Shown here: one piece after another, positions 1 to 57,339 of the stretch
Layout: every line of letters begins with the position of its first letter
How positions within the stretch are numbered: position 1 is the stretch's first letter
From: Sulfurospirillum arcachonense DSM 9755
GTDB lineage: Bacteria > Campylobacterota > Campylobacteria > Campylobacterales > Sulfurospirillaceae
Reading direction: 5' to 3'
Length of the DNA stretch: 57,339 nucleotides
Assembly: GCF_000597725.1 (NCBI RefSeq)
Contig: NZ_JFBL01000018.1
Coordinates: forward strand, 1-57,339
The notes under the pieces: model-generated
Told to the model about the DNA's origin: nothing
The model's input: the letters and a program-made list of their open reading frames with translations, nothing else
Database searches by the model: none
Program-made: the position numbers and the translations under genes

Positions 1-948
1 GGTACAGGAGATGGTGATTTAACACAACGTTTAGCAGTAAAAGGTAAAGATGAATTAGCAGATATTGCAACAAGTGTAAATCTTTTTATCAAAAAAATAC
101 AAGATGTTATTATAAATGCGAAAGAGACAAGTAGTGAAAATGCTTCTATAGCCCATGAGCTTTCAACAACATCTTTAGCTGTTGGTAAACGCTCAGAAGA
201 AGAGAGCATTATAGTATCTAATAGTGCACGTAGTGGTAATACTATCTTAGAAAATGTAGAAAGTTCTGTAAATATAGTAAAACATAATAGTGAACAATTA
301 GACTTAGCTAATAGTAATTTTAAAACAATTCAAAAAGAGATGGATAAACTTAATATTCATCTTCAAGAGAGTTCCCAACAAGAGATAGAACTCTCCCATA
401 AACTAAAAGAGACAAGCTCTAATACAGAAGATGTAAAAAATGTTTTAACAGTTATCTCTGATATTGCAGATCAAACAAATCTTTTAGCACTCAATGCTGC
501 TATTGAAGCAGCTAGGGCGGGTGAACATGGACGTGGTTTTGCAGTGGTTGCTGATGAAGTAAGACAGTTGGCTGAGAGAACACAAAAAAGTTTAACTGAG
601 ATTAATACTACTATCAATATAGTCGTTCAAGCTATTTCAGATGCAAGTACACAGATGGATAGTAATTCAGCTGATATCTTAAAACTCTCAGATATATCTG
701 CTAATTTAGAATCTATTGTAGTTGAAAATGCAAAAATCTTAGAAGACAATATTCAAAGTAATCATGAAAGTGTAAAAGAGACTTTAAAAATAAATGATTC
801 TATACGTGATATGATTAAAGATATTCAAGAAGTAGAAACTATCGCTAGTGCTAATACGAGAAGTATTGAAGAAGTCGCAAGTGCTAGTGAGCATCTCTCT
901 TCTATGACTAATAAACTTGATACTGAACTTGGCAAGTTTAAGGTGTAG
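1..948 (+). CDS. Methyl-accepting chemotaxis protein, C-terminal part (5' end outside window)
   Basis: The frame is open from base 1 to a TAG at 946-948, so the visible part is about 315 codons and the N-terminal sensor and membrane segments lie upstream of the window. The first 35 codons ([20 protein letters not shown]) are the end of a HAMP domain. The rest is the coiled-coil signalling domain, with the conserved hairpin tip [20 protein letters not shown] near 470-530, where CheA and CheW bind. There is no C-terminal pentapeptide for CheR/CheB tethering. The tip is nearly identical to that of the chemoreceptor at 47100-48791. The visible adaptation-helix region is polar and somewhat divergent. 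Role (known for the family): transmits ligand signals to CheA. Ligand cannot be inferred. Confidence 0.93.
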
Positions 949-966
949 ATAGTATAACGATTGATA

Positions 967-994
967 AGAGCTACTTGTTAAAGAAAGTAGCTCT
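967..994 (+). terminator. Stem-loop terminator after the chemoreceptor gene
   Basis: Arms 967-976 and 985-994 (AGAGCTACTT / AAGTAGCTCT) pair perfectly around an 8-nt loop, 18 bases after the stop codon. A near copy of the TTACATGTAA palindrome (ATACATGTAA) and a T-rich stretch follow immediately. Confidence 0.7.
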
Positions 995-1165
995 ATACAT
1001 GTAAAAATTTTTTATTTTTTCAATACTTTAGAGAACAAACTAATATTTAATTTATAACAAAAAAACTTTTTATAAATGACAAATTCTAAAATCCTACTCA
1101 AGCAATAATCACTCACTAAGTATTGTTTATATATAATAAATAAATTTTAAATTTGGATAGTGAAC

Positions 1166-1675
1166 ATGATAAATTCGTTTAGAAATGCAACCATAGAAGA
1201 CTTACCGCAAATCGTAAAGATTTATAATAAAGCCATAGAAGATGGAATTTCTACAGCTGATAGCATAAAAGTGACTCCAGATGAAAAAGTGGATTGGTTT
1301 AGAGCACATGATAGAGAAAAACGTCCTATTTTAGTAAAAGAGTATCATGGAAAAGTGATTGCTTGGTTATCTTTACAACCGTTTTATCCTCATCTTGCAT
1401 ATGAAAATAGTGCAAGAATAAATATATATATAGACACTAATTTTAGAGGAAAAAAACTTGGACAACAGTTTTTAAAAGAGATTATTGATCAGGCTGAAGA
1501 TTATAATATTGAAAATTTTTTAGCACTTATTTTTGCTGATAACAATACTAGTTTACAGTTGTTTAAAAAACTTGGTTTTAAAGAGTGGGGGCATTTCCCT
1601 AGTGTTGCTAAAATCAATGATGAGAAAAAAGATCTTTTAATTTTGGGTTTAAACATAGAAAAATATGACAAATAA
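1166..1675 (+). CDS. GNAT N-acetyltransferase, phosphinothricin-acetyltransferase-like
   Basis: The protein is about 169 residues and begins RNATIEDLPQIVKIYNKAI, the typical opening of the Pat/Bar/MnaT branch of GNAT enzymes. The acetyl-CoA loop appears as NFRGKKLGQQFLKEI and the C-terminal DNNTSLQLFKKLGFKEWG block is also typical. The family transfers acetyl groups to small amines such as methionine sulfoximine or phosphinothricin; the substrate here is unknown. I start at ATG 1166 because GGA lies 8 bases upstream. A GTG at 1160 in frame would add two residues. The gene overlaps the following HAD gene by 11 bases, so the two are probably co-transcribed. Confidence 0.85.
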   Translation: MINSFRNATIEDLPQIVKIYNKAIEDGISTADSIKVTPDEKVDWFRAHDREKRPILVKEYHGKVIAWLSLQPFYPHLAYENSARINIYIDTNFRGKKLGQQFLKEIIDQAEDYNIENFLALIFADNNTSLQLFKKLGFKEWGHFPSVAKINDEKKDLLILGLNIEKYDK

Positions 1676-2306
1676 AATAAAATCTATCATCTTTGATATG
1701 GATGGAACTCTTCTTGATTCTAGTTATGCTTTGACTTGTAGCGTTAATTATGTGAGAGAAACATTGGGTTTAGGTCCTGTTGAAAAAGAGATGTTGGAGT
1801 ATTATATAAATGAGCCTAATCAAAATTTAGCTAAAATTTTTTATGGTACACAAGAGTATAATCCTGAACATAAAGAACTTTTTGCAAAACATTATTTAAA
1901 AAATGCAAATAATCATGTAACTCCTTATGAAGGAGTTTATGATTTTTTAGAGTTTTTATATCAAAAAGATATTGTTCTTAGTATTGCTACAAATGCAGCA
2001 GATATTTTTGCACGTAACATGTTAAAAGGACAAGGAATGTTAGATTTCTTTTCTTTTATAGTTGGAGCAAACAATGTTGAACATTCAAAACCTCATCCTG
2101 ATATGTTAGAACATATATCTAAACTTTCATCAATCCCACTTTCTCAAAGTATACTAGTGGGAGATAGCGTAAAAGACGAGGGTGCATCAATAAATGCTAA
2201 TGTTGATTTTATGTTTGCAAAGTGGGGATATGGTAAAGCTCAAAATGCTAAAAATCAGTTTGAAAATATCAAAGAGCTACAAGATTACTTAGAAAGAATC
2301 CTTTAA
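1665..2306 (+). CDS. HAD-superfamily phosphatase (phosphoglycolate-phosphatase-like)
   Basis: This is a 213-residue HAD hydrolase. Motif I is FDMDGTLLDSS, with nucleophile Asp11 and acid/base Asp13. A helical cap follows, then motif III Lys in HSKPHPDML and motif IV VGDSVKDEGASINAN. It should dephosphorylate a small metabolite. The Gph/PGMB-like layout suggests phosphoglycolate or a sugar phosphate, but specificity cannot be read from sequence. The start lies inside the end of the GNAT gene (11-base overlap). Its last 18 bases overlap the convergent tex gene. Confidence 0.85.
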   Translation: MTNKIKSIIFDMDGTLLDSSYALTCSVNYVRETLGLGPVEKEMLEYYINEPNQNLAKIFYGTQEYNPEHKELFAKHYLKNANNHVTPYEGVYDFLEFLYQKDIVLSIATNAADIFARNMLKGQGMLDFFSFIVGANNVEHSKPHPDMLEHISKLSSIPLSQSILVGDSVKDEGASINANVDFMFAKWGYGKAQNAKNQFENIKELQDYLERIL

Positions 2307-4397
2307 AGATATTGATACTCTATTTTTTTCTAAATCTATATTTAAAATTCTTAAATTTTTAAATTGTTGATTTATGCTCATAACATCCATAAGATGTGAG
2401 ATTCTTTTGTGAGAATACTCAGAGATATGTAAAAGAGCATCATTTTTAAGTCCTATATCTATAAAAGCTCCAAAGTCAGTGATGTTTCGTACAACTCCAC
2501 TCACGATATCTCCCTCTTTTAACTCTTCTATACTTTTTATATCTTCACAAAAAGAGATCTCTTCTAACTCTTCTCTTATATCATATCCTGGTTTTTTGAG
2601 CTCTTGTAATATGTCTTTTAGACTCTCTACTCCACAATCAAACTCATATGAGAGTTTATGAAGTATATCTTCAGTCACTTGCGTCAAATCAAAATTCTCT
2701 TTTAAGTGTTTTGCAACATCATAATTTTCAGGATGAATACCACTATTGTCTAAAAAAGATTTTCCATTTTTAATCCTTAAAAAGCCTACACTTTGCTCAT
2801 AAGCCTTCGCTCCAACACCCTTTACATGTAAAAGTTCTTTCTTACATGTAAAGCCTTTTATCTCCTCTCTATAAGCTACTATATTTTTTGCTAGTTTTTC
2901 ACTGATACCAGAAACAAAAGAGAGGAGTTTGTAAGATGCTGAGTTCAAATCAACCCCAACACGATTGACTAAACTAAAGGTGACATCATTGAGTTTTTTA
3001 GCCAAATCACTTTGATTGACATCATGTTGATATTGTCCTATGCCTAAAGATTTTGGATCAATTTTCACTAAAGTAGCCATAGGATCACGAAGACGACCAG
3101 CAATCGATATTGCACCTCGTATAGTAACGTCTAAAAATCCATACTCTTCATTTGCTATTTTTGAAGCAGAGTACACTGAAGCTCCTATCTCACTTACAAC
3201 TGCATACTTTACAGCTAACTTGTTTTCTTTAATAAGATTGGCTATAAAGTTTGCAGCTTCTTTTGAACCAGTTCCATTTCCTATTGCAATGGCACTTACT
3301 TTGTATTTTTTGATAAAATCTAAAACAATTTTACTTGCTTTACTCGTTTCGCTTAAAAGATACATAACATTTGAGTCTAAATAAGCACCATCTTTATCAA
3401 TAACAGCAAGTTTACAACCTGTTTTAAATCCTGGGTCAATTCCAAGTATGACTTGATTTACTAAAGGTGGAGTGATTAAAAGTTCGTTGAGATTTTTACC
3501 AAAAAGGTTTATCGCATCATCGCTCGCTTTTTGTTTAAGTGCACTTAAAAGTTCTCTTTTTAAACTAGGGAGTAATAACCTTTTTAAACCATCTATATAC
3601 GCACTTAACACCAGTTCTTTTGAATTATTTGCATGTTTTGGAATTCTATACTGTTTTATACCAGATATAAGATAATCTTCATCAGCTTCTACTTTTAAAC
3701 TAATCTGTTTTTCATTTACCGCTCTTAAAATTGCTAAAATTTTATGAGATTTTATATAACTAGCTTTTTGTTTGACATTTGCTAACTCTTTATAAAGACC
3801 ATTTTCTTCAAAAGTTTTTGTTTTTTTTGTAACAAGCAAACCATGATTTAAAAGATTTTTTCTTAAAGCATCTTTTGTACGTAACTCTTGAGAATAACGA
3901 AGGGCGATAATATCTTGTGCCCCTTGTATAGCCTCATCAATATTTTTTACATTGTTATTTAAAAAACCTTTTGCTTTATCATAAATTTCTTCAATAGAGT
4001 ATCTCATAGACATAATAATATTTGCAAGACCTTCTAGTCCATTTTTGATAGCATCGTCTGCACGAGTGCTCTTAACACCCTTGTATGGCTCATATATATC
4101 TTCTAAAGATGTAAGCGTAATAGCTTTATCTAACAACTCTTGTAGTTTTGGAGTAAGAGCACCTTTTTCTTTTAAAGTATTTGCAATCTCTTCTTTTCTT
4201 TTTAAAAGTTTTAAACTGTATTCATATACTTCTTGAAATTTCAACAATACCTCATCACTTGCATTGTTTGTCATATCTTTTCTATATCTTGCTATAAAAG
4301 CAATCGTACATCCATCTTCAAGTAAATTTATTATGTTTTTTATACAGTTTTCACTTAAATCTGTTTTGGTTTTTAGTATCTCTATAATATTTTGCAT
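2289..4397 (-). CDS. tex: Tex-family RNA-binding transcription accessory protein
   Basis: The 702-residue protein has the full Tex architecture. There is a helical N-terminal domain, a YqgF/RNase H-like fold starting near residue 318 (ILGIDPGFKTGCKLAVID), a helix-hairpin-helix region (LLSFVSGISEKLAKNIVAYR and the following VKGVGAKAYEQ), and a C-terminal S1 RNA-binding domain from about 625 (GDIVSGVVRNITDFGAFIDI). Tex is a conserved nucleic-acid-binding factor linked to transcription and RNA turnover. A -10 element sits about 27 bases upstream. Two copies of TTACATGTAA lie 20 bases apart in the HhH region, read in two different codon frames. Length matches the family minus a short tail. Confidence 0.95.
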   Translation of the reverse strand: MQNIIEILKTKTDLSENCIKNIINLLEDGCTIAFIARYRKDMTNNASDEVLLKFQEVYEYSLKLLKRKEEIANTLKEKGALTPKLQELLDKAITLTSLEDIYEPYKGVKSTRADDAIKNGLEGLANIIMSMRYSIEEIYDKAKGFLNNNVKNIDEAIQGAQDIIALRYSQELRTKDALRKNLLNHGLLVTKKTKTFEENGLYKELANVKQKASYIKSHKILAILRAVNEKQISLKVEADEDYLISGIKQYRIPKHANNSKELVLSAYIDGLKRLLLPSLKRELLSALKQKASDDAINLFGKNLNELLITPPLVNQVILGIDPGFKTGCKLAVIDKDGAYLDSNVMYLLSETSKASKIVLDFIKKYKVSAIAIGNGTGSKEAANFIANLIKENKLAVKYAVVSEIGASVYSASKIANEEYGFLDVTIRGAISIAGRLRDPMATLVKIDPKSLGIGQYQHDVNQSDLAKKLNDVTFSLVNRVGVDLNSASYKLLSFVSGISEKLAKNIVAYREEIKGFTCKKELLHVKGVGAKAYEQSVGFLRIKNGKSFLDNSGIHPENYDVAKHLKENFDLTQVTEDILHKLSYEFDCGVESLKDILQELKKPGYDIREELEEISFCEDIKSIEELKEGDIVSGVVRNITDFGAFIDIGLKNDALLHISEYSHKRISHLMDVMSINQQFKNLRILNIDLEKNRVSISLKDSF

Positions 4398-4423
4398 TTA
4401 TTTCCTATTCTTTAAAAAAAAGA

Positions 4424-4429
4424 ATTATA
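4424..4429 (-). promoter_or_regulatory. -10 element for tex
   Basis: On the minus strand this reads TATAAT preceded by GC, 26 bases upstream of the tex ATG. No -35 is visible, as is usual for sigma-70 promoters in this phylum. A 7-bp inverted repeat (ATTCTTT/AAAGAAT) lies between it and the gene. Confidence 0.55.
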
Positions 4430-4448
4430 GCAAGTATTGATAAAATTA

Positions 4449-5450
4449 CTAAGCACCTGCTTGGATATGCATAGCAGTGCTGACATTTACAGGGATACGA
4501 CTTATACCACTAGCTATCATTAATTCAACAACTTTATCATAAGACAATCCATTTGCAATCTCACAGGCTTTTGGAAAGTAACTTGAGCCTTTAGTCATGC
4601 CAGGTACTAAATTTGCCTCCATAAAGTAACATTCACCTTTTATATTTGTTTTAATGTCAATTCGTCCATAGTCTCTAACACCTAAACCATAAAAAGCAGC
4701 AGTAGCAAGTTTAATAAGATTTGTTTTTGTTTCAGGGGCATTAACTTTTTTTAATTCTTCAGAATCATCTTTTTTTGCCTGTTGTCCTAAAATCCTAAGT
4801 CCATTTGATGAAACTAAAGGATTTATCTCTATAGGAGAGATAAGTAATGTACCATCGCTATTTTGAACTACAGATACAGTAAACTCTTTACCACCCAAAT
4901 ACTCTTCAACTAAAATAGGAAGTTGAAATCTTTCAAACAATGAATCTACTTTAGTCTCAAAATCTATAAAATTTGTTACAAATGACAAATCATCAATCCC
5001 ATTACCATTTGCAGCGTCAATAGGTTTTAGAAACAAAGGGAACTTTATAGGTAATTCTTGCATGGTTTTATACTCACCTGGTAATGCTGTAAAATAATCA
5101 GCCGTTTTTATTCCTAAACTTTTTAAATGATCTTTAGCCAAAACTTTATTGGAATCAAATTTTAATATTTCTCTTGAAGAAGCTGTATAATTTATAGAAT
5201 GTTTAGCAAAATAATCACTCAACCAAATATCTTTTTTGTTTTTAAATGATAAATATTTGACAGCAAGAACAACTAAATCAGGTTTTCTATTGGCAATATT
5301 TTCTAAATCATTTTTAGTTGTACATATGTTTAATCTTACACTATGCCCTAGTTTTGTCATAGACTCTAGTATGGAGTTGCAAGATTTTATGTTTCCAAAA
5401 CCACTCTCTTTTAATTCATTATTTGGTGTAGTAACAATTTCGATATTCAT
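4449..5450 (-). CDS. ATP-grasp enzyme related to D-alanine-D-alanine ligase
   Basis: The 333-residue protein has the Ddl/ATP-grasp order: an N-terminal Rossmann-like part, FPLFLKPIDAANGNGI where Ddl has its glycine-rich KP..GSS.G loop, VEEYLGGKEFTVSV, then the metal-binding region YGRIDIK and FMEANLVPGMTKGSSYFP. The loop differs from the classical GSS motif, so this is probably a paralogue rather than the housekeeping Ddl. It may ligate another amino acid or dipeptide; that is inference. A ribosome binding site (AAGGAAC) precedes the ATG. It lies just downstream of the exonuclease gene on the same strand, with a 233-base gap. Confidence 0.75.
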   Translation of the reverse strand: MNIEIVTTPNNELKESGFGNIKSCNSILESMTKLGHSVRLNICTTKNDLENIANRKPDLVVLAVKYLSFKNKKDIWLSDYFAKHSINYTASSREILKFDSNKVLAKDHLKSLGIKTADYFTALPGEYKTMQELPIKFPLFLKPIDAANGNGIDDLSFVTNFIDFETKVDSLFERFQLPILVEEYLGGKEFTVSVVQNSDGTLLISPIEINPLVSSNGLRILGQQAKKDDSEELKKVNAPETKTNLIKLATAAFYGLGVRDYGRIDIKTNIKGECYFMEANLVPGMTKGSSYFPKACEIANGLSYDKVVELMIASGISRIPVNVSTAMHIQAGA

Positions 5451-5658
5451 TAGTCTCGTTCCTTGTAAGAATGCATCAGTTTTTTAGTATAGTATTGTTA
5501 TATATAATAAATAAAAGTGCATTTGAAGAAAGCCTAACAAAAATCTGTTAATGTTAATTCGAGTAGATCTAGGCTTTTAATGGGTTATCCTATATTTTTA
5601 AAAGACTTTAAAAACGGTATGATAATACAGATCGAGTATCATGATATTGTATTTAGTA

Positions 5659-5676
5659 TAGCTAAATTTTTAGCTA
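5659..5676 (-). terminator. Palindromic stem after the exonuclease gene (weak terminator candidate)
   Basis: TAGCTAAA and TTTAGCTA pair perfectly around two bases, starting 8 bases past the exonuclease stop codon. There is no clean T-run, so termination is uncertain. It could also be a protein-binding palindrome in the 233-base gap before the ATP-grasp gene. I see nothing else in that gap. Confidence 0.35.
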
Positions 5677-5683
5677 AATTGTT

Positions 5684-6226
5684 TTATGTATAAATATAGT
5701 CACTCTTTTTCATAGCTTTTAGTATTTCGTATGTCTTAGAAACATCATAAGTTGCGCTGTGGTAAGAGTCTTGGTCAAAATCTATATTATAAAATTTACA
5801 AGTTTCATCAAGTTTTGGATTTTTAATATTTCCATTTTTGTTTAAAGCTTTTACGATATGACGATTTTCTTTCATCGTACAAAAATGATTTTCAAATGAA
5901 ACGAGCTTATAAAGATGACGAAGTTCAAAGCTTATGTTGTGAGCTACTAAGGTTTTTGCTCCCTGACAAAACTTGACAAAATCCAAATCTTCTTTAAAAT
6001 AGACACTATGATTGAGATTTTTTTCTTTTCTATACTGCAATACCATCTCAGGAGTTATCTTGTGTACTTCAAAAGAGAAACGATTAACAGGATAGCGAGA
6101 TAAGTAGTATCTATGAAACATATCTGTTACAACATACTCATTATTTTTAATGGCAATTTTAGCAGCAGCTACCTCTATAACATCATGTTCGTTTGTTGAG
6201 TTAGTTTCAAAATCTAGAATTATCAA
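5684..6226 (-). CDS. DEDD-family 3'-5' exonuclease (DnaQ/RNase T-like)
   Basis: The protein is 180 residues. Exo I is ILDFETNS, with Asp5 and Glu7. Exo II is LVAHNISFE, where the usual Asp is replaced by Glu101. Exo III is YHSATYDVSKT, with His156 and Asp161, the DEDDh arrangement. The size fits a stand-alone exonuclease domain, so the product likely trims DNA or RNA 3' ends. The start is supported by AAAGGA upstream and a TATAAT at 6249-6254 on the minus strand. The Asp-to-Glu change keeps the charge and may be tolerated, but activity is not certain. Confidence 0.8.
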   Translation of the reverse strand: MIILDFETNSTNEHDVIEVAAAKIAIKNNEYVVTDMFHRYYLSRYPVNRFSFEVHKITPEMVLQYRKEKNLNHSVYFKEDLDFVKFCQGAKTLVAHNISFELRHLYKLVSFENHFCTMKENRHIVKALNKNGNIKNPKLDETCKFYNIDFDQDSYHSATYDVSKTYEILKAMKKSDYIYT

Positions 6227-6248
6227 TCTATTTTCCTTTAAAGATGGA

Positions 6249-6254
6249 ATTATA
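6249..6254 (-). promoter_or_regulatory. -10 element for the exonuclease gene
   Basis: Minus-strand TATAAT, 22 bases upstream of the ATG, with AAAGGA between them. Confidence 0.5.
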
Positions 6255-6311
6255 TCGTGTGAAGATTAAACCTAATTAATATGTAAGTGAAAATATAACA
6301 TAGAAATATAG

Positions 6312-6317
6312 TATAAT
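6312..6317 (+). promoter_or_regulatory. -10 element for the bactofilin gene
   Basis: TATAAT preceded by AG, 24 bases before the ATG at 6341. AAAAGGG serves as ribosome binding site. The same AGTATAATT or GTGTATAATT context recurs upstream of several genes in the window. Confidence 0.55.
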
Positions 6318-6340
6318 TCTTACATTAAAAGGGTATATTT

Positions 6341-6721
6341 ATGAAACAAACAATAATTTCAAGTGGAAATAGTATTCAAGGAACAATTAATACTAGTGAC
6401 GATTTAGTTGTTTTTGGTAAAACACAGGGAAAAATAGAAGCAAAAAATAGTGTAATAGTAGAAGCAAAAGGTTATGTTACTGGTCAAGTTATTGCAAATT
6501 CTTTATTTGTTAAAGGTGTTTTTGAAGGTAATGCTGAGTGCGATATTGTTCATATTATGGAAGGTGGAAAGGTTATAGGTGATATACTAAGTACAACTTT
6601 GATTATCGATAAGAAAGCATTTTTTGAAGGAAATAATAAAATTAAAAAAAATATGCTAAACCCATCAAAAGATATAAAATACACCTGTAAAGAACCAAAT
6701 ACTGATGATATCCTTCTATAA
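6341..6721 (+). CDS. Bactofilin (polymer-forming cytoskeletal protein)
   Basis: The 126-residue protein is a bactofilin (DUF583): ISSGNSIQGTINTSDDLVVF opens a right-handed beta-helix with repeating G-x-[IV] units (GKIEAKNSVIVEAKGYVTGQ) and ends in a short polar tail. Bactofilins polymerise without nucleotide into filaments under the inner membrane and help set cell shape, as with helical Helicobacter (CcmA). It is a single gene with its own -10, and no peptidoglycan hydrolase gene sits beside it. Confidence 0.9.
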   Translation: MKQTIISSGNSIQGTINTSDDLVVFGKTQGKIEAKNSVIVEAKGYVTGQVIANSLFVKGVFEGNAECDIVHIMEGGKVIGDILSTTLIIDKKAFFEGNNKIKKNMLNPSKDIKYTCKEPNTDDILL

Positions 6722-6846
6722 AAGATTTTTTTCTTTTACTATATGTAACTTTACGTAGCATTTGTTTTAAAGTTAAAATTAAATTAAATTATATACTTAA
6801 TATTTATATCAATTTAAGATTTTAAGAGTAGTATTTTTTTGTTAGG

Positions 6847-6864
6847 ATGAATTGTATAATTCAT
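6847..6864 (+). promoter_or_regulatory. -10 element inside an inverted repeat upstream of the CstA-type gene
   Basis: TATAAT at 6855-6860 lies within a perfect inverted repeat, ATGAATT (6847-6853) and AATTCAT (6858-6864) with a 4-base centre. A repressor bound here would cover the promoter. The start codon is 26 bases downstream of the -10. The regulator is not identifiable from the window. Confidence 0.5.
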
Positions 6865-6886
6865 ACATTAAAGCAAAGGAAATAAA

Positions 6887-8371
6887 ATGGTTACTTTTCT
6901 ATGTGCAGTAGTTTTATTATGTGTTGCATATTTTACATATGGTAAATTTGTAGAAAAAACTTTTGGAGCAGATGCCAATAGACCAACTCCTGCAACAACG
7001 CAAGCAGATGGTGTTGACTTCGTGCCTATGAATACGATGAAGGTATATTTAATCCAATTTTTAAATATAGCAGGTTTAGGTCCAATTTTTGGTCCGATTA
7101 TGGGAGCACTTTATGGTCCTGCTGCATTTTTATGGATTATTGTAGGTTCAATTTTTGCTGGTGGTGTACATGATTATATGTCAGGTATGATGTCAGTGAG
7201 AACGGGTGGTAAGAGTATCGCTGAAATATCAGGGAACTATCTAGGTGAATACAGTAGATATGCAATGTTGTTTATTAGTGTAATGCTTCTTTTATTTGTT
7301 GGTGTTGTTTTTATTGTTGGACCTGCTGCACTTTTAGCAAATCTAACTTTTGACACTAGCGGAAAAGGTGTATTTGAAGGTACTATCTTTGCTAATAAAG
7401 TATTTTGGATATCTATTATTTTTGCCTATTATTTTATTTCAACTATTGTTCCTGTAGATAAAGTTATTGGTAAAATCTATCCACTTTTTGGTGCGGTTTT
7501 AATGTTTATGGCTTTTGGAGTTGGTGGAGCAATGTTATTTCATGGTTTAGCAATCCCAGAACTTACAGATATTAGTAGTTTTACACATCCAGCAGGTATC
7601 CCTATTTGGCCAGCACTTTTCTTTACTATTAGTTGTGGGGCACTAAGTGGTTTTCATGCAACACAATCTCCTCTTATGGCAAGAACTATAAAAAATGAGA
7701 CATTAGGCCGTAAAGTATTTTATGGTGCGATGATTTCAGAAGCTGTTATAGCAATGATATGGGCGGCAGTTGGTATGGCTTATTTTCCTGAAGGAATTAA
7801 TGGTTTAAGTGGTGTATTAGCTCAAGGTGGACCTGGTCTTGTAGTAAATAAAATTACTGTCGGATATCTTGGTATTGCTGGAGGTCTTTTAGCTATTTTA
7901 GGTGTTATTGTAGCTCCTATTACTTCTGGAGATACAGCATTTCGTTCTATTAGATTGACGATTTCAGATCGTTTTAATATGCCTCAAGCAAAAATAGTAA
8001 ATCGTCTTATGATTGCTGTACCAATTTTTGTAATTGCTTTTTTAATTACACAAATTGGATTTAAAGCTATCTGGATGTACTTTACTTTTTCAAATCAGTT
8101 ACTTTCAACATTTGTATTGTGGACAGCAACTGCATATTTATACCAACATGGTAGAAACTTTTGGATTTCAGCCTTGCCAGGTGTATTTATGAGTTCAAGT
8201 TTAGTGGGTTATATATTAACTGCTAAAGAATTCCCATTTGGTTTGAGTCATGATATTGCTGTAAATAGTGGAATTGTAACAGCAATTGTTATTATGATTT
8301 ACTTAATTAAAATCGCTATATCTAGAAATAGTATAGAAGAAGATTCACAACCTGCATTTATTAAAAAATAA
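6887..8371 (+). CDS. cstA: CstA-family carbon-starvation transporter (short form)
   Basis: This is a 494-residue polytopic inner-membrane protein with many hydrophobic segments and the CstA hallmarks: FLNIAGLGPIFGPIMGALYG, IVGSIFAGGVHDYMSGMMSV and GALSGFHATQSPLMARTIKN, plus VIVAPITSGDTAFRSIRLT. Family members take up pyruvate or peptides by cation symport and are induced on carbon starvation. It is about 200 residues shorter than Escherichia coli CstA and matches the short form found in many bacteria. It is monocistronic, between an inverted-repeat promoter and a strong stem-loop. Whether the substrate is pyruvate or peptides is open. Confidence 0.9.
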   Translation: MVTFLCAVVLLCVAYFTYGKFVEKTFGADANRPTPATTQADGVDFVPMNTMKVYLIQFLNIAGLGPIFGPIMGALYGPAAFLWIIVGSIFAGGVHDYMSGMMSVRTGGKSIAEISGNYLGEYSRYAMLFISVMLLLFVGVVFIVGPAALLANLTFDTSGKGVFEGTIFANKVFWISIIFAYYFISTIVPVDKVIGKIYPLFGAVLMFMAFGVGGAMLFHGLAIPELTDISSFTHPAGIPIWPALFFTISCGALSGFHATQSPLMARTIKNETLGRKVFYGAMISEAVIAMIWAAVGMAYFPEGINGLSGVLAQGGPGLVVNKITVGYLGIAGGLLAILGVIVAPITSGDTAFRSIRLTISDRFNMPQAKIVNRLMIAVPIFVIAFLITQIGFKAIWMYFTFSNQLLSTFVLWTATAYLYQHGRNFWISALPGVFMSSSLVGYILTAKEFPFGLSHDIAVNSGIVTAIVIMIYLIKIAISRNSIEEDSQPAFIKK

Positions 8372-8386
8372 ATAAAGGAATGCTTA

Positions 8387-8416
8387 AAGAAAGCTAGCGT
8401 TATTGTTAGCTTTCTT
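8387..8416 (+). terminator. Stem-loop terminator after the CstA-type gene
   Basis: AAGAAAGCTA (8387-8396) and TAGCTTTCTT (8407-8416) form a perfect 10-bp stem with a 10-base loop. A pyrimidine-rich tract follows. Confidence 0.65.
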
Positions 8417-8534
8417 CCTCCTTATATAAAATAATCTATATATATCCACTAAAAGCTTAAAATATACCAATTAAAACTCCTATTTAAGGTACAAAACAGA
8501 TTAAAAAAGAATTAGAAAATATTTTCAAAAAAGC

Positions 8535-8564
8535 TTGGGAATCGTATCTTTTTTTTGCTACAAT
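8535..8564 (+). promoter_or_regulatory. Promoter for acnB
   Basis: TTGGGA (8535-8540) and TACAAT (8559-8564) are spaced by 18 bases. AAGGAG at 8582-8587 precedes the ATG at 8596, giving a short leader of about 25 bases. Confidence 0.5.
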
Positions 8565-8595
8565 TTGCCTAATTAACTCACAAGGAGAATTACTG

Positions 8596-11151
8596 ATGTC
8601 ATTTATTGAAGAATATAATAAAGAAGTAGAAGTTAGAGCAAAAGAGGGTATTCCTGCTCTTCCTTTGGATGCTAAACAAACAGCACAAGTAGTTGAGCTA
8701 CTAAAGAGTGGTAATGAAGACCAAGAATTTTTATTAAACTTACTTGAAAATAGAGTTCCACCAGGCGTTGATGATGCAGCTTATGTTAAAGCAGCTTTCT
8801 TAAATGATATATCAAAAGGTAATGCTACATGTAGTGTTATAACTCCTGTAAAAGCAATACAGATTTTAGGTACGATGCTTGGTGGTTATAATGTTAAACC
8901 TTTGGTTGATGGTTTAAGTAGTAAAGATTCTGTCTTAGCACAAGCTTCTGCTGATGTACTAAAGCATATTGTTCTTGTATACGATGCATTTAATGATGTA
9001 GAAACTTTAGCAAAAACAAACTCTTTTGCAAAAGAAGTTTTAGAATCTTGGGCAAATGCTGAGTGGTTTACTTCAAAACCAGCACTTGCTGAAAAAATTA
9101 CAGTTGCAGTACTAAAAGTACCAGGTGAGACCAATACGGATGATTTATCTCCTGCTAGTGAAGCATTTACAAGAAGTGATATACCTTTACATGCAAATGC
9201 AATGCTTGTTAAGAGACTTCCTGGTTCGATTGAAAAAATTAGAGAATTTCAAGCAGCTGGACACGAGGTTGCTTATATTGGTGATGTTGTAGGGACTGGT
9301 TCAAGTAGAAAATCAGGTATCAATTCAGTTCAATGGTTTATGGGTAGAGATATTCCATTTGTTCCAAATAAAAAAACTGGTGGATTAATTTTAGGTAGTA
9401 CTATTGCACCTATTTTCTTTAATACAGCAGAAGATAGTGGAGCACTTCCAATTGAAGTAAATGTAGATGAGCTAGAAACTGGTGATATTATTGATGTATA
9501 TCCTCTAGCTGGTAAAATTGAAAAAAATGGTACAGTAGTTGCCCAGTTTGAATTAGCACCTAATACTATTGCTGATGAATATAGAGCAGGAGGGAGAATT
9601 CCTCTTATTATTGGTCGTGGCTTAACTTCAAAGGCTAGGGCTTCTTTAGGTTTGGGTGCTGAAGATATTTTTGCTAAACCAGAACAACCAAGTGATAGCG
9701 GTAAAGGTTATACACAAGCGCAAAAAATGGTTGGAATTGCCTGTGGTGTTGCAGGTGTTCGACCAGGAATGTATGTTGAGCCTCAAACACTTACTGTAGG
9801 AAGCCAAGATACAACAGGACCTATGACAAGAGATGAAATTAAAGAACTTGCAGCGCTTGGCTTTAATGCTGATCTTGTAATGCAAAGTTTTTGTCATACA
9901 GCTGCTTATCCAAAACCAAGTGATGTTACTTTACAACATACTCTTCCTGATTTTATTAAAAATAGAAGTGGTGTAAGTCTTAGAGCAGGTGATGGTGTTA
10001 TTCACTCATGGTTAAATCGTATGGTTCTTCCAGATACTGTTGGAACTGGTGGAGACTCTCATACACGTTTTCCTATTGGTATCTCTTTTCCAGCAGGTTC
10101 TGGTCTTGTTGCTTTTGCAGGTGTTACAGGTTCTATGCCTTTAAATATGCCTGAATCAGTTCTTGTTAGATTTAAAGGTGACTTGCAACCTGGAATTACT
10201 CTAAGAGACTTAGTAAATGCGATTCCTTATTATGCAATTAAAAAAGGACTTTTAACGGTTCCAAAGAAAAATAAGAAAAATGTATTTGCTGGGACTGTTT
10301 TAGAAATAGAAGGTTTACCAAAATTAAAAGTAGAACAAGCATTTGAGCTTAGTGATGCAGCAGCTGAAAGAAGTGCAGCAGCATGTAGTGTTCAACTTGA
10401 TAAAGAACCTATTATAGAATATTTAAATTCAAATATCATTTTACTTGAATCTATGATAAAAGCAGGCTATGGTGATGCTGTAACTATTCAAAGAAGAGCA
10501 GATAAAATGAAAGAGTGGATTAAAAATCCTAATCTCGTAAAAGCTGATTCTGATGCAGAATATAAATCAATCATCGAAATTGATTTAGCAGAGATTACTG
10601 AGCCAATTTTAGCTTGTCCTAATGATCCAGATGATGTTGCAACGCTAAGTGAAATACTTGCAGATGATAAGAGACCAAATAAAATTGATGAAGTTTTTGT
10701 TGGTAGTTGTATGACAAATATTGGTCATTATAGAGCTTTAGGTGAAGTTCTTCAAGGTGAAGGCACAGTTCCAACAAGACTTTGGATAGCTCCTCCAACA
10801 AAAATGGATAAACGTCAACTTACAGAAGAGGGCTATTACTCACTCTTTGGAACTGCTGGAGCTCGTATAGAAATACCAGGATGTAGTTTATGTATGGGGA
10901 ATCAAGCTCGTGTTGCTGATGGTGCTGTTGTTTTTTCAACAAGTACAAGAAACTTTGATAACCGTATGGGAATGGGTGCTCAAGTATATCTAGGAAGTGC
11001 AGAGCTTGCTGCTCTTTGTGCTTTACTTGGACGTCTACCAAGCGTAGAAGAGTATATGAGTTTAGTTCCTAAAAAGCTAGCAGGTAAGGAAGATAAAGTA
11101 TACAAATACTTAAACTTTAACCTTATAGAAGATTTTGAACTAGTAGACTAA
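8596..11151 (+). CDS. acnB: Aconitate hydratase B (bifunctional aconitase / 2-methylisocitrate dehydratase)
   Basis: The 851-residue protein has the AcnB layout, with a HEAT-like N-terminal domain, then the swivelling domain ([29 protein letters not shown]), then the catalytic domains. The [4Fe-4S] ligands are Cys705 ([12 protein letters not shown]), Cys763 and Cys766 (GCSLCMGNQ), close to the positions in E. coli AcnB. It converts citrate to isocitrate in the TCA cycle. It is monocistronic with its own promoter and terminator. In AcnB the apo form can also bind mRNA under iron or oxidative stress (known for the family). Confidence 0.97.
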
Positions 11152-11159
11152 TAAACAAG

Positions 11160-11190
11160 AGAGGTTCTTTTTAGAGAGAACCTCTTTTAT
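11160..11190 (+). terminator. Rho-independent terminator after acnB
   Basis: AGAGGTTCT (11160-11168) pairs with AGAACCTCT (11177-11185) around an 8-base loop, and TTTTAT follows. The stem begins 9 bases after the stop codon. Confidence 0.8.
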
Positions 11191-11240
11191 GCTATACTTT
11201 ATGCCTCTTAAAACAGACGTACTCAATTAAAAGGGAATCA

Positions 11241-11468
11241 ATGGAAAATGAATTTTTAAGTGCAACATATATGACATTAGGTATAAATTTACTCTTTACA
11301 CTTATAACACTTTTTGTGAGTGTATTTTTACTTTTATTGGTAGATAAGATACTTTTAAAAGATATAAATCTTCAAAATGAAATTAAAAATGGAAATATCG
11401 CAGCTTCTATTTTTGCTTCTTCTATTATGCTTTTTATAGCCATTATTATTGGTATGGGCATTCATTGA
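11241..11468 (+). CDS. DUF350-family small membrane protein
   Basis: The 75-residue protein has two long hydrophobic segments (about 10-38 and 52-74) separated by a polar stretch, LLKDINLQNEIKNGNIAASI. The N-G-N-x-A-A-[SA] loop is typical of the DUF350/UPF0719 unit; most members carry two or more such units and this has one. Function is unknown. It is coupled to the next gene: its TGA stop overlaps a TTG start (TTGA, 11465-11468). The coupling suggests the two proteins act together at the inner membrane. Confidence 0.7.
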   Translation: MENEFLSATYMTLGINLLFTLITLFVSVFLLLLVDKILLKDINLQNEIKNGNIAASIFASSIMLFIAIIIGMGIH

Positions 11469-12385
11469 TAAAAAACAAATTTAGCTATATTATTATTTTA
11501 ATATGTCTTTTAGTTATTTATTATAGTAATTCTACAGAGAAACCCAGAAAAATAACTAAACCAAAGGCCATAGAAAAACCTAAGAAAGTAAGTAGACCAA
11601 AAATTATTGAAAAACCTAAGAAAGTAAATAAATCAAAGACTATTGAAAAACCTAGAAAAATAAATAAACCAACAATTGTAGAAAAAATTCCTAAAATCTA
11701 TGATTTGAAAATTCCTAAAAAAGGTAAAGCACAAGAACTTACTACTATGAAGTATGCGAGAATTACACCAACTAAAGGTTCTCAAAAATATGGTTATTAT
11801 ATGTCTCTTAGAAAAAAGTTTATATTTGCAAGTGTTAAACCATCTACATTAAATAAGATGTATTTTGTCAATGGTTATTTAAATGGTTTTGTACCTTATA
11901 AAGTAGATAATATTTGGAAAATTTTACAATATATACAAACTAGGTTAAAATATCAGTTAGATGAAGTTGGTTATAACCATAGAAAAGAAGTGTGGCAAAC
12001 ATCAAAAGAGTCTTATATTAAACTTCGTGGGGATTGTGAAGACCATGCAATACTTTTAGCAGATTGGTTAATAGGTTTGGGTTATGATGCAAGAGTGGTT
12101 GCTGGTACTGTAAAACAAAGAGGTAAAAAACCAGCAGGACATGCATGGGTTGTTTTATTTAAAGATGGTAAAGAGTATCTACTTGAATCTACAAAAAAGT
12201 CAAAATGGAATAGTATCCCATATGCAAGTACTTTACCTTATTACTATCCAAAATATATGTTTAATAGAAAACAATTCTGGATAAATACTGGAAGCATTTT
12301 TACAACAAAATATTCAGGAAATAATTGGAAAAATAGTGGAAAGTTCATCCCTTATGACCAATACTATAAAGATTTAGACTCGTAA
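11465..12385 (+). CDS. Membrane-anchored transglutaminase-like cysteine peptidase with K/P repeats
   Basis: The 306-residue protein has an N-terminal membrane anchor (about 5-21), then four tandem 12-residue units of the form EKPKKVSRPKII (residues 25-72), then a transglutaminase-like fold. The catalytic region is LRGDCEDHAILLADWL with Cys191, and GHAWVVLF with His226. The charged repeats could span the periplasm or bind the cell wall, leaving the catalytic domain outside the membrane. The TTG start at 11465 overlaps the preceding stop. It is preferred because the next in-frame ATG is about 94 codons in and would lose both anchor and repeats. Substrate unknown; BTLCP-like peptidases that process large adhesins are the closest idea. 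Confidence 0.75.
   Translation: MIKNKFSYIIILICLLVIYYSNSTEKPRKITKPKAIEKPKKVSRPKIIEKPKKVNKSKTIEKPRKINKPTIVEKIPKIYDLKIPKKGKAQELTTMKYARITPTKGSQKYGYYMSLRKKFIFASVKPSTLNKMYFVNGYLNGFVPYKVDNIWKILQYIQTRLKYQLDEVGYNHRKEVWQTSKESYIKLRGDCEDHAILLADWLIGLGYDARVVAGTVKQRGKKPAGHAWVVLFKDGKEYLLESTKKSKWNSIPYASTLPYYYPKYMFNRKQFWINTGSIFTTKYSGNNWKNSGKFIPYDQYYKDLDS
11537..11680 (+). repeat. Four 36-bp in-frame tandem repeats
   Basis: Four consecutive 36-base units encode EKPRKITKPKAI, EKPKKVSRPKII, EKPKKVNKSKTI and EKPRKINKPTIV. The units have diverged at the DNA level, so the array is not a recent slippage product. Variation in copy number between strains would be expected. Confidence 0.85.
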
Positions 12386-12450
12386 TTACTTACTTTAATT
12401 AGAAAAAAATCACTAATTTGAAATATTTTAGTAACTTTTTAAGTTTTCCA

Positions 12451-12479
12451 TTGACATTAGTACTAATTAGTAGTATAAT
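12451..12479 (+). promoter_or_regulatory. Consensus promoter with palindromic operator upstream of the marR gene
   Basis: TTGACA (12451-12456), a 17-base spacer and TATAAT (12474-12479) form a perfect sigma-70 promoter, unusual here because other genes lack a -35. The spacer contains TTAGTACTAA (12457-12466) overlapping TACTAATTAGTA (12461-12472), both perfect palindromes. This is where a MarR dimer would block RNA polymerase, so autorepression is likely. A related half-element lies before the yceI gene. Confidence 0.8.
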
Positions 12480-12497
12480 TTTCTTAGGAGACGTGAT

Positions 12498-12947
12498 ATG
12501 AAGAAAAATGTTAAGTCTTACGGTGTAAGAACAGACAAATCAATGCAAACTTGGATGCAACTCTCTCGTGCTTTTTATAAAATCAGCACTAAAGAGATTC
12601 ATTATTTTGCACAAAATGATTTGACTCTGAATCAGTTTAAAGTTCTTGAGGTTCTTTATCATAGAGGAAACTTAAATATAGGAAGTATTACTAAACTCAC
12701 TATGAGTACACCTGGTAATATAACTGTTGTTGTAAGAAACTTAAAAAGAGATGGTTGGATATATACAGTAAAGGATGAGAATGATAAGAGATCAACTTTA
12801 CTATCAATTAGCCCAAAAGGCACAGAAGTGATTGACCGTATATTTCCGACACATTCAAAGAATCTTACATCAAATTTTAAGATTTTAAATGATGAAGAGC
12901 TTAATACTTTATATATTTTGTTGAGAAAGTTACATAAATCACAGTAA
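12498..12947 (+). CDS. MarR-family transcriptional regulator
   Basis: The 149-residue winged-helix protein has the MarR pattern: dimerisation helices at both ends, recognition helix region NIGSITKLTMSTPGNITVVV, and the wing DENDKRSTLLSISPKG with the conserved D-x-R. It heads an operon with YceI, an FMN reductase, a DODA-type dioxygenase and a pirin. It probably represses that operon from the palindrome in its own promoter and releases it on binding an aromatic or oxidised ligand. No cysteine is visible in the protein, so a ligand rather than a thiol switch is more likely. Confidence 0.9.
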   Translation: MKKNVKSYGVRTDKSMQTWMQLSRAFYKISTKEIHYFAQNDLTLNQFKVLEVLYHRGNLNIGSITKLTMSTPGNITVVVRNLKRDGWIYTVKDENDKRSTLLSISPKGTEVIDRIFPTHSKNLTSNFKILNDEELNTLYILLRKLHKSQ

Positions 12948-12960
12948 CTTTTTTATTTAC

Positions 12961-12971
12961 ATAGTACTAAT
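12961..12971 (+). promoter_or_regulatory. Second MarR-like palindrome before the yceI gene
   Basis: ATAGTACTAAT shares TAGTACTAA with the operator in the marR promoter. It lies in the 40-base gap between marR and yceI, about 17 bases before the yceI start. It may be an internal operator. Confidence 0.4.
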
Positions 12972-12987
12972 AAAAAAAAGGAATAAT

Positions 12988-13554
12988 ATGAAATTAGTAA
13001 AAACAAGTTTAGTGGCAATTTTAGCAGCAGGCACATTATTTGCAGGAAATTATAATTTAGATGTAGCACATTCTAGTTTAGGATTTAAAGTAAAGCATAT
13101 GATGGTTTCAAATGTTAAAGGAACATTTGATAAATTTAATGGTTCATTTGAATATGATGAAAAAGCTAAAAAGCTTGTAGCATTAAAAGGTACAGTTGAT
13201 ATTTCTTCAGTGAACACAGCAAATGCAAAAAGAGATGGTCACTTAAAAAGTGCGGATTTCTTTGATGTAGCAAAATTCCCAGAAATGAACTTTGAATTAA
13301 CAAAAGTTGATGGAGATACTGCATATGGAAAATTGACTATGCATGGAATCACAAAAGAAGTTAAATTGGATTTTGAAAATAATGGAATTGTAAAAGATCC
13401 TTGGGGAAATACAAGAGTTGGTTTAGCTTTATATGGAAAAATAAACAGAAAAGATTTTGGTTTAGTATATAACTCTGCATTAGAAGCAGGTGGTGTTTTG
13501 ATAGGTGATAAAGTAAAATTAGATATTGAATTAGAAGGAATTTTAGCTAAATAG
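12988..13554 (+). CDS. YceI-family periplasmic protein
   Basis: The 188-residue protein has a signal peptide (about 1-20, LVAILAAGTLFA with cleavage near AG-N). The mature part is the YceI lipocalin-like beta barrel: YNLDVAHSSLGFKVKHMMVS, then GTFDKFNGSFEYDEK, then LTMHGITKEVKLDFENNG. The fold binds polyisoprenoids or related amphiphiles in the periplasm. It is the second gene of the marR operon and is followed by a stem-loop that may lower expression of the downstream genes. Confidence 0.9.
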   Translation: MKLVKTSLVAILAAGTLFAGNYNLDVAHSSLGFKVKHMMVSNVKGTFDKFNGSFEYDEKAKKLVALKGTVDISSVNTANAKRDGHLKSADFFDVAKFPEMNFELTKVDGDTAYGKLTMHGITKEVKLDFENNGIVKDPWGNTRVGLALYGKINRKDFGLVYNSALEAGGVLIGDKVKLDIELEGILAK

Positions 13555-13571
13555 GCTAATCTTTTACATGT

Positions 13572-13599
13572 AAGGATACTTAGTAGAAGTATCCTTTTT
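13572..13599 (+). terminator. Stem-loop between yceI and the FMN reductase gene
   Basis: AAGGATACTT (13572-13581) and AAGTATCCTT (13587-13596) form a 10-bp stem with a 5-base loop and trailing Ts. The TTACATGTAA palindrome at 13564-13573 directly abuts the left arm. As the next gene starts 19 bases later on the same strand, it may be an attenuator or processing site rather than a full stop. Confidence 0.65.
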
Positions 13600-13617
13600 A
13601 ATTTAGGAGAATAACAG

Positions 13618-14115
13618 ATGTATACAATATTTGTTTCAAGTTTAAATGAAAATATGAAATTAGCGAATGTATTAAAAAAACAGTTGAATGAGTTAGATTA
13701 TGAGGCTGAAATTATTAATCTTGTCAATTTAGAATTACCTTTGTATGATAGTTCAAAAGAACAAAATGGTATTCCTGTAGTGATTAATAAAATTACAGAA
13801 ACTATGGAGAAATCACAAGGATATATTGTTATATCACCGGAATATAATTATTCGATACCTCCAATTCTTAGTAATTTTATAGCATGGGTATCTAGATCAA
13901 ATGATGATTTTAGAAAAGTTTTTAATGAAAAATTTATTTTATTAGCAACACATAGTGGTTCTGGTGGTACTGATGTTTTAAACGCAATGAGAAATCAGTT
14001 TACAAAATTAGGCTCAATTATTATGCCTAGAGAAATTATTACAACATACGAAAAAGCATTAGAGTTTGATAGTAGTAAAAAAATACTACAACAATTTATA
14101 AAATTTGCAAGATAA
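13618..14115 (+). CDS. NAD(P)H-dependent FMN reductase (flavodoxin-like)
   Basis: The 165-residue protein shows the NADPH-dependent FMN reductase family pattern: an N-terminal beta strand and helix (TIFVSSLNENMKLANVLKK), NLVNLELPLYD, then IVISPEYNYSIPPILSNFIA, where SPEYN is the flavin-contacting signature. Members reduce quinones, azo compounds or free FMN. Its place in the MarR operon with a ring-cleaving type dioxygenase and pirin fits quinone or aromatic detoxification (inference). Confidence 0.87.
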   Translation: MYTIFVSSLNENMKLANVLKKQLNELDYEAEIINLVNLELPLYDSSKEQNGIPVVINKITETMEKSQGYIVISPEYNYSIPPILSNFIAWVSRSNDDFRKVFNEKFILLATHSGSGGTDVLNAMRNQFTKLGSIIMPREIITTYEKALEFDSSKKILQQFIKFAR

Positions 14116-14130
14116 ATTAGGAAAGAAGAT

Positions 14131-14904
14131 ATGTTACCAACATTATTTATATCTCATGGTTCACCGCAACTTGCTATCATGGAACATGACGTTGCTGATT
14201 TTTTGCAGAAACTACCAAATAAATTTGAGAAACCAAAATATATTATCATAGTATCAGCTCATTGGACTAGTGATAATTTAAAGATTTTAGTAAATGAAAA
14301 TCCTACAATTATATATGATTTTTATGGATTTCCTAAAGAATTATATCAAGTTGAATATCCGGTAGAAAATGATATTAAGTATGTTAATAAAGTATATGAA
14401 ACTATAAAAAGCTCAAAAATAGATATAGAAAAAGATGAATCAAGAATAGGTTACGACCATGGCGTATGGGCACCACTTAGTTTAATGTATAAAGATGCAG
14501 ATATTCCAGTAGTACAATTGTCCTTACCTATACATTTCTCAGGTAAAAAACTTATGCAAATTGGTGCAGCTTTACAAAGTCTAAGAGATGAAGCTCTTAT
14601 TATTGGAAGTGGCAATATGACTCATAATTTATTTGATTCACAATGGGAAGATGAAGCTCCAATTAAAGAGTATGCAAGAGAGTTTAGAGATTGGGTAGTG
14701 AAAAACATTGAAAATAAAAATGAAGATTTATTGGTAGATTTAATCAATCAAGCACCATATTGTGCTAAAAATCATCCTTCACTTGACCATCTTTTACCAT
14801 TTTTTGTAGCCTATGGTGCTTCAAAAGGTAAAACTGGAATTGCTATGAATGATGTTTACATGTATGCAAACCAATCTATGGAAATGGTACTCTTTAAAGA
14901 TTAA
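14131..14904 (+). CDS. DODA-type extradiol dioxygenase (YgiD family)
   Basis: The 257-residue protein matches the class III extradiol dioxygenase family that includes 4,5-DOPA dioxygenase. It has LFISHGSPQLAI (His9), IIVSAHWTS (His44), GYDHGVWAPL (His109) and IIGSGNMTHNL (His169), which supply metal ligands and active-site histidines. The family opens catechol rings, and some members act on small quinone-like compounds. The gene starts 15 bases after the FMN reductase and ends 2 bases before the pirin gene, so the three are one transcript. Confidence 0.88.
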   Translation: MLPTLFISHGSPQLAIMEHDVADFLQKLPNKFEKPKYIIIVSAHWTSDNLKILVNENPTIIYDFYGFPKELYQVEYPVENDIKYVNKVYETIKSSKIDIEKDESRIGYDHGVWAPLSLMYKDADIPVVQLSLPIHFSGKKLMQIGAALQSLRDEALIIGSGNMTHNLFDSQWEDEAPIKEYAREFRDWVVKNIENKNEDLLVDLINQAPYCAKNHPSLDHLLPFFVAYGASKGKTGIAMNDVYMYANQSMEMVLFKD

Positions 14905-14906
14905 TC

Positions 14907-15611
14907 ATGTTAAAAAAATTATCAAAAGAAAATATGGGAGCTTCAAATCTAGGTTGGCTAGAGAGTAGATTTCATTTTTCATTTGCAGAGTATAGAAATC
15001 CAAAAAATATAAATTTTGGGGCATTAAGAGTACTTAACGATGATATTATTCATCCCCAAGGTGGATTTGCTAAACATCCTCACAAAGATATGGAAATTAT
15101 CTCTTATGTTGTAGATGGAGAGATAACCCATAAAGATAGTATGGGCAATGAAAAAACCCTAAAAAGAGGGGAGGTTCAGTATATGAGTGCTGGAACAGGA
15201 GTAATGCATTCAGAATACAATCTTAGTAAAACTGAGGATTTGAGATTGTTGCAGATTTGGATACTTCCGCCTCAAAAAAACATGCAAACTTTGTATGGTT
15301 CACACAGATATAAAGAAAATGAAAGACAAAACAGACTTTTAAATATCGTATCATCTTTAAAGGGAGATGCAAAAGTAAAGATACACCAAGATATAGAAAT
15401 ATACGTGAGTGAAACTACTCAAGAGATACAATACAGCATAAAAAAGGATAAGCAGATATATTTTGTTCAGATTGAAGGGGAAAGCCTTATTAATGAACAA
15501 GTGAGTCTAAGCGCTGGAGATGCGATGGAAATAACCGATGAAAATCTCTTACATGTAAAGCCCTTGGGAAAAATACACTTTCTTTTTATCGAACTAAAGA
15601 GTGAATTTTAA
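14907..15611 (+). CDS. Pirin-family cupin (quercetin dioxygenase-like)
   Basis: The 234-residue bicupin has the pirin metal site: HPHKDMEIISYVVDGEITHK and GTGVMHSEYN supply three His and a Glu. Some bacterial pirins (YhhW) oxidise quercetin, and others bind regulatory partners. It closes the marR operon. The 3' end contains a TTACATGTAA copy (15549-15558) and overlaps the convergent methyltransferase gene by 26 bases. Confidence 0.9.
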   Translation: MLKKLSKENMGASNLGWLESRFHFSFAEYRNPKNINFGALRVLNDDIIHPQGGFAKHPHKDMEIISYVVDGEITHKDSMGNEKTLKRGEVQYMSAGTGVMHSEYNLSKTEDLRLLQIWILPPQKNMQTLYGSHRYKENERQNRLLNIVSSLKGDAKVKIHQDIEIYVSETTQEIQYSIKKDKQIYFVQIEGESLINEQVSLSAGDAMEITDENLLHVKPLGKIHFLFIELKSEF

Positions 15612-16236
15612 AAGTCCCATTATTTATCTCTGTATCTATTTCATCTGAATGCTTACATGTATAGGTGTAACCTAGTTCAATCATCATTTTAGTAAATTTT
15701 CCTTGGTTTCCTCTACCTGGATCAATGATTATAATTTCACAATTTTTATTTGCATGAGCATTTATAAATTCTGAGAGCATATGGGCATGATCTCTTTCAT
15801 AAAGCAAATCACTCCCTATAATCAAATCAAATTTACCAAGAGTATCATCATTATCACTCCATCCTGTCCGCTCAAATGGAATATCTTCATCATTATTTAA
15901 TAAAGAGTTTCTATTGAGAAATTTTTGAACTTGTGGATGATAATCTGTTGCTGTTATATCAGCAAGTCTATGGTTTAACACTAAACTAGCAAGACCAATA
16001 CCACATCCAACTTCTAATATTCTTTTATTTTTAATATCAAAATCACTCATCAAAGAAGCAAGTACTTTACTCGATGGCCATATCTGACCAAATAAAGGCC
16101 AAGAAGCAGAAGAAATACCAAGGTCCTCCGCTTCATTATCTATATCTTCATATTGTTGGTTATCACGAAGTATACATGTATGTATATCTATATCATTAAA
16201 TTCTACTGTTTGATACTTAACTCTTAAGTTGGACAT
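15586..16236 (-). CDS. Class I SAM-dependent methyltransferase (lysine/N-methyltransferase-like)
   Basis: The protein has SWPLFGQIWPSSKVLASLM followed by SAM motif I ILEVGCGIGLASLVL and TATDYHPQVQKFL, the arrangement of the METTL16-group/Nnt1-like protein N-methyltransferases (PF10294-like). LIIGSDLLYERDH is the motif IV region. The methyl acceptor is unknown. I start at the ATG at 16236 because GGGA lies just upstream of it. An upstream in-frame ATG at 16305 would add 23 residues and has no ribosome binding site. The 3' end overlaps the pirin gene. Confidence 0.8.
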   Translation of the reverse strand: MSNLRVKYQTVEFNDIDIHTCILRDNQQYEDIDNEAEDLGISSASWPLFGQIWPSSKVLASLMSDFDIKNKRILEVGCGIGLASLVLNHRLADITATDYHPQVQKFLNRNSLLNNDEDIPFERTGWSDNDDTLGKFDLIIGSDLLYERDHAHMLSEFINAHANKNCEIIIIDPGRGNQGKFTKMMIELGYTYTCKHSDEIDTEINNGTFKIHSLVR

Positions 16237-16406
16237 TTTTTTCCCGTATTTAATAGACTTAATTATAAAGTTCGCTAAACTTTTAGGATGAAGTAGAGTA
16301 GACATAATTCATACAAAAGATGTGATATACATCTATAATATAAACTACTATAGCAAATTTTTATAATAAAAACAAATTATTATGATTAAATGATATTTTA
16401 TGCTAG

Positions 16407-16412
16407 TATAAT
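16407..16412 (+). promoter_or_regulatory. -10 element for the DUF945 gene
   Basis: TATAAT preceded by CTAG, 29 bases before the ATG. A TAAGGAAAAG ribosome binding site follows. Confidence 0.5.
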
Positions 16413-16441
16413 GCCCATAAATTTAAAATCTAAGGAAAAGT

Positions 16442-17857
16442 ATGAAATCAATATACATGTATGTTGTTGGTATTTTAGTCATTGTCGGGATTGGGGTTAC
16501 ACCTGTTGTTATGAAACAACAAGTAAATAAAACAGTAGAAAAACAAAAACAAACTATGTTAAAAAATGGTTTAAAATTAACTATACTTAAAGAAGAAGGA
16601 TATTTAAAAAGTACTAGAGATTTTGAGTTAGAAGTTGTTAATGCTAAACAGTTTAGAGATTATGTCTTTTCAAAAATACCTACAACTAACCCTACTGTAC
16701 AACAGTTAATTACAATGTATACAAAAGAGAGTGAAAAAGATATTAGACCTGCTCTTGATGGTTTTTTATTTAAAGGGTCAATAAAAAATTCTAATTTACT
16801 ACCTGAAGATATTAAAGTTGAAATGTCTTTAGTGAAACTCTCTACTAAAATGATGCAAGAGATAAATAAAAATAAAAAAATTGCTGATTTAATTAAACCT
16901 TTGCTAGATGAAAAAATATTGACTTTTTTTGTTACTTTAGATGCTAAAGAAAAAGTAAAAGAAATTGTTATGAAAGATATTGAAAAAAGCATAAAGATAG
17001 AGAATGAAATAATTGATATAGTATTAAAAGGTCATAAGTTAGTTTTAAATAATAGTGAAAAAATAGTAGGGGTATATTCATTTGATACCCAATCATTAAA
17101 AACAAAAGATTATTATATTACACTCAATGGTTTAAACTATAAATTTAATTATTTAAGTGATTTTAATAATGCTGGTAGTTTTCATCTTGGTAATATTACT
17201 ATAAAAAATGGTTTGGGTGTTAGAAAACCATCTTTTAATCTTAAAAGCTTTGATATGGCAAGTACCGTTAAAACGATTGATAATATCCTAAATGCTGATA
17301 TTAATTATGATATAAAAGGAATAGATTTTACTACTAGAGAAAAGTTTATGCTAGATGCTATGAACTTAAAAATCAATATTGATGGTTTAAATAAAGATGA
17401 TGTACTCACTCTTAGTAATGCTTATAGTAATATCTACACTAATGCTTTTATACGTGGATATACTCAATCAAGTAAAACTAAAAACTCTACATTAACACAA
17501 AAAGATATGAAAATTTATACTGATAGTATTCAAAAGATTATTAATCAGGGATTTGATGGGACGATTGATGTTTCTATAAATGGTGTACATTTTGCAAAGG
17601 TTGGATTAAAAAATATTGATTTATCTTTAAAATGTAATGTAGAAAAAAATTCTTACACTATTCATGATATGAACTTAGTTAATGCTTTACATGTAAATGG
17701 TGCTATTAGTATGAATGAAGAAGATTTGAAAACTTTATCTTTATTAAATAGACAAGTTAAACAATTTAGCAATCTTGCTCAAAAAGAAGCTGATAGAGTA
17801 GTTTTTAATCTTAAATTCGAACAAGGAAAAATGTTTATTAACGGAAAAAAACTATAA
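16442..17857 (+). CDS. DUF945/YdgA-like membrane-anchored protein
   Basis: The 471-residue protein has one N-terminal transmembrane segment (about 5-23) and then a long polar beta-rich domain. The opening VVGILVIVGIGVTPVVMKQQ and the pattern of repeated strands (FDMASTVKTID, SINGVHFAKVGLKNIDLSLK) resemble DUF945 proteins such as YdgA. These proteins are thought to sit in the inner membrane with the bulk in the periplasm; the job is unknown. It is monocistronic with its own promoter and terminator. Confidence 0.7.
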   Translation: MKSIYMYVVGILVIVGIGVTPVVMKQQVNKTVEKQKQTMLKNGLKLTILKEEGYLKSTRDFELEVVNAKQFRDYVFSKIPTTNPTVQQLITMYTKESEKDIRPALDGFLFKGSIKNSNLLPEDIKVEMSLVKLSTKMMQEINKNKKIADLIKPLLDEKILTFFVTLDAKEKVKEIVMKDIEKSIKIENEIIDIVLKGHKLVLNNSEKIVGVYSFDTQSLKTKDYYITLNGLNYKFNYLSDFNNAGSFHLGNITIKNGLGVRKPSFNLKSFDMASTVKTIDNILNADINYDIKGIDFTTREKFMLDAMNLKINIDGLNKDDVLTLSNAYSNIYTNAFIRGYTQSSKTKNSTLTQKDMKIYTDSIQKIINQGFDGTIDVSINGVHFAKVGLKNIDLSLKCNVEKNSYTIHDMNLVNALHVNGAISMNEEDLKTLSLLNRQVKQFSNLAQKEADRVVFNLKFEQGKMFINGKKL

Positions 17858-17860
17858 TAA

Positions 17861-17884
17861 AAAAGCCCTTACTATAGGGCTTTT
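17861..17884 (+). terminator. Rho-independent terminator after the DUF945 gene
   Basis: AAAAGCCC (17861-17868) pairs with GGGCTTTT (17877-17884) around 8 bases. The A-run before and T-run after would let it work in both directions. Confidence 0.8.
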
Positions 17885-17952
17885 ATCTCTATTTATTAAT
17901 AATTAACCAAGAAGTGAGTACACTACTCTAATATTTACATGTAGGGATTTTT

Positions 17953-18873
17953 ATGTTAACAGACAAAATACGCTCTAAAGAGAGTGGCATACTCTTTTAT
18001 GGTCTAACACCACCAAAAGCAAAACATACAAAAGAAGAATTAGAAACAATAGCAGCTAAACATATTGAGCGGTTAAATAACTTAGATATAGATGGTCTTG
18101 TTTTATATGATATACAAGATGAATCTGATAGAACAGATATAGAACGACCTTTTCCTTTTATCAAAACACTTGATCCTTGTGATTACGCAAAAAATTATCT
18201 TGATGCTCCATTAAAATTTCCTATTGTTGTGTATAAAGCAGTTGGAAAGTACGACAAAGATGAATTTCGTTTATGGCTTCAAGAAAGAGTTGGAAAAAGA
18301 TTTCACACTGTATTCGTAGGAGCTGCTAGTAAAGATACTAAAGTTACTATTGGGATGAAAGAAGCCTATGACTTAAAAAAAGAGATAAGTCCTGATATAA
18401 CGCTTGGCGGTATAATGATCCCTGAGCGTCACATAGTGAAGCATGATGAGCATTTAAGAGTGTTCTCAAAGATAGATAACGGTTGTGAGTTTTTTGTCTC
18501 TCAGTGTGTTTATGACCTTATGGCTGCTAAAAAGTTTCTGGATGATTATGCGGCTTATGCAAAAGAACATAATAAACCATTGGTTCCTATTATCTTTACA
18601 ATAACCCCTTGTGGTTCAGCAAAAACTCTAGATTTTATGAAATGGCTTGGCATCAATATACCAACACACTTAGAAGAGAGATTGAAAAACTCTGAAGATA
18701 TTTTACATGATTCTGTAAAACTAAGCCGTGATATTTTTGAAATACTCTATTTTTATGGAAAAGGCAAAGGTATACCTGTAGGATGTAATGTTGAAAGTGT
18801 CGCTATAAGAAAAGCTGAGATTGAGGCTTCAATAGAGTTACTTCATGACATCCAAAAAATAATGGAAAGATAG
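17953..18873 (+). CDS. Methylenetetrahydrofolate-reductase-like protein
   Basis: The 306-residue protein fits the MetF/FAD-linked oxidoreductase TIM-barrel superfamily: an early SGILFYGLTPPKA, then LGGIMIPERHIVKHDEHLRV, then CEFFVSQCVYD, matching the GYPE.H and ITQ-YD landmarks of MetF. It is divergent enough that the substrate might not be methylene-THF. It ends 2 bases before the radical SAM gene, so the two are an operon. A TTACATGTAG near-palindrome lies just before its start. Confidence in the fold is fair, in the exact reaction low. Confidence 0.6.
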   Translation: MLTDKIRSKESGILFYGLTPPKAKHTKEELETIAAKHIERLNNLDIDGLVLYDIQDESDRTDIERPFPFIKTLDPCDYAKNYLDAPLKFPIVVYKAVGKYDKDEFRLWLQERVGKRFHTVFVGAASKDTKVTIGMKEAYDLKKEISPDITLGGIMIPERHIVKHDEHLRVFSKIDNGCEFFVSQCVYDLMAAKKFLDDYAAYAKEHNKPLVPIIFTITPCGSAKTLDFMKWLGINIPTHLEERLKNSEDILHDSVKLSRDIFEILYFYGKGKGIPVGCNVESVAIRKAEIEASIELLHDIQKIMER

Positions 18874-18875
18874 AT

Positions 18876-20387
18876 TTGAGTCAAATAGTTTTAAGTACCT
18901 TCAACGCAAGATACACGCACACGGCTCTAGGTTTAAGATACCTTTTTGCAAATCTCAAAGAACTTCAAGAAGTTGCAAAAATAAAAGAGTTTGTAATCAA
19001 TACCCAAGTAGCAGATGCGGTAGAGAGTGTATTGAGTGAAAACCCCAAAATAGTTGGGATTGGGGCTTATATTTGGAATGCCAATGAAGTAGGGGAGTTT
19101 ATAGAGATTCTTAAAAAAGTTGCTCCTGAAATTATCATCATAGTAGGTGGTCCTGAAGCTAGTTACTTTCCTCATAGAGTTGATTTTAGTGGAGCAGATT
19201 ATTTTATACAAGGTGAGGGTGATATAGCTTTTTATGAGCTTTGTAGAGCTATTTATGACGATAAAGCACCTACACAAAAGATTATCAAAGCTGATATGGT
19301 TGATTTAAATGCCATCAAACTTCCTTATGCTTATTATAGTGATGAAGATGTCGCTCATAGACAGTGTTACGTTGAAGCGAGTCGTGGTTGTCCTTATTCG
19401 TGTGAATTTTGTCTCTCATCACTTGATAAAAAAGTAAGAAACATTGAGCCTGAAAAATTTTTACAAGAGATGGAAACACTTTGGAATAGGGGTGTAAGAA
19501 GTTTTAAGTTTATAGATAGAACTTTTAATCAAGGAATTACTACAGCAAACAGGCTGATGGATTTTTTCCTTTCAAAAGAGCCTCCTTATTTTATACATTT
19601 TGAAGTTATCCCAGACAATTTTCCTGAATCTATCAAAGAGAGAATCAAAGAGTTTCCACCTTCATCACTACAATTAGAAGTCGGGATTCAGACACTTGAC
19701 CCAGTTATATCACAAAATATATATAGAAAACTCAACATAGAAAAAATAAGAAAAAATCTTCATTTTTTAGAAAATGAAACAAAAGCACATTTACATGTAG
19801 ACTTAATAGTAGGGCTTCCAGGAGAGAGTATTGAGCAGTTTGGTAAAAACCTTGATATGTTATATGGCATGACAAGATGCGAGATACAAATAGGCATTTT
19901 GAAAAAACTCTCAGGAACTACAATCAATAGACATGATGAAATCCATGGTATGGTCTATTCAGACAAACCTCCCTATGATATCTATCAAAACAATCTCATA
20001 CCATTTGATATGATGCAAAAAATGAAACGATTTGCAAGATTTTGGGATATGGTTTATAACAGTGGTAATTTTAAAAAGAGTGTTACGTACCTTTTTGCTG
20101 AGGGTAAAGTGTTTGATGGTTTTTTCGCTTTTTCTGAGTGGATATATGAACAAACAGAATCTACTTGGCAAATCTCACTCGATAGACTAGCAGGATTTGT
20201 GTTTAAATACATCACTGAAGTTTTACATGTAGATATAGAAGTAGCAAAAGAGACTATGATAGAAGACGTCATGGTAGTACGCGGAAGAAAACTTCCTAAA
20301 TTTTTACGTATAGAAATAGAAAACAAAAAAACAAGAAAAGAAGAGGCTAAGACCTTTAATAAACGTCAGCTAAAACACTCTACTTAA
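18876..20387 (+). CDS. B12-binding radical SAM protein with DUF4080-like C-terminus
   Basis: The 503-residue protein has an N-terminal cobalamin-binding domain (VLSTFNARYTHTALGLRYLF ... IIIIVGGPEASYFP). The radical SAM core follows, with the cluster motif CYVEASRGCPYSCEFC near 160-180, and then a DUF4080-type C-terminal domain. This architecture is found in methyltransferases and other radical enzymes of unknown substrate. It starts with TTG at 18876, 2 bases after the MetF-like gene. The pairing hints at one-carbon or methyl-transfer chemistry (inference). The last 4 bases overlap the convergent hydrolase gene. Confidence 0.85.
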   Translation: MSQIVLSTFNARYTHTALGLRYLFANLKELQEVAKIKEFVINTQVADAVESVLSENPKIVGIGAYIWNANEVGEFIEILKKVAPEIIIIVGGPEASYFPHRVDFSGADYFIQGEGDIAFYELCRAIYDDKAPTQKIIKADMVDLNAIKLPYAYYSDEDVAHRQCYVEASRGCPYSCEFCLSSLDKKVRNIEPEKFLQEMETLWNRGVRSFKFIDRTFNQGITTANRLMDFFLSKEPPYFIHFEVIPDNFPESIKERIKEFPPSSLQLEVGIQTLDPVISQNIYRKLNIEKIRKNLHFLENETKAHLHVDLIVGLPGESIEQFGKNLDMLYGMTRCEIQIGILKKLSGTTINRHDEIHGMVYSDKPPYDIYQNNLIPFDMMQKMKRFARFWDMVYNSGNFKKSVTYLFAEGKVFDGFFAFSEWIYEQTESTWQISLDRLAGFVFKYITEVLHVDIEVAKETMIEDVMVVRGRKLPKFLRIEIENKKTRKEEAKTFNKRQLKHST

Positions 20388-21088
20388 ATTTGAGTATGCA
20401 CCCATTTTTTAATCTCTAGAGCAAACTCTTGTGGTTTTTCTAAAGGTAACATATGTGCTGCACCTGGAAATTCAATAAATATAGCATTTTTTTTACGTTT
20501 TGACATGATATTCATCCATGATTTTTTGATAAGCACATCGTCGCTACTATAGCAAAAGGTCATAGGGTGGTGTAAATTTACAAGCCCCGTTATAATCGTT
20601 TCACGTTTTACAATAGCTTCTATTTGTTTTGTTAATGCAACTATACCAAGTTTTGCATACATCTCTTGCAATATATTGATTAGCTCTTTATTTTCATGAT
20701 TAATTGGGTCTAAAAGAATCCGTATTCTATCAATACCAAGTCCTCTAAAACCATTGTTATGGATATAATTTAATCCAGCTTCACGTTTTTGAATTTCTTC
20801 ATGAGAAAATGCTTTCGCACTGCTTGAAGCCAAAAAAAGTCTATCTATTTTCTCTGGATATTTGACAGAAAAATATGCAGCTAAATAGCCACCTAGAGAA
20901 AAGCCAAGCAAGTTAATCGGTTTATCAGGAAAAAATGCTAACAGTTCCTCTGCCATCTCACAAAAGTTGTTTTTTAAGGGAATAGGTACATGAATAAGTT
21001 CATAGTTTTCATCAAATAAAGGAATAATCTTAGACCAAAGTCTTTCATCACACATTGATCCAGGTAGGAGATATATTGTAGTTTTCAT
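20384..21088 (-). CDS. Alpha/beta hydrolase
   Basis: The 234-residue protein has an oxyanion strand YLLPGSMCDERLW, the nucleophile elbow LLGFSLGGYLAAY (Ser), a cap region, CYSSDDVLIK (acid) and PGAAHMLPLEKP (catalytic His). It is a small serine hydrolase, similar in layout to MenH/BioH-type esterases. The substrate is unknown. It stands alone, convergent with the radical SAM gene, and the 288-base gap upstream is shared with the lut promoter region. Confidence 0.82.
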   Translation of the reverse strand: MKTTIYLLPGSMCDERLWSKIIPLFDENYELIHVPIPLKNNFCEMAEELLAFFPDKPINLLGFSLGGYLAAYFSVKYPEKIDRLFLASSSAKAFSHEEIQKREAGLNYIHNNGFRGLGIDRIRILLDPINHENKELINILQEMYAKLGIVALTKQIEAIVKRETIITGLVNLHHPMTFCYSSDDVLIKKSWMNIMSKRKKNAIFIEFPGAAHMLPLEKPQEFALEIKKWVHTQI

Positions 21089-21376
21089 AAAGAAATAATA
21101 TCTAAAAATACTTTTAAAATTGTAAAATTGTATTTTAAATATTACTATTCTTTAAATAAGAAAGTTTTGCAGATTAATTATATAAAAATTAATTTAAAAA
21201 TAATTATATATTAAATTTAGTTAGACTTCAGTTTATGTGAAAATTACAGTCCATATTTTAGCGTTTAACTTACAAAAATTGGCATTTCATCATACACATT
21301 TCATGCAAAAATAATAGACTTATTAAATAATAATTTATCTATCAATATAGATTAAATGTAAAAGGAGAAATTAAGT

Positions 21377-21934
21377 ATGTTTGAATTATTTAAAACTCGC
21401 GCTGAAGCTTCTGGTAATACAGAAGTGAAACGTTTTGAAACAACATTAGAAGCACTTGATTTTATTAATGACTTCTTAAAAGAAGAGAATATTCAAGATG
21501 TAGCAGGCTCTTATGCAGTGTGGGCAGATGGTCCACTTTTAAAACAAATTGACACAAAAGTAATGGAGAAAAAATTTCCAGGGCTTAGTTTTAATGTTAC
21601 ACGTGAGTTAGCAAAAGGTGCTAGAGTTGGTATATCTCAATTAAAATGGGGGATTGCTGAACTAGGTAGTATGGCACAAGACTCTGCTGATGTAGAACAG
21701 CGTTTAGCCTCAGCACTATCTTGGATTCATGTCGCAATTCTTCCTACTACAAAAATTGTTGCTAATTTAGCTGATTTTATGAAAAAAATGCATCCAAAAG
21801 AGTATAAATATATGACCCTAATTACTGGAGCTAGTAAAACAGCAGATATTGAAAGAGTACTTGCTTTAGGTGTTCATGGGCCAGATAGGCTTGTGATTCT
21901 TTGTGTAGATGATTTAGAAGTAGAAGGAGCGTAA
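21377..21934 (+). CDS. lutC: Lactate utilization protein C (LUD domain)
   Basis: The 185-residue protein is a LUD (YkgG/LutC) domain protein: SYAVWADGPLLKQID, GISQLKWGIAELGSMAQDSA and GASKTADIERVLALGVHGP are the family landmarks. With LutA and LutB it forms the iron-sulfur L-lactate oxidation complex that yields pyruvate. It starts after AAAGGAG and is followed after 2 bases by the fused lutBA gene. Confidence 0.92.
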   Translation: MFELFKTRAEASGNTEVKRFETTLEALDFINDFLKEENIQDVAGSYAVWADGPLLKQIDTKVMEKKFPGLSFNVTRELAKGARVGISQLKWGIAELGSMAQDSADVEQRLASALSWIHVAILPTTKIVANLADFMKKMHPKEYKYMTLITGASKTADIERVLALGVHGPDRLVILCVDDLEVEGA

Positions 21935-21936
21935 TT

Positions 21937-24063
21937 ATGAAAATTGATATGCCAAAAAATGTAGATGAAGCTCTTGAGAGTACAAGTCTTTCTGGTATTC
22001 TTGATAGATGGGATTACCAAGGAACACGTGCAAAAGCGTTTGAAGGAGTAGACTTTCAAGCCTTAAGAACTAGAATAGCCAAAGTTAAAGGTGGTGTTGC
22101 AGATAATTTTGATGAAGTAGCAGAAACTTTCAAAAAAAATGCAGAAGCTAATGGTATTAAAGTTTTTCGTGCTAGTAGTGCAGAAGAAGCAAAAGAATAT
22201 ATTGCTAATCTCTGTAAAGAAAAAGAGGTTAAAAAGATTGTTAAATCTAAATCAATGGCAACAGAAGAGCTTCATCTTAATAAGCATTTAGAGCAATTTG
22301 GTATTCAATCAGATGAAACGGATTTAGGTGAGTGGATTTGTCAATTAGCACATCATACACCATCACACATGGTTATGCCTGCAATTCATCTTAATAAAGA
22401 AGAAATTTCTAGTCTTTTTTCTGATGAAATACAACAACCTTTAGACAATGATATTGATAAACTTGTTAAAGTTGCTCGTGAACAGATTCGTGAAAAGTTT
22501 TTTGAAGCAGATATGGGAATTTCAGGAGCTAATATTGCTATTGCTGAAACAGGCAGTATTGTGATTTGTACTAATGAAGGAAATGCACGTTTAGTTACTA
22601 GCCTTCCAAAAATTCATGTTGCACTTGTAGGACTTGAAAAACTTGTTCCAAATTATGAAGATGCAGAGCCTATTTTAACAGCTCTTCCTCGTAATGCTAC
22701 GGCTCAACTCTTAACTAGTTATGCTTCATTTATTTCAGCACCAACACTCAACGACGATGGTACAATGAAAGAAGTTCATGTTGTTTTAATGGATAATAAC
22801 CGTACAGCAATGGCAGAAGATCCTAAATTTAAAGAAGCACTTCAATGTATTCGCTGTGGTGGTTGTTTAAATGTTTGTCCAGTATTCCGTCTTGTCTCTG
22901 GTCATGTTTTTGGTGATATTTATACTGGTGGTATTGGAACTATTTTGACATCATGGTTTACAGATTTAAAATCAGCAGAAGAAATTCAAGCATTTTGTAT
23001 TGGCTGTGATAAGTGTAAAGAAATCTGTCCTGGTAATATTGATATTCCTGGTTTAATTCTTGAAATTAGGCGTAGAAAAGCAGCTAAAGAAGGAATTCCT
23101 GCTGTTTACAAAGGTGCTTTACAAGTAATCAATAACCGTAAGCTTTTTCACTCATTACTAAAAGTAGCTTCTGTTGGACAAAAACCATTTGCAAAAGATG
23201 GTTTTATTCGTCACCTTCCTTTCTTTTTATCTAATTTTACAGAACACAGAAGTTTGCCAACTGTAGCACCTGTAGCCTTCCGTGATCTTTTTAAAACTAT
23301 TAAGCAGCCTAAAAGTGATACAAAAGCTGCATTTTTTGCTGGATGTGCACTTGATTTTGTTTTTCCAAAAACAGGCGAAAATATTATTAAAGTACTAAAT
23401 AAGGGTGGGGTAGAAGTAACATTTCCAGAAGACCAATCTTGTTGTGGTATTCCTCATTGGGGAAGTGGTTCATTTGATATGGCAGCTAAATCAGCGGCAC
23501 ATAACTTAAAGTCTTTGTTAGAAGATGATCCTCAATATGTAGTAGTAGGATGTGCTAGTTGTACGACAGCACTTAAAAAAGAGTGGGTTGAAGTTCTTCA
23601 ATCTGAGGGTATGGATGATTTAATTCCACAAGCTAAGAAAGTTGCTGAAAGAACTTATATGTTTACAGAACTTGTAAATAAACTTGTAGAAGATAAAAAA
23701 CTTATACCAAAAGAAGGTGTAGATACTCATAAGCTTACTTACCATGATTCTTGTCATGCTAAACGTCATTGTGGAATTTCACAAGAACCTAGATCGGCTC
23801 TTAGTGCCGCTGGATATGAAATCAAAGATATGAAAGAGTGCGATACTTGCTGTGGTATGGGTGGAGCTTATACAATTAAACAGTCTGATGTATCTATGAA
23901 TATGCTTAAGAGAAAAATGGAAAATGTCCAAGAAACTGGAGCGGAATTTGTAAGTGCTGAGTGTCCTGGTTGTCTTATTCAACTTGGTGGAGGACTCGAT
24001 AAAACAGATTCAAATATGAAAGCAATGCACCCTGCTGATTTAATGATAGACAAATTCCAATAA
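21937..24063 (+). CDS. Fused LutB-LutA iron-sulfur lactate dehydrogenase subunit
   Basis: The 708-residue protein joins two normally separate subunits. Residues 1-295 are the LutB LUD domain (ADMGISGANIAIAETGSIVI). Two ferredoxin motifs follow, with Cys304/307/310/314 (CIRCGGCLNVC) and Cys354/357/360/364 (CIGCDKCKEIC). From about 460 the LutA part carries two CCG domains (SCCGIPHWGSG at 502, TCCGMGGAYTIK at 638). The CCG motifs bind non-cubane or [4Fe-4S] clusters in this family. With LutC it oxidises L-lactate, and electrons probably go to the quinone pool. The fusion is internally in frame with no sign of a sequencing artefact. Confidence 0.92.
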   Translation: MKIDMPKNVDEALESTSLSGILDRWDYQGTRAKAFEGVDFQALRTRIAKVKGGVADNFDEVAETFKKNAEANGIKVFRASSAEEAKEYIANLCKEKEVKKIVKSKSMATEELHLNKHLEQFGIQSDETDLGEWICQLAHHTPSHMVMPAIHLNKEEISSLFSDEIQQPLDNDIDKLVKVAREQIREKFFEADMGISGANIAIAETGSIVICTNEGNARLVTSLPKIHVALVGLEKLVPNYEDAEPILTALPRNATAQLLTSYASFISAPTLNDDGTMKEVHVVLMDNNRTAMAEDPKFKEALQCIRCGGCLNVCPVFRLVSGHVFGDIYTGGIGTILTSWFTDLKSAEEIQAFCIGCDKCKEICPGNIDIPGLILEIRRRKAAKEGIPAVYKGALQVINNRKLFHSLLKVASVGQKPFAKDGFIRHLPFFLSNFTEHRSLPTVAPVAFRDLFKTIKQPKSDTKAAFFAGCALDFVFPKTGENIIKVLNKGGVEVTFPEDQSCCGIPHWGSGSFDMAAKSAAHNLKSLLEDDPQYVVVGCASCTTALKKEWVEVLQSEGMDDLIPQAKKVAERTYMFTELVNKLVEDKKLIPKEGVDTHKLTYHDSCHAKRHCGISQEPRSALSAAGYEIKDMKECDTCCGMGGAYTIKQSDVSMNMLKRKMENVQETGAEFVSAECPGCLIQLGGGLDKTDSNMKAMHPADLMIDKFQ

Positions 24064-24078
24064 AAATATTTTTAACTA

Positions 24079-24105
24079 TTCCCTAGCTCTAATCTAGCTA
24101 GGGAA
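24079..24105 (+). terminator. Stem-loop after lutBA
   Basis: TTCCCTAGCT (24079-24088) and AGCTAGGGAA (24096-24105) form a 10-bp stem with a 7-base loop, 16 bases after the stop. The TTACATGTAA palindrome follows at 24110-24119. Confidence 0.7.
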
Positions 24106-24117
24106 AGCTTTACATGT

Positions 24118-24148
24118 AAAGGATTTTAATGAAGTAAAATCCTTTTTT
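24118..24148. terminator. Bidirectional terminator between lutBA and the DDAH-like gene
   Basis: AAAGGATTTTA (24118-24128) and TAAAATCCTTT (24135-24145) pair perfectly around 6 bases, with Ts on the right. It sits between convergent genes and the left arm overlaps the end of TTACATGTAA. Confidence 0.75.
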
Positions 24149-24911
24149 ATATATTAAAAGGAACACTCATACATGTAAGTCCAGCTTCTGCTTTAACAAA
24201 CTCTGTAATGTCTGTTATTTTTACTGTATATCCTAATGATTTTACTATCTCTATTGTTTTTGGAAAAGCTTCATTCATACAAATGCTTTCATTAATTTTT
24301 AAGATATTTGCACCAAAAGGTTCTTCTTTTGGGACTATAATTTGTTTAAATCCTTGAAATACACTACTATCTACCCATTCAGGGTTAATGAGCAAAGTTG
24401 CATCATCAAGTGCAGTACAACCAGTTTTTAGGTGTAAACAGCCAGATACTTTTACCAAAGTTACTTCATAACCATAAGGAGCAATAATTTCTCTTAACGC
24501 TCTAATTCCTTGGGAATTTGTTCTTGCTGATTTTCCAACAAAAATTTGTTTTCCAATTTTGAGAACATCACCACCTTCAATCTTTGCAGGTAATTCAATA
24601 CTTTTTATTTCACGGTAATTAGCAAATACTTTTTCCAGCGTAGCTCTCTCTTTTCGTCTCGATTCTACACCCATAGAACATAGTACTGCTACTTCATCAA
24701 ACACTATAATAGGGTCTTCAACAAAAACACTATCTGCTAAGTCCATATTTTCATCAAGAGTGATTACTTTTGCACCACACTCTTGAAGCATTGAACAATA
24801 ACTTTTGTGTTCTTTTTGTGCTTTTTTTATATCAATTGGATTACTTTGTAAAAAAGTTAGTTCACATTTTTCTAAAGAAGAAGAGGGAAGATGTGTAATT
24901 ATATTTAACAT
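24147..24911 (-). CDS. Dimethylarginine dimethylaminohydrolase-like amidinohydrolase
   Basis: The 254-residue protein aligns by landmarks to bacterial DDAH: ADSVFVEDPIIVF, Glu112 in KIEGGDVLKIG, His160 in GCLHLKTGCT and catalytic Cys247 in AGLTCMSVPF. Length and the positions of the three catalytic residues nearly match the Pseudomonas enzyme (254 residues). The family hydrolyses methylated arginines to citrulline plus methylamines, and a few members act on other guanidines. It is the last gene on the suf strand, 46 bases after sufT, and may be read through from that operon. Confidence 0.85.
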   Translation of the reverse strand: MLNIITHLPSSSLEKCELTFLQSNPIDIKKAQKEHKSYCSMLQECGAKVITLDENMDLADSVFVEDPIIVFDEVAVLCSMGVESRRKERATLEKVFANYREIKSIELPAKIEGGDVLKIGKQIFVGKSARTNSQGIRALREIIAPYGYEVTLVKVSGCLHLKTGCTALDDATLLINPEWVDSSVFQGFKQIIVPKEEPFGANILKINESICMNEAFPKTIEIVKSLGYTVKITDITEFVKAEAGLTCMSVPFNI

Positions 24912-24957
24912 AAAATTTCCTTTTATTTTTATTGGAAGTATTATGCCTAGTTATTTC

Positions 24958-25281
24958 TTACATCATTGCCATTTGTATCCTCGCATCTTCACTCATCATA
25001 GACTCATTCCATGGTGGCTCAAAAGTAAGTTCTACGTACACGTTATCTAGTTCAGGAATAGTTCCTATCACTTCATACACTCTATTGACTAGATGTTCTG
25101 AAACGGGACAACCAGGAGAAGTGAGTGTCATAGTAATCTGACATGCTATTTTACCATCACTCTCTTCACCAAAATCTATATTATAAAACAATCCCATATC
25201 GTACAAATTTAGTGGTAGCTCAGGATCATAAACCTTTTTAAGTTCTTCTATTACTTTATCATTCAATTTTTCTTTATTCAT
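24958..25281 (-). CDS. sufT: SufT/MIP18-family Fe-S assembly protein (DUF59)
   Basis: The 107-residue protein has the DUF59 pattern: VYDPELPLNLYDMGLFYNID, then LTSPGCPVSEHLVNRVYEVI with the reactive Cys, then VELTFEPPWNESMMS. SufT helps mature Fe-S proteins when iron-sulfur demand is high. It directly follows sufE with no gap, as the last canonical gene of the suf operon. Confidence 0.9.
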   Translation of the reverse strand: MNKEKLNDKVIEELKKVYDPELPLNLYDMGLFYNIDFGEESDGKIACQITMTLTSPGCPVSEHLVNRVYEVIGTIPELDNVYVELTFEPPWNESMMSEDARIQMAMM

Positions 25282-25689
25282 TTATAACTCCTCTTTTGCA
25301 CGTGCATATATTGCATTTAACATCGAAGTAAAACCATTTTGTCTTACTGGCGAGATAATTTCGTCTAAATTTAAAATTTTTAATTTTTCTCTATCAAAGT
25401 CTAATATCTCTTGAGGTGTGTGGTTTGAGTAGATTTGAGCCAATATAAAAGCAAGCCCTTTGACTATAACCGTATCACCATCGGTATCAAAAAAGAGTTT
25501 ATCATCCACTTTTCGCACAACAAACCAAACAGAAGATTGACAACCTTTGATTTTATTTGTTTCATTTTTATCTGCTTCATTTAAAGTGACTGATTTTTTA
25601 CCTAAATCGATGATATATTCGTATTTGTCCATATCATCATCAAAAAGTTCAAAATCTTCTTTATAGTTATATACTGTTTCTTCCATCAT
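25282..25689 (-). CDS. sufE: SufE-like sulfur acceptor protein
   Basis: The 135-residue protein has the SufE active-site loop IKGCQSSVWFVV with Cys50, and DFDREKLKILNLDEIISPVR in the C-terminal half. It takes persulfide from SufS and passes it to SufB. The start overlaps the sufS stop by one base (TAATG) and the next gene is immediately adjacent, so translation is probably coupled. Confidence 0.92.
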   Translation of the reverse strand: MMEETVYNYKEDFELFDDDMDKYEYIIDLGKKSVTLNEADKNETNKIKGCQSSVWFVVRKVDDKLFFDTDGDTVIVKGLAFILAQIYSNHTPQEILDFDREKLKILNLDEIISPVRQNGFTSMLNAIYARAKEEL

Positions 25690-26876
25690 TAAGCCTTTAT
25701 CATCTCAATGCTTCGTTTTAAAGCTGCAAAAAATACTGCTACGTCTTTTACTGTATTGTAAACTCCAAAGCTAATACGCACAGTCCCTTCAACCCCTAAA
25801 GATTGCATGGTAGGTTGTACACAATGATGTCCAACTCTAACTTGAACTTTTTGTTTATCAAGTAAAATTCCCAAATCTTGATGGTGAATCCCTTGTATAT
25901 TAAAACTGATATTTCCAGTAGCATTTAGGGTGTCACCATAGGTGATTACATCCTTTACATGTAAAAGATTTTCATAGGCATAATCAATCAACTCTTTTTC
26001 ATGTTTTTGTATAAAATCAAATCCAATAGTATCTATATACTCTAATGCCTTAGCAAAGCCAATTGCTCCTGCAATATGTTGTGTTCCTGCTTCGTACATG
26101 TAAGGAATTGGCATAAACAAAGTATTTTTATATGTTACTTCTTTTATAGCACCCCCTCCACCTTGAAATGCTTTGCATAACTCGTGTAAATCTTTTTTGA
26201 TATACAGTGCACCAATACCAGTAGGACCATAAAGTTTATGCGCTGAGATTACTAAAAAATCAGCGTCCAAATCTTGCACATCTACTTTTGTATGAACAGC
26301 ACTTTGAGCAGCATCAACTAAAACTTTACATCCATATTGGTGTGCAAGTTCTGTCATCTCTTTTATAGGCAAAGTGATACCAAAGGCATTTGATGTTTGA
26401 GTGAGTGTAACAAAACTTTTTGGGTACTTTTTTAATAGACTCTTAAAATGTTCCAAATCAACACTCAAATCCTCTTTAGAATCTATTACATGTAAGGCTT
26501 TTTCTGTGATTTGCCAAGGTATTATGTTTGAATGGTGTTCTAATCCTGAAATAATTACATGTTCAAAATTATCTTTTACAAAACCATACGCTACTAAGTT
26601 TATACTACTTGTAGCACCACTTGTAAAAACGATTTCATCTTTCTTTTTAGCATTCAAAAAATCTGCAACTTTTTGCCTTGCATCTTCATACTCTTTCGTT
26701 GCATGGTTTCCTAAACCGTGAGCAGCTCTGTGTATGTTTGCACAATATTTTGTATAGTAGTCATGCATAACATCAAGAACTACTTGCGGTTTTTGTGCTG
26801 TTGCTCCACTATCTAAATAAATAAGCTTATTATCTTTGAAAAAAGGAAAATCATCTCTAATCTCATTGATACTCAT
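25689..26876 (-). CDS. sufS: Cysteine desulfurase SufS
   Basis: This is a 395-residue PLP enzyme of group II. The PLP lysine is Lys214 (SAHKLYGPTGIGALY) and the persulfide-forming Cys352 lies in RVGHHCVQP, as in SufS/CsdA. HRAAHGLGNHAT is the conserved N-terminal block. It releases sulfur from L-cysteine for the SufBCD scaffold. It overlaps sufD by 14 bases. Two TTACATGTAA copies (25955-25964, 26486-26495) are embedded in the coding sequence. Confidence 0.96.
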   Translation of the reverse strand: MSINEIRDDFPFFKDNKLIYLDSGATAQKPQVVLDVMHDYYTKYCANIHRAAHGLGNHATKEYEDARQKVADFLNAKKKDEIVFTSGATSSINLVAYGFVKDNFEHVIISGLEHHSNIIPWQITEKALHVIDSKEDLSVDLEHFKSLLKKYPKSFVTLTQTSNAFGITLPIKEMTELAHQYGCKVLVDAAQSAVHTKVDVQDLDADFLVISAHKLYGPTGIGALYIKKDLHELCKAFQGGGGAIKEVTYKNTLFMPIPYMYEAGTQHIAGAIGFAKALEYIDTIGFDFIQKHEKELIDYAYENLLHVKDVITYGDTLNATGNISFNIQGIHHQDLGILLDKQKVQVRVGHHCVQPTMQSLGVEGTVRISFGVYNTVKDVAVFFAALKRSIEMIKA

Positions 26877-28068
26877 CTAAATCCTCCTTTGCCCATGTTG
26901 GAAAACGCTCATAAGCATCTTTTTTAAATGCGTCTATAAGCATTAGGCGAGCATTTTCTTTTGTTATACCTCTTGACATCAAATAGTAAAGTTCTTCTTC
27001 ACTTAAACTCCCCACAGTAGCCCCATGACTCGCTTCAAGTTCATCGATAAAGATTTTTAATTGAGGTTTAACATAGGATTGAGCACTCGCTTTTTTGGAT
27101 AACAATAACGAATTACATAACTGATTTGCTTTAGTTCCTGGTGCGTTATGCCCAGCTATTACTTTAGCATCTACCAATCCTTTTGCTTCATCATTGATAA
27201 TCTGTTTTATAAGTTGATTACTTGTTGTATTTGGAGCGTTATGTTGTATATTGACCAATGTATTTAACTTTTGTTTGTTCGTTGGCAGTTGTAAAGCAGT
27301 AAAATCTACATTTGCATTTTCACCCGCTAAATCAACGTTCCATAGAGCTATAGCTAAGTTTGCACCATCTTGGTATGAGTATATTTTAGAACTACTATTT
27401 TCATTTTGTGTATAATTATATGTATTTATAATATGTGTATTATCTTGTGATTTTTGCTCATGGACATGAACTAACTTTGAGTCTTTTTCCAATACAACAT
27501 TTAATGTGTGATTGAAAAAAGTTTCTGCATTTATAAGCACTTTTTCATAAAGATTTAACCTAGAGTTTTCTTCAAGTTTTAGGGTTATATACATATGAGT
27601 TTGAGATTTATATAAGTCATCTAAATAGATAATCTCCAATGGTGTCTCTACATGAAAACCTTTTTCAACTTTGATTTCATAAAAATTTTTGTTTAATGCA
27701 CCACTTAAATAATAAAAAGGATTTGAGCTTAGTTTATCTAGTGTTGGTTCTTTATCAAACTTTATTGTTATACCTTTAGGTAAGTTTGATTGAAAAGGGG
27801 AGTAAAATCCTTTTCTAAATACAATTCTATAGTTATCAGTAGATTTTAACTCTGTATAAAAACCTGATACTTGTTCTTCTAAATACTCTTTTTCATAAAT
27901 AGCTCTAATACCTGTTTTCGAGAAAAGTTCACTTTTTCTAGTAGGTAAGCCTAAGGTTTGAAACTTCTCTATAGAGTCTATACGTACATTTGTTAAATCA
28001 TTGTACGGTAAAGAAAATTTTTTTAATATGTTTGCTTTTGTGAAAGCATTAATTTCTATAAGCTTCAT
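26863..28068 (-). CDS. sufD: Fe-S assembly scaffold protein SufD
   Basis: The 401-residue protein has the beta-helix SufB/D core with the C-terminal signature ASHGATVGSLSEEELYYLMS and SRGITKENARLMLIDAF. It forms the SufBC2D complex that builds Fe-S clusters. The start overlaps sufC by 4 bases (ATGA). Sequence identity to classical SufD is limited in the N-terminal third, as is usual for the family. Confidence 0.93.
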   Translation of the reverse strand: MKLIEINAFTKANILKKFSLPYNDLTNVRIDSIEKFQTLGLPTRKSELFSKTGIRAIYEKEYLEEQVSGFYTELKSTDNYRIVFRKGFYSPFQSNLPKGITIKFDKEPTLDKLSSNPFYYLSGALNKNFYEIKVEKGFHVETPLEIIYLDDLYKSQTHMYITLKLEENSRLNLYEKVLINAETFFNHTLNVVLEKDSKLVHVHEQKSQDNTHIINTYNYTQNENSSSKIYSYQDGANLAIALWNVDLAGENANVDFTALQLPTNKQKLNTLVNIQHNAPNTTSNQLIKQIINDEAKGLVDAKVIAGHNAPGTKANQLCNSLLLSKKASAQSYVKPQLKIFIDELEASHGATVGSLSEEELYYLMSRGITKENARLMLIDAFKKDAYERFPTWAKEDLDEYQ

Positions 28069-28820
28069 GATACACTCCTAGAATCCTTCATTCTTGTATA
28101 ACCATTTGTTTCTATTTCTTTAGCCAGTTCTATACCACCACTTTGAATGATTTTTCCATCATAAAGAATATGCACAAAATCAGGTTTGATATACTTCAAT
28201 AAATGTTGATGATGAGTGATGAGTAGTACTGAGCGTTCGTTGTTTAACATAGAGTTTACTCCAAGTGCCACACTTTTAAGTGCATCAACATCTAATCCTG
28301 AATCTATTTCATCGAGTAAAAAAAGTTCTGGCTCTAAAATACTCATTTGTAGCATTTCATTTTGCTTTTTTTCTCCACCTGAAAAGCCTGCATTTAAATC
28401 CCTTTTAAATACATCAGCTGTTATACCTAACTCTTTTGTTTTTGTTTTTACTAATTTTAAAAAGTCTATGGAAGTTATCTCTTCAAGTCCATGATAAATA
28501 CGTTTTGCATTTAAAGCTTGTTTGAGAAAATACATATTATTGACTCCAGCAATCTCTATTGGATTTTGAAAAGCTAAAAATATCCCTTCTAAGGCTCGTT
28601 TTGCAACATCTAGTTCTAAGAGGTTTTTGTTTTTATATGTAATTTCACCATTTGTCACTTTATAATCAGGATGAGCAGATATAACTTTTGCTAAAGTCGA
28701 TTTTCCTACTCCATTAGGTCCCATTACTGCATGAACCTCACCTTTTTTTATCTCTAAACTCAATCCTTCTAAGATTGTTTGATCTTCTATTTGTACTTTT
28801 AAATTTTTAATATTTAACAT
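28065..28820 (-). CDS. sufC: Fe-S assembly ATPase SufC
   Basis: The 251-residue ABC ATPase has Walker A GPNGVGKST, the family-specific signature FSGGEKKQNEMLQM, and Walker B LFLLDEIDSGLD, followed by the H-loop LITHHQ. It drives conformational change of SufBD. It starts 10 bases after sufB. Confidence 0.96.
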   Translation of the reverse strand: MLNIKNLKVQIEDQTILEGLSLEIKKGEVHAVMGPNGVGKSTLAKVISAHPDYKVTNGEITYKNKNLLELDVAKRALEGIFLAFQNPIEIAGVNNMYFLKQALNAKRIYHGLEEITSIDFLKLVKTKTKELGITADVFKRDLNAGFSGGEKKQNEMLQMSILEPELFLLDEIDSGLDVDALKSVALGVNSMLNNERSVLLITHHQHLLKYIKPDFVHILYDGKIIQSGGIELAKEIETNGYTRMKDSRSVS

Positions 28821-28830
28821 AATCTTTCCT

Positions 28831-30267
28831 TTATCCTACACTACCTTCAAGAGTCACATTTAATAGCGCTCTTGCTTCCATTGCAAATTCCATAGGCAAT
28901 TTACCTAAAACCTCTTTACAAAACCCATTTACTATCATCGATACTGCATCTTCTTCACTTAAACCTCTTTGCATTAGATAAAACAGTTGTTCATCACTTA
29001 TCTTTGAGGTAGTAGCTTCATGTTCTACGTTTGCAGTGTTATTATGTACATCTATATAAGGATAAGTATGAGCCTTTGCCTGTGAACCAATTATGAGTGA
29101 GTCACACTGTGTAAAGTTACGCGCATTTTTAGCATTTGAGCCAACTTTTACTAACCCTCTATAAGCATTGAGTCCATTTAAGGCTGAAATACCTTTTGAG
29201 ATAATAGTTGATTTTGTATTTTTACCAACATGTATCATTTTAGAACCTGTATCTGCTTGTTGTGATTTTGAAGTAACTGCAACAGAATAAAACTCACCTA
29301 CAGAGTTATCTCCAGAGAGTATACAACTTGGATATTTCCATGTGATGGCTGAGCCTGTTTCAACTTGCGTCCAGCTAATTTTTGAATTTGCTCCTTTGCA
29401 TATACCTCGTTTGGTTACAAAGTTATAAATCCCACCTTTGCCATTTTCATCACCGGGGTACCAGTTTTGTATGGTTGAGTAGTTTATCTGTGCATCTTTT
29501 AAAGCAATAAGCTCAACAACTGCTGCATGAAGTTGGTTTTCATCACGAGTTGGAGCTGAACAGCCTTCATTGTAAGAGACATAAGATCCTTCATCAGCTA
29601 TGATAAGAGTACGCTCAAACTGACCAGTTCCAATTGCATTGATACGAAAATAAGTCGAGAGTTCCATAGGACAGCGAACGTCTTTTGGCACATACACAAA
29701 TGTACCATCAGTAAATACAGCTCCATTTAATGCAGCAAAATAGTTGTCATTCATAGGAACTACTGAAAATAAATACTTTTCTATCAAATCTTTATGATTT
29801 TTTATAGCTTCTGAGATAGAACAAAATATAATGCCCAAATCACTTAGTTGTTTCTCAAACGTAGTTTTAACGGACACTGAATCAAAAACAGCATCAACAG
29901 CAACTCCTGCTAATTGTTTTTGCTCTTCAAGTGGAATACCCAACTTTTCATATGTTTTAAGTATCTCAGGATCAACTTCGTCAAGTGAATCAAGTTGTTT
30001 TTTTGGAGCAGAGTAATAGGATATATTTTGATAGTCAATTTTATCGTACTTTAAACCAGCCCAATCCGGTTCTTCCATCTTTAACCATAAATCAAATGAT
30101 TTATATCTATTTTCTAGCATCCACTGAGGTTCATCTTTCTTTTTAGAGATAAATTCTAATATGTTTTTATTGAGACCTTTTGGAGCAGTATCTGACTCTA
30201 TATGTGTTGAAAAACCCAAAGAGTATTCACTGTCTAATACATCATGTATGCTTTGATTTTCTCCCAT
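28831..30267 (-). CDS. sufB: Fe-S assembly scaffold protein SufB
   Basis: The 478-residue protein is SufB: the N-terminal [18 protein letters not shown], then [20 protein letters not shown], then [20 protein letters not shown] and the C-terminal [20 protein letters not shown]. It receives sulfur from SufE and assembles the cluster with SufC and SufD. It is the first gene of the operon sufBCDSET, and a palindrome lies about 20 bases upstream. Confidence 0.97.
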
Positions 30268-30288
30268 GATTTACCTTTCAATCTAATT

Positions 30289-30305
30289 AAGACTATTTTA
30301 GTCTT
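30289..30305 (-). promoter_or_regulatory. Inverted repeat upstream of sufB (candidate operator)
   Basis: AAGACTA and TAGTCTT form 7-bp arms around TTT in the 77-base gap before sufB. It lies where a promoter would be. It does not match the Rrf2/IscR site I would expect, so the regulator is open. Confidence 0.4.
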
Positions 30306-30344
30306 TTATTAAAAATGAAAAGTAAATGAAGCTAAATATTGAGT

Positions 30345-32294
30345 TTAGATTTTGCTAAGTATTACACAATAAACAGTGTTTGTATAACCATCATTGTTTT
30401 TGTATTCTCTATAATGATTACTTTTTGCTGCACCCATTAAGTATTTTTGATTTTTAATGTTTATGATTTTAGTATGATTTTTTTCATTTGTGATTTCTAA
30501 CTCTTTGATTGGTTCAAAAACCTCACCTATTTTAAAGTCACAAATAGTTGATGTAGAAAGTACAATGCCATCATCACTACAAAACATCGACATTTGTATT
30601 TTAGCATCAATAGTTTCATCCATTATGGCTTTAAATTCTGGTTCACTATCAAATACTATTCCTATACCACCTATATTGTTATTCTCATCTAAACTTGTTA
30701 TTGAAGCACAATATATATAGGTAGGTTTGTTGTCGTATAACTCTGTTTTTTCAAATGGTGTTACATAATATAATTGAGAGTCTATATTTGATAATGATTT
30801 TGCAAATGCCTCACCATTAACTTTTTTACCAATAAAAATATTTTGACTTGAATTTGAAACTGCTATTATATTTCTCTCTTTATCATAAATAAATATATTT
30901 GTATAAACAGTGTATAGAGAATTGATATATTCTAAAATTGAAGTTATTTTTTTAGTATCTAATAACTCTTTATCATTTAACATTTTTCTAAATGTAGTGT
31001 TTAATGCCCACCAACGACAATCATTGGCTCGTTCATATAAATTTCTATCCATAATATCAACACATAAAGAGGCTTTAAAAGCGGTATTATTTAATGATGC
31101 TTGTATGACAATATTATAAATGTATTCTATCGATTTTTTAATAGTATTATGTATGCTCTCACTCACCACACGAATATTATCAAGTATAGGATTGAGTGAA
31201 TAAACTTTTCTTTTTGAAGCAATAATCTCACCATTAATTACAACATCAGCTAAATCATCAATAATCTCTTCTGATCTCATCCTTATATTTTTTAACTCTT
31301 TAGATATTATATTGGTTTTTTCTAGTTCACTAAAACTTATATTTAAATTTTCGATTTTTTTAGCATTATTAAATGATTTTTGATATTCTGAAGAAGCAAA
31401 TCCATGCCAGTTTTGTCCTGTATATCCTTGGTATCCTTCACTTTTTGCTATATAAGATAAATTTGTATTAGTAGAATGAGTATCATTGGTATAATGAGAT
31501 AAGTTTTCTTGAGTTTGCATAGATTTTTTATTATTGCTTAATACTTCTCCACTGTGACTCAATAAGGCTAATTTCATATCAAATAAATCAAGTTTATCAA
31601 AAATCATTTTCATTTCATCATCAATTTTAAAACATAAACATAAAATTCCTATAGTTTTATTTACATCCTTGATTTTCGCTACATATATTAAGCTTTTTTC
31701 TTTTCGTGGTTGCAAATCAGAATACCTGAAAAGCTCACAAAAATCATCATTCGTTTCTAATACTTCTTGTATGATTTTATCTTTTGATTTTACTATTGTA
31801 TTTGTATCATCAAGATTTATTACAACTTCACCATCTGGACGTAACAAAATTATTTCATCATATACAGAGTATTTTAATACATATTCATGAAGTCGTTCTT
31901 TTATAAACTGTATGTTTTCTTGTGAGTTATCTGGATTATTTAAAAAATCTATTAAGTCATCATCTGTGGCTAAAAAACCAACATCAGCAGTACGTTCAAA
32001 TAAGTTTCTAACAAGTATTTCCACAACAACTTGAGCTCTAGATTGTACTGAAAAAGAAAGTTTTCTAATATTCTCTGTGACAAGATGCTTGACTAATTCT
32101 TCTTGTAAACTTGCAAATTCTTTTTGAGTTTCTTCCATAAAAGTAAATAGTGTCTCAGCTACATCTAAACTCGATATTTTACCAGTAAGAACAGTTTTTT
32201 GTAAACTTTTAGAGAGAGATGTTAATGTGTTTTTATAATTATTAATATCACTCATATGCTCAACAACGTTAGGACTCATAATTTCATTAGACAT
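30345..32294 (-). CDS. Soluble protein with two cache-like sensor halves
   Basis: The 649-residue protein has no membrane segment or signal peptide. It is an internal duplication. Residues 96-110 (RNLFERTADVGFLAT) match 417-431 (RNLYERANDCRWWAL). In each half this block leads to a PAS/cache-like strand pair (YDEIILLRPDGEVV; YTNIFIYDKERNII) and ends in a similar motif (NWHGFASSEYQ near 295-305; KYLMGAAKSNHYREY near 617). Helical linkers connect them. Cache domains usually sit outside the membrane, so a cytoplasmic pair is unusual. No output domain is recognised, so it may deliver a ligand signal through a partner. Related proteins elsewhere are linked to CheW-type chemotaxis (weak recollection). 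Confidence 0.65.
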   Translation of the reverse strand: MSNEIMSPNVVEHMSDINNYKNTLTSLSKSLQKTVLTGKISSLDVAETLFTFMEETQKEFASLQEELVKHLVTENIRKLSFSVQSRAQVVVEILVRNLFERTADVGFLATDDDLIDFLNNPDNSQENIQFIKERLHEYVLKYSVYDEIILLRPDGEVVINLDDTNTIVKSKDKIIQEVLETNDDFCELFRYSDLQPRKEKSLIYVAKIKDVNKTIGILCLCFKIDDEMKMIFDKLDLFDMKLALLSHSGEVLSNNKKSMQTQENLSHYTNDTHSTNTNLSYIAKSEGYQGYTGQNWHGFASSEYQKSFNNAKKIENLNISFSELEKTNIISKELKNIRMRSEEIIDDLADVVINGEIIASKRKVYSLNPILDNIRVVSESIHNTIKKSIEYIYNIVIQASLNNTAFKASLCVDIMDRNLYERANDCRWWALNTTFRKMLNDKELLDTKKITSILEYINSLYTVYTNIFIYDKERNIIAVSNSSQNIFIGKKVNGEAFAKSLSNIDSQLYYVTPFEKTELYDNKPTYIYCASITSLDENNNIGGIGIVFDSEPEFKAIMDETIDAKIQMSMFCSDDGIVLSTSTICDFKIGEVFEPIKELEITNEKNHTKIINIKNQKYLMGAAKSNHYREYKNNDGYTNTVYCVILSKI

Positions 32295-32422
32295 TTTTAC
32301 CCCACAAAGAAAAATATTTAAAAATTATACCTTTTTTAGTTAAATAAAGGAAGTATTATAATCATTTTAATGATTAATTATTAGTCAAAATTATGAGTAA
32401 AAATAATTTATCCTAGATCTTT

Positions 32423-33139
32423 TTAAGTATCTTTGATTTTTATATAAATATGAACATTTGTTGAGCCATCTTGAAAAGCTCTTTTATCAACTTCTATATA
32501 ATTTAAAGATTCAATTAGTTTTCCATATTTATCATATCCATAACTTCTAGGATCAAATGATGGGATATTTTTACTAATATATGAAGCAACGCCTGAAAGT
32601 ATTGCCCATCCATCATCAGTTGAAACAGCATTTATAGCTTTTGACATAATATTTTTTAGTTTTTTCTCATCGGCTTTTGTTTTCTTAACATCTTCTCTTT
32701 TCCGTAAATTTTCCGTAAATATAAATTTATCACAAGCAGATGTAAAAGACTCAGGAGTTTTCTCTTCACCAAATCCATATACTACTAAACCAGCTTCTCT
32801 TATTCTTGTAGCTAATCTTGTAAAATCACTATCAGAAGAGACAATGCAAAATCCATCAAGGTGATTTTCATGAAGTATATCCATAGCATCAATAATTAAA
32901 GAGGAATCTGTTGAGTTTTTACCTGTAGTATAAGAAAATTGTTGCATAGGTTGTATAGCGTGCTTATGAAGATGTTCTTTCCAATTTTTAAGATTGGTTG
33001 TTGTCCAATCACCATAAGCTCTTTTGATACTTGCTATACCAAATTTTGAGATCTCTTCTAATAACTCAGCAATAATAGATGCTTGAGCATTATCAGCATC
33101 TATAAGTACAGCTAATTTATCATTTTGTTTTTCTGACAT
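32423..33139 (-). CDS. NYN-domain nuclease with LOTUS/OST-HTH domain
   Basis: The 238-residue protein starts with a NYN (PIN-like) fold, AVLIDADNAQASIIAELLEE, with metal-binding Asp14 and Asp16, then GKNSTDSSLIIDAMDIL and IVSSDSDFTRLATRI. The second domain, from about 160, is an OST-HTH/LOTUS module (SYGYDKYGKLIESL). The combination is the bacterial LabA/limkain-like type, expected to bind and possibly cleave RNA. It stands alone on its strand. Confidence 0.88.
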   Translation of the reverse strand: MSEKQNDKLAVLIDADNAQASIIAELLEEISKFGIASIKRAYGDWTTTNLKNWKEHLHKHAIQPMQQFSYTTGKNSTDSSLIIDAMDILHENHLDGFCIVSSDSDFTRLATRIREAGLVVYGFGEEKTPESFTSACDKFIFTENLRKREDVKKTKADEKKLKNIMSKAINAVSTDDGWAILSGVASYISKNIPSFDPRSYGYDKYGKLIESLNYIEVDKRAFQDGSTNVHIYIKIKDT

Positions 33140-33211
33140 AATAATCTCCTATATATAATCTAATTACTATATCATAATAAAATATCAAATAAATATTTTA
33201 GATAAATAGTG

Positions 33212-33217
33212 TATAAT
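33212..33217 (+). promoter_or_regulatory. -10 element for the lipoprotein gene
   Basis: TATAAT in the AGTGTATAATT context, 25 bases before the ATG at 33243. AAGGAG serves as ribosome binding site. Confidence 0.55.
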
Positions 33218-33242
33218 TTTTTAAAATAAACAAGGAGTATTC

Positions 33243-33809
33243 ATGAAAGTTTTAACGTATATAATTGTTTTCGCATTTTTACTAGGGGGATGTTCGTATA
33301 AAAATGAAGCTATATCTCTTAATTCATATAAAGCTCAATACAATGGTCCTACTGTAAAAGAGAAAAAAACTGTATATCTTGAAAGTGTCATAGATGACAG
33401 AAAAATTAAAAGAGTTATTGGTCTTTATGAGGATAACGGTCAAATTAAAGATAAATTTTTTAGTGAAGTTGATTTTGCAAAAAAATATCAAGAAGGTCTA
33501 AATTATGCATTTGAAATTGCTGGGTTTAGTAAAAGTGAAAATGCCGATAATGCAAACTTACATGTCAAAGTTCTTATTAAAAAAATAGAATTAATCTACA
33601 ATAATAAAAACTTTAATACTAACCTAAAAGGTGAAATAGAAGTTGAAGTTATAGTACAAAAAGATGGTAAAACTATAACTCAAAACTTTAGACAAAAAAA
33701 TGCAACATGGATTAAACCATCTTTTAAATCAAAAGATTTAGAGCCATTTTTATATACTCTTTTTGTTGATAATGTAAATAATATTGCAGCTAGATTAACT
33801 TCGTATTAA
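33243..33809 (+). CDS. YajG-like lipoprotein
   Basis: The 188-residue protein has a lipobox, FLLGGCSYK, with Cys17 as the likely lipidated residue. The mature part resembles YajG-type lipoproteins (TVYLESVIDDRKIKRVIGLY, then AGFSKSENADNANLHVKVLI). The function is not established. It has its own promoter and a strong 12-bp terminator, so it is a single-gene unit between two divergent and convergent neighbours. Confidence 0.75.
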   Translation: MKVLTYIIVFAFLLGGCSYKNEAISLNSYKAQYNGPTVKEKKTVYLESVIDDRKIKRVIGLYEDNGQIKDKFFSEVDFAKKYQEGLNYAFEIAGFSKSENADNANLHVKVLIKKIELIYNNKNFNTNLKGEIEVEVIVQKDGKTITQNFRQKNATWIKPSFKSKDLEPFLYTLFVDNVNNIAARLTSY

Positions 33810-33810
33810 T

Positions 33811-33824
33811 CTTTACATGTAAAG
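33811..33824. repeat. TTACATGTAA palindrome (example of a window-wide motif)
   Basis: CTTTACATGTAAAG is a perfect 14-bp palindrome here. The core TTACATGTAA also occurs exactly at 2822, 2842, 13564, 15549, 17687, 24110, 25955, 26486, 37688, 39114, 39145, 40566, 41907, 45995, 50560 and 54795 (start positions), besides 33813. One-base variants occur near 997, 17938, 19792, 20222, 26096, 36589, 37979, 42195, 46496, 49633 and 50484. Most are in coding sequence, mostly as Leu-His-Val-Lys but also as Thr-Cys-Lys. Confidence 0.85.
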
Positions 33825-33853
33825 ATGCAAAAACTATTCACAGTTTTTGCATC
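33824..33853. terminator. Strong bidirectional terminator between convergent genes
   Basis: GATGCAAAAACT (33824-33835) and AGTTTTTGCATC (33842-33853) form a perfect 12-bp stem with a 6-base loop, 14 bases after the lipoprotein stop and 17 before the end of the convergent binding-protein gene. A TTACATGTAA copy abuts the left arm. Confidence 0.8.
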
Positions 33854-33870
33854 ACTTCAGTTGTTTGATA

Positions 33871-34962
33871 CTACAAACTATTGAGTATAGCTTCAAAGCT
33901 AAGGTTATATTCTTTTATATTTGGATTTTCTTTTTTTGAAAATGTCTTAAAATCTATACTTTCCCAATTATTTTCATTAAAATATTTTAAAAACTTTTTA
34001 GCACTTTTTTTCTCTATAACGGTCACTTTATTAAGATAAACAGTAGAATCAAAATCTATGCCATTGTGGTAATCATGGATTAAAGTTAAAATCCAAGCAA
34101 CGGATGCCATATGTCCACCAGCAATACCAAGAACCATACCTTGATCAACACTAGTAAGTGCATCTTTGCTCCAATCCGTTCCTGCAGTTACAAAATCAAT
34201 ATTTGGAATTTTTCCTCGTTTGATTAGTAACTGAGATGAGGCTCTTGCTAATTCAGAATTTGCACCCCAAATACCACATATTTTGTACTTAGAATAACGT
34301 TTGATTAGTTTTGGTAAAGCATAATTAACATACGATGCGGTCCAATTTGTCGGTATTGATTGTAATATTCTAACTTTTGAGTACTCTTTTACAGCATCAT
34401 TTAAACCTCTCACTCTCTCGGAGCTAAATGAAGTCTTTCTCTCCCCTTCAAAAGCAATAAGGTTTATATATCCATCTTTATCGTAAATCTTATTTTTAAT
34501 AGCTTTTTTTATCATGAGTTTAGCAGTTAAATATCCTGCCATATAATCATTTATAGATATCTTGCCAATATAATTAGGATACTTTTCCCTCGGCTCTCCA
34601 ATAAGAGCTTTTTCTTCTTTCTTTAATTTACCAAACATAAAAACTTTGATACCACTTTGTGCTAAAATGGGAATTGATCTAGATGCAATCAGTTTTTCAC
34701 CAATCACTATTACATAATCAGGTTTATCTTTTTTATTAGCAATTTCTTCTGCTACGTTAACAGCTCTAATGGAATCACGATTTGTATATATGATTTCAAA
34801 GTCCATATTTAAGCTTTTCCCAGCGCTTTTAGCAATACTATGGATACCTTGCCAAAATATATCTGTAGGAGTTGCTACAGATATCAATACAACTTTTTCT
34901 TTTGCAAAAAGGGCGGATGATAAAAAAATAACGAACAGACAAAATATCTTTAAAAATTTCAT
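33871..34962 (-). CDS. Periplasmic sugar-type substrate-binding protein (orphan)
   Basis: The 363-residue protein has a signal peptide (about 1-20, FCLFVIFLSSALFA) and a type I periplasmic binding fold similar to RbsB/LuxP proteins: VVLISVATPTDIFWQGIHSI, PDYVIVIGEKLIASRSIPIL, NLIAFEGERKTSF and TAGTDWSKDALTSVDQGMVL. No transporter permease, ATPase or kinase is next to it, so it could feed a distant ABC system or a sensor. A ribosome binding site (AGGGAGA) precedes the start. Confidence 0.82.
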   Translation of the reverse strand: MKFLKIFCLFVIFLSSALFAKEKVVLISVATPTDIFWQGIHSIAKSAGKSLNMDFEIIYTNRDSIRAVNVAEEIANKKDKPDYVIVIGEKLIASRSIPILAQSGIKVFMFGKLKKEEKALIGEPREKYPNYIGKISINDYMAGYLTAKLMIKKAIKNKIYDKDGYINLIAFEGERKTSFSSERVRGLNDAVKEYSKVRILQSIPTNWTASYVNYALPKLIKRYSKYKICGIWGANSELARASSQLLIKRGKIPNIDFVTAGTDWSKDALTSVDQGMVLGIAGGHMASVAWILTLIHDYHNGIDFDSTVYLNKVTVIEKKSAKKFLKYFNENNWESIDFKTFSKKENPNIKEYNLSFEAILNSL

Positions 34963-35047
34963 AAAAAGCGTCTCCCTTTTATGTACTTTTATTATATGTA
35001 TAGTTTAGCAAAATATAGACAAAATTAAAAATTATACGTTTATATAT

Positions 35048-35992
35048 CTAGTCTTTTTTCATATTTTGGTACTTTACAAACAAAATCAACCCAACTAGAA
35101 TCATAAATAAACCAAAAATAGAAATTAAATTAAGTGAAGATGATCCTAAAAGCAACATACTTCCTATTAGAGCAAAAACAACTTCGCTTGCTTGAGTTGC
35201 ATCAACACCTGCTAACTCATTTGTGTTCTTAGCATGATTCCGTGCATATAAAAAAATACTTGTCGCAAATACTCCTGAAAATAGAGCAACTAAAGATGTA
35301 TTTAGTACTTGATTATATTTTGGTAATTCAGGATTAATTATAAGTACAAGAACAATCCATAAAGGTAATGAACCTAATGATAGAAGCATTACTTTATTAA
35401 AAGCATTATTAAGTAAGGGGGAATCAATTTTAGGTACAAAATGAGTCATTCCATGTTTTGCTTCCCATACAAGTTGATTTCCAAGAGGATAACAAAAGGC
35501 AGCTATTAGTACGGGAATACCTCCTAAAAGTAAGCTTTGAAAATTAAAATTATCTATATGCGATAAATTTACAAAACAAACTCCTATAAAAATCATAAGA
35601 GAAAATATCCAGATGCGTTTAGGAAATGTGCGACCAAAAAACATAAATACAAATAAACTTGCAACAACAGTAAACTGCCAAGTTGCAGCTATGACCCATC
35701 CTGGTGAAAAATCAGCGCTAAAGCAGATTAAGGCGTAAAACATACCAAAACCAATACTTCCACTAACAATCCAAAATAACCAGTATTGCGTAAAAAGATA
35801 TAATACATTTTTAAGGCGTGTAATTCCACCTTGGACCCATAATATAACTACTAAGAAAATTATCATAAAAACATAACGAAGAGACGCTGACCATATCCAA
35901 TGGCCACCAGCTAAACTCATAACTTCATTTAAAACAAATGTTGTACTAAAAAAAGCTCCTGAGAGAATACCGAGTAATATTAACTTAAGCAT
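35048..35992 (-). CDS. EmrE-type multidrug/metabolite transporter (DMT superfamily)
   Basis: The 314-residue membrane protein has about ten hydrophobic segments. The first, LLGILSGAFFSTTFVLNEVM, and GHWIWSASLRYVFMIIFLVV fit the multidrug resistance efflux family within the drug/metabolite transporter superfamily. Substrate unknown. Its start codon follows directly on the stop of the HD hydrolase gene, so the two form an operon. Confidence 0.8.
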   Translation of the reverse strand: MLKLILLGILSGAFFSTTFVLNEVMSLAGGHWIWSASLRYVFMIIFLVVILWVQGGITRLKNVLYLFTQYWLFWIVSGSIGFGMFYALICFSADFSPGWVIAATWQFTVVASLFVFMFFGRTFPKRIWIFSLMIFIGVCFVNLSHIDNFNFQSLLLGGIPVLIAAFCYPLGNQLVWEAKHGMTHFVPKIDSPLLNNAFNKVMLLSLGSLPLWIVLVLIINPELPKYNQVLNTSLVALFSGVFATSIFLYARNHAKNTNELAGVDATQASEVVFALIGSMLLLGSSSLNLISIFGLFMILVGLILFVKYQNMKKD

Positions 35993-36556
35993 TTACTCTT
36001 TCATATCCAATCCAAGTTCAGGTGCGATTGCTCTCATAGCCAAAATGACTTCACCCATAAGCTCGCTCAATTCAATACCAAGCATATCAGCACCTTTTTG
36101 TATAACTTCTCTACTAGCACCTGCTGCAAATGATTTGGTTTTAAATTTTTTCTTTACAGATTTAACTTCTAAATCCATAACTGATTTACTAGGACGCACT
36201 AATGCACAAGCAGTGATAAGACCTGTGAGCTCATCCACAGCATAAAGAGTTTTTTCCATATCACTTATTGGCTCAATATCCGTACAAATTCCATAACCAT
36301 GAGACATAATCGCTCTTATGATTTCTTCACTATAACCATGTTTTTGCATGATTTCTTGGGTTTTTATGCAGTGTTCTTCAGGATATTTTTCATAATCTAA
36401 ATCATGCAAAAGTCCAACAATGCCCCATGTTTCTTCATCTCCATCGTATTTTTTAGCAAAGTATCTCATAGTACCTTCCACTGCTAGTCCATGAGTTACT
36501 AAGGCATCACCGTTATACTCTTTTAATAGTTCAAAAGCTTCGTCTCTATTTGGCAT
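35993..36556 (-). CDS. HD-domain phosphohydrolase (HDIG-like)
   Basis: The protein of about 187 residues has the HD metal site: HGLAVEGTMRYFAKKY, LLHDLDYEKYPEEH (His-Asp pair) and MSHGYGICTDIEP. It resembles small HDIG-family phosphohydrolases, which act on nucleotides or related phosphates. The ATG at 36556 is preferred because AAAGGAT lies 6 bases upstream; an in-frame ATG at 36562 has no room for a ribosome binding site. It is the first gene of a two-gene unit with the transporter. Confidence 0.8.
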   Translation of the reverse strand: MPNRDEAFELLKEYNGDALVTHGLAVEGTMRYFAKKYDGDEETWGIVGLLHDLDYEKYPEEHCIKTQEIMQKHGYSEEIIRAIMSHGYGICTDIEPISDMEKTLYAVDELTGLITACALVRPSKSVMDLEVKSVKKKFKTKSFAAGASREVIQKGADMLGIELSELMGEVILAMRAIAPELGLDMKE

Positions 36557-36613
36557 AATCATCCTTTCTTTTTATCATAATAATTTTTTACATGTAGTAT
36601 ATAAAAATTAGTG

Positions 36614-36619
36614 TATAAT
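36614..36619 (+). promoter_or_regulatory. -10 element for the DUF445 gene
   Basis: TATAAT in the context AGTGTATAATT, 22 bases before the ATG. TAGGAGA serves as ribosome binding site. Confidence 0.55.
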
Positions 36620-36641
36620 TGCAAAAAAATTAGGAGATTGA

Positions 36642-37343
36642 ATGAATAAAAGTTTAGTTACAGATCTACTTAGTTTAGCACTTATTGGTATCTCTTTTTT
36701 AGCGATTCCTTACCAAGATGCTTTCCTTTATACAGGGTTATTTGCACTCTCAGGAGCTTTAACAAATCAAATAGCAATACATATGCTTTTTGAAAAAGTA
36801 CCATTTCTTTATGGCTCAGGAGTAATTCCTCTTAGATTTGAAGCATTTAAAACTTCTATTAAAGATTTGATGATGAACCAGTTTTTTACAAAAGAGCAGT
36901 TAAATGACTTTTTTACAAAAGAAGAAAAAAAGATAGACTTAACTCCTATCATAGAAACTACAGATTTTTCTCCTGCTTATGATGCTCTAACAAAAACTGT
37001 TATGGAGTCATCTTTTGGTGGAATGCTTGGTATGTTTGGAGGGGAGGCTGCACTTGAAGGTCTACGTGAACCTTTTACAGAGAAATTAAAAGTAGCAGTA
37101 GTAGATATCTCAAAAAGTGATGCATTTAATGACCAAATCCAAATACACTTACAAAGCTCAACTCTTAGCGATGATATGCTTAGCTCCATTGAATCTGTAA
37201 TCGATACAAGATTAGAAGAGTTAACACCACAAATGGTAAAAGAGATAGTTCAAAACTTTATAAAAGAACATCTTGGCTGGCTTGTTGTTTGGGGTGGTTT
37301 CTTTGGTGGACTTATAGGATTGGTGAGTTCTTTCTTATTATAG
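36642..37343 (+). CDS. DUF445-family membrane protein
   Basis: The 233-residue protein has two N-terminal hydrophobic segments, then GALTNQIAIHMLFEKVPFLYGSGVIP, a DUF445 hallmark (split here as GALTNQIAIHMLFEKV and PFLYGSGVIP), a helical middle and a C-terminal transmembrane segment (WLVVWGGFFGGLIGLVSSFL). DUF445 proteins are inner-membrane proteins of unknown function. The gene stands alone with its own promoter and a terminator that includes its stop codon. Confidence 0.82.
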   Translation: MNKSLVTDLLSLALIGISFLAIPYQDAFLYTGLFALSGALTNQIAIHMLFEKVPFLYGSGVIPLRFEAFKTSIKDLMMNQFFTKEQLNDFFTKEEKKIDLTPIIETTDFSPAYDALTKTVMESSFGGMLGMFGGEAALEGLREPFTEKLKVAVVDISKSDAFNDQIQIHLQSSTLSDDMLSSIESVIDTRLEELTPQMVKEIVQNFIKEHLGWLVVWGGFFGGLIGLVSSFLL

Positions 37344-37362
37344 CCCTATTTTAAGGGCTATA
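37339..37362 (+). terminator. Terminator overlapping the DUF445 stop codon
   Basis: TATAGCCCT (37339-37347) and AGGGCTATA (37354-37362) form a 9-bp stem with a 6-base loop. The TAG stop lies in the left arm. Confidence 0.7.
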
Positions 37363-37720
37363 ATTTCAAGTATAGCAAAACTTTACAACATTTTTTAACA
37401 TTTTGCTCTGGAATGTCCCCAAATAGACAGATTTTAATTCTGTAATTTGGTAAAATAATGCGAGAGCATTTTAAGGTATAAAATCAATATAAAAGTATTT
37501 TATTAAATGGATATTACCAAAATAGCACGATATCTCAATAATCAATGAAAAAAGATAAAATCTCTTAAAATAATCTAGAATTTTTTTTTAATAATAAAAA
37601 TTGATATTTATGATAAAATCATGCCATTAAATTTTTATATAACATATATAAAATATATTCTAAAAACTCACAAGAGTATTAGAGTGATTACATGTAAATG
37701 ATTAAAAATATCTAAGGGTT
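37363..37720. other. AT-rich gene-free stretch before the accessory region
   Basis: No convincing reading frame, RNA gene or long repeat is visible here. The stretch is very AT-rich and holds an exact TTACATGTAA at 37688-37697, just before the first possible small gene. It marks the left edge of the atypical 37.3-40.9 kb region. Confidence 0.6.
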
Positions 37721-37960
37721 ATGGATATGAAACAAATTTGTGCAATATATTTATATCCATATATAAACCTTATATCTTTTAATACAACCAAAATTCTAAA
37801 AACCTTGGCAAATAAATATGCTAAAAATACATATTACTTTCAATTATTTGTTAAGTTCATAAATCAACTATTAAATTATTATCAAAAAACAATTTTCTTT
37901 AATCTTACATATACATTACAAAACTTACAGATATTAAGTACTTACAAAATGAGAGTTTAA
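37721..37960 (+). CDS. Doubtful small hypothetical gene
   Basis: An open frame of 79 codons with AAGGG just upstream of ATG 37721 (or 9 bases from ATG 37727). The product would be rich in Asn, Tyr, Leu and Ile with no recognised domain. The composition is what very AT-rich DNA gives by chance, so it may not be a gene. It ends 2 bases before another ATG (37963) that runs in frame into the first MSW module. Confidence 0.25.
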   Translation: MDMKQICAIYLYPYINLISFNTTKILKTLANKYAKNTYYFQLFVKFINQLLNYYQKTIFFNLTYTLQNLQILSTYKMRV

Positions 37961-37976
37961 ATATGACACAAGATTT

Positions 37977-38079
37977 CTTTACATGTAGATATATTTTTAA
38001 TTTTAGGAGAGACATAATGAGTTGGGTATTAAACTTGGTATTAGAGAATAATTCAAATTTAAAAACACAAGAGGACATA
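37977..38079 (+). repeat. MSW cassette module, copy 1
   Basis: The module comprises the near-palindrome TTTACATGTAG, an AT-rich leader, the ribosome binding site TAGGAGA and the first 20 or so codons of a protein starting MSWVLNLVLENN. It resembles copies 2 and 3 along its full length but is the most diverged. Confidence 0.85.
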
Positions 38080-38133
38080 AAAAGTAGTTTGTTCTCTTTA
38101 ATCAGCAAAAATATAATGAAAGAGGTGGCATAA
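38017..38133 (+). CDS. Small MSW-family protein, 38 residues, coupled to next gene
   Basis: ATG at 38017 follows TAGGAGA at good spacing. The product starts MSWVLNLVLENNSNLKTQED and ends KNIMKEVA. Its first 25 residues match the products at 39183 and 40604. The stop overlaps the next start (TAATG), so translation of the 253-residue protein is probably coupled to it. It could be a leader peptide, a truncated toxin N-terminus or a small functional protein. An in-frame ATG at 37963 would add 18 residues encoded by the palindrome and leader, which I regard as unlikely. Confidence 0.6.
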   Translation: MSWVLNLVLENNSNLKTQEDIKSSLFSLISKNIMKEVA

Positions 38134-38894
38134 TGGGAATTATAATAGTAGGTATTTTTATAATATATTGCATAGTGGGACTAGTTATTTCAATATTGGC
38201 TTACAAATTTACAAAAAAAGTAAAATACTCAATATTGGTAATCATCTTTTTTACTCTATTACCAACTTGGGATTTGTTGATACAAAAGGTAGTTAAGGAA
38301 TACTATGTAACTTTTAAAATGGAACCTAAAATATATGCTTATCCTGAAAAAGATGAGAATGGGAAGATCGAGAGTTTGGGGTTAATAGATGTGAAAAGTA
38401 CTAGATATGAATATATTGTTAATACAAAAGAGTTTTATGATTTAATTAAAGCAAGTTTTTTTAATCATAAAAAGTTAACTAAATTAGTTAATAATTACTA
38501 TGAAATTGATACATATGAACTTGATAGTAAGGGTAAATTAAATTCTCTCAGATGGGTAAGAATATATATAAATAATAATCAAAAAAATACTTTTGAATTT
38601 ACCGAGAAAAGAACTGCAAGATATCAAGTAAAATCGAAGATTCAAGAGTATTTATTTGGACTATACAAAAAAAAGATATTTAGAATTGTAGATATTAAAC
38701 TCAATAAAGTTTTAGCGGAAGCTATTTATATAGATTTTACAGATAAATTTTCATATTTTAGAGATAACGTTTTATATTTAAGTAGTGGTAATGGTATAGG
38801 TATGTTTTATGTTAAAAATATTTCAAATCTTGATGAAATATTCCAAAAAGTTTTTAAAATGAAAATAAATTTATATGAAAGAAAAGGATTATAA
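38133..38894 (+). CDS. Unknown membrane-anchored protein, possible immunity-type
   Basis: The 253-residue protein has two N-terminal transmembrane segments (about 3-24 and 30-50) and then a polar domain with many Tyr, Lys and Asn. I do not recognise the family. The size, lone polar domain behind a membrane anchor, very high AT content and position in a mosaic region fit immunity-type proteins of toxin cassettes, but this is inference. The start overlaps the stop of the 38-residue MSW protein. Confidence 0.7.
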   Translation: MGIIIVGIFIIYCIVGLVISILAYKFTKKVKYSILVIIFFTLLPTWDLLIQKVVKEYYVTFKMEPKIYAYPEKDENGKIESLGLIDVKSTRYEYIVNTKEFYDLIKASFFNHKKLTKLVNNYYEIDTYELDSKGKLNSLRWVRIYINNNQKNTFEFTEKRTARYQVKSKIQEYLFGLYKKKIFRIVDIKLNKVLAEAIYIDFTDKFSYFRDNVLYLSSGNGIGMFYVKNISNLDEIFQKVFKMKINLYERKGL

Positions 38895-38895
38895 A

Positions 38896-39063
38896 ATGGC
38901 AGATATAAGTTCAATACGTGAAAATGGTTTATTAGCAGAATTAGCATATTTACAACTTGAAAATTTTACAGGAAATAGAACAAACAAGATAGAATTGATT
39001 GAGTTTATAGATAAACAGAATAAAGATACGATTAAAGGGGACAGGCTACTTTTAATTCAATAA
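38896..39063 (+). CDS. Short protein starting MADISSIREN, probably a truncated N-terminus
   Basis: The 55-residue product starts MADISSIRENGLLAELAYLQ after AAAAGGA at 7 bases. I prefer the ATG at 38896 over one at 38875, which lies in the end of the previous gene. The helical opening looks like the N-terminus of a larger protein (a lipase-type toxin family seems possible, from memory only). It then stops shortly after IDKQNKD. It is probably a remnant left by recombination. Confidence 0.55.
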   Translation: MADISSIRENGLLAELAYLQLENFTGNRTNKIELIEFIDKQNKDTIKGDRLLLIQ

Positions 39064-39093
39064 AAGACAAAAAAACATATTTGTGAAGCATAA

Positions 39094-39111
39094 AAACTAT
39101 GAACATAGTTT
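39094..39111 (+). terminator. Palindromic stem before copy 2 of the MSW module
   Basis: AAACTATG and CATAGTTT pair perfectly with a 2-base centre. TTACATGTAA copies follow at 39114-39123 and 39145-39154. The 119 bases between the MADIS and second MSW genes hold only these elements. Confidence 0.5.
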
Positions 39112-39141
39112 CTTTACATGTAAGACTTTTATAACCCAAAA

Positions 39142-39237
39142 GCTTTACATGTAAAGATATATTTTAATTTAGGAGATAAATAATGAGTTGGGCATTAAAC
39201 TTTGCATTAGAAAATAATTTAAAACTACAAGAGGATA
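39142..39237 (+). repeat. MSW cassette module, copy 2
   Basis: These 96 bases match 40563-40658 (copy 3) with three mismatches by eye. They contain the exact TTACATGTAA, the leader, the TAGGAGA ribosome binding site and the first 18 codons. Such identity between copies 1.4 kb apart points to recent duplication or gene conversion. Confidence 0.9.
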
Positions 39238-39293
39238 GAAAAAGCTTGTCCTTTTTAATCCATGTAAAGATAAATGAAGGAGAACAAAAATGA
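39183..39293 (+). CDS. Small MSW-family protein, 36 residues, coupled to the ankyrin gene
   Basis: The product starts MSWALNFALENNLKLQED and continues RKSLSFLIHVKINEGEQK. The RKSLSFLI part corresponds to KSSLFSLI in copy 1, so the homology runs beyond the shared 20 residues. Its TGA overlaps the next ATG (ATGA, 39290-39293). The arrangement repeats that of copy 1: a small MSW protein directly coupled to an unrelated membrane-anchored protein. Confidence 0.6.
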   Translation: MSWALNFALENNLKLQEDRKSLSFLIHVKINEGEQK

Positions 39294-40492
39294 AGAAGAA
39301 AACATTTGCTCTATTTTTTATCATCGCATTTTTTGTAACCATTGGAGTAAAACTCTTTTCTTCATTAAGTAGTTTCGATGTTTCAAAAGGTATTTTACTC
39401 AATGAGCACCAAACATATACTATTGAAAAAAACCTTCACAATGGATGTTATGAAGTTGGCTTTTATTCAAAAGATAAACTCTTTTTTTTCCCAATGTATG
39501 AACCTTATACTTTTAAAGATTCACAGTTTGAAGTTAAACTTTTTGACAAAGGGGGCAAAGAGCTTAAAAAAACAAACATTGATAAAAACTCGAGACTCCA
39601 ACATGGATTTAATAGGGGTCGTATCACATCTGGGACAGCTAATGTCGCACTTGAGCTTTTTAAAGTACCTCTACAAGGTGCAAACACTATTAAAGCTCAA
39701 ATCAATGTCAAACAATTAAACGATAAGTTTAAAAACAAAGAAGTGTATCTTTACTTTCACAAATATTCAAATACATGCAATATGAAACGTTTGGCAATGG
39801 TAAATAAAAAACATACATATCCTATTAATAAAGCAGAGACAAACACAACACTTATCCCACTTTACAAAGCACTAACAAGTAAAGATACCCAAAAAGTAAA
39901 AACGATTCTTGATGCCAATGAAAGCTTATGTGATAGCAACTTTATCGGTGATAGAACAGTGTTTCACTATAGTGCTTTTCTTGATGATATAAAGACACTT
40001 ACCTACCTTGAAAAAGAGTGTACAAAAAAGCTACTGCATAAGCCTGACATTCTTACTAAAACACCTTTGGTTTACGCTATAGAAAATAACGCTACGAAAG
40101 TACTTGATTTTTTATTTGAACACGGTGGTACATGCCCTGAAAGCATAGAAAATACTTATTTTAAAAAATCTATCGGTCCGAGTTCTGTGTATAAGAAAGA
40201 TGCATGGGGAGATAATTTTACAAATTTTGTACATGAATATAATTTGCCTGAAATAGCTGATGCTTTATTGAAAAAAGAATGCATGAATATCGACAAAAAG
40301 ATGAAGGCATTTGGAGGAGGAAAAATTACATGGGTAGAGTTAATGGAGCGAGACATGAGAGGTACGCAACAAATGAAAAAAGAAAATGACCCAAGGTGGA
40401 AAACTCAAAAAGACTACACCAAACTCATCAAAGTTTTTAAAAAATACACCAAAGATACAAATACAACACAAAGGATAAACGATGGCAAATGA
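39290..40492 (+). CDS. Membrane-anchored ankyrin-repeat protein
   Basis: The 400-residue protein has an N-terminal transmembrane segment (about 5-24), a beta-rich domain (about 35-165) and ankyrin-like repeats from about 185 (LIPLYKALTSKDTQKVKTIL; TVFHYSAFLDDIKTLTYLEK; TPLVYAIENNATKVLDFLFE). The tail is polar. Ankyrin proteins of this size occur as immunity proteins to secreted lipases and nucleases in toxin islands, which fits but does not prove that role. It is coupled to the upstream MSW gene and overlaps the next truncated gene by 11 bases. Confidence 0.8.
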   Translation: MKKKTFALFFIIAFFVTIGVKLFSSLSSFDVSKGILLNEHQTYTIEKNLHNGCYEVGFYSKDKLFFFPMYEPYTFKDSQFEVKLFDKGGKELKKTNIDKNSRLQHGFNRGRITSGTANVALELFKVPLQGANTIKAQINVKQLNDKFKNKEVYLYFHKYSNTCNMKRLAMVNKKHTYPINKAETNTTLIPLYKALTSKDTQKVKTILDANESLCDSNFIGDRTVFHYSAFLDDIKTLTYLEKECTKKLLHKPDILTKTPLVYAIENNATKVLDFLFEHGGTCPESIENTYFKKSIGPSSVYKKDAWGDNFTNFVHEYNLPEIADALLKKECMNIDKKMKAFGGGKITWVELMERDMRGTQQMKKENDPRWKTQKDYTKLIKVFKKYTKDTNTTQRINDGK

Positions 40493-40604
40493 ACTTAAAC
40501 CTTACGTACAAAGAGTAAATACAGATGACGAAGCTGTAAATCAAATCATAACGGTATTAAATGCTTTACATGTAAAGATATATTTTAATTTAGGAGATAA
40601 ATAA
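40482..40604 (+). CDS. Truncated small gene ending at the third MSW module
   Basis: ATG at 40482 overlaps the end of the ankyrin gene. The product is 40 residues, beginning MANELKPYVQRVNTDDEAVN. The last 13 or so residues (LHVKIYFNLGDK) are encoded by the palindrome and leader of module copy 3, so the gene appears to have been cut and joined at TTTACATGTAAAG. Its TAA overlaps the ATG of the third MSW frame (TAATG). The intact part looks like the N-terminus of a larger, lost protein. Confidence 0.45.
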   Translation: MANELKPYVQRVNTDDEAVNQIITVLNALHVKIYFNLGDK

Positions 40605-40658
40605 TGAGTTGGGCATTAAACTTTGAATTAGGAAATAATTTAAAACTACAAGAGGACA
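40563..40658 (+). repeat. MSW cassette module, copy 3
   Basis: Near-identical partner of 39142-39237 (three mismatches). It contains TTACATGTAA at 40566-40575 and TAGGAGA before the ATG at 40604. Confidence 0.9.
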
Positions 40659-40774
40659 TACAATAAGCCAAGCAAGTAGATATACAAACGAAAATGGAGA
40701 AAGATATACACCTAGCATACGATAGCCGTATAACAACTATCCAGCACATCCACTACAAATTAGGTATCTGCTAA
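40604..40774 (+). pseudogene. MSW-family gene interrupted by an in-frame stop
   Basis: The frame starts MSWALNFELGNNLKLQEDIQ, hits TAA at 40664-40666 and stays open in the same frame for another 35 codons (AKQVDIQTKMEKDIHLAYDS and on) to TAA at 40772-40774. The second part is charged and helix-like, and reads as real protein. It may show what the longer MSW protein looked like before decay. One base change at the first stop would restore 56 codons. Confidence 0.55.
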
Positions 40775-40986
40775 ATATTCCGAAGATAAGTTATAAAAAT
40801 ATTTATATATAACTTCCACAACCTACAATAGATAGAACTCTCTCAAATTAAACCATTTATTTTTAAAAAGTCACTACTTTATAATTTCTTGACTTATATC
40901 AATTTTTCTCTTCTTGTTTCACGTATAATTACAACATTAAATTTATACTTGAGTATTTCGATAGGAATAGTCAAAGGAGAGAAAAA
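40775..40986 (+). promoter_or_regulatory. Leader region of the sulfate assimilation operon
   Basis: This gene-free stretch contains an AT inverted repeat (AAGTTATA at 40788-40795, TATAACTT at 40808-40815). A clear TATAAT lies at 40924-40929, with a TTGACT at 40889 that is too far away to be its -35. The start codon lies 57 bases after the -10, so the leader is longer than most here. I see no riboswitch I can name. Confidence 0.5.
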
Positions 40987-41211
40987 GTGAATGAAAAACC
41001 CTATAGAAGTCTTGTAAAAACAGTCTCTTGGAGAGCGGTTGGTACGATTGATACTATAATAATTTCGTATTTAATAACTGGTAATCTTAAAATGGCCACT
41101 TCAATTGGATCAATTGAGCTTTTTACAAAGATGGTTTTATTTTATTTTCACGAGCGTGCTTGGAATAAAATTAGTTTTGGAAAAATAAAAGCACCTGAAT
41201 ATCAGATATAG
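40987..41211 (+). CDS. DUF2061 small membrane protein
   Basis: The 74-residue protein starts with GTG after AAAGGAG. It has the DUF2061 pattern: RSLVKTVSWRAVGTIDTIII, GNLKMATSIGSIELFTKMVL and FYFHERAWNKISFG, with two hydrophobic segments. DUF2061 genes are commonly next to sulfate assimilation genes, as here, 8 bases before cysH. Function unknown; a membrane role in sulfur assimilation is inferred from context. Confidence 0.88.
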   Translation: MNEKPYRSLVKTVSWRAVGTIDTIIISYLITGNLKMATSIGSIELFTKMVLFYFHERAWNKISFGKIKAPEYQI

Positions 41212-41219
41212 GAGAATTT

Positions 41220-41930
41220 ATGAAAAATAATATAGATACACTAAAACAAGCGATTAAAGGTAAAAACACACAAGAAGTTTTAGCGTACTTTTTAAATGAG
41301 TTAGATGTAAATATTGCATTTGCTTCAAGTTTAGGTGCTGAAGATCAAGTTTTAACTGATATTCTTCATAGCATTAGTGATGACGCAAAAATATTTACAT
41401 TAGATACAGGAAGATTACCAAAAGAGACTTATGATTTGATAGAAAAAACAAATGTAAAGTACAAAAAAAATATAAAAATCTACTTTCCACAAGCAGATAA
41501 AGTAGAAGCTTTAGTAAACGAAAAAGGTATGTTTAGTTTTTATAACTCCATTGATGAGAGAAAAGAGTGTTGTTATATAAGAAAAATAGAGCCTTTAAAA
41601 AGAGCCTTAAAAGGGCTTGATATCTGGATAACAGGTTTAAGACGAGAACAATCAATAACAAGAGATAGTATGGAGATTTTAGAGCGGGATGAGGGAAATG
41701 GACTCTTAAAACTCAATCCTCTTATTGATTGGAGTGAAGAAGAGGTATGGGAACACATCAAAAAGAACAATGTTCCATACAACAAACTTCATGACCAAGG
41801 CTATCCTAGTATTGGTTGTCAGCCTTGTAGTAGGGCTGTTCAAGAGGGAGCAGATATAAGAAGCGGAAGATGGTGGTGGGAAAACCCTGAACACAAAGAG
41901 TGTGGTTTACATGTAAAGGAAAACAAATGA
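41220..41930 (+). CDS. cysH: Assimilatory adenylyl-sulfate (APS) reductase
   Basis: The 236-residue protein is of the CysH family. It has SSLGAEDQVLTDIL and LDTGRLPKETYDL (nucleotide site), the cluster cysteines Cys117-Cys118 (KECCYIRK) and Cys200/Cys203 (GCQPCSR), and the catalytic Cys228 near the end (ECGLH). The two cysteine pairs bind a [4Fe-4S] cluster and mark it as an APS rather than PAPS reductase, consistent with no APS kinase gene in the operon. It reduces APS to sulfite. The end contains a TTACATGTAA copy (41907-41916). Confidence 0.95.
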   Translation: MKNNIDTLKQAIKGKNTQEVLAYFLNELDVNIAFASSLGAEDQVLTDILHSISDDAKIFTLDTGRLPKETYDLIEKTNVKYKKNIKIYFPQADKVEALVNEKGMFSFYNSIDERKECCYIRKIEPLKRALKGLDIWITGLRREQSITRDSMEILERDEGNGLLKLNPLIDWSEEEVWEHIKKNNVPYNKLHDQGYPSIGCQPCSRAVQEGADIRSGRWWWENPEHKECGLHVKENK

Positions 41931-42010
41931 AAAATTCTGTTCAAAGAACAAGCTTTAGTGATATGAATTTAACTTCTGACGAGTTCGAAGTTAAAGGAGA
42001 AGTAAAATGA
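41927..42010 (+). CDS. 27-residue protein between cysH and cysD
   Basis: ATG at 41927 overlaps the cysH stop (ATGA) and its own TGA overlaps the cysD start (ATGA, 42007-42010). AAAGGAAAAC precedes the start, and the cysD ribosome binding site AAAGGAG lies inside it. The product begins [20 protein letters not shown] and ends EVKGEVK. Overlap at both ends and a polar, non-random composition argue for translation. It could be a small regulatory or stabilising peptide for the sulfur pathway, or simply a coupling frame. Confidence 0.55.
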
Positions 42011-42921
42011 CACAAGATAAAAGAAGACTGACGCATCTTAGGAAATTAGAAGCAGAGTCAATTCATATTATGAGAGAAGTTATAAGTGAGTTTGATAACC
42101 CTGCTATGCTTTATAGTGTAGGGAAAGATAGCGCTGTGATGTTGCACCTTGCTATCAAAGCTTTCCATCCATCAAAGCTACCATTTCCACTTTTACATGT
42201 AGATACTACTTGGAAGTTTAAAGAGATGATTGAGTTTCGTGACCAAAGAGTCAAAGAGTTGGGATTAGATTTACTTGTACATGTAAACCAAGATGGAATT
42301 GACCAAGGTGTTGGTCCTTTTTCTCATGGTAGTAAAGTCCATACGGACATCATGAAAACAGAAGGACTAAAACAAGCACTTAACAAATACAAGTTTGATG
42401 CAGTTTTTGGTGGTGCAAGACGTGATGAAGAGAAGAGTCGTGCAAAAGAGAGAATTTACTCTTTTCGTGACAAGTTTCACAGATGGAATCCAAAAGAACA
42501 ACGCCCAGAACTTTGGGACTTATATAATGCAAAAGTAAATCAAGGCGAGAGTATAAGAGTATTTCCTCTTTCAAACTGGACAGAACTTGATATTTGGCAA
42601 TATATCTATTTGGAGCAAATTCCTATTGTACCTTTGTATTTTGCAGATAAGCGTCCTGTTGTAGTTAGAGATGGTGTGAAGATAATGGTAGATGATGATA
42701 GGTTGCCACTAGAAGAGGGTGAAGAGATCAAGTATGAGAGTGTAAGATTTAGAACTTTAGGTTGTTATCCACTTACTGGTGCAGTTGAGTCATCTGCTTC
42801 AACTCTGCCTGAGATTATTCAAGAGATGCTTTTAACAAAAACAAGTGAGAGACAAGGTAGAGTCATCGATAGCGATAGCTCAGGGTCAATGGAAAAAAAG
42901 AAAATGGAAGGATATTTTTAA
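42007..42921 (+). CDS. cysD: Sulfate adenylyltransferase subunit 2
   Basis: The 304-residue protein has the PP-loop [32 protein letters not shown] and [20 protein letters not shown], the CysD pattern. With the GTPase CysN it makes APS from ATP and sulfate. The last base overlaps the cysN start (TAATG). Length matches E. coli CysD. Confidence 0.97.
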
Positions 42922-44336
42922 TGAGTGATTTACTAAGTACAGATATTGAAGAATATTTAAAAGTACATGAAAACAAAGAACTTTTAAGGTTTATCACTTG
43001 TGGAAGTGTTGATGATGGGAAAAGTACTCTTATAGGAAGACTTTTACATGATTCAAAGATGATATTTGAAGACCAACTTGAAGCGATTACCAAAGATAGC
43101 AAAAAAAGTGGAACAACTGGAGAAAAAGTTGACTTAGCACTTTTAGTTGATGGACTTGCAAGTGAGAGAGAACAAGGTATCACTATTGATGTTGCTTATA
43201 GATATTTTACAACAGATAAGAGAAAGTTTATCATAGCAGATACTCCAGGACATGAGCAATACACGAGAAATATGGCAACTGGAGCAAGTACGGCTGATTT
43301 GGCTATTATTTTGATAGATGCAAGACATGGTATACAAACTCAAACGAAAAGACATAGTTATATAACAAGTCTTTTAGGTATCAAACACACTGTGATTGCT
43401 ATCAATAAAATGGATTTAGTGGATTTTAGTGAAGAAGTATATGAAAAAATCAAAACTGATTACCTTCATTTTGCAAAAGAAGTTGGTATAAAAGATGCTA
43501 CTTTTATCCCACTAAGTGCTTTAGATGGAGATAACATAGTCAATAAAAGTGAAAAAACACCTTGGTATAAGGGTGAACCACTTTTAAGTGTTCTTGAAAA
43601 TATAGAGATAGCAAATGACATAAATTTTGATGACTTTAGATTTCCTGTTCAGTATGTAAATAGACCAAATCTTGATTTTAGAGGGTTTTCTGGGACTATT
43701 GCTAGTGGAGTTATAAAAGTAGGAGATGAAGTAGTAGCACTTCCTTCAAACAAAAAATCAACCATAAAGTCTATTGTGACATATGATGGTAATTTACAAG
43801 AGGCTTATGCTCCTATGGCTGTTACTTTGACACTCAATGATGAGATAGATATAAGCAGAGGTGATGTTATAGTAAAATCTGATAATGTACCTGATATTGC
43901 AGACGAATTTGACGTACATGTAGTCTGGATGAACGATACACCACTCAACCTTGGTGATACATATGAAATCAAAAAAGGCACAAGCACTATAAGTGGATTC
44001 TTTGAAGAGATTCATTATAAAAAAGATGTCAATACTTTAGAACACATAAGTGTCGATAAATTAGAATTAAATGATATAGGTTATGCTAAACTAATACTTT
44101 CAAAAAGTGTTGTTTATGATAGTTATGATATAAATAGACAAACTGGAAGATTTATCATTATAGAAAAGTATACAAACAAAACTGTTGGTGCTGGAATGAT
44201 AAAACAAAAAACACAGGGTAAAAAAAGTACTCTAAAGCATAGTGACTTTGAGATAGAGTTCAACGCACTGGTTAGAAAACACTTTCCTCACTGGGGAGCG
44301 AAAGATATTTCTAAAATAGATGATTTTATTATATAG
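42921..44336 (+). CDS. cysN: Sulfate adenylyltransferase subunit 1 (GTPase)
   Basis: The 471-residue translation-factor-like GTPase has G1 [12 protein letters not shown] (28-39), G3 [11 protein letters not shown] and G4 NKMDLV, then two beta-barrel domains. It couples GTP hydrolysis to APS formation by CysD. It lacks the C-terminal APS kinase domain found in CysNC fusions, which agrees with an APS reductase downstream in the pathway. Confidence 0.97.
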
Positions 44337-44344
44337 GAAATACA

Positions 44345-45847
44345 ATGTTATCAAAAGTAGAAGCACTTAAGGCTGAGCGTCCACCATTGGAAATTATTAA
44401 GGATATTTACCGTGAGGCAAGCGGTGGAGAAAAGATAGACCAGCAACATATCGATTTGTTAAAGTGGTACGGAATGTATCCTCATGCAAATAAAGATGGA
44501 AAAGAAGATAAAGCGTATTTTATGAAACGTGTCAAATTAATTGATGGACGTATGGATAAAAAAGCATTGTCAATCATGAGTGATATTGGACTTAAATATG
44601 CACAAGGTTATATAGATTTTACAACAAGACAAAATATACAGTTTCATTATATTCAGATAAAAGATTTACCTGCAATGTTCAAACTTTTTGAAGATACAGC
44701 TTTAACTTCTCGATTAGCGTCAGGAGATGGACCAAGACCAATCGTCAACTGTCCTGTAAGTGGATTGGATAAAGATGATATTATAGATGTAAATCCTATC
44801 ATAAGAGATTTAGATAAGTTTTTTGATGAAAATTCAGAAGATTTTTCAAATCTACCAAGGAAATACAAACTTGGAATTAGTGGTTGTAAATGCCACTGTA
44901 TGGGTCATGAGATACAAGATATAGGCTTTACTGCTTTTAAAAATGGTGAAGAAGTTCTGTTTGATTTGAGTGTAGGTGGAGGTTTAGCTAAAACTAAACG
45001 TATCGCAAGTAGAGCAAACAGATACGTAAAACCTGACCAAGTCAAAGCTGTTTCTATTGCTGGGGCTGAACTTTTTAGAGAGTTTGGAAACAGAGAAAAT
45101 AGAAGCAAAGCAAGAGTTAGAAATCTTGTTGAAGATTGGGGTGTTGAGAAGTTTGTAGAAGAGTTAGAAAAAAAACTAGGTTTTGGTTTACTTGAAGGAA
45201 ATAATGAGCCTGAAATCACACCATATGCACAAAGAGAACATTTTGGTATTCATGATTCTATCGTAGCAGGTGAGAGTTACATAGGCTGTGCAACCAATAG
45301 AGGTCGTGTTGGAGGCGAGCAGTTTAAAGCACTTTCAGATTTAATAAACAAATATGATGCCGGTGGTATCGCTCTTACAACTACTCAAAACTTTATAGTT
45401 TATGGTATTAAAAATGAAATTCTTGAAGAATTTTTAAAAGGACTCAAAGAGATAGGATTTAACTCAAATCCAAGTCGTTTTGAAGCAAGAACACAAAGTT
45501 GTACAGGGCTTGGATTTTGCAAGTTTGCTATAACAGAAACAAAAAACTTTACAAGTTCACTCATAGCTCATTTAGAAGAAAAATTTCCTAATTTTGATGA
45601 GCATATTGCAATAGCAGTTTCAGGTTGTCCAAATGGATGTTCGCACCCTCATATAGCAGATATTGGGCTTATTGGAACAAAAGTGAAGACTGATGAAGGT
45701 AGAGTTGATGGATATGAAGTCTATTTAGGTGGAACTTTGCATGGTCAAAATGGAAGTAAATTTGGTGAAAAACAAGTAGAAAAAATACCTATAACAGAGA
45801 TATTTACATATGTTGAAAATTTGATTCAAGCAAGGATTAATAAGTAA
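44345..45847 (+). CDS. Assimilatory sulfite reductase (siroheme, NirA/CysI-type)
   Basis: The 500-residue protein has the two-fold nitrite/sulfite reductase architecture. Cys386 and Cys392 (CTGLGFCKF) with Cys428 and Cys432 (SGCPNGCSH) bind the bridged siroheme-[4Fe-4S] centre. The size and motif spacing match ferredoxin-type nitrite or sulfite reductases. The position between cysN and siroheme synthase makes sulfite the likely substrate, giving sulfide in six electrons. The electron donor is probably ferredoxin, as no CysJ flavoprotein gene is present in the operon. Confidence 0.9.
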   Translation: MLSKVEALKAERPPLEIIKDIYREASGGEKIDQQHIDLLKWYGMYPHANKDGKEDKAYFMKRVKLIDGRMDKKALSIMSDIGLKYAQGYIDFTTRQNIQFHYIQIKDLPAMFKLFEDTALTSRLASGDGPRPIVNCPVSGLDKDDIIDVNPIIRDLDKFFDENSEDFSNLPRKYKLGISGCKCHCMGHEIQDIGFTAFKNGEEVLFDLSVGGGLAKTKRIASRANRYVKPDQVKAVSIAGAELFREFGNRENRSKARVRNLVEDWGVEKFVEELEKKLGFGLLEGNNEPEITPYAQREHFGIHDSIVAGESYIGCATNRGRVGGEQFKALSDLINKYDAGGIALTTTQNFIVYGIKNEILEEFLKGLKEIGFNSNPSRFEARTQSCTGLGFCKFAITETKNFTSSLIAHLEEKFPNFDEHIAIAVSGCPNGCSHPHIADIGLIGTKVKTDEGRVDGYEVYLGGTLHGQNGSKFGEKQVEKIPITEIFTYVENLIQARINK

Positions 45848-47080
45848 ATGAACTCGCTACCTATTTTGCTTAAAAATCCTAAAATTCTTTTAATAGGTGG
45901 AGGTCCTGTTGCTTTACAAAAAGCAACGGTCCTTGAAAATAACAGTATTGATTTTAAAGTAATCTCAAAAGAGTATTGTGAGGCATTTAACTCTTTACAT
46001 GTAAAGCAAATTATAAAAGATTTTGAGATAAAAGACACACATGGTTTTAATTATGTAGTAGATGCTACTGGTGATGATAAAGTAAAACAAACACTTTTAG
46101 AGAATAAAAACTTTTTGTTAAATATAGTAGATGTTCCTGAATTTTGTGATTTTTATTTTTCTTCACTTTTAAACTATGGTAAACTAAAGATTGCAATTTC
46201 AAGTGATGGTTCATCTCCAACAGCAACGCAAGTAGTGAGAGATGAGATAAAAAGAATAATTCCAGAAGATATAGATGAATTTTGCCAAAAACAAGCAATA
46301 CAAAGAGCTATAGGTAAAATTGACAAAACCTTGGCAAAAACAGAATGCAAAAAATATTTTCCTTCAATATACCTCATAGGATGTGGGCTTGGTGATGCTG
46401 AACTTTTAACTATAAAAGCATATAAAGCTATGCAAATCATAGATGTAGCACTTTACGACAACCTTATTACTGAAGAGATATTGGAGCTTTTACCTGTACA
46501 TGTAAAGAAAGTTTTTGTTGGAAAACAAAAAGGTGCTCATAGTAAGTCCCAAGAAGAGATAAATGAACTCATCCTTTTTTATGCAAAACAAGGTTTAAAA
46601 GTAGGAAGACTCAAAAGTGGAGATCCTTATATCTTTGGACGTGGAGCAGAAGAGGCTAAAGAGCTTATCGAAGAAGGCTATAAAGTTGAAGTTATCAATG
46701 GATTAACATCCGCCATTGCTGGTGTTGCACAAGCTGGTATCCCAGTAACTGCAAGAGATTATGCAACAAACTTTTCTGTAGTCTCCGCTCATTTAAAAGG
46801 CTCACTTATAAATTTAGATTGGATTCATCTTTTAAGTGTAAAGAACCATACAACCGTTGTTTTAATGGGACTTAGTTTATGCAAGCATATACAAAAAGAA
46901 GCTTTTAAAATAGGGGTTTGCAACGATATGGAAGTAGCCATTGTTTCAAATGCTTCAAGAAAAAATCAAAAAGTAAAAGTAACAACTCTAGCAAATCTAT
47001 ATAAAGATTCTTTAGAGATGGTAAGTCCTGCTGTACTTGTTTTTGGAAAAGTAGTAAGATTAAGCGACAAGCTCATATAG
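45848..47080 (+). CDS. cysG: Siroheme synthase, CysG-type fusion
   Basis: The 410-residue protein joins a precorrin-2 dehydrogenase/ferrochelatase domain (about 1-150, ILLIGGGPVALQKATVLENN) to a uroporphyrinogen-III C-methyltransferase domain (from about 173, IYLIGCGLGDAELLTIKAYK, then GRLKSGDPYIFGRGAEEA). It supplies siroheme to the sulfite reductase encoded just upstream. The gene starts directly after the reductase stop. The protein is somewhat shorter than E. coli CysG (457). Confidence 0.93.
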   Translation: MNSLPILLKNPKILLIGGGPVALQKATVLENNSIDFKVISKEYCEAFNSLHVKQIIKDFEIKDTHGFNYVVDATGDDKVKQTLLENKNFLLNIVDVPEFCDFYFSSLLNYGKLKIAISSDGSSPTATQVVRDEIKRIIPEDIDEFCQKQAIQRAIGKIDKTLAKTECKKYFPSIYLIGCGLGDAELLTIKAYKAMQIIDVALYDNLITEEILELLPVHVKKVFVGKQKGAHSKSQEEINELILFYAKQGLKVGRLKSGDPYIFGRGAEEAKELIEEGYKVEVINGLTSAIAGVAQAGIPVTARDYATNFSVVSAHLKGSLINLDWIHLLSVKNHTTVVLMGLSLCKHIQKEAFKIGVCNDMEVAIVSNASRKNQKVKVTTLANLYKDSLEMVSPAVLVFGKVVRLSDKLI

Positions 47081-47093
47081 AGTCTGTCGCTTA
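47061..47093. terminator. Terminator between cysG and the convergent chemoreceptor gene
   Basis: TAAGCGACA (47061-47069) and TGTCGCTTA (47085-47093) pair over 9 bp around a 15-base loop that contains the cysG stop codon. There is no strong T-run. Confidence 0.55.
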
Positions 47094-47099
47094 ATAGGA

Positions 47100-48791
47100 T
47101 TAAGTTCTAAATTCGCTTAGTTTATCGTTTAATGATTCAGTCATTTTATTCATATGTTCAGCTGCACTTGCAATCTCTTCTACACTTCTTGCATTTTGAG
47201 TAGAGATTTCATTCATATCACTCACGCCATTAATCATGCTACCAATGTCATCACCAGTTTGAATATAACTAGTTACTGTTTTATCTGCCATATTTGTTGC
47301 ATCTCCCATAACAGATGAAAGTTCATTAATCTTTGTTTCAACTCCAGTTGCTGTTTGACTCAACTCTTCAACTTTTTTTGAATTTGCTCCCATCTGTTCA
47401 CTTGCATCCATGATAGATTGAACAATAACACTAATAGTCGAATTGATCTCAACTAATGATTTTTGAGTACGTTCTGCTAGTTTTCTTACTTCATCTGCAA
47501 CTACTGCAAATCCTCGTCCATGTTCTCCTGCCCTTGCTGCTTCAATTGCGGCATTTAGTGCAAGAAGGTTTGTTTGATCTGCAATGTCACCTATTACTTG
47601 AAGAACATCTTTTACTTGTTCTGTATCTTGGCTGAGTTGTTGGATTTTGTGGGCTAATTCTATTTCTGTTGCTGAGCTGATTTTAATATCTTCTGTAAGA
47701 TTTAAAATAGCTTGGTTTGCTTCTTTTAGAAATACATTTGCTTCTTCTAAATCTTGTTTAGAAGTTTTTGCATACTCTACGTTTTCACCGATTTCACTTC
47801 TCATAGTATTTGCTTGGTCTGTAGTTTTATGTACTATCTCAGTAGAGTCTTCAACGAGTTTTCCAACTTCAAGTGCTGTAGTAGAAAGTTCATGTGCTAT
47901 GGAAGAGTTTTCACTTGAAAGATTTTTTGCATCAGCAATCAAAATACGTACTTTCTCTATAAAAGTATTGATTCCTTGACTTGCTTTTGTAATCTCATCA
48001 TTTCCTCGTACTTCTAGTTTTTTTGTTAAATCCCCATCTCCACGTGAAAGATCCTCAGTCCTATCTATCAACTCTTCTAATGGTTTTGTTACACTTTTTT
48101 TAACACCTATATAGATAAGTACTATACTTAAAACTATAATAACAATAGAAACTATTACAAAAAATGATAACTGCTTTGCAATCTCTTTATCACTTTGTGC
48201 TTTTTCTATGGCTAACTCTTTTTTTACATTATCTACATAAACCCCTGTACCTAAAGCCCATTTGTATGGTTCAAAATTAATACTATATACGATTTTTGGT
48301 TCAGGCTTATCACTACCACCTTTTGGCCAGAGATACTCGACAAGACCTCCACCTTTTTTAGCAGCATTAACAATCTCTTTTATTACAAATACTCCATTTT
48401 TATCTTTTAAATGACTTAGATTTTTTCCTTCTAAAGAGGGTTTTACAGGAAGTGCTACATTGACTCCATTGTAATCATAAATAAATACATAACCACTATT
48501 ATCTTCAAAAAAACGTACTTTTTTTATACTATCTTTCAATGCTTGTTTAATTTGTTCATCATCTGCACCATCTTTTTTCATACGATCATATGTTGCTTGA
48601 AACATACCTTGAAAGATTCGCATCTCATTTTTAAGTTCTTTTTTACGTGCTTCATAAGAACTTTTTTCTGCTTCATCTAAGAAAAAAGAAGCCTCTTTTT
48701 TCATTACATTATAAGCAAGCCCTATTAAGGCAACTCCAATAACTACTAATGAGACAGTAGTAGCAGCAATCATCCTCGTTGAAATTTTCAT
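47100..48791 (-). CDS. Methyl-accepting chemotaxis protein with periplasmic single-cache domain
   Basis: The 563-residue protein has a first membrane segment (about 8-27), a periplasmic single-cache (sCache_2) domain ([40 protein letters not shown]), a second membrane segment (about 205-228), a HAMP domain ([20 protein letters not shown]) and a signalling domain with tip [20 protein letters not shown]. sCache receptors often sense small carboxylates or amino acids. There is no C-terminal pentapeptide tether. Its tip and HAMP end closely match those of the receptor at the left window edge. Confidence 0.96.
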
Positions 48792-48903
48792 ATTATATCC
48801 CCTGTATTATTATTTATAATCCATTTGAAAATTATTATATCACATGTAGATCTAATGTAAATAAGATATTTTTTTATTTTAAATAAATTCTGGCACAATA
48901 CTG

Positions 48904-48909
48904 TATAAT
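48904..48909 (+). promoter_or_regulatory. -10 element for the thioredoxin-like gene
   Basis: TATAAT preceded by CTG, 24 bases before the ATG at 48934, with AAAGGA in between. Confidence 0.5.
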
Positions 48910-48933
48910 AATTAAGCATTCAAAGGATTGATT

Positions 48934-49371
48934 ATGTTTGTTTTCAAAAATATATTTATATTACTTATCTTTTTAAACTCCTTTATTTTTGCATCATCTG
49001 CTGAACTTTATCAACAACTAGGTTACTCTACTACTTATAATGAAGCTCTTTTAAAAGCAAAAAAGACTAATAAACCTATGATGTTAGTCCTTAGTACTAA
49101 AACATGTCCATGGTGTAGAAAGCTCGAAAATCAGGTCTTAAGAAGAGACAATATCAACAAAATAGTACAAATGAACTTTGTAGGTATTGGTTTAGATAGA
49201 GATGATGATGTTTATCCTAAAGAGTTTATCCCTGAGGTAGTTCCTACTGTAGTATTTATCGATCCTCATAATCAAAATGTTCTCTTTAAATCCTATGGGT
49301 ATAAATCAAAAAAAGATTTTATAAAAATTTTGACCCAAATTAATAAAAATTATAAAAAGGCTACAAAATGA
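48934..49371 (+). CDS. Exported thioredoxin-like protein (CPWC)
   Basis: The protein of about 145 residues has a signal peptide (FIFASSA cleavage region) and a thioredoxin fold with the active site TKTCPWCRKLENQV and PEVVPTVVFIDP. It resembles periplasmic thioredoxin_7/DUF255-like reductases and SoxW-type proteins. The start is ATG 48934, which has AAAGGA at 6 bases; an in-frame TTG at 48928 overlaps that site. It overlaps the next gene by 4 bases (ATGA), so the two probably act together. Confidence 0.83.
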   Translation: MFVFKNIFILLIFLNSFIFASSAELYQQLGYSTTYNEALLKAKKTNKPMMLVLSTKTCPWCRKLENQVLRRDNINKIVQMNFVGIGLDRDDDVYPKEFIPEVVPTVVFIDPHNQNVLFKSYGYKSKKDFIKILTQINKNYKKATK

Positions 49372-49820
49372 AACACTTAGTAAAACTATTTCTTTTAATA
49401 TCCTTCATTTATAATTTTTCCTATGCACTAACACCATTTTCTTTAGAGGGATTAAAAAGTGTTAATATTGCTATTTTAAATAAAGGAAAACTAGTTTCAA
49501 AGCAAACTATAGAAAAAATAAAAAAAGATCTAACACACTCTTTAACTAAGTTGGGGATACAAACTCATACTCTTGAGTTTTCTAATTTTCTTATAAAAAT
49601 TGATGCTAAAAAAATAAAAAAGAAATTTGCAGTACATGTAAGTTTACTTCTTGTAGAAAGTGTAAATCCCATAAGAGATAAAAAACTTATAAATACTGCT
49701 ATTACTTATCAACAAAGCGATTTTTTTATAACAGATGAACTTGAAGATGATGTTTATGAGTCTGCGGTTGAATTTTTACTTCCCTTGTTTGAAGAACAAT
49801 ACTTAGAAGAAAAAGAGTAA
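49368..49820 (+). CDS. Exported protein of unknown function coupled to the thioredoxin-like gene
   Basis: The 150-residue protein has a signal peptide (about 1-20, LFLLISFIYNFSYA). The mature part is about 130 residues with an alternating beta/alpha pattern and no cysteine. I do not recognise the family. The 4-base overlap with the thioredoxin-like gene suggests a shared role in the periplasm, but it cannot be a thiol substrate itself since it has no Cys. Confidence 0.7.
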   Translation: MKHLVKLFLLISFIYNFSYALTPFSLEGLKSVNIAILNKGKLVSKQTIEKIKKDLTHSLTKLGIQTHTLEFSNFLIKIDAKKIKKKFAVHVSLLLVESVNPIRDKKLINTAITYQQSDFFITDELEDDVYESAVEFLLPLFEEQYLEEKE

Positions 49821-49941
49821 TTATAGATATTAAATAGAAATATTTTTGTTTCTACTACTCAGATGATAGATTTTTAGATAAAATTACGATTAAAATTAAA
49901 AGAGCTAAGTATACAATACTTGCATATTATATTGGAGAACA

Positions 49942-51048
49942 ATGAACTGTGATTACTTTGGAGTTTGTGGTAGTTGTAAGTTATATGAATTGAGTTATGA
50001 CGAACAAATAGAAAAGAAAAAAAGGTTTATCAATGAGTTATTTACACCTTTAGGAGTAAATAATTTTGAAGTATTTACTTCACCAGATACACACTACAGA
50101 AATAGAGCAGAATTTAGAATTTGGCATGATGACAATGGTATGCATTATGCGATGAATCAACTTAGTGAGAAAAAGGTTGTTTTGATTGATTCTTGTCCTA
50201 AAGTGGTAAAGAAAATTGCAGATATAATGCCTAAATTAAAAGAGCTAATACAAGAAGACGAAGTGCTTAAAAGCAAACTCTTTTCTATTGAGTTTTTATC
50301 CTCTTCAACAAAAGTTTTAGTCTCTATGCTTTATCACAAAAAAATAGATGAAAGTTGGGATATACATGCAAAAAAATTGGAAAATGAATTAAATATATCT
50401 ATTATAGGAAGAAGCAGAAAAGTTAAAAGAGTTATTTCAGATGACTTTGTACTCGATGAATTAGTAGTTGATAAAAAGCCTTACATGTACAAGATTATAG
50501 AGGGTGGATTTTCGCAACCCAATAGCTTTTTAAATGCCAAGATGATAGAGTGGGCAACCTTACATGTAAAGAGTCCAAAAGACCTTTTAGAACTCTATTG
50601 TGGGCATGGTAATTTCACGATTCCATTTAGCAAACAGTTTGAAAAGGTTTTGGCAACTGAAATTTCAAAATCCTCTATAAAATCAGCAAAGAAAAGCTGT
50701 GAAATGAATGACGTAATAAATATAGAGTTTTTAAGAATGAGTGTAGAAGAGCTTACAAGTGCATTGAAAAAAGAGCGAGAATTCAACCGATTAAAAGATA
50801 TCGATTTAGATGTATATAACTTTTCTCATGTTTTTGTAGATCCTCCTCGAGCAGGGATTGATGAAAAAAGTTTGGAGTTTATAAGTCAATTTGAAAATAT
50901 TATCTATATCTCTTGTAACCCAGTTACTCTCAAAAGAGATTTAGAGTTTTTAAAAGATAAATTTGTGATAGAAAATTTTGCAATATTTGATCAGTTCCCT
51001 CACACGGATCATATTGAATCTGGAATAGTCTTAAAAAAGCGAAACTAA
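49942..51048 (+). CDS. trmA: tRNA (uracil-5-)-methyltransferase TrmA
   Basis: The 368-residue protein has an N-terminal CDYFGVCGSCKLYELSY, SAM motif LLELYCGHGNFTIPFS, VFVDPPRAGIDEKSLEFI, catalytic Cys325 in YISCNPVTLKRDLEFL and the general base Glu359 in DHIESGIVL. Length and residue positions match E. coli TrmA, which makes m5U54 in tRNA. A TTACATGTAA copy lies in the coding sequence at 50560-50569. It stands alone with its own leader (AAGTAT...ATACTT inverted repeat upstream). Confidence 0.95.
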   Translation: MNCDYFGVCGSCKLYELSYDEQIEKKKRFINELFTPLGVNNFEVFTSPDTHYRNRAEFRIWHDDNGMHYAMNQLSEKKVVLIDSCPKVVKKIADIMPKLKELIQEDEVLKSKLFSIEFLSSSTKVLVSMLYHKKIDESWDIHAKKLENELNISIIGRSRKVKRVISDDFVLDELVVDKKPYMYKIIEGGFSQPNSFLNAKMIEWATLHVKSPKDLLELYCGHGNFTIPFSKQFEKVLATEISKSSIKSAKKSCEMNDVINIEFLRMSVEELTSALKKEREFNRLKDIDLDVYNFSHVFVDPPRAGIDEKSLEFISQFENIIYISCNPVTLKRDLEFLKDKFVIENFAIFDQFPHTDHIESGIVLKKRN

Positions 51049-51151
51049 GGTAGAAAGTATAATATTATATAAATAAAAATAAAACATTATATATTTTTTA
51101 TTTTTCAAAGTTTCTCTATGATATACTCAAAAAAATTTTAAAGGAGAAAGT

Positions 51152-51586
51152 ATGGAATGCTCGATGCCAAGTATAAATACAAATGACGACAAAGTCATAA
51201 AACAAATTTTTGAAAACTGCAGGAGTATTGCTATTATTGGACTCTCTCCTGATGAATCAAAACCAAGTCATATGGTGGCAAAATATTTACAAGATTGTGG
51301 TTACAAAATAATCCCTGTCTATCCTAAAGAAGATTATATATTGGGTGAAAAAGTATATAGAAGTCTTGAAGAGATAGAAGAAAAAGTAGACATGGTTGAT
51401 ATGTTTAGAAAAGCTGATTTTGCAGATGTACTAGTTCAAACAGCAATAAAAAGAGAAGATGTGAAATATTTTTGGATACAACTTGGACTTGTCAATGATG
51501 AAGCTTTTAAAGCAGCAATGGATGCTGGAATGATAGCAGTCCAAAATAAATGCACAAAAATAGAACATAAAAGGTTATTAGGTTAA
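51152..51586 (+). CDS. CoA-binding domain protein (YccU-like)
   Basis: The 144-residue protein has a Rossmann fold CoA-binding domain: SIAIIGLSPDESKPSHMVAK, GYKIIPVYPKEDYILGEKVY, DMVDMFRKADFADVLV and MIAVQNKCTKIEHKRL. YccU-type proteins are small, cytosolic and of unknown role. The stop overlaps the ilvA start by one base (TAATG). Confidence 0.87.
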   Translation: MECSMPSINTNDDKVIKQIFENCRSIAIIGLSPDESKPSHMVAKYLQDCGYKIIPVYPKEDYILGEKVYRSLEEIEEKVDMVDMFRKADFADVLVQTAIKREDVKYFWIQLGLVNDEAFKAAMDAGMIAVQNKCTKIEHKRLLG

Positions 51587-52797
51587 TGATACAGTTAAGT
51601 GAAATAGTACAAGCAAAAAGAAGAATAAGTAAAGTTATAAATAAAACACCCTTTGCATTTGCACCACTTTTAAGTGAAGAAACGGAAACAAATGTGTATC
51701 TTAAAAAAGAGAATTTACAACTTACTGGTGCATATAAAATCCGTGGAGCTTATAATAAAATAGCTTCTTTAAGTAAAGAAGAGAGAAACAAAGGTGTAAT
51801 TGCTGCAAGTGCAGGAAATCATGCACAAGGCGTGGGTTATAGTGCAAGAGAGTTTGGTGTCAAAGCTACAATAATAATGCCTGAAGCGACTCCTTTGTTA
51901 AAAGTCACAGGAACCAAAGATTTAGGTGCAGAGGTTATTTTACACGGAAACAATTATGATGAAGCATATGGTTATGCTCTTGAGTACGCTAAAGAGCATG
52001 ATTTGACATTTATTCACCCTTTTGAAGATGAAAAAGTTATAGCAGGACAAGGAACAGTCGCTCTAGAAATGTTAGATGATGTCAATGATTTAGATTTTAT
52101 TGTAATACCTATTGGTGGAGGAGGGCTTATTAGTGGAGTTGCCTCTGCTATTAAACAGCTTGACCCAAAAATAAAAGTTATTGGTGTAACTGCTTCTGGT
52201 GCTCCTGCAATTTATGAATCTTTTAAAGCCAAAAAAGCTATAAATTCATCGAGCGTTAGAACAATTGCTGATGGGATTGCAGTAAGAGATGTAAGCCAAG
52301 GTAATTTTGAACATATACTCGAGTGTGTAGATGAAGTCGTTCAAGTGGATGATGAAGAGATTGCAAATGCGATTTTGTTTCTTTTAGAGAGACAAAAACT
52401 TGTAGTTGAAGGTGGTGGTGCTGCTAGTGTTGCTGCTATTATGCACAACAAATTTAAGTATTCTAAAGATTCTAAAATTGGCGCAATTTTAAGTGGTGGA
52501 AATATTGATGTTCAAATGCTTTCAGTGATTATTGAAAAAGGTTTAATTAAATCTCATAGGAAAATGAAACTTCTTATAACACTTATTGACAAACCAGGTG
52601 CTTTAATGGGACTTACTGATATTTTAAGAATTGCAAATGCAAATATAATAGAGATAGATTACGATAGAACTTCTACAAAACTCTCTTATGGTGATGCGAA
52701 AATAACTATAGTCTTAGAAACTAAAGGTAAAAAGCATCAAGAAGATATCATGAAAATGCTTAATAAAAATGGCTATGAAGCACAAATAGAAGTTTGA
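51586..52797 (+). CDS. ilvA: Threonine ammonia-lyase
   Basis: This is a 403-residue PLP enzyme with Lys51 in LTGAYKIRGAYNKI, SAGNHAQGVGYSA, and the glycine-rich IPIGGGGLISGVAS that holds the phosphate. A C-terminal ACT-like domain (LLITLIDKPGALMGLTDIL) follows from about residue 325. It converts threonine to 2-oxobutanoate, the first step of isoleucine synthesis, or a degradative variant. The single ACT-like domain matches the shorter IlvA/TdcB-type forms. Confidence 0.93.
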   Translation: MIQLSEIVQAKRRISKVINKTPFAFAPLLSEETETNVYLKKENLQLTGAYKIRGAYNKIASLSKEERNKGVIAASAGNHAQGVGYSAREFGVKATIIMPEATPLLKVTGTKDLGAEVILHGNNYDEAYGYALEYAKEHDLTFIHPFEDEKVIAGQGTVALEMLDDVNDLDFIVIPIGGGGLISGVASAIKQLDPKIKVIGVTASGAPAIYESFKAKKAINSSSVRTIADGIAVRDVSQGNFEHILECVDEVVQVDDEEIANAILFLLERQKLVVEGGGAASVAAIMHNKFKYSKDSKIGAILSGGNIDVQMLSVIIEKGLIKSHRKMKLLITLIDKPGALMGLTDILRIANANIIEIDYDRTSTKLSYGDAKITIVLETKGKKHQEDIMKMLNKNGYEAQIEV

Positions 52798-52871
52798 TAT
52801 AAAAATAATATTATGATTTATATATAAAATTTAGATACAATATTTTATGAGTAATTAAAAAAGGTTATTTT

Positions 52872-54428
52872 ATGTTCAGTGATGATGGTAAACTAAAATT
52901 TGTTGATAAAAATCAAAATAGTACACAGAACACATGGAAAATACTTATTGTAGATGATGAAGAGGGTGTTCATACCATCACTAAGACTGTACTTAGTGGT
53001 TTTACTTTTGAAGATTCTGCTTTACATTTTATTAGTGCATATAGTGCTACAGAAGCTATGCAAATAATGAGAGATATTGACGATATATCTCTAATTTTAC
53101 TTGATGTTGTTATGGAAGAGGATGATTCTGGATTAAAATTTGTTAAGTTTGTGAGAGATGAGCTTAAAAATGAGTTAGTAAGAATAGTTCTTAGAACAGG
53201 ACAACCAGGCCAAGCACCCGAACGTGATGTTATCGTTAAATATGATATTAATGATTATAAAGAAAAAACAGAACTAACTTCAGATAAACTCTTTACTACT
53301 ATTATTGCTTCTGTTAGAAATTATAGAGATTTAAAAGCGATTGAAGAGAAAAAAAATATTATTGAACAAAATAGAATAGGGCTTAAAAACATTATAAATG
53401 CTTCTGCAAATTTATTTGAAATCCATTCATTAAAAGAGTTTGCAAGTGGTGTTCTGATGCAGCTTATATCACTTTTAAAACTTAACAATAATTCGATGTA
53501 TATTAAAAGTGATGGTTTTACTGCAGCTAAAGATAATACAAACAATAAATGTGTATTTTTAGCTGGAACAGGAAAATATAGTGAAACTAACAGATCAATC
53601 AATGACTGTTATGATTTTGATGATGAAATTAAAAATAGACTTATAATTGCTGAGACAAGAAAAGAAAGTTACTTTGATGATGATGTTTTTGTGGGTTATT
53701 ATGAAACACACACAGGAAATAAAAACTTTTTATACATGAATGGATGTGCAGATTTAAGTGAAGATGATAAAAGATTAGTCCATATATTTTCTTCAAATGT
53801 TTCTATTGCCTTTGATAATATTTACTTGGATAAAGAAGTAGCAGAAACGCAAGCAGAAATTATCTATACACTTGGTGAAGTTATGGAAAACAGATCAAAA
53901 GAGACTGCTAGCCATGTAAAAAGAGTTGCTAACTATACCTATCTACTTGCTACAAAATATGGATTAGATGAAGAAGAGTCTTTTACTCTAAAAAGTGCTT
54001 CACCACTCCACGATATAGGTAAAATTGGTATAGAAGACTCTATACTTTTAAAACCTGGTAAATTAACAGATGAAGAATTTGTTATTATGAAAACGCATGC
54101 TCAAATAGGTTACGATATTCTTAAAAAATCAACGCGGTCTATTTTAAGAGCTGCTGCTATAGTAGCGCATGAACACCATGAAAAATATAATGGAATGGGA
54201 TATCCTAACAGTAAAAAAGGTAATGATATTCATATTTATGGTCGTATCGTTGCTATCGCTGATGTTTTTGATGCACTAACACATAAAAGAGTCTATAAAG
54301 CAGCATGGTCATTTGACGAGGCTGTTGAGCATCTAAAACAAGAAAAGGGCGAACATTTTGATCCTCATCTTATAGATTTATTTTTAAATAATTTAGATGA
54401 AGTCAAAAAAATCTACGCTATAAAATAA
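52872..54428 (+). CDS. Response regulator with DUF3369 and HD-GYP domains
   Basis: The 518-residue protein has a receiver domain with Asp28-Asp29, phosphoacceptor Asp78 (LLDVVMEE) and Lys132, a DUF3369 middle domain (about 165-325) and an HD-GYP domain (ASHVKRVANYTYLLA, LHDIGKIGIEDSILLKPGKL, HEHHEKYNGMGYP). The HD and GYP motifs are intact, so it probably hydrolyses cyclic di-GMP on phosphorylation. No partner kinase is adjacent. It is convergent with the ThiF gene and overlaps it by 11 bases. Confidence 0.94.
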   Translation: MFSDDGKLKFVDKNQNSTQNTWKILIVDDEEGVHTITKTVLSGFTFEDSALHFISAYSATEAMQIMRDIDDISLILLDVVMEEDDSGLKFVKFVRDELKNELVRIVLRTGQPGQAPERDVIVKYDINDYKEKTELTSDKLFTTIIASVRNYRDLKAIEEKKNIIEQNRIGLKNIINASANLFEIHSLKEFASGVLMQLISLLKLNNNSMYIKSDGFTAAKDNTNNKCVFLAGTGKYSETNRSINDCYDFDDEIKNRLIIAETRKESYFDDDVFVGYYETHTGNKNFLYMNGCADLSEDDKRLVHIFSSNVSIAFDNIYLDKEVAETQAEIIYTLGEVMENRSKETASHVKRVANYTYLLATKYGLDEEESFTLKSASPLHDIGKIGIEDSILLKPGKLTDEEFVIMKTHAQIGYDILKKSTRSILRAAAIVAHEHHEKYNGMGYPNSKKGNDIHIYGRIVAIADVFDALTHKRVYKAAWSFDEAVEHLKQEKGEHFDPHLIDLFLNNLDEVKKIYAIK

Positions 54429-55215
54429 TAAATTCATTTTCTAGTAAATTAGAAATTAAAATTTTCTCTTTTAAAGGTTCTCCTATGTTAAGTAAAACTT
54501 TTATAGCTTCAGCACTTTGAATTGATGCTGCAAAAGTAACTGAAAAAGAGGGGTTCCCTATACTTTTTTCTATTCCTGATGAACCATCTCTATAAAGTTT
54601 ATCTAAAGTATTACAGGTAGTAAACTGTCCATTCATACCAGCAATTGCACCATGAATAAAACTTATTTTATTTTCCTTACATATTTTGGCTAATTCTAAT
54701 TTTGTTTGTGGATTATCAAGTGCATCAATGACAACATCTACATTTTGTATCATTTTAAAATCATTTATTGGATCAAATTTATGAACATAGGCATTTACAT
54801 GTAAAGCTGGATTTATTTTTTCTAATCCCTCTTTAACTACAGTTACTTTTTCTTTTCCAAGACTCTCTAAATTTGAAAAATTTTGTCTATTTAAGTTATG
54901 TTCTTCAAAAATATCAAAATCAAAAATACTTAATTCTCCTATACCAATCCTTGTTAAAATTTCAGCTATATGACCACCAAGTCCACCACTTCCTATAATA
55001 GCAATATGTGAATTTAAAAGTTTTAATTGTGATTTAGTATTGATTGTAGATTGATTTCTTTTATATCTTAATGGTGTGATTCCTAGATTAAGAGCTATTT
55101 GTTCAATCTGTTTAAATGAAATATTATATTGTTGTTGTAATTGCATTTCAATTTTGAGTGGTAAGAACTTCTCAATCGAGTTTTTTTGAATGTTATTTTC
55201 TATTGTAATAGGCAT
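54418..55215 (-). CDS. ThiF/MoeB/HesA-family E1-like enzyme lacking Zn cysteines
   Basis: The 265-residue protein has the adenylation motif IAIIGSGGLGGHIAEILTRI, the loop LSIFDFDIFEEHNLNRQNF with the conserved acid and Arg, and DVVIDALDNPQTKLELA. Only two Cys are present (ICKEN and FTTCNT) and no CxxC, so the usual structural zinc site is missing. It lies beside a MoaD-like gene and an AOR gene and probably adenylates that MoaD-like protein during cofactor synthesis. A TTACATGTAA copy lies inside (54795-54804). Confidence 0.87.
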   Translation of the reverse strand: MPITIENNIQKNSIEKFLPLKIEMQLQQQYNISFKQIEQIALNLGITPLRYKRNQSTINTKSQLKLLNSHIAIIGSGGLGGHIAEILTRIGIGELSIFDFDIFEEHNLNRQNFSNLESLGKEKVTVVKEGLEKINPALHVNAYVHKFDPINDFKMIQNVDVVIDALDNPQTKLELAKICKENKISFIHGAIAGMNGQFTTCNTLDKLYRDGSSGIEKSIGNPSFSVTFAASIQSAEAIKVLLNIGEPLKEKILISNLLENEFIIL

Positions 55216-55233
55216 TTTATATCCTTCTATGAT

Positions 55234-55239
55234 ATTATA
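55234..55239 (-). promoter_or_regulatory. -10 element for the ThiF-like gene, at the MoaD start codon
   Basis: Minus-strand TATAAT whose outer base is the first base of the MoaD-like gene. AGAAGGA precedes the ThiF ATG at suitable spacing. The divergent starts are only 23 bases apart. Confidence 0.45.
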
Positions 55240-55538
55240 TGATTATGATTAAAATTACATTTAATGCGTTTTCTTTTTTAAGAGAAAACCTAAAAAAACA
55301 AAATATTCCTTATATTAATTCTATTATGGAACTTCCTGAACATTATACTCCAAATGCACTTATAAATGACCTTGGATACGAAGAAGGAAAAGTTGAATTT
55401 GTTTTTATAAATGGTAAAGTACACCCTAAAAATACTGAATTAAAAGATGGTGACAGAGTAGCGTTAGTCCCTCCAGGGACTCCTGGTTCATACCGCTTAA
55501 TGTTAGGTGCTAAAAAAATAGAGAAGTTGGAGGATTAA
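55239..55538 (+). CDS. MoaD/ThiS-like protein with atypical C-terminus
   Basis: The 99-residue protein has a ubiquitin-like fold: IKITFNAFSFLRENLKKQNI, VEFVFINGKVHPKNTELKDG and DRVALVPPGTPGSYRLMLGA. Normal MoaD ends in Gly-Gly right after the PP motif. Here the chain runs on to AKKIEKLED, and the codons for the tail form a terminator stem. Proteins of this type accompany AOR-family tungsten enzymes. The start is ATG 55239 or 55245; no good ribosome binding site is visible for either. The product should take part in pterin cofactor sulfuration, but how it does so without a terminal GG is unclear. Confidence 0.82.
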   Translation: MIMIKITFNAFSFLRENLKKQNIPYINSIMELPEHYTPNALINDLGYEEGKVEFVFINGKVHPKNTELKDGDRVALVPPGTPGSYRLMLGAKKIEKLED

Positions 55539-55559
55539 TACCCTCCAACTTCTCTTTTA
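55520..55559. terminator. Strong terminator overlapping the end of the MoaD-like gene
   Basis: The arms 55520-55533 and 55542-55555 (AGAGAAGTTGGAGG and its complement) form a perfect 14-bp stem with an 8-base loop that holds the stop codon. T-runs on both sides make it bidirectional between convergent genes. Confidence 0.85.
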
Positions 55560-55589
55560 CTAAAACATAATCTTCTTTTTCTACTTAAA

Positions 55590-57326
55590 TCAAAAATTCC
55601 AGAACTCATCAATTTCTTCATTTGTAAAATCCCAAGTAGCATTATGAGGAGGAAGTGCTTCGTACTTCATAAACTCTGGCATTCTATCGTCTGCACTAGT
55701 AAAACCAGCTTTTTGATTAAATGCATGTTCTGTTTTTAGAATAGTTGAACCAAGATTTACTACATCATCACCAGTAAGGCTTGCTCCAAATCTAGCATTT
55801 ATCATATCTATAAGTGCTGGTAAACATTTTGGGTCATCAAGGGCAGGGAAGGCTACAAATATACACATACCTGTACTATCAACTGCTGCACTTGCTATTT
55901 GAAGATTTCTTGCAAGTTCTACTTGTCCCTCTTTTTTAAGAGGATCTACATATCCACCACTATTTAGAATATTTGTAGCAACTGCATATCCTGCTGTATG
56001 ATCAGCTCCCATTGGAGTTGTAACATAAGTTACACCTTGTCCTTTTACACTTCTTGGATCATATGCTGGTATACCTTGTCCTTTTACAGTTGGAACTCTT
56101 ACTAGTCCATATATTTTTCCCAATACATGTGTTCCACTTCCTATAATTCTACCAAGTGGTGTTCCATTTGCTAACTCATCTGCAAGAAGCTGATATGCTT
56201 TCTCACCATCACCATATTCTAAGATTCCAGCATCTACTGCTAAACCTAAACAAACACTTGTTTCGATTGAATCTAATCCTAAATCATCCATCAAGCCATC
56301 AATTTTTGCTATTTGATCTAAATCTTCGATACCAAGATTTGCTCCTAGTGCCCAAATAGTTTCATATTCAAATCCTGATGTCAGGTATTTTCCTTCTTTA
56401 TCATTATATACTTGAGAACATTGGATTACACAGCCTGCATGACAACCATGAGTTGTTTTTCCACCACGTTCTTTAATATTTTCTGCCATTGTTTCACCAC
56501 AGATATTCTCTGCATGTTCCCAAGAACCTTCTCTAAAGTTTCTTGTTGGTAATCCTCCAGCTTCATTAAGTATATTTACAAGTACATTTGTTCCAAATGC
56601 TGGTAATCCTTCACCACTGATAGGATTTTCTTGAAGTGCTTTAGTAAACACTTTACTTGCTTCTTTAAACTTCTCAGGATCTGCAATCGTTACTTCTTTA
56701 TACTTTTCAGAATCAATAGTTATACATTTGATTTTTTTAGAACCCATAACAGCACCAAGTCCACCACGTCCATGGCTTCTTAGTTTACCTTGTGGATCTT
56801 TTACTGATATATTTGATGTTAGCATTTGCATTTCACCTGGACGAGCGATACTCATCACAGCTACTTTCTTATTATACTTTTCAAGCATAGCATCTAGTAC
56901 ATAATAATTATCTTTTCCTACGAGTTCAGGTACTTCAATAAAATCTACATTATCTTTAGTAATGTGTAGTTGATAAAACTTACTAGTATCTTGTGGAATA
57001 CCTTCAATAATAAGTGCTTTTACTCCTAGCTTTGACATAATCCCTGCAGTTGTCCCACCGACATTACTCTCTTTGATACCACCTGTAAGAGGGCTCTTTG
57101 CTCCACAGGAATTTCTTCCTGAGTTTGCTGCACTTGTACCTGAGAGTAAACCTGGTGCAAAAACAAGTTTATTATTTGGTCCAAGAGGGTGGCATTCTGG
57201 ATCAACTTCTTCTGCTACTACTGTAGAAGTAAAGCCTCTTCCTCCAAGTCCCATCCATTGTGAAGGAACTTCTTCTATCTTAAAACTTAATTCATTCATG
57301 TTTACACGATAAATTTTATCTGCCAT
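55590..57326 (-). CDS. Aldehyde:ferredoxin oxidoreductase family enzyme (tungsten/molybdenum)
   Basis: The 578-residue protein is AOR-like: MGLGGRGFTSTVVAEEVDP, then GAKSPLTGGIKESNVGGTTA, then RGGLGAVMGSKKIKCITIDS. The [4Fe-4S] ligands are Cys295, Cys299 and Cys303 in HGCHAGCVIQC and probably Cys488 in STGMCIFVAF. LGANLGIEDLDQI and GLDSIETSVCLGLAVDAG are typical of the C-terminal domains. It oxidises aldehydes to acids with a bis-tungstopterin and passes electrons to ferredoxin or a linked Fe-S subunit. The start is ATG 57326 after AAGGAG, so the gene is complete. Possible Fe-S and flavin partner genes would lie beyond the window. Confidence 0.94.
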   Translation of the reverse strand: MADKIYRVNMNELSFKIEEVPSQWMGLGGRGFTSTVVAEEVDPECHPLGPNNKLVFAPGLLSGTSAANSGRNSCGAKSPLTGGIKESNVGGTTAGIMSKLGVKALIIEGIPQDTSKFYQLHITKDNVDFIEVPELVGKDNYYVLDAMLEKYNKKVAVMSIARPGEMQMLTSNISVKDPQGKLRSHGRGGLGAVMGSKKIKCITIDSEKYKEVTIADPEKFKEASKVFTKALQENPISGEGLPAFGTNVLVNILNEAGGLPTRNFREGSWEHAENICGETMAENIKERGGKTTHGCHAGCVIQCSQVYNDKEGKYLTSGFEYETIWALGANLGIEDLDQIAKIDGLMDDLGLDSIETSVCLGLAVDAGILEYGDGEKAYQLLADELANGTPLGRIIGSGTHVLGKIYGLVRVPTVKGQGIPAYDPRSVKGQGVTYVTTPMGADHTAGYAVATNILNSGGYVDPLKKEGQVELARNLQIASAAVDSTGMCIFVAFPALDDPKCLPALIDMINARFGASLTGDDVVNLGSTILKTEHAFNQKAGFTSADDRMPEFMKYEALPPHNATWDFTNEEIDEFWNF

Positions 57327-57339
57327 TTTAATCTCCTTA

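Follow-up and report, generated by a model that had tools for sequence, protein, structure and literature searches.

Organisation of the locus

Beside the gene of an aldehyde oxidoreductase (AOR), Sulfurospirillum arcachonense DSM 9755 encodes a MoaD-like protein that continues past the position aligned with the terminal glycine of a carrier, which raises the question of what such a tailed, C-terminally locked protein does at this place. The locus lies in contig NZ_JFBL01000018.1, analysed here over its whole stretch of 57,339 nucleotides (the window), and its features are compiled in Table 1. The AOR ORF matches both domains of the large subunit of WOR/AOR enzymes (AFOR_N, 195.6 bits; AFOR_C, 251.1 bits) and has 9mqx, 1aor, and 8c0z as PDB relatives; the contig ends 13 bases upstream of its start codon. 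A gap of 51 bases separates AOR from the tailed gene, which is divergent from the ThiF gene with 23 bases in between. No Rfam riboswitch was found near the locus (positions 50000-57339).

Table 1. Features of the AOR locus (positions refer to the window)
Feature	Position	Strand	Size	Family or remark
ThiF/MoeB-like adenylyltransferase	54418-55215	-	265 aa	PF00899, 161 bits; no CxxC
Tailed (C-terminally locked) MoaD-like protein	55239-55538	+	99 aa	ThiS PF02597, 36.3 bits
PPGTPG and 16-residue tail SYRLMLGAKKIEKLED	55470-55535	+	codons 78-99	replaces the PPxxGG end
Remnant of a classical GG-MoaD gene	55561-55581	-	21 bases, exact	in the 51-base intergenic gap beside AOR
AOR, aldehyde oxidoreductase (WOR large subunit)	55590-57326	-	578 aa	PF02730 and PF01314

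The tailed protein clearly belongs to the ThiS family (cut-off 22.5 bits), and the model match stops at residue 83, the last model position (76/76). Its AlphaFold model is a beta-grasp with MoaD proteins as best PDB fold matches; the tail is modelled with moderate confidence only (pLDDT about 73 for residues 81-90 and 60 beyond). The protein remains below the NCBIfam cut-offs for MoaD (moaD_arch, 23.4 of 49.5 bits; PRK11130, 22 of 94 bits). In line with an earlier note on this DNA, the ORF translation reads VPPGTPG and then 16 residues (SYRLMLGAKKIEKLED) and lacks a free C-terminal Gly-Gly. It is strongly suggested by this sequence that the tailed MoaD is not itself a sulfur carrier, since it cannot offer a glycine at its C-terminus.

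A classical carrier is usually close by. Among the 20 tailed loci with AOR in the same piece, 19 harbor a MoaD ending in FPK[VI]GGG in the interval from AOR to the tailed gene, the single exception being the window; in two other phyla, a GGG-ending MoaD is present in 16/17 tailed loci with AOR within 5 kb. The only plasmid record among the relatives, from Acetoanaerobium noterae, likewise carries tailed and GGG MoaD genes adjoining AOR. In the window, the remnant at 55561-55581 matches exactly an intact GG-MoaD gene on contig C31 of the same genome (21 bases, vs a longest match of 13 in 2000 shuffles of the 51-base gap). This intact gene lies behind the 3' end of a further copy of AOR. Exact overlaps of 95 bases join the window contig to C31, and the window AOR recurs without a difference over its 1737 bases at the end of contig C19; the overlaps suggest tandem AOR copies and the contig order C19-C31-C18. 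The GG-MoaD beside the window AOR has decayed, its intact counterpart lying after the second AOR, and an AOR devoid of any GG carrier in this genome is excluded by the gene on C31.

Conservation of the tail and its association with AOR

The tail is common to AOR-linked relatives: the motif PPGTPGS[YF]RLxxG occurs in 31/31 read loci related to the window and also in loci of two other phyla. In 35 tailed sequences from three phyla, E53, R73, P78, G80, P82, and R86 are invariant, and G83, L89, and G90 are each kept in 90% or more. Arg86 is encoded by six different codons in the 31 loci, all of which specify R at this position. A frameshift, a sequencing error, or chance as the origin of the tail is excluded by this protein-level conservation in independent genomes with varied codons.

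In a tree calculated from sequences trimmed of the tail, from which four rows not scoring as MoaD-like were excluded beforehand, the tailed proteins (type A, PPGTPG[SP][YHF]R..LG) form one clade across three phyla (support 100/99). A second, putatively locked form (type B, FPPE[LMVI][AS]FN...) adjoins AOR at eight loci of the phylum to which genome G301 belongs and was placed on the same side as the GG proteins. Derivation of the tailed MoaD from a Ub-Mut7C domain is unsupported: the Pfam score is below the cut-off (19.9 vs 23 bits), 99 residues are too short to hold a Mut7-C domain as well, and 5/6 Ub-Mut7C-like rows group on the GG side of a tree that included them (26/51 tailed and 21/63 GG rows). 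The tailed group is not one clade in this second tree (two changes), because the sixth row, L204, is a misplaced zinc-ribbon piece. In the order of genome G300, 10/120 genomes matched at 1e-5, and the tail was present in none of the 11 loci read. Nine of these 11 are long ORFs resembling Ub-Mut7C proteins.

Conservation of this kind bears on the reading that the tailed MoaD is a pro-protein, comparable to eukaryotic ubiquitin precursors, in which a protease cuts after GTPG (Gly83), frees a Pro-Gly end, and leaves a carrier to be adenylated by ThiF. At the position corresponding to the terminal glycine, G83 is indeed widely kept, and the ThiS match ends exactly there. Cleavage is nevertheless disfavored because Arg86 and Gly90, beyond the site, are as conserved as the residues before it; moreover, G83 is replaced by S in some members (PPGIPS, PPGLPS), Pro takes the place of the penultimate Gly, and a separate GGG carrier already adjoins in nearly all loci with AOR. 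A precursor is therefore regarded as unlikely.

The association of the tailed gene with AOR, proposed in the earlier note, is strong. Within the order, AOR is present in 29/30 genomes with a read tailed gene vs 9/268 others, where 34 genomes gave a match, 30 loci were read, and the remaining four (G127, G020, G044, G270) are counted among the others. Across three sets, AOR co-occurs with the tailed gene in 29/30, 29/29, and 12/12 genomes. The clade of the window AOR, defined by a match of 560 bits or more to P0003, is found in 30/32 tailed genomes vs 9/42 untailed AOR genomes (p 1e-10); G827 is a tailed genome that lacks such a strong match. Among genomes of the G301 phylum, the link between the tailed gene and AOR does not reach significance (p 0.054). 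In two other phyla, 23/40 tailed genes lack an AOR within 5 kb, and a comparison of the neighborhoods of unlinked tailed genes revealed no shared neighbor to explain them. Conversely, close AORs (80-82% identity) occur without a tailed gene in 2/4 genomes sampled from the genus of the window and in one more genome of the family, so the tailed gene is dispensable.

Such a distribution would also suit a decoy or regulator that binds ThiF or MoaE without sulfur and restrains or balances molybdopterin (MPT) synthesis between AOR and molybdoenzymes: the MoaD fold is retained with a locked C-terminus, the gene is missing from some close genomes, and it is often transcribed against the direction of AOR, GG-MoaD, and ThiF. 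However, it is co-directional in two linked loci of the order (L037, L038), and a simple decoy does not account for a near-invariant motif of 13 residues including R86 and G90. This role is judged improbable.

The ThiF-like protein and its partner

The ThiF-like protein shows the fold and adenylation site of its family, with GxGGLGG, NxNRQ, K123, and DALD invariant in 21/21 aligned AOR-linked relatives, and it stays below the NCBIfam equivalog cut-offs (moeB, 113.5 of 376.55 bits; thiF, 123 of 275.25 bits). E. coli MoeB has four zinc cysteines. The E. coli MoaD-MoeB complex (1jw9/1jwb and relatives) shares with the window pair, by sequence and fold, a beta-grasp partner and an adenylyltransferase; the window pair differs from it in that the tailed MoaD has no free GG and ThiF no zinc cysteines. 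The latter had been read correctly in the earlier note, Cys179 and Cys201 being the only Cys in a protein without the zinc-binding CxxC pair of MoeB/ThiF. As a special feature it is not diagnostic, since none of the three proteins of this genome that exceed the Pfam cut-off for ThiF has CxxC, and the hint of a different chemistry loses ground with the standard adenylation residues.

It was further proposed that the tailed MoaD and ThiF form a dedicated pair. Both genes are close divergent neighbors, and ThiF stays beside the tailed gene where AOR is further off (L027, L029, L032). Against this, three related genomes (G222, G091, G116) keep ThiF directly after GG-MoaD in the order AOR-GG-MoaD-ThiF and are untailed, i.e. 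gave no match at 1e-5 in the genome search and none in the fetched pieces. Together with the GGG-MoaD found in 19/20 loci, the intact copy on C31, the unexceptional adenylation site, and the likewise CxxC-free paralogs, this leaves little probability for such a pair. Since the three genomes do without the tailed gene, ThiF most likely activates the GG carrier. That the tail is a neutral leftover of a decaying protein, as the decay of the adjoining GG-MoaD in the window genome might suggest, is contradicted by its maintenance as an amino acid sequence written in varied codons, both within the order and in three phyla, and can scarcely be right.

A candidate adaptor in tungsten cofactor assembly

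The reading preferred here, to which about even odds are given, is that the tailed MoaD would be a non-carrier paralog acting as an adaptor in the assembly of the AOR tungsten cofactor beside the GG carrier and ThiF. As the tailed family is widespread and usually accompanies a normal carrier, it probably helps this assembly in another way. A full cluster would consist of AOR, a GG-MoaD as sulfur carrier, and ThiF adenylating the carrier, to which many genomes appear to add a locked MoaD with the type A consensus in their WOR/AOR clusters. More speculatively, the beta-grasp face of the tailed MoaD may bind a MoaD partner (MoaE, ThiF, or cofactor machinery), the tail with its invariant Arg may dock on another component, e.g. 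apo-AOR or the pterin phosphate, and the protein might thereby direct MPT or the tungsten cofactor to the AOR clade of the window. The broader view of a two-ubiquitin-like AOR system, composed of a GG carrier and a sulfur-free locked adaptor, with locked paralogs (types A and B) arising at least twice, is put forward tentatively and is the less probable proposal.

AOR-linked MoaD/ThiF genes as such are already known. The table of Iyer, Burroughs and Aravind (2006) lists AOR-linked MoaD/MoeB neighborhoods including delta/epsilon proteobacteria; the passages on these neighborhoods neither separate GG-ending from tailed MoaD nor mention a pairing (PMC1779556). WorX denotes a ThiS-like gene that, accompanied by thiF, adjoins WORs of Classes I and IV, e.g. 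WOR87 of Cetobacterium somerae; it is thought to act in pterin biosynthesis, its exact function being stated as unknown (PMC13328260, 2026). The tailed MoaD gene, a ThiS-like gene adjoining a WOR large subunit, falls under this definition; the likeness is one of description, as WorX is defined in the relevant sections by neighborhood and ThiS likeness, without a described tail, second paralog, or activity (PMC13328260). Searches of the open-licence PubMed Central literature brought up no description of the locked tail or of the pairing of carrier and locked form.

Experiments are available for related systems. Two genes of the aor operon of Aromatoleum aromaticum, aorD and aorE (WP_041646405, WP_041646407), are said to encode MoaD-like proteins (PMC6365974, PMC9295118), and with both added, recombinant AOR showed an activity of 16 instead of 4.5 U/mg; without added tungstate, the tungsten content fell from 1.06 to 0.39 although activity rose (PMC9295118). 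This AOR has three subunits, and AorD/AorE are likened to the window proteins by description. Thermococcus kodakarensis employs the ubiquitin-like proteins (Ubls) UblA, UblB, and UblC for tungsten-cofactor enzymes, with one E1/ThiF for all; ublC adjoins AOR, its deletion reduces AOR activity to about 54%, and growth that depends on the tungsten cofactor requires the GG of UblB (PMC11323500). Unlike the tailed MoaD, these Ubls are described with a conserved C-terminal di-glycine (PMC11323500). As AorD/AorE and UblC are known here by description and not by sequence, these experiments may concern GG-type proteins only.

Specific Ubls are described as linked to specific apo-enzymes by an unknown mechanism (PMC11323500), and the locked paralog may bear on the route of the tungsten cofactor to AOR-family enzymes. 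With the AOR-linked MoaD proteins divided into GG carriers and a conserved tail-locked paralog, the latter becomes a specific candidate for a non-carrier step that can be put to experiment, and for bacterial AOR production it would be worth expressing both genes, GG-MoaD and tailed MoaD, together. Should the tail prove to dock on apo-AOR or on the pterin, the MoaD fold would be used in this pathway as an adaptor, not as a sulfur donor.

The tailed MoaD and its family

The draft genome of Sulfurospirillum arcachonense comprises 2.66 Mb in 42 contigs, and the window represents the entire contig C18 (57339 bases), with genes for a tungsten aldehyde oxidoreductase (AOR), a MoaD-like protein, and a ThiF/MoeB-like adenylyltransferase (ThiF) at its right end. 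The observations of the earlier note are confirmed: the gene positions and the C-terminal end, PPGTPGSYRLMLGAKKIEKLED, agree with a MoaD without terminal Gly-Gly neighbored by AOR and ThiF, and ThiF contains two Cys only (Cys179 and Cys201) and no CxxC. Its interpretation stands for the tail, common to relatives, and for the AOR link, and is not supported for the pairing with ThiF. The ThiF and MoaD-like genes are divergent, with start codons 23 bases apart (55216-55238).

Genes at the right end of the window
Gene	Position	Strand
ThiF-like gene	54418-55215	-
MoaD-like (tailed) gene	55239-55538	+
AOR gene	55590-57326	-

When 298 genomes of the order (Campylobacterales) were searched with the window MoaD, 34 matched; 30 loci were fetched together with that of a MAG titled Sulfurospirillum, which holds the closest named relative (78% identity). 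As to the proposed check, i.e. whether AOR-linked MoaD proteins elsewhere share the tail, the motif PPGTPGS[YF]R[LI]xxG is present in 31/31 loci. Its Pro, Gly, and Ser residues are each encoded by all four codons and its Arg by six, and the motif is thus conserved at the protein level. A profile built from these sequences (threshold 1e-4) matched 97/348 genomes in the phylum of G303 (genome of locus L014, titled Alkalihalobacillus) and 72/247 in that of G301 (locus L012, titled Deltaproteobacteria). Most of these matches end short of the tail. The strongest ones, read at 29 and 12 loci, respectively, extend through it, with the sequence P.G.P[GS].[YHF]R or one close to it. Six residues (E53, R73, P78, G80, P82, and R86) never vary across 35 sequences drawn from the three groups, with L89 and G90 kept at 90% or more. 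In a tree of the beta-grasp domain alone, trimmed before the tail, 51 tailed rows form one side of a single branch (100/99, 200/200 bootstrap trees), with weak inner forks (80 columns for 124 rows); another tree, including one faulty row, split them. The Sulfurospirillum MAG encodes a further tailed MoaD at a contig edge (L062:1498-1653, variant PPGGIPNHVRAYVG), and nine genomes of the order (G121, G084, G097, G109, G288, G028, G071, G213, and G282) show a second, more diverged match, known as search matches outside the loci read.

Linkage to AOR and to a classical MoaD

The linkage to AOR recurs elsewhere. Scored by PF02730, AOR is present in 29/30 read tailed genomes of the order vs 9/268 others (p 3e-31), in 29/29 vs 175/319 in the phylum of G303 (p 8e-8), and in 12/12 vs 183/235 in that of G301 (p 0.054), all p-values being inflated by phylogenetic relatedness. 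In G240, the sole read tailed genome of the order without AOR, the tailed gene lies at a contig end. Among 80 chosen genomes compared with the window AOR, at least 560 bits were reached in 30/32 tailed genomes vs 9/42 AOR-bearing genomes without tailed match (p 1e-10), the remaining six being order genomes picked as exceptions (three with a close AOR, three without match). Two tailed genomes stay below this threshold, G827 and G688; the latter has two fragments of 58% identity, both located at contig ends. In the two other phyla, AOR lies within 5 kb of the tailed gene in 17/40 loci; in 23/40 the tailed gene is far from AOR, and even these genomes nearly always harbor this kind of AOR. In three unlinked loci (L160, L161, and L162; phylum of G301), the tailed gene adjoins ORFs labeled by eye from sequence as CDC48-type-ATPase-like (747-837 aa) and aldo-keto-reductase-like (324-358 aa).

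AOR lies inside the fetched piece in 20/31 loci, and in 19 of these a second small MoaD ending FPK[VI]GGG (GG-MoaD) directly follows its 3' end, the exception being the window. Of the 17 AOR-linked loci in the two phyla, 16 have a GGG-ending MoaD and 13 a ThiF; in Acetoanaerobium noterae, AOR, tailed MoaD, and GGG-MoaD are consecutive. Within the 51-base gap between AOR and tailed gene in the window, 21 bases match the GG gene exactly (2000 shuffles gave matches of 13 at most); the GG-MoaD gene was thus lost at this locus, with these bases as its remnant. An intact GG-MoaD is located on contig C31 (bases 108-350), right after an AOR 3' end; the genome also encodes a canonical-looking MoaD (PPVCGG), adjoining a moaE-like gene, and a ThiS-like protein.

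The earlier note regarded tailed MoaD and ThiF as a working pair. In two genomes of the same genus (G222 and G091) and one of the same family (G116), AOR-GG-MoaD-ThiF runs in one direction and the tailed gene is absent; gene order thus assigns ThiF to the GG carrier, with the tailed protein being optional. ThiF keeps GxGGLGG, NxNRQ, K123, and DALD in 21/21 relatives. Its missing CxxC, taken as a possible sign of different chemistry, is not special to this pair, because 0/3 ThiF-family proteins of the genome (those over the Pfam cut-off) have this motif. Within the order, the tailed gene is opposed to AOR-GG-MoaD-ThiF at most linked loci, and may therefore act as an antisense insert in this operon.

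Other Gly-Gly-less ends occur beside AOR. In eight loci of the G301 phylum (L210-L216, L218), a MoaD-like protein ends FPPE[LMV][AS]FN... and has a conserved FR after this stretch, with a GG-MoaD directly adjoining in 5/8. As these rows fall on the GG side of the beta-grasp tree, away from the tailed clade, more than one origin of such locked paralogs is suggested. At L220:2702-2965, a MoaD ending PPVGGM (Gly-Gly capped by a single Met) stands in tandem with a PPVGGG-ending one, adjoining AOR; GGM or AGM ends are found in L105 and L121 as well.

AOR copies in the S. arcachonense genome

Taken together, the right end of the window (55590-57339) and contigs C19 and C31 show at least two AOR copies in the genome. 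The copy at the end of contig C19 is identical to the window AOR over 1737 bases, and C31 shares overlaps of exactly 95 bases with C19 and C18, one at each end. From these overlaps we infer the order AOR-1, GG-MoaD, sensor kinase, response regulator, AOR-2, remnant, tailed MoaD, ThiF, in which differences between AOR copies may be masked by assembly collapse. Because of this identity and the contig breaks at AOR, assembly collapse or recent duplication is likely. A XerC/XerD-like tyrosine recombinase just upstream of the C19 copy (L047:280-1329) is a possible agent of duplication. Between the copies lie genes for a histidine kinase, FIST/NosP-like in its N-terminal part, and for a response regulator of the OmpR type (C31, L050:375-2944); this pair may sense a signal that matters for AOR expression.

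Possible role of the tailed protein

AOR-MoaD-MoeB linkage has been on record since 2006 (PMC1779556), the name WorX, for a gene accompanied by thiF, dates from 2026, with its function stated as unknown (PMC13328260), AorD/E improve recombinant AOR activity (PMC9295118), and Thermococcus tungsten enzymes are served by GG-dependent UblB and AOR-adjacent UblC (PMC11323500). Searches of open-license papers in PubMed Central brought up neither the locked tail nor the carrier/locked pairing. The genes are already known; the family of tailed proteins and its pairing with a GG carrier look like an undescribed form of a known kind of system.

Adenylation of a MoaD requires a free C-terminal Gly. In the tailed MoaD, the penultimate Gly position is Pro, followed by the conserved tail. 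AlphaFold predicts the beta-grasp confidently (mean pLDDT 89.7) and, with moderate confidence, folds the tail into a short helix (residues 83-88), and the best PDB matches of an earlier model are MoaD proteins. Judged from sequence conservation, the protein probably works at full length and is not a sulfur donor; that job would fall to the GG carrier and the E1-like enzyme available in the same clusters. The main rival reading is a regulator occupying ThiF or MoaE. Next comes a processed precursor, with the cleavage after GTPG considered in the earlier note; a discarded tail could vary freely, yet beyond the cut R86 never varies and L89 and G90 rarely do, which disfavors this reading. The favored role is that of an adaptor, which would take MPT synthesis or cofactor to apo-AOR.
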